A DNA stretch of 20,809 bases, taken from the IMG/VR virus record IMGVR_UViG_3300009152_000253, positions 1 through 20,809 of that record; one strand, written 5' to 3'. Each line of letters opens with the position of its first letter. Position 1 is the first letter of the stretch. This DNA comes from a virus. The translations under genes were made by a program, and so were the position numbers. Below are positions 1 through 20,809 of the stretch, piece by piece. The notes under the pieces were generated by a model that saw nothing but the letters and a program-made list of their open reading frames with translations, did no database searches and was not told where the DNA came from.

Positions 1-449
1 CCAGCCCACCAGACCGAGCATCGCTTAAAGTGTTGCTCTAGGATTTTTATTTTATCGGTGTTGTCCGGCTTCTCTTTCGCAAGGGCTGGGCAATCATCGA
101 TCATCGGCAACCACCTAGTTTCTGTGAACGATCTTGCTAAATGCTCGCTTGGCATAACCCACAATGCGGGGCAGGGTCGTTCTGCTATGCGGTACGCTAG
201 GCCAGCTAGAATCGTTGTGGTCTTGCTTGTTTGTGCCCCCCATACCAACACCACCCTACGAATCGAATCATCGCCAAAAGCCTCTAGGGGTTCACGGACA
301 TAGGGCGTGAGCGTTGTCGAATACGCTCCGGGTATGTTGGTTACTCTTGCCGAGAGCGTGAGGTTTTTCTCTGCCCATTCTGGGATTGAAAGTTGTTCCC
401 TTGGCTCAAAGAATCTTCGGCTGAATGTTCCAGCCTCGGCAATCTTCAT
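1..449 (-). CDS. terL: Terminase large subunit, GpA type (partial, C-terminus beyond left edge)
   Basis: This is the ATPase/nuclease motor that packages DNA into the prohead. The 149 visible residues match the N-terminal part of the GpA (lambda-like) large terminase family. The adenine-proximal region SIPEWAEKNL (21-30) and PYVREPLEAF (49-58) is followed by the strand VVLVWGAQTSKTT (66-78), which holds the Walker A-like GxxxxKT. The downstream ALWVMPSEHLARSF and TRWLPMIDD segments are also family-like. The ATG at 449 overlaps the stop of the HNH gene as ATGA, which fixes the start. The Walker B motif, the coupling motif and the nuclease domain lie outside the window. Identification rests on the family pattern and on neighbouring HNH and small-terminase genes. 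Confidence 0.88.
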   Translation of the reverse strand, partial: MKIAEAGTFSRRFFEPREQLSIPEWAEKNLTLSARVTNIPGAYSTTLTPYVREPLEAFGDDSIRRVVLVWGAQTSKTTTILAGLAYRIAERPCPALWVMPSEHLARSFTETRWLPMIDDCPALAKEKPDNTDKIKILEQHFKRCSVWWA

Positions 450-751
450 CTCTTAACCATATATCCACGCTCATAAGCCCAAGCTGGATTATGGTGAATT
501 TCGTGATGGCACTCCCAGCATACAGCCAAAAAGAACTCCACCTCGTTGAGCCTATCTCCGAACCTTCCTCGCCTATGATGAACTTGGCTTGCCATCTTGC
601 ATCGGCACACTTGGCATACTGGGTTGTTAGCTAAAAACTTCTCTCGAACATCTTTATAGACCTCGTTCTGGCCTTTTCTCTTTGCAGATACTCGGCGTAG
701 TTTACCGCCTCGCTTGAGTGGTGTTTTGCGTTTAAGTGGCGAGCGTTTCAT
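446..751 (-). CDS. HNH endonuclease next to the terminase
   Basis: A 101-residue HNH homing-type nuclease. The very basic N-terminus (MKRSPLKRKTPLKRGGKLRR) is followed by a zinc-knuckle pair, CQVC and CWEC, that brackets the ββα-metal core with VHHRRGRFGDRLNE and HHEIHH. Small HNH proteins encoded beside terminase genes are known partners of phage packaging motors (HK97 gp74 type), where they help cut packaging ends; that role here is inferred from position. A longer reading from a TTG at 790 is possible. The ATG at 751 is preferred because it overlaps the stop of the preceding gene as ATGA. The gene end overlaps the terL start in the same way. Confidence 0.85.
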   Translation of the reverse strand: MKRSPLKRKTPLKRGGKLRRVSAKRKGQNEVYKDVREKFLANNPVCQVCRCKMASQVHHRRGRFGDRLNEVEFFLAVCWECHHEIHHNPAWAYERGYMVKR

Positions 752-921
752 TTTTGTCTTAATAAAAAATAATAAGCATACAACAGACAAAATATCCCAT
801 TATCCCATCTGAAATCGTGCCATCCAAGACTTCTTGAAATGATAATCCAAATAAAGGTGAAATGTATAAACCACGCTATTTTTTCAGCGAGCATATCTAT
901 AAAATTAAATATGTTTTTCAT
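748..921 (-). CDS. Small two-helix membrane protein (57 aa), unknown
   Basis: A 57-codon gene starting MKNIFNFIDMLAEKIAWF and ending YAYYFLLRQK. Residues about 15-29 (AWFIHFTFIWIIISR) form one clear hydrophobic helix, and residues 42-54 (GIFCLLYAYYFLL) form a second, with a short charged loop (GWHDFRWDN) between them. It is supported by exact ATGA overlaps at both ends: its ATG with the stop of the 105-residue gene, and its TGA with the HNH start. I do not recognise the family. The W/D spacing faintly recalls low-affinity iron permease halves, which I do not trust. It lies inside the packaging operon rather than in the lysis block. Confidence 0.68.
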   Translation of the reverse strand: MKNIFNFIDMLAEKIAWFIHFTFIWIIISRSLGWHDFRWDNGIFCLLYAYYFLLRQK

Positions 922-1235
922 CGGTCATATTGCTCAAAATATGGAACATCATAGGCACATAAATCTCTAAACTCTGGTATTTGCATAAGGGTTTTGTGAA
1001 GTGCGACTGGGTCTGCCTTGTCCCTAACAACTGCGTGATGAAAGTGAACCATCCAGTATTTTCCCACTCCCTGCCTTGTCTTTGGGTAGTTTTTGAAGCA
1101 ACACCCTACACACATAGAAAAACCATATTTGCTTTCAAAGTTTTTGAGTTGCCCTTTGGCGGGAATAAAAAGCGTTGAGTAGCTTGAATTTCGGCAGTAG
1201 GCCAATGCTATTCTTGTAGGCTTCGTGGTTTTCAT
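918..1235 (-). CDS. Hypothetical protein, Cys/His-rich (105 aa)
   Basis: Not recognised. Visible features are a cysteine cluster at MCVGCCF (41-47), a basic stretch (KNYPKTRQGVGK), and a histidine-rich strand WMVHFHHAVV (61-70), followed by an acidic and aromatic C-terminus (AYDVPYFEQYD). Together the Cys and His residues could bind a metal, but no named motif fits. It sits between the small terminase and the small membrane protein in the packaging operon, and its stop overlaps the next start as ATGA. The ATG at 1235 follows a 67-base gap in which I see no gene and no convincing Shine-Dalgarno sequence. Confidence 0.6.
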   Translation of the reverse strand: MKTTKPTRIALAYCRNSSYSTLFIPAKGQLKNFESKYGFSMCVGCCFKNYPKTRQGVGKYWMVHFHHAVVRDKADPVALHKTLMQIPEFRDLCAYDVPYFEQYDR

Positions 1236-1302
1236 CGGTCAAAGAATGGAAGCACTATTCCCAGAAAGCACAAGGCACACAAGATGATTAAGAAGCACTC
1301 GT

Positions 1303-1902
1303 TCACTTAAATGCTCCCTCCCCCTTTTGTATTGTGATGAAGATTTGATTCACTCCGTCTTGGATGGCTTGCTTGGCACATTCTGGGTCGCTTGGGTTTG
1401 CTCTGGCCGCAAGGCTGGATGGCATCGCATCGAGCAACGCTCTGATTCCTCCGTGCCATTTGGTTATCCATTCTTGCACCTCGTCCATTCTCAAGGTGAC
1501 TCGATTCATTTCTTCCCAGCGAGCGTGTTCCATTTCGGCCTCTGCAACTCGCTTTTTTGCTTCGCCCCATCCTTGAACTGCCGCCCTCATAGCTACTGGG
1601 TTTTTTTCGTTGGCCGCCCTCTGAACTAATGAGTAGGCAACTACCTCGGCTCTCCTCGCCCGGTGTAATCGTCCAAGCGGATTTTCCAATTTGATCGACT
1701 CTGCATCCAAGTTCTCTGATGTCTCTGATAAGTTCGCTGATGCTGATAAGATCGGCCTCGCCCTGCTTGGATTCTTTTGATTGGCAATTTTCCAACGCTC
1801 TGCATCGGCCACGCTTGTTAGGGGCATACCCGCCTTGACTAACTGGGAAATTGCTCCCTTTGTTAGCCCCCATTTGTCGCATAGCTCTTTTTGTCGAATC
1901 AT
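1303..1902 (-). CDS. terS: Terminase small subunit, Nu1-like
   Basis: A 199-residue protein likely to recognise the phage packaging site and hand it to the large subunit. The N-terminus RQKELCDKWGLTKGAISQL (3-21) followed by KAGMP is a MerR/Nu1-like winged helix-turn-helix of the kind found in lambda Nu1 small terminases. A long helical middle (RRAEVVAYSLVQRAANEKN, then VQGWGEAKKRVAEAEMEHARWEEMNR) fits the oligomerisation region. The C-terminus carries ITKWHGGIRALLDAMPSSLAARANPSDP. It begins 3 bases after the ParB-like gene and lies two genes before HNH-terL. The length is usual for this family. The DNA target is not identifiable from sequence. Confidence 0.78.
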   Translation of the reverse strand: MIRQKELCDKWGLTKGAISQLVKAGMPLTSVADAERWKIANQKNPSRARPILSASANLSETSENLDAESIKLENPLGRLHRARRAEVVAYSLVQRAANEKNPVAMRAAVQGWGEAKKRVAEAEMEHARWEEMNRVTLRMDEVQEWITKWHGGIRALLDAMPSSLAARANPSDPECAKQAIQDGVNQIFITIQKGEGAFK

Positions 1903-1905
1903 TTC

Positions 1906-2379
1906 TCACAAGGGCTTCCCACAAGCCAAGCACTTCTCCCCCATTCCCTCGTCATCGCCCTCTGGCTTGGTAGCCTCCATCATCTCTGCAATCTCCGCTT
2001 CTCCAAACCCAGTAATATCTAAATCAATCTCCCCAGTATCCAAGTCCTCGAAGATGTCTTTGAGTGAAGGCATATCAAACTCTCCACTTAATTTGTTTAG
2101 TGCGATGTTAGCGGCCTTCTCTTTGTGTTCATCTAACCACACTGCCCACACCTCAACCTCTTCTTTTCCAAGTGCCGAATAGCACTTTAGCCTTTGATGG
2201 CCTCCGACTATGTTCCCAGTCTTTGCGTTCCAAGTGATCGGTTGAAGATTCCCAAGTTCGCTCAAAGATTTTGTGAGCCTGCCCAACGCATCGGAAGTGA
2301 TTGTTCTTGGATTATATTTTGCGGGCGAAAGTTCGCTGATTTTCTTGGTGATTAAACAAGGATATTTTTTTTCGTTCAT
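1906..2379 (-). CDS. ParB/Srx-fold nuclease-domain protein
   Basis: A 157-residue protein made essentially of the ParB N-terminal domain. KYNPR (21-25) forms the first conserved turn. LGRLTKSLSELGNLQPI (32-48) leads to the hallmark box GNIVGGHQRL (55-64), whose GGHQR binds nucleotide in this fold. A helical segment (LNKLSGEFDMPSLKDIF) and an acidic tail follow, ending in CLACGKPL, a C-x2-C that could be half of a zinc site. The ParB helix-turn-helix and dimer domains are missing, so this is the short phage type often found near terminases or methyltransferases, not a partition ParB. It is translated just upstream of terS. Confidence 0.85.
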   Translation of the reverse strand: MNEKKYPCLITKKISELSPAKYNPRTITSDALGRLTKSLSELGNLQPITWNAKTGNIVGGHQRLKCYSALGKEEVEVWAVWLDEHKEKAANIALNKLSGEFDMPSLKDIFEDLDTGEIDLDITGFGEAEIAEMMEATKPEGDDEGMGEKCLACGKPL

Positions 2380-2384
2380 AAAAG

Positions 2385-2555
2385 TTACGCAAGATTTGTT
2401 TTAAGTAAGTTGAGATAAAGGTTTTAGACTAAACTCGTACAAAAAATTCGCACCTCGGAACCTGTTATGGGAGTTTTGAGGCTATAGAAGTCTCCTACTG
2501 CCTTGCGTAAGTCGTTAATAAATATGCTCATTTTAGTGTGTAAAAACTTGCGTAA
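2385..2555 (-). repeat. Three copies of CTTGCGTAA (one inverted)
   Basis: The 9-mer occurs at 2502-2510 and 2547-2555 in one orientation and as TTACGCAAG at 2385-2393 in the other. The last is 6 bases before the ParB-like start codon. The two direct copies are 45 bases apart and encode the DLRK repeats of the 50-residue reading frame, so they may be a protein repeat rather than a DNA site. A protein-binding role is possible but unproven. Confidence 0.45.
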
Positions 2556-2576
2556 ATCGCATATCCATTTTGTCAT
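2424..2576 (-). CDS. Possible small protein with duplicated DLRK segment (50 aa)
   Basis: A 50-codon frame starting MTKWICDLRKFLHTK and ending EVRIFCTSLV. Support comes from its ATG overlapping the stop of the 157-residue gene as ATGA, the commonest junction in this operon. The residues DLRK occur at 7-10 and again at 22-25, with aliphatic/aromatic residues between (MSIFIN), suggesting an internal duplication of about 15 residues. No family is recognised and there is no membrane segment. If it is not translated, 2380-2572 would be a 193-base intergenic region before the packaging genes. Confidence 0.5.
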   Translation of the reverse strand: MTKWICDLRKFLHTKMSIFINDLRKAVGDFYSLKTPITGSEVRIFCTSLV

Positions 2577-3046
2577 AGCTCGCCCCCTGCCTCCTTATAT
2601 GCCTCCACTATGGGTCGTGCTTCTTCAAGGAACTGCTGGCGTTGGGCTGGTGTCCACTGGGCAGGGGTCTTGCGTGCGAGCCACTGCCTAGCCTTGATGA
2701 TGTACGAGTGCCAAGCGGCCTCTGCCTTGGGGTTCGAGGTCTCTATGGGGTCAGGGAGTAGCCCAGTCCAAAGGGCTAGTTGCTTGAGGCCACCGGGGGT
2801 AGGGGCTTGCAGGGCTGGCCGTGCCTTGGCTACACGCTCCAATCTCCGACCTTGCTCACCGTTTATTTGCCCTATTTCCAACACCTTGTCCATGTCTAGC
2901 CCCTCTGTCCGTGCCGATATCAGGATGTCCCCTGCGTCTGCCGCTAGGCCGATGGCCACCCCCATCTGTTCGATGGCTGTTTCCTTGGCTTTTTCTAACT
3001 GCTTGACCGTGCGTTGTAGCTCCATTCCGACTTGTTTTTCGCTCAT
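2573..3046 (-). CDS. Hypothetical helical protein, DUF3102-like (157 aa)
   Basis: Predicted to be nearly all helical. The first half (VKQLEKAKETAIEQMGVAI, then AADAGDILISARTEG) resembles the DUF3102-type phage proteins, in which a helix ending in L-x2-A/AR precedes a short hydrophobic segment and a helix with RRLERVAKA (67-75). The C-terminus is rich in Trp and Gln (WLARKTPAQWTPAQRQQFLEEA). Such proteins are usually annotated as possible DNA-associated or regulatory factors; I cannot assign a function here. It is followed by the 50-codon frame with an ATGA overlap, and preceded by a 20-base gap. Confidence 0.65.
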   Translation of the reverse strand: MSEKQVGMELQRTVKQLEKAKETAIEQMGVAIGLAADAGDILISARTEGLDMDKVLEIGQINGEQGRRLERVAKARPALQAPTPGGLKQLALWTGLLPDPIETSNPKAEAAWHSYIIKARQWLARKTPAQWTPAQRQQFLEEARPIVEAYKEAGGEL

Positions 3047-3067
3047 TTTTGGGATGTCCTTTTGGGG

Positions 3068-3358
3068 TTATGCCGTAGCCTCGGCCAACTCTTCGGCCTC
3101 GATTTCGGCGGGTGGTTCGATCTCTCTGAATCGCTCTGCGTTGAAGCCTCGCTCTGGATGGGGTGGGGTGGTGCTTACTGGGTTGTTGAGGCCGTCCAAA
3201 TAGACCACGATCTCCCCTGCTTCACCGTTTATTCCTACCCCAATTCCCATATCCCTGACGACATAGGTGCGGTCTTTGATGGGTAGGTGGTCGTAAAAGC
3301 TGGCGATCTCTGGCGAGAAGCCGTCGTCAATGCAGACCACTTTAGAGCCTTGCCTCAT
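3068..3358 (-). CDS. Conserved phage hypothetical, small beta-rich protein (96 aa)
   Basis: Starts MRQGSKVVCIDDGFSPEIA. It follows the pattern of a small phage/bacterial family with a strand KVVCIDD, then a proline and 'Y-x-V-R-D/E' strand (RTYVVRDMGIGV, 49 onwards in the pattern), a glycine-rich turn, and 'I-V-Y-L-D/E-G-L-N-N-P' ending in ERGFNAERFREIEPP. The layout suggests a small beta barrel (SH3-like), inferred from the strand pattern. The tail is acidic (EIEAEELAEATA). The start at 3358 is chosen because it overlaps the previous stop as ATGA; an upstream ATG at 3415 is less likely. The biochemical role of the family is unknown to me. Confidence 0.72.
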   Translation of the reverse strand: MRQGSKVVCIDDGFSPEIASFYDHLPIKDRTYVVRDMGIGVGINGEAGEIVVYLDGLNNPVSTTPPHPERGFNAERFREIEPPAEIEAEELAEATA

Positions 3359-3885
3359 TTGGCCTTCCTCTTTTTGATGCCCTTTGCCCACGCTTCCTTG
3401 TTCCATTTTGGGCATTCTTCCCGCCTCTTTTTATGCACCCTCAAGGCTCGCTCCTTGTAGATTTGCCTGACTCTTTCGCTCCGTTGGATGCGTAGGATTA
3501 GCCCAGTCCGTTGCGTTAGCTCCGATAGTCGTGCCGAGATTGCCGCCCTTGTGTAGTGCTTGCCAGTGCTAGGGTTGATGTACCGTTTTGCTATGCTGGT
3601 TAAGCTGTCCGGGGAACGATTTGTGGCTAGGGCTAGGAGTGCTTCGTCCAAGGTGTCGTCCCGCTTGTGCCGTAGCATCTGTGAATCGCCTTCGTGCTTT
3701 ATGGTCTGCTCCACGATCTCGGCTGTGAGCTTGGCTAGTTGGTTCAGGTCGATGCTTGGGTTCATCGCTTGCATCTTGGCGAGCCGTTCCCTTACCCGAT
3801 CTTCTAGCGTGTCGATATGCTCTGCCATATCGGGCGTATAACTAGCCAAGATTGAATCCGCTGGGTCTTGGCCGATGTGGTTCAT
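3355..3885 (-). CDS. Putative DNA-binding protein (176 aa)
   Basis: Not named with certainty. The N-terminal half is helical and acidic (MAEHIDTLEDRVRERLAKM). The second half has a likely helix-turn-helix: DEALLALATNRSPDSLTSIAKRY, then YTRAAISARLSELTQRTGL, with the second of these looking like the recognition helix. A strongly basic tail follows (RALRVHKKRREECPKW and AKGIKKRKAK). This layout fits a phage regulator or origin/packaging-site binder. Both ends are 4-base overlaps, with the 3D-domain gene upstream and the 96-residue gene downstream, so it is translated as part of the same run. Confidence 0.62.
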   Translation of the reverse strand: MNHIGQDPADSILASYTPDMAEHIDTLEDRVRERLAKMQAMNPSIDLNQLAKLTAEIVEQTIKHEGDSQMLRHKRDDTLDEALLALATNRSPDSLTSIAKRYINPSTGKHYTRAAISARLSELTQRTGLILRIQRSERVRQIYKERALRVHKKRREECPKWNKEAWAKGIKKRKAK

Positions 3886-4436
3886 TGAATTTCAACCACT
3901 GCTGTCCGTCCAACCCTTGCCAACTCCCGCCTAGCTTGCCGTTCGCTGGCATAAAAAAGGTCGATGACTGGTAGCCTAGATTTACCAGAGGCTTTCCGTG
4001 AGATAACCGCCGTCCCGGTGTCGTGAGCGTGGTATGCCTTGCCCTCAATAAGCAGGGTCGTTCCGTAGGGGATAATTTTAGGGTCTACGGCACAAGATTT
4101 GCCAGAAACCAACCGTTTTCCAGTTGAGCTTTTATAGCCAAACTCGTCCTCGCCCAACCAATAGGCCGTGATTCTGGCCTTAATTGTTTTCTTGGTTGGT
4201 GGCTTTGGCGTTTCGATCATTATATTCGCCGCTTGGCTTGAGCATAAGAGCGTGATTGCTAGGATGATGAGTGCTTTTTTCATCGTTAAGAAATGGATTC
4301 GCTCGCATAGGTGGCGGTAGCGTCTCGATGGGGATTCATCCCCCTTGATTATTTTACCATCGCCTCTGTCAACTGGGGTCTTGAGTTTTTCAATCTGTGC
4401 CTCGATTGCCTTGGCCTCCATCTTATTGATTTTCAT
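3882..4436 (-). CDS. 3D-domain (double-psi beta-barrel) protein with internal signal-like helix
   Basis: The C-terminal ~100 residues are a 3D domain, the double-psi barrel found in MltA/YuiC-type wall-active proteins. KARITAYW (86-93) is followed by YKSSTGKRLVSG, SCAVDPKIIPYGT with Asp118, HAHDTGTAV with Asp139, and PVIDLFY with Asp159; these are the three conserved aspartates. Such domains bind or cleave peptidoglycan. Residues 52-70 (MKKALIILAITLLCSSQAA) are a textbook signal peptide, preceded here by 51 charged residues. The long start at 4436 overlaps the methyltransferase stop as ATGA, whereas the ATG at 4283 would give a conventional secreted 133-residue protein. Both forms may be made. 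Likely a wall-degrading or lysis accessory, though it is far from the lysis block. Confidence 0.8.
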   Translation of the reverse strand: MKINKMEAKAIEAQIEKLKTPVDRGDGKIIKGDESPSRRYRHLCERIHFLTMKKALIILAITLLCSSQAANIMIETPKPPTKKTIKARITAYWLGEDEFGYKSSTGKRLVSGKSCAVDPKIIPYGTTLLIEGKAYHAHDTGTAVISRKASGKSRLPVIDLFYASERQARRELARVGRTAVVEIQ

Positions 4437-5377
4437 AGAAGCTCTCTTATGCCTTTGATGATTTGGTATGCGACTTGCGGGACGATGGCATTGCCCAACC
4501 CTTTAAGTCGGTGTGTCCTATGCTGTATCCCATCAGCCACTCTACAAATGCTGGGTTCAGCTTTCCACCAATCGTTGTCGAATCTATTTTGTAAATATGA
4601 TTGCTTAACATTTGTTGGCCGGTTGGTTTCATTTTGCTGTAAATGTGCTTTGCATCGTGTGCTTGAGGTGTCGGCCAGAACAGCACGGCCGTTGCCAAGC
4701 CATTCCCGCTGTTCTTGCTTGCACCCTTGCGATTGTAATTCCCGCATACTGAAGGAGTCGGCCACATCTTGGGGTGTACTACTTGCTCTCGAAGATTGCC
4801 CGACCTCGTTCTGTTCTTTCTGTTCTTCTGGTTCGTACTGCAATCCTTCGCCGGTCTGCTCGGAAGATGATCCATTGTGTTCGGGGTTGCCCAGAATACG
4901 TGCGATGATCCAGACTCGATTTCTTCTGTGCGGGGCATCGACACCGCAAGCTGGAATAATGATCGGCTCGACTTCGTATCCACACTCTTCCAAGTCAGAA
5001 CACACTTGGTCGAGTGCCAAGCCGATGATTCCAGCAACATTCTCACCAATGACCCAAGCTGGCCTTGCCTCTTGTATGACTCGGAGCATTTGCGGCCAGA
5101 GATAGCGGTCATCGTCCTTGCCTCGTTGCTCCCCGGCACAACTGAACGGCTGGCAGGGAAATCCTCCTGTGAGAAGAGTGACTCCTCGATATGCCGTGCC
5201 ATCGAGCGATTTGATGTCTCCGTGGATTGGAACATTAGGCCAATGCTTTTTAAGTACGGCTTGTGCGTAGGGTTCGTTGTCGCAGAATCCAACGGTTTCA
5301 AATCCAGCCCATCCAGCGGCAAGAGCGAATCCTCCGATTCCGCTGAACAAGTCGAGGTGGGTTGGTTTTTCATTCAC
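4433..5377 (-). CDS. DNA (cytosine-5) methyltransferase
   Basis: Transfers methyl from S-adenosylmethionine to cytosine C5 in DNA. It is a complete 314-residue enzyme. Motif I is DLFSGIGGFALA (9-20), motif IV is GGFPCQPFSCAG with catalytic Cys75, motif VI is ENV (112-114), motif VIII is HRRNRVW (150-156), and motifs IX-X are in THRLKGLGNAIVPQVA near the C-terminus. A target-recognition region of about 120 residues lies between VIII and IX. The start is a GTG at 5377, six bases after a perfect GGAGG; no in-frame ATG is better placed. In a phage it probably protects DNA from host restriction; no cognate endonuclease is adjacent. Its target-recognition region is also open in another frame (see 4447-5373). 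Confidence 0.95.
   Translation of the reverse strand: MNEKPTHLDLFSGIGGFALAAGWAGFETVGFCDNEPYAQAVLKKHWPNVPIHGDIKSLDGTAYRGVTLLTGGFPCQPFSCAGEQRGKDDDRYLWPQMLRVIQEARPAWVIGENVAGIIGLALDQVCSDLEECGYEVEPIIIPACGVDAPHRRNRVWIIARILGNPEHNGSSSEQTGEGLQYEPEEQKEQNEVGQSSRASSTPQDVADSFSMRELQSQGCKQEQREWLGNGRAVLADTSSTRCKAHLQQNETNRPTNVKQSYLQNRFDNDWWKAEPSICRVADGIQHRTHRLKGLGNAIVPQVAYQIIKGIRELL
4447..5373 (-). CDS. Candidate overprinted gene in +1 frame of the methyltransferase (308 aa)
   Basis: A 308-codon open frame lying wholly inside the methyltransferase gene, on the same strand. Its ATG at 5373 forms an ATGA overlap with the stop of the 97-residue gene and sits 10 bases from the same GGAGG used by the methyltransferase. 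The protein has recognisable, non-random features: CVLTWKS then LFQLAVSMPRTEE; three [W][P/A]TP motifs at about residues 161, 204 and 233 (WATPNTMDH, WPTPSVCGN, WPTPQAHDAK); and GGKLNPAFVEWLMGY at about 269-283. From memory, these motifs recur in phage proteins found with cytosine methyltransferases. Whether it is translated is unproven. It could be a by-product of conserved methyltransferase codons. Confidence 0.5.
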   Translation of the reverse strand: MKNQPTSTCSAESEDSLLPLDGLDLKPLDSATTNPTHKPYLKSIGLMFQSTETSNRSMARHIEESLFSQEDFPASRSVVPGSNEARTMTAISGRKCSESYKRQGQLGSLVRMLLESSAWHSTKCVLTWKSVDTKSSRSLFQLAVSMPRTEEIESGSSHVFWATPNTMDHLPSRPAKDCSTNQKNRKNRTRSGNLREQVVHPKMWPTPSVCGNYNRKGASKNSGNGLATAVLFWPTPQAHDAKHIYSKMKPTGQQMLSNHIYKIDSTTIGGKLNPAFVEWLMGYSIGHTDLKGWAMPSSRKSHTKSSKA

Positions 5378-5663
5378 ATTTCACCTCCGTCCAATGGCAT
5401 CGCTTGTTTGGCCTTTTGATCTTGCCCCTGCCCTCCAAATATCGTAGGTGGTACTGTATCGCCCCGTGGGTTTTCTTTAGAACCTCCGCAATCGTGCAAG
5501 TCGGAATCTCATTGGTGATTAGGGTGAACACGGCATCTCGAAGCATATCAATCGTGGCTTGGTTGCGAGTCGTTGCATAGAGCTTTTCTAGTTCCTTGCC
5601 GGGGTAGCGGTCGGTTAGGATGCTATTTGCCCTTGCCTCTGCCGTTGTGTAGGTTTCGTTCAT
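5370..5663 (-). CDS. Small winged-helix DNA-binding protein (97 aa)
   Basis: The second half is a probable winged helix. DMLRDAVFTLITNEIPTCTI leads into AEVLKKTHGAIQYHLRYLEG, where HGAIQYHLRYLE resembles an ArsR/LysR-type recognition helix. A wing follows, RGKIKRPNKRCHW. The N-terminus (YTTAEARANSILTDRYPG) is unassigned. It is probably a phage transcription regulator acting on the methyltransferase or early operon, but no target is visible. Its stop overlaps the ATG of the +1-frame gene, and the methyltransferase GTG lies inside its last codons, so translation of the two is probably coupled. A 46-base gap lies upstream of its start-side neighbour. Confidence 0.68.
   Translation of the reverse strand: MNETYTTAEARANSILTDRYPGKELEKLYATTRNQATIDMLRDAVFTLITNEIPTCTIAEVLKKTHGAIQYHLRYLEGRGKIKRPNKRCHWTEVKCE
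5384..5388 (-). promoter_or_regulatory. Strong Shine-Dalgarno (GGAGG) shared by two start codons
   Basis: Reading leftwards, GGAGGTGAAATGTGAATGA contains the SD, a GTG start 6 bases after GGAGG (methyltransferase), an ATG 10 bases after it (+1-frame gene), and the stop TGA of the upstream gene. This is among the strongest SD sequences in the window and it lies within the upstream coding region. Confidence 0.75.
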
Positions 5664-5709
5664 CGAGTGCTTAACTTGGTTTAACTATTTGTTGATGCAA
5701 GTGGTGTTT

Positions 5710-5982
5710 TTAAGTTATTAAATAATACTCCGCAACGCTCTTTCCGCTGTTCGTCTTTATGGTTCTCTTTTGCACATCGTAACCAGTCTTCCGCAAATCA
5801 CAAACTCGGCTTGCCAGTCGGAAGCACTTGAACCAATCGAGTGCCTCCAAAGCCGTGAGTGTGCGTCCAGATTGCAAGTGTGCCAAGATTCTTGCGTTCT
5901 GGTCGTGGCCTTCTGCTTTTACTGGATGCGTTGTCCTCATAAAAGGCAACTCAAACTGCTCTGCCTCTACAATGGCTATCAT
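5710..5982 (-). CDS. Helix-turn-helix protein, HTH_39-like (90 aa)
   Basis: Residues about 27-75 match the HTH_39 pattern common in phages. QNARILAHLQSGRTLTALEA (helix 1 and turn) is followed by the recognition segment FKCFRLASRVCDLRKTGYDV and then a short wing with TNSGKSVAEYYL. The N-terminus MIAIVEAEQFELPF may be a peptide used for partner binding (inference). Such proteins usually lie beside replication or recombination genes, as here. The start overlaps the stop of the 135-residue DnaA-like gene by ATGA. It is followed by a 46-base gap before the winged-helix gene, where I see no clear terminator. Confidence 0.8.
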   Translation of the reverse strand: MIAIVEAEQFELPFMRTTHPVKAEGHDQNARILAHLQSGRTLTALEALDWFKCFRLASRVCDLRKTGYDVQKRTIKTNSGKSVAEYYLIT

Positions 5983-6386
5983 TTTTTACCCCTCCCGGTA
6001 GCTTTGCGTGGTGTGAAATTTCTGTTCTTGGCATTAAGTACGCTTGTATGATGGCATCCCCAAGCCTTTGCAATCTCTTGGATTGAAAGACCAGAATCGT
6101 GTTGAGCCTTCCAAAGCTCCCAACGCTTCTTAACAATCGAGTGGCTACGATTGCACCTTGCCCGATGCTTTCCGTAGGTAGGCACTAGCTCCTTTGGAAT
6201 GTCTAGGGGGGTAGTTGTCCCCATAACTAGGCTTGCAAGCCCTTTAGAGGCCAACTCCGTTCGATTTTGAGCCATCTGTGAAGTGAGTGTGGATACCATT
6301 TGCTCAAACTCCTTAATCTTGTCCTCACACATCTTCACCCGGTGGATAGTTGCCGCTAGGACTAGCTCTTGTGGTTGTGTAATCAT
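5979..6386 (-). CDS. Protein with DnaA-like C-terminal helix-turn-helix (135 aa)
   Basis: A coiled-coil-like N-terminal half (MCEDKIKEFEQMVSTLTSQM) leads to a DNA-binding domain close to DnaA domain IV or Trp-repressor-type helices. SIVKKRWELWKAQHDSG is followed by LSIQEIAKAWGCHHTSVLNA. The GCHHTSVL resembles the DHTTV signature that reads DnaA boxes. The C-terminus is basic (PRKATGRGKK). Because it directly follows the replication protein, a role in phage origin binding is plausible (inference). The start is taken at ATG 6386, which overlaps the previous stop; a GTG two codons upstream is less likely. Confidence 0.72.
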   Translation of the reverse strand: MITQPQELVLAATIHRVKMCEDKIKEFEQMVSTLTSQMAQNRTELASKGLASLVMGTTTPLDIPKELVPTYGKHRARCNRSHSIVKKRWELWKAQHDSGLSIQEIAKAWGCHHTSVLNAKNRNFTPRKATGRGKK

Positions 6387-7102
6387 GGACACCCCGCATT
6401 AACCCAGTCCTCACGATTGGCATAGCCCATCAGTTTGTATGTTGGTGGGGACTCGCATCCCGACTTAATTGGTTTTCTCATTGGTTGGCTTCCTTTTGGT
6501 TGTTGATTTCTCCGCTGACAATTTCTGGCACAAGCCCTCCAATCCTTAACTGGTGCTTTACCTCCGACCTTCCAGCCGTTCGATTGGTAATAATCAAAAG
6601 CCGACTCTGCATCTGCTTGCCTCCACCCAATCTCATTTGCAAAGGCAATCCATTCAGCGTGCGTAGGGCGTAAGCCCTCTCTCTCTTTCTTGTTATCCTT
6701 GTTACTATTACTTTTACTATTACTATTATTATATACGATAGATGGTGCATCTATGGAGCATCTATGGTATATCCTTCTGGCATAACCAGCCGATCTTTCC
6801 TCCATCTTTGCCAGCCCAGAGGCAACTCCTCCGTGATAGATTGCCCCTTCTTTTAATTCATAAACCCCAGCAACCTCAAGCTCTTGCAGTAAAGGCTTGG
6901 CATCTTGCCCAACCATTCTGCTGATCTGTTCTGGGGTTGGTATATGTCCGTTGATAGTTAGCTTGCCTCCGGCATTGGCCTTATACATAAGGCATAGAAG
7001 ATGAATCCACAGCCCCTTGGCTTCAAGGCTTACCAACGCCAGCTTCTCGTTAGACAGCCAGCGGTTAGGCTCGAATGGAAACCAGAATGAATCTCTCTTC
7101 AT
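6383..7102 (-). CDS. Replisome organiser / replication initiation-like protein
   Basis: A 239-residue protein with two parts joined by an Asn/Ser/Lys linker. The N-terminal ~115 residues begin MKRDSFWFPFEPNRWLSNEK and continue EAKGLWIHLLCLMYKANAGG, with a winged-helix pattern (TPEQISRMVGQDAKPLLQEL) seen in phage DnaD/lambda O-like initiators. The C-terminal module HAEWIAFANEIGW, AFDYYQSNGWKVGGKAPVKD, WRACARNCQRRN is a recurrent tail in phage replication proteins thought to contact the helicase or loader. It probably marks the origin and recruits host helicase. No helicase gene is visible in this window. Its start overlaps the 69-residue gene's stop by ATGA. Confidence 0.78.
   Translation of the reverse strand: MKRDSFWFPFEPNRWLSNEKLALVSLEAKGLWIHLLCLMYKANAGGKLTINGHIPTPEQISRMVGQDAKPLLQELEVAGVYELKEGAIYHGGVASGLAKMEERSAGYARRIYHRCSIDAPSIVYNNSNSKSNSNKDNKKEREGLRPTHAEWIAFANEIGWRQADAESAFDYYQSNGWKVGGKAPVKDWRACARNCQRRNQQPKGSQPMRKPIKSGCESPPTYKLMGYANREDWVNAGCP
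6701..6733 (-). repeat. Trinucleotide-rich tract encoding an Asn/Ser/Lys linker
   Basis: Runs of ttacta-type triplets encode YNNSNSKSNSNK in the replication protein, between its N-terminal winged-helix part and its C-terminal module. It is a low-complexity linker, prone to length change by slippage. Confidence 0.75.
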
Positions 7103-7308
7103 TTCTTCTTGGCCTCAATGTCTCGCTTCTGAAACTCCTTTGCCTTCTTCAATAGCTCTTTCGTAATACGATGAGAATAATCTAGGTTGTTGATAATATC
7201 CCTAAAGTTCTCCACCTCGGCGTGGCTCAACCTCTTAAACAAAACCTTCAATCTCCCGCTGATTACTGCGTGAAACTCGTCTAATAAACTTAATCTTTTA
7301 ACGCTCAT
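7099..7308 (-). CDS. Hypothetical helical protein (69 aa)
   Basis: Not recognised. It is short, helical and basic, with SLLDEFHAVISGRLKVLF and HAEVENFRDIINNLDY followed by a lysine-rich tail (ELLKKAKEFQKRDIEAKKK). It has a good SD (AAAGGA, 8 bases before the ATG, in the 7309-7320 region). Its start and end both form 4-base overlaps, with the 49-residue membrane gene and the replication gene respectively. It is likely a small accessory of the replication operon. Confidence 0.6.
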   Translation of the reverse strand: MSVKRLSLLDEFHAVISGRLKVLFKRLSHAEVENFRDIINNLDYSHRITKELLKKAKEFQKRDIEAKKK

Positions 7309-7454
7309 CTTTTAATCCTTTCTATGATGTCTTTTGCTAAATCCCACAATATCCCTGCCAGAAACAGTATCGTGAGATATGCGGCCAATAAGCCAATCCC
7401 TACAACGAACAACTCCCACAAAAGTTTCCCGATGTATGAAAGGGAAGTCACCAT
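7305..7454 (-). CDS. Small single-pass membrane protein (49 aa)
   Basis: Starts MVTSLSYIGKLLWELFV and has one long hydrophobic helix, VVGIGLLAAYLTILFLAGIL (residues 17-36), then a charged end DLAKDIIERIKR. The ATG at 7454 overlaps the end of the DUF551-like gene (ATGGTGA), and its TGA overlaps the next ATG (ATGA). These tight junctions make translation likely despite the length. No family is known to me. It sits in the replication region, so it could be a superinfection, membrane-anchoring or host-takeover peptide (speculative). Confidence 0.65.
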   Translation of the reverse strand: MVTSLSYIGKLLWELFVVGIGLLAAYLTILFLAGILWDLAKDIIERIKR

Positions 7455-7666
7455 TTGGGTGCAACTGGCCACGATGCCCAAAGCCGAACATCATTTTCAG
7501 AATGCCCCCAGCTTCGACTAACGAACGCATCATCAACGAAACGACCGACAACAACTTCACTGCCAATATCCATAAGAACTCTTTCATCGTTGCGTGGTTT
7601 CTCCTTTGTTGTTCGCCAAACAAGCATTGACCATTTGGTTTCTGGAATCTGAATATCAGTTGGCAT
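7448..7666 (-). CDS. DUF551-like small protein (72 aa)
   Basis: Resembles the DUF551 type found in many phages: a first Trp (KWSMLVWRTTKEKP), a proline with N-D-E-R-V-L-M (the usual 'ger-VL' strand), VVVGRFVDDAFV, and a closing 'W-x2-W-P-x-A-P' (LWASWPVAPKW). The usual family end is 'THWmPLPePP', so this is a divergent member. The function of DUF551 is unknown. Its start lies 11 bases inside the upstream 61-residue gene, and it overlaps the following membrane gene by 7 bases, so it is part of the operon. Confidence 0.62.
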   Translation of the reverse strand: MPTDIQIPETKWSMLVWRTTKEKPRNDERVLMDIGSEVVVGRFVDDAFVSRSWGHSENDVRLWASWPVAPKW

Positions 7667-7841
7667 CTGGTAGTCTCCGAATGGCTGTCACAACCTCGTT
7701 CAGAATACCAGTGATGACTTGATCTTCCGTTCCGTCTGCGAGTTGCTGGACAAGCTCGGCACACCTCTCCCTTTCAAGAGAGGCGGCCTTGCTCGCAGTT
7801 TCTTTTAGTGTCTCTTCGATTACATCAGAAAGGGATTTCAT
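7656..7841 (-). CDS. Hypothetical helical protein (61 aa)
   Basis: Starts MKSLSDVIEETLKETASK and is entirely helical and amphipathic (ASLERERCAELVQQLADG, then VITGILNEVVTAIRRLPD). The ERERCAELV segment is of a kind often seen in small phage proteins of unknown role. It overlaps the ssDNA-binding gene by 17 bases and the DUF551-like gene by 11. A good SD (AAGGAA) lies about 10 bases before the ATG. I cannot assign a function. Confidence 0.6.
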   Translation of the reverse strand: MKSLSDVIEETLKETASKAASLERERCAELVQQLADGTEDQVITGILNEVVTAIRRLPDAN

Positions 7842-8664
7842 TATCTTTGTTTCCTTTCGATAGGGCTTCCGCTTCGAGAAGAATCTCTTGGATTATCTCG
7901 TTGCGAATGATGTCGTTCTTGTATGGCTGGCCATCCTTACCGGGCTTCAACTCTTGCTTACTCAACCACTCAAGGTAATCCAATCCCTTATCACCAAACG
8001 CCGCAACCTCACGGAGCGTTGAGCCTTTGTGCTTACCAAACTTTAACTCCATATCCCTTGGCTCTGTCCCGTTGGTTATGTTTGGCTTGTTGATCTTTGC
8101 GGTGATGTCGGCCAAGTCTGCCTTTGTAATCTTTGCTGGTGCTGGGGATGCCTTTGGTGCTTCCTCATATTTGTCAGTGTTGATATCCTGAAACCCACCA
8201 TAAGGAACTTCCTCGGCTGGGGTCGTACTTAACCGAGAATCTATTAGCACGACGATATGTGCGAATGCTGAACGACAAGCCCTGCTAATTGCTCTGGTCT
8301 GAACCATAGCCCTCTTCGCATAGGTTGGCCGCTCAAACCACATCTTTTCGTCATCACCCAAGAACCCCTCGGCACTTGAGATTACTTGGCCATTGTCCAT
8401 TCGCTTCACCTCACCGATGCACCGATAGCCGTCCTCAAGACGCTCGACATCTCTTGCCGATGCAACACATCCGTGAGCCACTGCAATAGATTGCCAGCCC
8501 TCGACTCGCACATACTTCTTGTCGCCTTTGCCGATCTGCTGGGCTGTCTCCATTACGATTGCCCTACACACGCCAGCTACATCCGTAGCTTGTCGCATAT
8601 AGTTTTGCACTCCGTTGGAGTGGCCTAGGCCGTGGTCATTCTTTAATACTATCTGTTCATTCAT
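7825..8664 (-). CDS. ssDNA-binding/annealing-type protein with ExoX-like C-terminal domain and SSB-like tip
   Basis: A 279-residue protein. Residues about 50-142 (KYVRVEGWQSIAVAHG, YRCIGEVKRMDNGQVISSAE, ERPTYAKRAMVQTRAISRAC) match a phage family usually annotated as ERF/RecT-like or DNA-binding recombination proteins. After a Pro/Ala linker comes ELKFGKHKGSTLREVAAFGD (206-225) and DYLEWLSKQ, the pattern of the exodeoxyribonuclease X C-terminal accessory domain. The chain ends DNEIPF, an acidic-hydrophobic tip like that of SSB (D-D-x-I-P-F), which recruits replication and repair proteins. It most likely coats or anneals single strands during phage replication. It is preceded by a strong SD (AAGGAG). 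Confidence 0.72.
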   Translation of the reverse strand: MNEQIVLKNDHGLGHSNGVQNYMRQATDVAGVCRAIVMETAQQIGKGDKKYVRVEGWQSIAVAHGCVASARDVERLEDGYRCIGEVKRMDNGQVISSAEGFLGDDEKMWFERPTYAKRAMVQTRAISRACRSAFAHIVVLIDSRLSTTPAEEVPYGGFQDINTDKYEEAPKASPAPAKITKADLADITAKINKPNITNGTEPRDMELKFGKHKGSTLREVAAFGDKGLDYLEWLSKQELKPGKDGQPYKNDIIRNEIIQEILLEAEALSKGNKDNEIPF

Positions 8665-8680
8665 TTGGTTGTTTCTCCTT
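8662..8680 (-). promoter_or_regulatory. Translation leader AAGGA..ACAACCAAATG (one of three similar copies)
   Basis: The SD and start region of the ssDNA-binding gene reads AAGGAGAAACAACCAAATG. Closely similar leaders precede the 53-residue gene (8842-8857, AAAGGACAACCAAATG) and the 28-residue gene (10066-10082, AAAGGAACAACTAAATG). Confidence 0.55.
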
Positions 8681-8682
8681 GG

Positions 8683-8844
8683 TTAGTAATTGTGGTTGTA
8701 TTCTTTATATACCCCAAAGCCCTCTGCATTTTCTCTGGCGTTTGTGGGCAAATTGAGAAAGGATAAATCCTTTTTCTCATCGTGTTCACGATCTGATATT
8801 GATTCAGACTTTGCTTTGTTTTCTTTTGTTTTCTTTTCTTTCAT
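8683..8844 (-). CDS. Charged small hypothetical protein (53 aa)
   Basis: Starts MKEKKTKENKAKSESISD and is dominated by Lys, Glu and Asp for its first ~30 residues (REHDEKKD), then SFLNLPTNARENAEGFGVY. It is probably disordered, with no recognisable family. The ATG at 8844 is chosen because it overlaps the nuclease stop as ATGA and carries an AAAGGA SD; a start 15 codons earlier is less likely. It precedes the ssDNA-binding gene by 18 bases. Possibly a small regulator or chaperone-like peptide; no function is claimed. Confidence 0.58.
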   Translation of the reverse strand: MKEKKTKENKAKSESISDREHDEKKDLSFLNLPTNARENAEGFGVYKEYNHNY

Positions 8845-9170
8845 TTGGTTGTCCTTTCGTTTATGGTTTTTATTATCGGGGAAAGCCACTTGGCCGATAT
8901 GTCGTGGGATGGAACTCGGAAAACTAGGATGCCCATTGTTGCGGCAAGATTATATTTCTCCATATCATTTAAGAACCCGGTTGGCCTCGTGTGTCTGCCC
9001 CTGCTCCACACCCCGCCCTCTAGTTCGATGGCGATGCCAGAGGTTAAGAAGTCTAAATAATAATCAAATCGAAACCTTCTGCCCTCGGCGAACTTGTATT
9101 CCTTCTTTAACTCCCCACCCCCAAGACTTCTCCAAAGAAGCTCGAATTTGGCTGATGGGGATAACTTCAT
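8841..9170 (-). CDS. PD-(D/E)XK-type nuclease (VRR-NUC/DUF559-like)
   Basis: A 109-residue nuclease-like protein. The core pattern is FRFDYYLDF (Asp36) followed by IAIELEGGVW (Glu49-x-Glu51), the typical D...ExE/K arrangement. It continues with SRGRHTRPTGFLNDMEKYN, then ILVFRVPS, which together give the conserved 'GRH..GF..D..KYN' stretch of small phage nucleases of this group. Such enzymes act on branched or nicked DNA. It sits between a membrane protein and the recombination genes, close to the ligase-like gene, so a role in phage DNA processing is likely. Start and stop overlap neighbours (TAATG and ATGA). Confidence 0.8.
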   Translation of the reverse strand: MKLSPSAKFELLWRSLGGGELKKEYKFAEGRRFRFDYYLDFLTSGIAIELEGGVWSRGRHTRPTGFLNDMEKYNLAATMGILVFRVPSHDISAKWLSPIIKTINERTTK

Positions 9171-9400
9171 TAGTTACGCCCCGCCCACTTGTCTGATGTA
9201 ATCAGATCGGGTTTGGTTTTGCTTTCGGCTATAATCTTATCGAGCCGATCTAGGTCGGCGGCCACGGACAAATAAAATCTGCGTCTCTCGTAATTTTGTT
9301 GGTCGATGTGTTGGCCTAGAAGGTAAAGCCCACGGACAATGACTAGCCCTACAAAGATTACAATGCCAAGTATCACGAGCGAATCCTTTCCTTCTGCCAT
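9170..9400 (-). CDS. Small single-pass membrane protein (76 aa)
   Basis: Starts MAEGKDSLVILG, with one strong hydrophobic helix SLVILGIVIFVGLVIVRGLY (residues 7-26). A charged tail follows (HIDQQNYERRRFYLSVAADLDRLDKIIAESKTK), which could form a coiled coil. It overlaps the ligase gene by 28 bases and shares TAATG with the nuclease start. The start at 9400 has only a weak SD; a TTG start at 9412 would add four residues. Topology suggests a membrane-anchored phage accessory of unknown role. Confidence 0.68.
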   Translation of the reverse strand: MAEGKDSLVILGIVIFVGLVIVRGLYLLGQHIDQQNYERRRFYLSVAADLDRLDKIIAESKTKPDLITSDKWAGRN

Positions 9401-9942
9401 TCGTAGGAACAATAGGATGGCTTGGTAATAAATGGGTATTTGCCATCGTTGAGAGATTTCATGACAAAGCCTTCCCAGATTGTCTCGCCAGCTTTGTTGT
9501 TTTGAAACTCCATCTCTTCCCAGATTGATTTAATCTTAGAGTGAGTTAAACGAACAAAGCGGAGGAGTTTATTATCTGGCACATCGAATGTCACGGCCTC
9601 CAAGTGTTCGATCTCCTTCATCCTCTCGGCATAAGGCTTGGGGTTAGCGGGATCGAATGCGTCCATAACTATTATCGTTCCTTTACCAGTCTTGGTTCGC
9701 ATTCCCATAATCTCGCAATCAATATAGGGGGCTTTGATGCCAGCATTGGAAAGACGCTCAACCATTAGATTATGGTTGGATGCAATCTTTCCGTAGCGAT
9801 TATATCCGATGCCAGTCTTTTGATGAAATAAACCTCGCCAGCCATTAGCCTTGCCTTCAATAGATGTATCTTTTGAAAACTCTGTGTGGCTCGCTGGGAC
9901 AGCAGAGGGTTGTGGCCTTGCTGGGAGTGGGAAGGATGTCAT
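9373..9942 (-). CDS. ATP-dependent DNA ligase-like nucleotidyltransferase (adenylation domain only)
   Basis: A 189-residue protein carrying the nucleotidyltransferase motifs of ATP ligases in order. Motif I is EGKANGWRG (Lys31 as the likely AMP-accepting lysine, R36); NRYGK is 48-52; motif III is YIDCEIMG (Glu77); motif IIIa is IIVMDAFD; motif IV is EGFVMK (157-162); and motif V is ITKPSYCSYEWQKER. Motif I has Asn where most ligases have Asp (KxDG), a variant I recall in some phage ligase-like proteins. The usual C-terminal OB-fold is missing or very short. It probably seals nicks in phage DNA near the nuclease and recombination genes, with partners replacing the OB-fold. Confidence 0.8.
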   Translation of the reverse strand: MTSFPLPARPQPSAVPASHTEFSKDTSIEGKANGWRGLFHQKTGIGYNRYGKIASNHNLMVERLSNAGIKAPYIDCEIMGMRTKTGKGTIIVMDAFDPANPKPYAERMKEIEHLEAVTFDVPDNKLLRFVRLTHSKIKSIWEEMEFQNNKAGETIWEGFVMKSLNDGKYPFITKPSYCSYEWQKERIRS

Positions 9943-9981
9943 TGTTCGTTTGTAGAGGATTTCGTTTAGTTATAGCAAGAC

Positions 9982-10068
9982 TTATTTTAGGAGTTGCTCA
10001 ACTATGAAAAGGGTTGAGCCAGCACCTACGACTAGTCCGATGATATAGGCTATGAGGATTTTGGTCAT
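9982..10068 (-). CDS. Tiny membrane protein (28 aa)
   Basis: MTKILIAYIIGLVVGAG begins a peptide that is almost entirely one hydrophobic helix, with GxxVGAG packing and a short polar end (VEQLLK). An AAAGGA SD lies 9 bases before the ATG, in the same leader form as two neighbours. It occupies most of the gap between the ligase-like gene and the 80-residue gene. No homologue is known to me; it is likely a membrane-modulating peptide. Confidence 0.62.
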   Translation of the reverse strand: MTKILIAYIIGLVVGAGSTLFIVEQLLK

Positions 10069-10086
10069 TTAGTTGTTCCTTTCTGG

Positions 10087-10329
10087 TTAGAAGGTTCTGC
10101 TGTCTGGACTCTTCGCCAATTCGTGTAGCAACCAATCATAGGTGTGCCACTCTCCATTTGCGAAAGCGTTTTGCTCTGCCTCGGTCTGACCCTCACCAGA
10201 CAACTCCGGGTCATACTTCTTGTTCTCTGCCTTCTCCCGAAGTTCCCAGAGGAGGCTTATGAAGTCCTCCTTGGTCTGGCAAGATTGGCTGAACTTTCTT
10301 TTCTGCCTTGGCTTTTCAATTATTTGCAT
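10087..10329 (-). CDS. Hypothetical protein (80 aa)
   Basis: Not recognised. It has a basic N-terminus MQIIEKPRQKRKFSQSCQ, a helical middle (DFISLLWELREKAENKKY), then an acidic linker (DPELSGEGQTEAEQ) and an aromatic-rich end (GEWHTYDWLLHELAKS). The layout suggests a small interaction protein. Its start has no purine-rich SD but the sequence AAAGAAATCCTATG, also seen before the 247-residue structural gene. It is flanked by short gaps of 18 and 23 bases. Confidence 0.55.
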   Translation of the reverse strand: MQIIEKPRQKRKFSQSCQTKEDFISLLWELREKAENKKYDPELSGEGQTEAEQNAFANGEWHTYDWLLHELAKSPDSRTF

Positions 10330-10352
10330 AGGATTTCTTTCTTGGTTGGGGG

Positions 10353-10568
10353 TTACTGGCTGATGTGTTTGGTTGCAAGTTTCTGGGCAACTTGCAAGGC
10401 GGTGGGGGCTTCGTAGTAAATGCCATCGAAGAAGGCATAAAAAACTTTCTTACCCTTGCGGCAAAGCTCTCCGATTGGCGATGGAGTTTTGTCGTTAGGG
10501 TTAAGAAAATCCTCTACGAGGTTATCAAACTTCTGTGAGTGACGCAGGGTGGTTGTTGTTGTTTGCAT
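10353..10568 (-). CDS. Hypothetical protein (71 aa)
   Basis: Not recognised. It starts MQTTTTTLRHSQKFDNLVED. A middle strand KKVFYAFFDGIYYEAPTALQ suggests a small alpha/beta fold, followed by an amphipathic helix (VAQKLATKHISQ). The ATG at 10568 follows a purine-rich, promoter-like gap, so this is probably the first gene of an early transcript. An in-frame GTG two codons upstream is a possible alternative start. Confidence 0.52.
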   Translation of the reverse strand: MQTTTTTLRHSQKFDNLVEDFLNPNDKTPSPIGELCRKGKKVFYAFFDGIYYEAPTALQVAQKLATKHISQ

Positions 10569-10609
10569 ATTCACACACTATCACACCCCCACAACTTGTC
10601 TACTCTTTT

Positions 10610-10637
10610 TTTATACTTTTTTAACGATTGTTTGTAA
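10610..10637 (-). promoter_or_regulatory. Possible sigma-70 promoter, leftward
   Basis: The minus strand reads TTACAA (10637-10632), a 16-base spacer, then TATAAA (10615-10610), about 40 bases before the 71-residue gene. It lies in the largest gene-free gap of the window (10569-10652). The match is reasonable but short, and A/T-rich sequence makes chance matches common. Confidence 0.4.
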
Positions 10638-10660
10638 GTACCTATAAACACGCTACTTAC
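10634..10660. repeat. 7-bp inverted repeat, GTAAGTA...TACTTAC
   Basis: GTAAGTA (10634-10640) pairs perfectly with TACTTAC (10654-10660) across a 13-base loop. It covers the stop of the 87-residue gene and touches the -35 region of the promoter-like sequence, so it could be an operator or a weak hairpin. Confidence 0.4.
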
Positions 10661-10916
10661 TAGGGAGCATTTTATAGGCTTTTACCCATCTAAAGAATGT
10701 GTTTCCTTTTTTGCCTGAAATTACCACTTGAATTTTCCTAACCTCCAATTTCTTTTTATCGACTAGCTCACGAAGTATGCGGTCAATCGAGCTGGATTTC
10801 TTGTCCATCAATTTCATTATTTCTTCACGAGTCTTGAATCCCTCTGGGCGTGGAGGGCATTCTTTATTCCGAATGTGTTCTTCGAGAAGTTTCTGCCAAG
10901 GATTTCGTTGGTTCAT
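10653..10916 (-). CDS. Small winged-helix protein (87 aa)
   Basis: It has a winged-helix pattern: FKTREEIMKLMDKKSSSIDR, then ILRELVDKKKLEVRKIQVVI, with a hairpin wing SGKKGNTFFRWVK at the end. The N-terminus NQRNPWQKLLEEHIRNKE is helical and charged. It probably acts as a transcription regulator near the promoter-like gap downstream (inference). It lies one base after the metallophosphatase stop, so the two are translated together. Confidence 0.62.
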   Translation of the reverse strand: MNQRNPWQKLLEEHIRNKECPPRPEGFKTREEIMKLMDKKSSSIDRILRELVDKKKLEVRKIQVVISGKKGNTFFRWVKAYKMLPSK

Positions 10917-10917
10917 A

Positions 10918-11667
10918 TCAAAATGATTTTATGTTTGTGGGCAAATAAAACTTATTGCCCCTCTGCCGTGCTTGAAAGACATCGTGAGTTTTGTCTGGAT
11001 AGATCACCCCATAAGCCCAGCCGTGTTGCCAGCGGAGTCTCCGCAGTTGGCCTCGATTGTATTCAGGAGTTTTGTTGCAAAGGCATCCAATGTTGTAACC
11101 AGTTCGAGGGTCGATGGAGACGCTTCTGAAATAATCAATGGCGTGGGTATGCCCAAAGATAACATCGCCGTAAGCGTCTGCGTGTTGCTTCCCGCTGTGC
11201 ATGGCGTGGCCGTAGCCGTGAACGAATGAAAGCCCACCGCACTTGTAGATTCCTCCAACTGAATCATAGGGGAACATTCTCGCCTTTGTCTCTTTCATTA
11301 TCTTCTCGATATTTTCTATCCCATCGTTGGCGTAGTCCCTTGCGATTCCGCTTCGGCTGTTCCTAGACATATCATAAATGCGTTCATCGTGATTGCCCCG
11401 GAGGAATATCCTTTCGTCCCCAAACTTAAAGAACTCTCGCAAGAACTCTTCCCCTGCATCCCAATCTTCTTGTAGGCTCGACGCTTGTTCTTCATCCCCT
11501 GCTCCCTTACGGATTGCTCGGAAGTCCCATAGATCGCCGATGCAAACAACCAGCCCACCATCGTGTCCAATATATTCTTTGGTAAATGCTAACAGAGCCT
11601 TAACTGACTGGGCATCTTGTTCGTCGCCGTGGATGTCTCCGCAAGCAACGAACTTAATTGGCTTCAT
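10918..11667 (-). CDS. Calcineurin-like metallophosphatase
   Basis: A 249-residue enzyme with the full metal-ligand set. CGDIHGD (D11, H13) is followed by IGDLWD (D45, D48), RGNHDE (N92, H93, D94), FVHGYGH (H150) and FGHTHA (H173, H175). These ligands bind two metals for phosphoester hydrolysis. Phage members are commonly protein phosphatases or nucleases/nucleotidases; substrate cannot be told here. The DUF-like inserts around residues 53-80 and 100-140 (RNSRSGIARDYAN) may set specificity. Its start overlaps the MazG-like stop by ATGA, and the pair may act in phage nucleotide or signalling control. Confidence 0.88.
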   Translation of the reverse strand: MKPIKFVACGDIHGDEQDAQSVKALLAFTKEYIGHDGGLVVCIGDLWDFRAIRKGAGDEEQASSLQEDWDAGEEFLREFFKFGDERIFLRGNHDERIYDMSRNSRSGIARDYANDGIENIEKIMKETKARMFPYDSVGGIYKCGGLSFVHGYGHAMHSGKQHADAYGDVIFGHTHAIDYFRSVSIDPRTGYNIGCLCNKTPEYNRGQLRRLRWQHGWAYGVIYPDKTHDVFQARQRGNKFYLPTNIKSF

Positions 11668-12023
11668 AGCGGGGGTTTAGATTGTCCAGTTAAAGTTGTG
11701 TAAATTAAATTACAACACTCTCTTGCTCTTGGATTTGTCAATGTCTCATCCAAGCATCCATCCTTTGCTAATGCAAGAACTATGTGCATTTGTTGGCGTA
11801 AGCTCAAAAGATATGTTAATTGATCTGTTGCTTCCTCGATTGCATTTTCAACAAGACTAACCGATGGCATCTCCCATAGTTTCGTTCCACCGTGCTCCTC
11901 CACCCCGCGTTTATATTTCTTCTCAATACATTCCACGGCGGCCATTTGAATCGTGGACATATGGAGATCGTGTTTCTTGGTAAAGAGTTTTTCTTTTTTC
12001 TCCACGCTCTCGCTCGATGTCAT
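11664..12023 (-). CDS. MazG-like nucleotide pyrophosphohydrolase fragment-type protein (119 aa)
   Basis: It carries the helical MazG/dUTPase-type signature. KKYKRGVEEHGG (35-46) and LWEMPSVSLVENAIEEATDQ (49-68) hold the ExxE...D pattern (Glu63, Glu64, Asp67), and YLLSLRQQMH is the following helix. MazG-type enzymes hydrolyse (d)NTPs or ppGpp and are common in phages. The motif is shorter than the two-ExxE set of full MazG, so activity is uncertain. It sits between lysis and metallophosphatase genes, overlapping the latter by 4 bases. Its start at 12023 has AGGGG immediately upstream, spacing closer than usual; an internal ATG at residue 22 is an alternative. Confidence 0.6.
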   Translation of the reverse strand: MTSSESVEKKEKLFTKKHDLHMSTIQMAAVECIEKKYKRGVEEHGGTKLWEMPSVSLVENAIEEATDQLTYLLSLRQQMHIVLALAKDGCLDETLTNPRARECCNLIYTTLTGQSKPPL

Positions 12024-12026
12024 CCC

Positions 12027-12533
12027 CTATCTGCTACTCCACGGCCTTTTATTGACTAGGGAAATCTTTTGTTTGTTCACCTCTTGTTTTTGTGGCGTTA
12101 CCAATTCACGCCAACCAGAGATGTTGCTATCTTCTAAATGAGGTTGCTCCCAGTCCAATCCACGCAAGCCGTGTTTCTCTGCAATCTTGCGAGTGATTGA
12201 ATAGCCCTGCTCATCGTCCCAAGAGGCCACTAGATCACCGCTTGGGGTTCGAGCTAGGGGGACATAGTCGATTGCGTGAGAGCCTTTACCAAGGTCAATG
12301 TGGAGCGATTGCGGGGGTATCCCACGAGCGTTTGTAACTTTCGTCCCCGGCTTCGTCCGTCCCTTGGCATATAGTTCTTCTTGTTCTTGAGGGGTGCGGG
12401 AGGAGCAGTAGATTAAAACTGGTATCTTCTTCGACATCAACTCGCCGTACCAAGCCCCCACCCTCTTCCCGAAACTTGGCTCTAGTTTGTCGATGTGTCC
12501 TCGTGATCGCTCAACGGCATCGGCTATCGTCAT
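12027..12533 (-). CDS. Endolysin, M15/VanY-type L-Ala-D-Glu peptidase
   Basis: This 168-residue protein degrades the cell wall at the end of infection. It has the M15 layout: IYCSSRTPQEQEELYAKGRT (41-60), then zinc-binding SLHIDLGKGSHAIDYVPL (His78, with His86 and Asp89), and LDWEQPHLE with His132 near the end of the domain. The first zinc motif has extra residues compared with the usual SxHxxGxAxD, so exact ligands need checking. There is no signal peptide, so export needs a holin. The C-terminal tail (PQKQEVNKQKISLVNKRP) is basic. Its start overlaps the lipoprotein stop as ATGA within the lysis block. Confidence 0.85.
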   Translation of the reverse strand: MTIADAVERSRGHIDKLEPSFGKRVGAWYGELMSKKIPVLIYCSSRTPQEQEELYAKGRTKPGTKVTNARGIPPQSLHIDLGKGSHAIDYVPLARTPSGDLVASWDDEQGYSITRKIAEKHGLRGLDWEQPHLEDSNISGWRELVTPQKQEVNKQKISLVNKRPWSSR

Positions 12534-12808
12534 TTTTCAAGCCTCGACTTGCATCGTTCTGTTTCCTCCATTGATCGAGATAACGCTTTGAGCGTCTGGG
12601 CATACAACTCTCGGTATTCTTGGGGGCTTGCTTTTTGTCGGTCAAGTTTGTCCCATCGCATGATGAAGTCCGAGATCGATTCTTGGTGTGGCGTTTGGCC
12701 AATGTCGTAAGGGCGGGTCGTTACACACCCACAAAGAAAGCTAACGGCGATGAATCCAAGAATCCACTTCTGAATCCCGCAAGCGGCGGTTGTAAGCAAT
12801 CTCATCAT
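12530..12808 (-). CDS. Lipoprotein, spanin-like (92 aa)
   Basis: Residues 16-27 are hydrophobic (ILGFIAVSFLCG) and end in the lipobox L-C-G-C, with Cys28 as the likely lipidated residue; the mature protein would be about 65 residues. The rest is helical and charged (SDFIMRWDKLDRQKAS, EYRELYAQTLKALSRSMEE). In a lysis block just before the endolysin this fits an outer-membrane spanin subunit, but length and sequence do not prove it. The first 68 bases are shared, in another frame, with the 53-residue membrane gene, as in Rz/Rz1-type arrangements. A second in-frame ATG at 12805 is equally possible as the start. Confidence 0.65.
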   Translation of the reverse strand: MMRLLTTAACGIQKWILGFIAVSFLCGCVTTRPYDIGQTPHQESISDFIMRWDKLDRQKASPQEYRELYAQTLKALSRSMEETERCKSRLEK

Positions 12809-12902
12809 CGTCTCGCTCTTGCCTTGTCTTTGCTCTGTTCTTCAACCACCAAGTTAAAATTCCAACCACGCCAGCCAATAAGCCGAGGGTTGCTTCCCAC
12901 AT
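12741..12902 (-). CDS. Small membrane protein overlapping the lipoprotein gene (53 aa)
   Basis: Starts MWEATLGLLAGVVGIL, with one membrane helix (residues 4-20, ATLGLLAGVVGILTWWL). A strongly charged tail follows (KNRAKTRQERDDDEIAYNRR, RDSEVDSWIHRR). The lipoprotein gene starts inside its coding region in a different frame. The N-in helix with a long charged tail suggests an inner-membrane spanin or holin-type protein. It starts three bases after the stop of the 57-residue gene. The function is inferred from position, not homology. Confidence 0.6.
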   Translation of the reverse strand: MWEATLGLLAGVVGILTWWLKNRAKTRQERDDDEIAYNRRLRDSEVDSWIHRR

Positions 12903-12905
12903 CTT

Positions 12906-13079
12906 TTACTTCCGTGAGAGATACTTGGAAATGAAGTCCACAATCTTTTGGAGCGTGGCCTCTGGTTCGTCGCCGGGGAACAAAGAAGCAACTGCGATAG
13001 CCGCCGTCAAGAGTGCGGTCAATGCTCCAAGCCAAGCAAACAAGTCTTGCGTCTGAACAAAGGAGAGGAGTTGGTTCAT
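12906..13079 (-). CDS. Putative holin-like membrane protein (57 aa)
   Basis: Starts MNQLLSFVQTQDLFAWLG. Residues about 18-34 form one membrane helix (GALTALLTAAIAVASLF), then a short acidic loop (PGDEPEA) and an amphipathic basic tail (TLQKIVDFISKYLSRK). Size and layout fit a small class of holins or lysis-associated phage proteins, and it lies first in the lysis block, with a lipoprotein and endolysin downstream. A purine-rich AGGAGAGGAG is placed before the start region (13060-13070 area), but inside the coding strand orientation no SD is strong. No named holin family is recognised. Confidence 0.6.
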   Translation of the reverse strand: MNQLLSFVQTQDLFAWLGALTALLTAAIAVASLFPGDEPEATLQKIVDFISKYLSRK

Positions 13080-13105
13080 GCTAATGGGGGGAGTGTCAAG
13101 AGTGC

Positions 13106-13849
13106 TTATTCTGCAAGTCGATCATTATTGGCGGTAAGTGTTAATGATGTGCTTGCCGAATCTGGGGTAAAATAAGTTCCACCAATTTGTCCCGAAACAA
13201 ATAAATTTGTACTATATTCTGTGTTATTTATTTTAATTATTGCCGCATTTGTTTTTATGACATATTGACCCTGTTGTTGTTTCGTTTCTGCATTAAAACC
13301 AAATTCGGTAGTATCAAAAGCCCCCGCTGTGCCAATTATTATATTAATATAAGGAAAATACTTTTTGTTTTTAATAATAATTCTGTTGCTTAATGTTAAA
13401 AATATAAACAAAAGTGCACTTGAAGATATATAAGTAGCTTGGTTAATAAGTATTCCGTCTGCATAATCCGTACCAGATGCAGAACCAGAAACAGCTTTTT
13501 CTCCATAAAACATTGATAATGGAGTTTGATCTGGGTTGCAGATCATTTGAGACATTTTTTCTGGCCATTTATAAATAGAGCTTTGTGTTGATGTAATAGT
13601 AGAGTTATTAACAGAAACACTCCCAGCCATATTTATAACACGGTGGATGCCAGAATCATCATAAGTAATAGTTTTTGCAGAAGTAAGGCTTGCACTTAAT
13701 TGAAGCGTTTTGGCTTTCCAATAAAGAAACATCACATCTGCAAGACTCATTCCAAATGGGTAATCTGTTCCAGAGCCGGTCGGAATAGTTTCTGTATTTT
13801 TCTCTGGCTGAATACAGAAAGGGAATGGTTGCGGGTATAGAAATGCCAT
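13106..13849 (-). CDS. Virion structural protein, unknown (247 aa)
   Basis: It lies between the repeat-rich tail protein and the lysis block, so a structural or receptor-binding role is likely. The sequence begins MAFLYPQPFPFCIQPEKN and is Ser/Thr/Asn/Tyr-rich (AGSVSVNNSTITSTQSSIY), typical of beta-rich surface proteins. A hydrophobic stretch SSSALLFIFLTLSNRIIIKN looks membrane-like but is probably buried beta structure. The C-terminus ends ASTSLTLTANNDRLAE. It is more A/T-rich than the genes on both sides, which suggests separate acquisition. No family recognised. Confidence 0.6.
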   Translation of the reverse strand: MAFLYPQPFPFCIQPEKNTETIPTGSGTDYPFGMSLADVMFLYWKAKTLQLSASLTSAKTITYDDSGIHRVINMAGSVSVNNSTITSTQSSIYKWPEKMSQMICNPDQTPLSMFYGEKAVSGSASGTDYADGILINQATYISSSALLFIFLTLSNRIIIKNKKYFPYINIIIGTAGAFDTTEFGFNAETKQQQGQYVIKTNAAIIKINNTEYSTNLFVSGQIGGTYFTPDSASTSLTLTANNDRLAE

Positions 13850-13880
13850 ATAGGATTTCTTTAGGGCATTAGCCCACGAA

Positions 13881-16800
13881 TTATTCTAAAACTCGCTTGG
13901 CCAAGCTAACTGTGGCTTGTGCCACAACTTGTTCATTTGTTCCGTCTGTTTCAAAAACTTCTAACAGAATATCTTTTTGAGTGGATGTGGATAAAATGGC
14001 ATTAGCAGAGGCCACGGTAATGTTTAGATCGCCCTCAACTTGGGAAAGTTGCAGAGCCGTTGGAAGCGGTATTTGTGGGGCATCAAAAACAATCGTTGGC
14101 GTGTCTGAATATCCGTAGCCTTTGTTCGATACCAAGATGCTCTTTACAATTCCCCCGCATATTGTCGGCGTATTCAAAACCAAATCAGTACCAGTGCCGT
14201 CATTAACTTTGATTCCAATGGATTCGTTTTTATAGTAAGAGCCGCCGCAAGTTATCGTGATTGAGTTGATAATGTTTCCAAATGGAGTGGCCACGGAAAC
14301 AATAGGAGCAGTTGTGTATCCGTAGCCTTGTTCCGTAACAATAAATGTTCCCCTAGTTGAGTCCTTTTGAAAAGCTACTTTTGGAGTCTTTCCGCCAGAA
14401 GGGGCGGCCTGAATGTTGCAATCATAAGTCCCATTGGCGTAACCCTGCCCTTGGGTTGTGGTTTGAATAAAGTTTATCACTCCTTGTGGCTGGTCTGGTG
14501 AAGGAGCAGTAACAGCGGGAGATGAGGAATAACCAAACCCGCCATCAACAATTTGAACGACATATCCATTTTGTGTGTTGGTTAATGTTAGAGAACAATT
14601 ACCTCCAGTTGCGGGACTTGAATCTGTTTGTAGCAAATACGTCTTGTCGATTTGGTAGCCTTGTGGCTTGTTCGTTACTATTGCTCTCTCAACAATACCA
14701 GTTCGTAAATTAGGGGCTGGTGCAGTTACAATCGGGGCAGAGGTATACCCAGCCCCACCATCAAAAATAACAGCCCTTCCAACCCCATTCTCAATAATAA
14801 GTTTTATGTTTGCCGCAGTTCCTACGCTTGGGGATTGAATGGTGCAATCATATTGCCCATCACCATAGGCTTGTGGAATATTTGTTAGCCTTGCAGTGGT
14901 TACAATTCCACCAGTTGCTACAGGAAGGCTTGAAATAATTGCAGACGGAGGTTCGTAATAACCAAAACCGCCATCTCCAATTAAATATTGAGTTCCAAAC
15001 CTTCCGGGTCGAGTTACTACTGTTGCTGGATAAGACAATAGAGTATTTAATAAAACCCCATAAGTTACAGAAACAGTAACCGCAGTGGCACTTTCAATCA
15101 ATACTTGTTGTGGAATAACTGAATAAAGCTCTTGAAGTTCTAGTCTGGTATTAGGTGTAAAGCTAGTGTAAGAATAATTTTCTCCATAATCAGCTATTTC
15201 AATAGACGGCTCATAAATCCCGCCTCCCCTATTTACTAAATAATTATCATAATATACATTATAATCTGGGTTTATTGCCGAAGTTGATATCTTAAAAAGT
15301 GCTGGCTTACCATAATATGACGTAACAACAGCTCCATACATAACATCAGAAAAACTTTGTTCAGGTGCTCCGGGGTATCCCTCAAGAAGTCTCCACGGAC
15401 GCTCGTATGTCACATTACCAAAAGAATCAACTTTTTCTTTGTTTGTTATGTAAGAAAACACTGTATTATTGTTAGGGTTTCTAACCTCATAAAATGGGGG
15501 AATTGTTTCTGGAGTTGTCGGATTTGGATTAACTACGACTCCGGGTTTATTTAAGAAATCATACAGACCTCTAGCATTTGAGTCGCTCTGCACACCCCAC
15601 ACACCCGAAAAACCAGCAATAAAGGAGTTTCTTCCATATCCGGGGCGAGAGTATCTTACTGTATTACTAATCCAATCATATTTAACTGCAAGGCCACCAT
15701 TTCTAATGTATGCTTGACCAGAAAAATCCGCTATAATTCTGAAAGGAGCAGAGGGATCAGAAGCAGTTACAACGGTAGAAAATTTTGAGGTAGAAACAAG
15801 GGCGGCGTCGTGGGTTACGGTTGGCGTGGACGTGTATCCATACCCACCAGAAGCTAAAGTAAGCTCCCAGATATTCTCTCTAACAGAGCTAATAAAAGCA
15901 GAGGGAGCCGATAGAAGTGCTGTTGTTGTTGTTCCGTTGGGAGGAGAAAAATTTACTGGAACAATAGGGGTGCTAACGGATGTGGTCGCATAAGCCCATA
16001 AAAATCTTTGTTTATTTTTTGCAACATATCCTAATTTATTTGTTACAAAAAGTTCATCAACTTGTTTTTCTGGTGTAAATAATGAAGCGGTTGGTGCAGA
16101 GGCATATCCAGACCCGCCAGACGTAAGATCGACAGATGTAATAATTCCGCCAGAAGCAACCGCATTGGCTGTTGCTGTAACCGTTCCAGCCGTTGCTCCA
16201 CCGCCAGAAAAGGTTAAGGCAAAAGTTCCGTTTGGATAACCCAAACCTCTGTTTGTAATTCCGATTGTTGCAACAGAACCAGACAAAAAGGATGTGGTAA
16301 ATTGTGCGGGTGCTACACTTGATAGCCCGGCTGTGATCACCAATACTACTGGGCGAGGGTCTCCGAATGGACTCAAATCAGGCTTACCGCTATTGTATCT
16401 GTCGCTTTTGACTGTGCGTGCATATCGTCGTGGGTCAGAAAAATAGTAACCAAGGATACTTGCTGGAGCAGTTTTAGGTTGAGAACTGAATGTAGAAACA
16501 AAAGAAGTGGAGGCAGAAATTCCGATAGTAATAGTTGCCGTAACTGCTGTGACTTGTGAAACATCTGCCCTAATAACTGCCGTAACTGCCGTGTAGTTTG
16601 AAAGCAGGGCAATCCCAGTGGCTTGTGTCGCACCAGCAGTAACAACTTGTGCCAATGCAGTAAATGCAACTGGTGGGGTTATTGAAACATCTATGCCATC
16701 GGCTAGTTTTGCAGAAGGTGTCCCAAGTCTAAATTTATATCTTGCGTCTGTGGATGGGGTGACAAGAGAGATTTTATTGTTTGCAATTTTTCTTACCGAA

Positions 16801-16916
16801 AGCCTTACTCTTTTTTGTTCATCGGAATAAAATGTTGGCTTATTGGTTGGGATTGTGCTATCACCATCCAAGAATCTCCCGCTAGATACATCCAAAAATA
16901 GCTCTTGAGCGTTCAC
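13881..16916 (-). CDS. Large repeat-containing tail/virion protein (1011 aa)
   Basis: This is the largest gene in the window and is likely a tail fibre, spike or baseplate-type structural protein. The N-terminal part (MNAQELFLDVSSGRFLDGDS onward) precedes many 'GGxGYxSxPxV' elements: GGSGYASAPTASLF (about residue 268), GGYGYTSTPTVTHD (about 357), GGFGYYEPPSAIIS (about 650), GGAGYTSAPIVTAP, GGFGYSSSPAVTAP, QGYGYTTAPIVSVA and KGYGYSDTPTIVFD, the last four spaced about 70 residues apart. Similar YTSxPxV repeats are common in phage structural proteins. A Tyr/Asn-rich middle (about 400-600) lacks them. The start is a GTG at 16916, with AAGGGG upstream. The ligand or role is unproven. Confidence 0.75.
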   Translation of the reverse strand: MNAQELFLDVSSGRFLDGDSTIPTNKPTFYSDEQKRVRLSVRKIANNKISLVTPSTDARYKFRLGTPSAKLADGIDVSITPPVAFTALAQVVTAGATQATGIALLSNYTAVTAVIRADVSQVTAVTATITIGISASTSFVSTFSSQPKTAPASILGYYFSDPRRYARTVKSDRYNSGKPDLSPFGDPRPVVLVITAGLSSVAPAQFTTSFLSGSVATIGITNRGLGYPNGTFALTFSGGGATAGTVTATANAVASGGIITSVDLTSGGSGYASAPTASLFTPEKQVDELFVTNKLGYVAKNKQRFLWAYATTSVSTPIVPVNFSPPNGTTTTALLSAPSAFISSVRENIWELTLASGGYGYTSTPTVTHDAALVSTSKFSTVVTASDPSAPFRIIADFSGQAYIRNGGLAVKYDWISNTVRYSRPGYGRNSFIAGFSGVWGVQSDSNARGLYDFLNKPGVVVNPNPTTPETIPPFYEVRNPNNNTVFSYITNKEKVDSFGNVTYERPWRLLEGYPGAPEQSFSDVMYGAVVTSYYGKPALFKISTSAINPDYNVYYDNYLVNRGGGIYEPSIEIADYGENYSYTSFTPNTRLELQELYSVIPQQVLIESATAVTVSVTYGVLLNTLLSYPATVVTRPGRFGTQYLIGDGGFGYYEPPSAIISSLPVATGGIVTTARLTNIPQAYGDGQYDCTIQSPSVGTAANIKLIIENGVGRAVIFDGGAGYTSAPIVTAPAPNLRTGIVERAIVTNKPQGYQIDKTYLLQTDSSPATGGNCSLTLTNTQNGYVVQIVDGGFGYSSSPAVTAPSPDQPQGVINFIQTTTQGQGYANGTYDCNIQAAPSGGKTPKVAFQKDSTRGTFIVTEQGYGYTTAPIVSVATPFGNIINSITITCGGSYYKNESIGIKVNDGTGTDLVLNTPTICGGIVKSILVSNKGYGYSDTPTIVFDAPQIPLPTALQLSQVEGDLNITVASANAILSTSTQKDILLEVFETDGTNEQVVAQATVSLAKRVLE
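14080..14765 (-). repeat. Coding repeats of about 70 residues in the tail protein
   Basis: Four units spaced about 210 bases apart encode a strand pair with GxGYxSxPxV, alternating with a 'QGYxxGTYDCxIQ' strand. The nucleotide copies have diverged, so this is old protein duplication rather than a fresh tandem array. Confidence 0.65.
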
Positions 16917-16937
16917 TTTAGTCTATCCCCTTGTCAA

Positions 16938-17213
16938 TTACTTGCCCAGAACTGTGATTGTGGCTGGTGTTCCGTTGGAACAGACCGTAAGAGTTATCTC
17001 TCGATAGCCACCGCCACCAGCCCCAACATTTACCCCAGCCGTTGCAGAAATAACATAACTGCCATCAGTAACCTTAATAATGATATTGTCGCCAGCTATG
17101 GGCGTGCGTTGCTTAACTGCCGCCTCCATATCGTGCAGATAGGTTTTAGTAATAATTCCATTATCAGCCAACACTGGCACTTTAACAAAGGATGTCCCAG
17201 TTCCGCTTCTCAT
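16938..17213 (-). CDS. Small virion protein (91 aa)
   Basis: Starts MRSGTGTSFVKVPVLADNGI. A strand-rich pattern follows (KQRTPIAGDNIIIKVTDGSY, AGVNVGAGGGGYREITLTVC). It is between two tail-type genes and overlaps the upstream gene by ATGA. The glycine-rich turn GAGGGGY is odd. It is probably a tail tip or baseplate component; no family recognised. Confidence 0.6.
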   Translation of the reverse strand: MRSGTGTSFVKVPVLADNGIITKTYLHDMEAAVKQRTPIAGDNIIIKVTDGSYVISATAGVNVGAGGGGYREITLTVCSNGTPATITVLGK

Positions 17214-17872
17214 AATGCACTTTGCATTTGTCCTTTTGTGGCCGAAGCTCGCACCCTAAATAACCCGCCGGCCTTCTCCACAGAAGAACCGACAACATTA
17301 ATAATGTTTTCGTCGATTGCAAAACCATAAACAGGATATTGAACTGTGCCAACTGGTGCTAATGTGGCTGGCTTATTTCGAATAATTTGCACCTTCAAAT
17401 TAGACACAAATGCTTTCGCCTTGTTCTGCACGTCTGTAACATCTTCGCCCTGACTATTGGTTGTAATTGTTGCCGTAGGGGATAGCCATTCGCAAATGTA
17501 ATTGATGGCAATATCTTGAGCTGGGGTTTGCACAAATCCACTCACAATCTCTTTTTGATACTGGTAGCTTGTTTCGAGTATATAAAGGGAATTATCACCA
17601 GTCCCGCCTTCTGCTGATACTTCTAGCCTATAAAGTCCAGTGCTAGTATCTCCCGCTATGTGGCTCATATTTCTGCGAACAACGCGGAAGTTTCCGGGCG
17701 GTTGGTCTGGCACTCCATTTACAACTTGATCCAAGGAAAAGTTTGAGTTTAACGCTGAAAACAAGCCAACAATAGAAAATTGAAAAGTTGAAATCCCATC
17801 ACGTCCATTATCCGTTATAATGTCTGGCTCGTAATCAAATGAAGTAATATTGGAGATGATTGTGGCTGACAT
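17210..17872 (-). CDS. Tail-associated structural protein (220 aa)
   Basis: Starts MSATIISNITSFDYEPDI. It is beta-rich, with few Cys and Lys, plus QVVNGVPDQPPGNFRVVRRN, GLYRLEVSAEGG and YILETSYQYQKEIVSG. Following the tape-measure-like gene, it is likely part of the tail tip or baseplate (context inference). It ends SATKGQMQSAL at a 4-base overlap with the 91-residue gene. A 9-base gap separates it from the tape-measure gene. I do not recognise a named family. Confidence 0.62.
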   Translation of the reverse strand: MSATIISNITSFDYEPDIITDNGRDGISTFQFSIVGLFSALNSNFSLDQVVNGVPDQPPGNFRVVRRNMSHIAGDTSTGLYRLEVSAEGGTGDNSLYILETSYQYQKEIVSGFVQTPAQDIAINYICEWLSPTATITTNSQGEDVTDVQNKAKAFVSNLKVQIIRNKPATLAPVGTVQYPVYGFAIDENIINVVGSSVEKAGGLFRVRASATKGQMQSAL

Positions 17873-17881
17873 ATTTTATCC

Positions 17882-19174
17882 TTATTGTGCGACGGCGGCT
17901 GGCAGTTTCTTTGTTAATTCTTGAATGGCTTTTAGCAGTTGTCCTTGCAAATCCATCCCTCCCCTATCCCCAGCCTTTTCTGCGGCTATTTGTTCGGCTG
18001 GTTTCCCAGTCTGACCGCTTATAAGTTTTTCAGCAAGGCTGGGAGTTTGCCCTGCGACTTGTTGTGTGGCGACCCTATTCATTACATCTTGCTTGGTAAG
18101 TGGCGGCAATCCTTGAGCTTTTCTTTGCACGTTTTCGGCGTTCTTAATGTCCTCAAATACCTTCTCTTGTGTTCTAAAATCTTCTGCCGTAGTCGATCTT
18201 GCCCTTGCCTTTTGTGCTGTTTCTAGGGTTTGTCGTCCAGCCCTGCTTGCTCCTAGCAATCCACCTCCTGCTTGCTGTGCTTGTTTGAAGCTCTTGGCCT
18301 CTTGATCTTTTTGGGCTTTTACAATGTTATATTCTAGCTGTGCTTTCTTCACCCTATTATCAGCGAGCATATCCAAGGTCTTGTCGATTGCTTCTTGGTT
18401 TTTCTTTGCCCCGGTAATTGCTTCCAACTCTTTTAGCTGGTTTTGAAGTGCAATCGTTGTTGTGTCTAGCGTCCTCAACTCCTCTTCGGCAAGAAGAACA
18501 TTCTCATCCAATGCATCGCCTTTAAGTGTTGCCAACTTAACATCAATCTTGTTGATAGCTGATATTCTTTCGAGTGCTTTAATGGAGTTTTCTGTTCCTT
18601 TTAGAATATCCCTTTCCTTGATACGAGCCTTAACAATTTCTTCTTGAATAATTAAATTGTTCTGTGCGTCTTGAAGTGCTTGCTCTGTTCCGCTAACTCC
18701 AAGATCGAGTCCAGTTAGTTTTTCGAGTCCTTTTACAACTCCTCCCAATCTTCCAAAAAGAGTGATTTTATTACGCAAAGACTCAATCGTGTCCTCTGTC
18801 TTTTCTAGTCCTTGTTGGGCTTGTTCAACCGATGTGCTTTTGAATGATGTTTCAAATGCTCCCGCTAGGGCTTTTTGTGATTCGTAATAATCCGTTGAGG
18901 CTTGTTTGATGGTTTCGCCAAACTTATTGATTGAGCCAAGAATGGCCGCCCCAAACAAACCGCCAGCCCCCAGCCTAGACAAAGCCCCAAGGGATGTCCC
19001 AGCTCGACCAGCGTTAAGGCCAAGGGATAGAAGGCTTTTGCCTAGTCGTTCTGTGCTTCCACCAGCCCTCTTAAAAGTCTCTGATGTGCGTGTGGCTTCT
19101 CTCTGAATCTCTTTTAACGCAATCGTCCCCTTGCGTCCGTCAATCACTACCTCCCCTTCTAACTTAAAGGCCAT
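17882..19174 (-). CDS. Tape-measure-like tail protein (430 aa)
   Basis: It is almost all helical. The start MAFKLEGEVVIDGRKGTI and the segment TSETFKRAGGSTERLGKSLL resemble tape-measure N-termini. A hydrophobic Gly/Ala stretch follows (LSRLGAGGLFGAAILGSINK), then long coiled coil (GLEKTEDTIESLRNKITLFG, AEEELRTLDTTTIALQNQLK, KAQLEYNIVKAQKDQEAK). The C-terminus is helical (LLKAIQELTKKLPAAVAQ). Tape-measure proteins set siphovirus/myovirus tail length; 430 residues would imply a short tail or one of two parts. Placement among tail genes supports this. The phage may also be podovirus-like, in which case it may be an internal or ejection protein. Confidence 0.62.
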   Translation of the reverse strand: MAFKLEGEVVIDGRKGTIALKEIQREATRTSETFKRAGGSTERLGKSLLSLGLNAGRAGTSLGALSRLGAGGLFGAAILGSINKFGETIKQASTDYYESQKALAGAFETSFKSTSVEQAQQGLEKTEDTIESLRNKITLFGRLGGVVKGLEKLTGLDLGVSGTEQALQDAQNNLIIQEEIVKARIKERDILKGTENSIKALERISAINKIDVKLATLKGDALDENVLLAEEELRTLDTTTIALQNQLKELEAITGAKKNQEAIDKTLDMLADNRVKKAQLEYNIVKAQKDQEAKSFKQAQQAGGGLLGASRAGRQTLETAQKARARSTTAEDFRTQEKVFEDIKNAENVQRKAQGLPPLTKQDVMNRVATQQVAGQTPSLAEKLISGQTGKPAEQIAAEKAGDRGGMDLQGQLLKAIQELTKKLPAAVAQ

Positions 19175-19175
19175 A

Positions 19176-19877
19176 TTATCTCTTGAGCTTGTTAAGCCTC
19201 TCTTGCTCCTTGCGTTCTATATATGTTTTCATATCTTGTTCTTCCAGTCGGAAGGCAAGCCGAAGGGGGGCAACTCCAATCTTATCAACAGCATTGGCCG
19301 TGTTTGCAAATATGGTCTTAATAAAGTCCCCCGCCCTTTGTGCTGGAACGGCATATCCCTTTCCAGCAGAAGTTTTTGGGGATGGTTCTTTCTTGATATC
19401 AGTTTTTGTATTTCTTACCCCTTGCTGTTTATACCTATTCAATGCGGGCAACCAGCCAGCAACAATATAACCACAAGAACGCCTAACAGATTTTACAAAA
19501 CCATCATACCTTTGTCCCATTTCTTTGCCACCCAATCCTCCGCCCCTCAATTTCGGAGGCAGACTTTGTGGCCTATTCTTTCTCCTCCAATTAAATATCT
19601 TAAACCCTGCCGGTGTTCCTTTGTAGAAGTCCCGATTTCTTTTGGCCTTTGTCTCCCTGCCAGCACCACCCTTTAGCCTTCTGACTTGTTGGATTGCACC
19701 AAGCTCCCTAACCACTCTTTCTGGGCTTGTTCTTTTTGTGTATTGCATCGCCTTCATAATAATGTTGGCGGCTCGCCTATTAACTTCTGTTAGAAAATCA
19801 ACATTACGCAACTCAATATACTTATCGATGGTTCTATTAAAATCCTTGGTATCTAGCTTAAAGTATGTAAGCCCCAT
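19176..19877 (-). CDS. Basic tail/connector-type protein (233 aa)
   Basis: Starts MGLTYFKLDTKDFNRTIDKY. The N-terminal helix pattern (DFNRTIDKYIELRN, NRRAANIIMKAMQYTKR) recalls HK97 gp10-like tail completion/connector proteins, and it is very basic (RRLKGGAGRETKAKRNRDF, NWRRKNRPQSLPPKLRG). A conserved-looking segment KSVRRSCGYIVAGWLPALNR follows, and the end is a long charged helix (RLEEQDMKTYIERKEQERL). It lies upstream of the tape-measure-like gene with one base between them. The gp10-like call is weak; tail or connector is supported by context. Confidence 0.55.
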   Translation of the reverse strand: MGLTYFKLDTKDFNRTIDKYIELRNVDFLTEVNRRAANIIMKAMQYTKRTSPERVVRELGAIQQVRRLKGGAGRETKAKRNRDFYKGTPAGFKIFNWRRKNRPQSLPPKLRGGGLGGKEMGQRYDGFVKSVRRSCGYIVAGWLPALNRYKQQGVRNTKTDIKKEPSPKTSAGKGYAVPAQRAGDFIKTIFANTANAVDKIGVAPLRLAFRLEEQDMKTYIERKEQERLNKLKR

Positions 19878-19880
19878 AAC

Positions 19881-20621
19881 CTAGTTATTTGCTATCAAAT
19901 ATCCTTGCACAATAAGGCTCACGGTTTGTGTTCCACTATTTACCTTAAATTGCCATTGAATATCTGATTTTTGTAATTGAATTTGAGGCACAATCCTTTG
20001 AACAGCAAAATTTTCAAGCCAAGTAGTCTGTAAAAGGGTGTATGTTGTTGGAGTTGGGGATGCGTTTGGTGTTACCTTCACATTAAATGTGATATAATTT
20101 GATGCACCAGCATCACCGCTAAAACAATTTACAGAATATACAAAGAATGTAAATCCGCTTGGAACGGTATATATACCAGTCTGCGTTTTCCCAATCGTTG
20201 CGTTAATCTGGGAATATGTTACAGCACTGCTTTTGGCTGTAATAATTCCAGCGTTGGATGTTTGACCAGAACCCGGTGCGGTCATAGTCATACCATTTAT
20301 TCTTAAAAATGAATTGGTTGTTGCAACTGGTGTAGTCCCATTAAGAGTAACAGATTCGTTTATTTGATTCCAATTTGAATCGAGACCATTGATTGCCACA
20401 ACTGCATTAACATCATAGGTTGCCGTGCTAACCATAGACATTGTGATAGCTGATGATGGAAAAGAAAAGGCTACCGGCAGACCATCCCAAAGAGTTTTGT
20501 TTTGAGTGGTTACATTATCACTAAAAGCAAAAATGCTAATTGGAAGTGCGTCTGCCGTGCTATTTTTAGATGCCCAAGTTTTCCAATCTAATGCGAGAAG
20601 ATGATTTAATGATAAGGCCAT
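19881..20621 (-). CDS. Beta-rich virion structural protein (246 aa)
   Basis: Starts MALSLNHLLALDWKTWASK and is rich in Thr, Ser, Asn and Val, with few charged residues, typical of virion beta structure. The segment ATYDVNAVVAINGLDSNWNQ followed by ESVTLNGTTPVATTNSFLRI is a pattern seen in environmental phage structural proteins. The later part (TGIYTVPSGFTFFVYSVNCF) and a 'TVSLIVQGYLIANN' end support a barrel. It lies near the tail genes and may be a head decoration, tail or fibre-related protein. No function is proven. Confidence 0.6.
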   Translation of the reverse strand: MALSLNHLLALDWKTWASKNSTADALPISIFAFSDNVTTQNKTLWDGLPVAFSFPSSAITMSMVSTATYDVNAVVAINGLDSNWNQINESVTLNGTTPVATTNSFLRINGMTMTAPGSGQTSNAGIITAKSSAVTYSQINATIGKTQTGIYTVPSGFTFFVYSVNCFSGDAGASNYITFNVKVTPNASPTPTTYTLLQTTWLENFAVQRIVPQIQLQKSDIQWQFKVNSGTQTVSLIVQGYLIANN

Positions 20622-20626
20622 ACTTG

Positions 20627-20809
20627 TTATTTATCGTCAAGAATATCATCAATTACATTAACTGCGTTAGAGTTGTGCCTTCTAACATCAATTCCACGAT
20701 TAACAAGCATAGCGTGTTCTAGCTGAACAAGTTGCACCTCTGCCATCTCCCAAATCACTTGCTCTGCTGTCCACCCAAACTCCTTTGCAAATAGCCAGAC
20801 GGACGAAGC
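20627..20809 (-). CDS. Partial tail-assembly-type protein (C-terminal 60 residues; N-terminus beyond right edge)
   Basis: The visible end reads VWLFAKEFGWTAEQVIWEMA, then VQLVQLEHAML and a disordered-looking tail ending NVIDDILDDK. Helical 'A-K-E-F-G-W-T-x-E-Q-V' blocks occur in small tail assembly chaperone-like proteins, but that is tentative. It is 5 bases from the next gene start. Without the N-terminus the family cannot be set. Confidence 0.45.
   Translation of the reverse strand, partial: ASSVWLFAKEFGWTAEQVIWEMAEVQLVQLEHAMLVNRGIDVRRHNSNAVNVIDDILDDK

Follow-up and report, generated by a model that had tools for sequence, protein, structure and literature searches.

The C5-cytosine DNA methyltransferase gene of a virus contains, in its +1 frame, a second gene that is real and maintained by selection, as our sequence tests show in the absence of expression data. 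We analyzed a 20.8 kb virus record, referred to as the window, and named the first (methyltransferase) frame alpha and the +1 frame beta. Coding in beta is under selection, beta carries methyltransferase motif IX, and alpha does not. Beta is very likely the small-domain, DNA-recognizing subunit of a heterodimeric C5 methyltransferase in which alpha is the partner, while expression, assembly, methylation activity and the setting of the target by beta are inferred. Both frames lie on the minus strand: alpha spans 5377..4433 with a GTG start and 314 codons, and beta spans 5373..4447, inside alpha, with its own ATG start and 308 codons. An earlier note, made from the sequence alone, had claimed a 308-codon frame fully overlapping within a 314-codon methyltransferase and had left the second protein unidentified; both frames were confirmed.

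Alpha matched PF00145 (1.8e-43) and phrog_363 (3.6e-83), and motifs I, IV (PCQ), VI (ENV), VIII and X can be read in its translation. Its full content is motifs I–VIII and X, including RRNRVW. In hhalign comparisons with other C5 methyltransferases only alpha residues 3–169 were covered, corresponding to motifs I–VIII. This local profile alignment stops after motif VIII, and motif IX is absent from the alpha chain; at the motif IX position the DNA in the alpha frame reads WWKAEPSICRVADG. Motif X is kept, reading GNAIVPQVA, with GNAIVPQ at 4475..4495. The claim that the methyltransferase frame has every C5 motif therefore failed, since motif IX lies in the +1 frame. The other sequence elements claimed for the +1 frame, namely three WATP/WPTP boxes, LTWK, QLAVSMPRTEE and a GGKLNPAFVEWLMGY block, are all present.

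Beta matched phrog_1008 (3.5e-36), with no match above noise in Pfam and none in NCBIfam or PDB. It supplies motif IX as LNPxFVEWLMGYPxGWT, in the box GGKLNPAFVEWLMGYSIGHTDLKG within residues 267–290 (4504..4575). Against other C5 methyltransferases, beta aligned by hhalign at motif IX only, with an E value of 0.07, a match that is short and weak by itself; 4 of the 32 rows in the methyltransferase profile were later found to be duplicates of the nested type. The strongest evidence for motif IX on the second polypeptide comes via gp77 of phage Eagle, to which the beta profile aligned across both the PTP boxes and the MG box with a probability of 96 and an E value of 1.7e-9. The MG box (motif IX) was also matched in the single-chain methyltransferase of the mycobacteriophage Graduation (E 1.9e-5).

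Beta can be divided into four parts. An N-terminal leader (residues 1–66; 5176..5373) is open and has no detectable amino-acid constraint in a regional substitution test. The core (residues 67–150; 4924..5175), defined by the conserved columns MTxTSGRKC, LTWK and LFQLxPSxPRT, overlaps alpha motifs IV–VIII and is predicted by a structure model to form helices at 83–99 and 105–116 and a hairpin at 125–145. No counterpart of the core (MTxTSGRKC..LTWK) was recognized among single-chain enzymes. A variable region (residues 151–266; 4576..4923) contains the three W(P/A)TP boxes, and we propose it as the target recognition region on the grounds of its regional constraint and its homology to the LPTP repeats of Eagle gp77. 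The motif IX box follows. We also considered beta as a restriction nuclease and dropped this candidate, as the conserved columns hold no nuclease motif.

To assess whether beta is a coding frame, homologues were collected by two routes, by beta and by alpha without regard to beta. Stops were counted in 54 unique full-length loci chosen by alpha similarity alone, and the null was obtained by permuting synonymous codons within each gene, which keeps both the protein and the codon use. The mean number of +1 stops was 0.70, while 7.26 were expected; in the +2 frame, which served as a control, 14.5 were observed and 14.8 expected, so the deficit is confined to +1. The open +1 stretch spans nearly the whole gene in all 54 loci. 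The window gene has two +1 stops, both outside the 308-codon open stretch, compared with a mean of 7.5 under permutation. In 33 other C5 methyltransferases, sampled via PF00145 from whole genomes, there were 4.84 +1 stops per 100 codons and 4.95 expected, and no gene reached P <= 0.01. Between distant alphas (28–50% identity), similarity in the +1 frame was on average 6.3 SD above the permuted null, the highest of all frames; this set was partly picked by beta.

The third positions of alpha codons gave a further test. In 50 non-redundant sequences, the coded beta residue is kept at T163, P234–P236, L272, P274, L280 and M281, while the third position of these beta codons, which is the first position of alpha codons, varies freely except in the Met codon. 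Where alpha has an N, H, D or Y codon opposite beta T163 or T235, the final base is C in 48/48 and 41/41 cases, respectively; opposite beta M281 it is T in 49/49. Elsewhere in the same genes the ratio is 1162 C to 814 T. Since codons for the same amino acids are fixed for C at some sites and for T at another, codon bias cannot account for the pattern. In close pairs, alpha-synonymous changes that create a beta stop occurred at 0.08 (CI 0–0.18) of the beta-missense rate; for the +2 control the value was 0.88.

Constraint on beta relative to alpha differs along the gene. By the regional substitution test, constraint is stronger on beta than on alpha from motif VIII to motif IX (ratio 8.1) and slightly stronger in the motif IX box (1.26), but weaker in the core (0.43) and almost absent from the first 60 residues (0.16). 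A dN/dS-like ratio for beta, conditioned on alpha-nonsynonymous changes, was 0.275. Because codon-position effects bias this ratio, we did not count it as evidence and relied on the stop and wobble tests. The earlier note's proposal that dual coding is conserved across phages is supported by the stop, wobble and regional tests. Of the two checks it had set, scattered +1 stops in homologues did not occur, and synonymous constraint at methyltransferase third positions was found to be strong.

Relatives of beta were found in 104 phage records, in more than 500 stretches of viral contigs, and in 80 bacterial contigs, many of them metagenome-assembled, whose titles name at least 13 phyla. phrog_1008 occurred in 4 of 299 Bacillota genomes, which is consistent with prophages. 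In 327 of 327 loci with a beta match, alpha was present with beta nested in its +1 register; none of these loci had beta alone. A very long same-strand overlap has been retained across phages with hosts from many phyla. Phages N15 (gp58), epsilon15 and Bas76 carry beta and offer directly testable cases in laboratory phages. In two bacterial contigs (L174 and L178), alpha is interrupted and beta is intact.

A tree built on alpha motifs I–VIII placed 50 of 51 nested members in a single clade (support 100/94). Its sister group (98/98) consists of split enzymes, mostly from actinophages, and of single-chain enzymes, and both groups stand apart from other C5 methyltransferases. The alpha tree shows one main origin of the nested arrangement beside its split and single-chain relatives. 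The simplest account derives nesting from a relative of the split or single-chain type, a direction that is inferred.

These relatives display the beta-homologous region in other contexts, either fused in frame to motif X or within one chain together with the whole enzyme. The single chain of Graduation presents motifs I–VIII, then RVSAEFYEWLMGLPRGW, then LGNGVVPQ. In Eagle, gp78 comprises motifs I–VIII, and gp77, in the +1 frame, has three LPTP/FPTP boxes, RLNAAFSEWMMGWEEGW and IIGNGVVVQQ, thus holding motifs IX and X in one chain. The split enzymes, mostly of actinophages (L424 731-2184; L415–L422 and L427), have a +1 overlap of 182–737 bases, with motifs IX and X both on beta and both missing from alpha. 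The annotated starts of Eagle gp77 and Gmala1 gp29 may lie too far downstream. In Mycobacterium phage Ochi17 (L405 1192-2100), genes 73 and 74 are pieces of a broken alpha, and the motif IX frame is in a third frame.

Three other explanations of the second frame were weighed. One holds that beta is not a gene but merely looks like a protein, owing to base composition together with conservation of the methyltransferase codons. It draws on the fact that some similarity always persists in the +1 frame when a protein is conserved (null identity 0.21). Against it, synonymous permutation yields ten times more +1 stops, other C5 methyltransferases lack the stop deficit, and for the same amino acids the frozen wobble base is C at some sites and T at another. 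The version offered by the earlier note, in which conserved methyltransferase codons give an apparent second protein, is excluded because the +1 frame is the one preserved between motifs VIII and IX, where the methyltransferase frame drifts; with base composition added, the non-gene reading is all but ruled out.

The remaining two accept a product of the second frame. Beta could be a genuine overprinted protein whose role has nothing to do with catalysis, for example as a regulator or an anti-restriction protein. Its lack of a Pfam, NCBIfam or PDB relative and the absence of a match to its core in single-chain enzymes speak for this reading. We nonetheless consider it improbable: beta is never found apart from alpha, it provides motif IX at the very place where alpha has none, and the regions homologous to it are joined in frame to motif X in actinophages and also form part of a single-chain enzyme. 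Programmed ribosomal frameshifting from alpha into the second frame, giving an alpha-beta fusion, is suggested by the almost end-to-end overlap of the frames and by relatives in which an indel fuses alpha with motif IX. This is still harder to uphold, as beta in most members has an ATG of its own a short way past an in-frame stop, frequently accompanied by a Shine-Dalgarno site, and the indels coincide with DNA slippage tracts.

We therefore return to the subunit reading: beta carries motif IX and the variable region, and therefore corresponds to the small domain. Under this proposal, alpha would make the catalytic large domain, with AdoMet binding, PCQ, ENV, motif VIII and motif X, and beta would make the small domain, with the WPTP-box recognition region and motif IX. 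Both subunits would be translated from one mRNA and combine into a single active enzyme, as those of M.EcoHK31I do. Our inference that beta determines the target sequence rests on constraint and position. AlphaFold gave poor models of beta alone in two runs (pLDDT 62 and 65, pTM 0.33), and a Foldseek search with them matched no fold in the PDB. The poor models may mean that beta folds only together with alpha, but we do not take them as support for the subunit reading. Four significant BFVD matches to the beta model had low TM-scores; these are probably relatives of beta, three being named as uncharacterized or methyltransferase phage proteins and one having no name, and they are uninformative on function.

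The translation starts suggest how two chains may arise from one message. In the window, the Shine-Dalgarno sequence GGAGGTGA (5381..5388, minus strand) stands upstream of a staggered double start, GTGAATG (5371..5377), in which the alpha GTG occupies 5377–5375 and the beta ATG, four bases after it, occupies 5373–5371. In addition, the beta ATG shares bases with the stop codon of the upstream gene (ATGA). An identical Shine-Dalgarno site is present in one relative (L014), and 58 of the 65 window-group loci have RTGAATG. In the window type, a single Shine-Dalgarno site would serve both start codons. In other members the beta start is inside alpha, about eleven codons before PCQ, and Shine-Dalgarno sites such as AAAGGAG or TAAGGAGG are embedded in alpha codons; there, beta would be initiated within alpha from its own site. 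A Shine-Dalgarno match of at least 6 bases precedes 27% of beta ATGs and 4% of other ATGs.

A gene-in-gene layout is known from very few enzymes. M.EcoHK31I is a two-polypeptide C5 methyltransferase recognizing YGGCCR (Lee et al. 1995, cited in PMC3404938), whose large polypeptide has motifs I–VIII and X and whose small polypeptide has only motif IX, both being needed (PMC3404938). The gene for the small polypeptide lies within that for the large one, in a different reading frame. The window resembles it in motif layout, without a sequence comparison having been made, with motif X on the large polypeptide and motif IX on the second, and likewise in having the small gene in another frame of the large one. 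It differs in being a phage gene and in that beta nearly spans alpha (308 versus 314 codons) from a double start. Moreover, the predicted recognition domain of M.EcoHK31I was placed in the large subunit (PMC3404938), whereas the constraint we mapped assigns the variable recognition region to beta. In M.AquI the split falls inside the variable region, and its small subunit has motifs IX and X (Karreman and de Waard 1990, cited in PMC3404938). M.AquI shares with the window a catalytic large subunit and a small-domain subunit bearing the distal variable region and motif IX, but the two differ in motif X, which M.AquI and the actinophage relatives have on the small subunit and the window has on alpha. 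In the literature searched, nothing was found on an embedded gene in phage methyltransferases, and M.EcoHK31I was the sole precedent. What is new here is the pan-phylum distribution in phages, the one main origin and a variable recognition region constrained in the beta frame.

Among annotated phages, Paenibacillus phage Shelly has a likewise nested gene, gp56, annotated as "g55 internal gene" inside the cytosine methyltransferase gp55 and as hypothetical, without a function. The window alpha and beta belong to phrog_363 and phrog_1008, respectively. phrog_1008, labeled DNA methyltransferase, is the +1 frame of another labeled family, phrog_363, and its label is silent on this possibility; annotation pipelines may choose either. 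Confusing annotations, in which two overlapping genes are called "DNA methyltransferase" or "hypothetical", are resolved by our reading as a defined two-subunit enzyme. Gene callers that bar full overlaps miss the proposed recognition subunit, and predicted specificities may rest on the wrong frame.

Some relatives exchange the tails of the two frames. Out of 255 loci scored, 238 were nested and 17 had exchanged tails: in some, alpha continues into motif IX and a third frame holds motif X, and in the others beta continues into motif X. A poly-G (8–12) or AG (10–19 copies) tract past motif VIII was present in 14/17 swapped loci and 13/238 nested loci (Fisher P 3e-13, ignoring kinship and a few overlapping loci). 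Tract density was 1.95 per kb in the 130-base segment past motif VIII versus 0.024 per kb in flanking genes. Three loci that are 95–98% identical differ in frame only by a tract about 480 bases into the gene: L136 (G10) is swapped, L092 (G11) is nested, and L005 (G12) is swapped the other way. Other tract-bearing close relatives of the window are L160, L161, L163 and L142, L117 and L156, and L021, L023 and L043; the window itself has no poly-G or AG tract.

Judging by the sequences, the length of the tract determines which frames are joined downstream, in what looks like slipped-strand phase variation. Homopolymer assembly errors might contribute to the swaps, yet they leave the placement of the tracts unexplained. 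The literature searched held nothing on point about phase-variable phage cytosine methyltransferases; the tracts suggest phase-variable modification in phages. A bolder reading, towards which we lean only slightly, is a widespread phage epigenetic enzyme made of two subunits co-encoded in overlapping frames, in which the hidden subunit carries recognition and, in certain lineages near the window, a tract acts as a phase switch. In such a switch, the gain or loss of one or two bases would join the catalytic half to a different tail, and the nested enzyme would be turned off or made into a different assembly.

Other features of the window were also observed. A second long same-strand overlap, at 1303–1933, pairs a 199-codon terminase small subunit frame (phrog_57) with a 208-codon frame for which there was no family match. 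A 1011-residue protein at 13881–16916 matches head closure and baseplate families only in part. On the plus strand, a 264-codon open frame (4311..5105) runs antisense to the methyltransferase.
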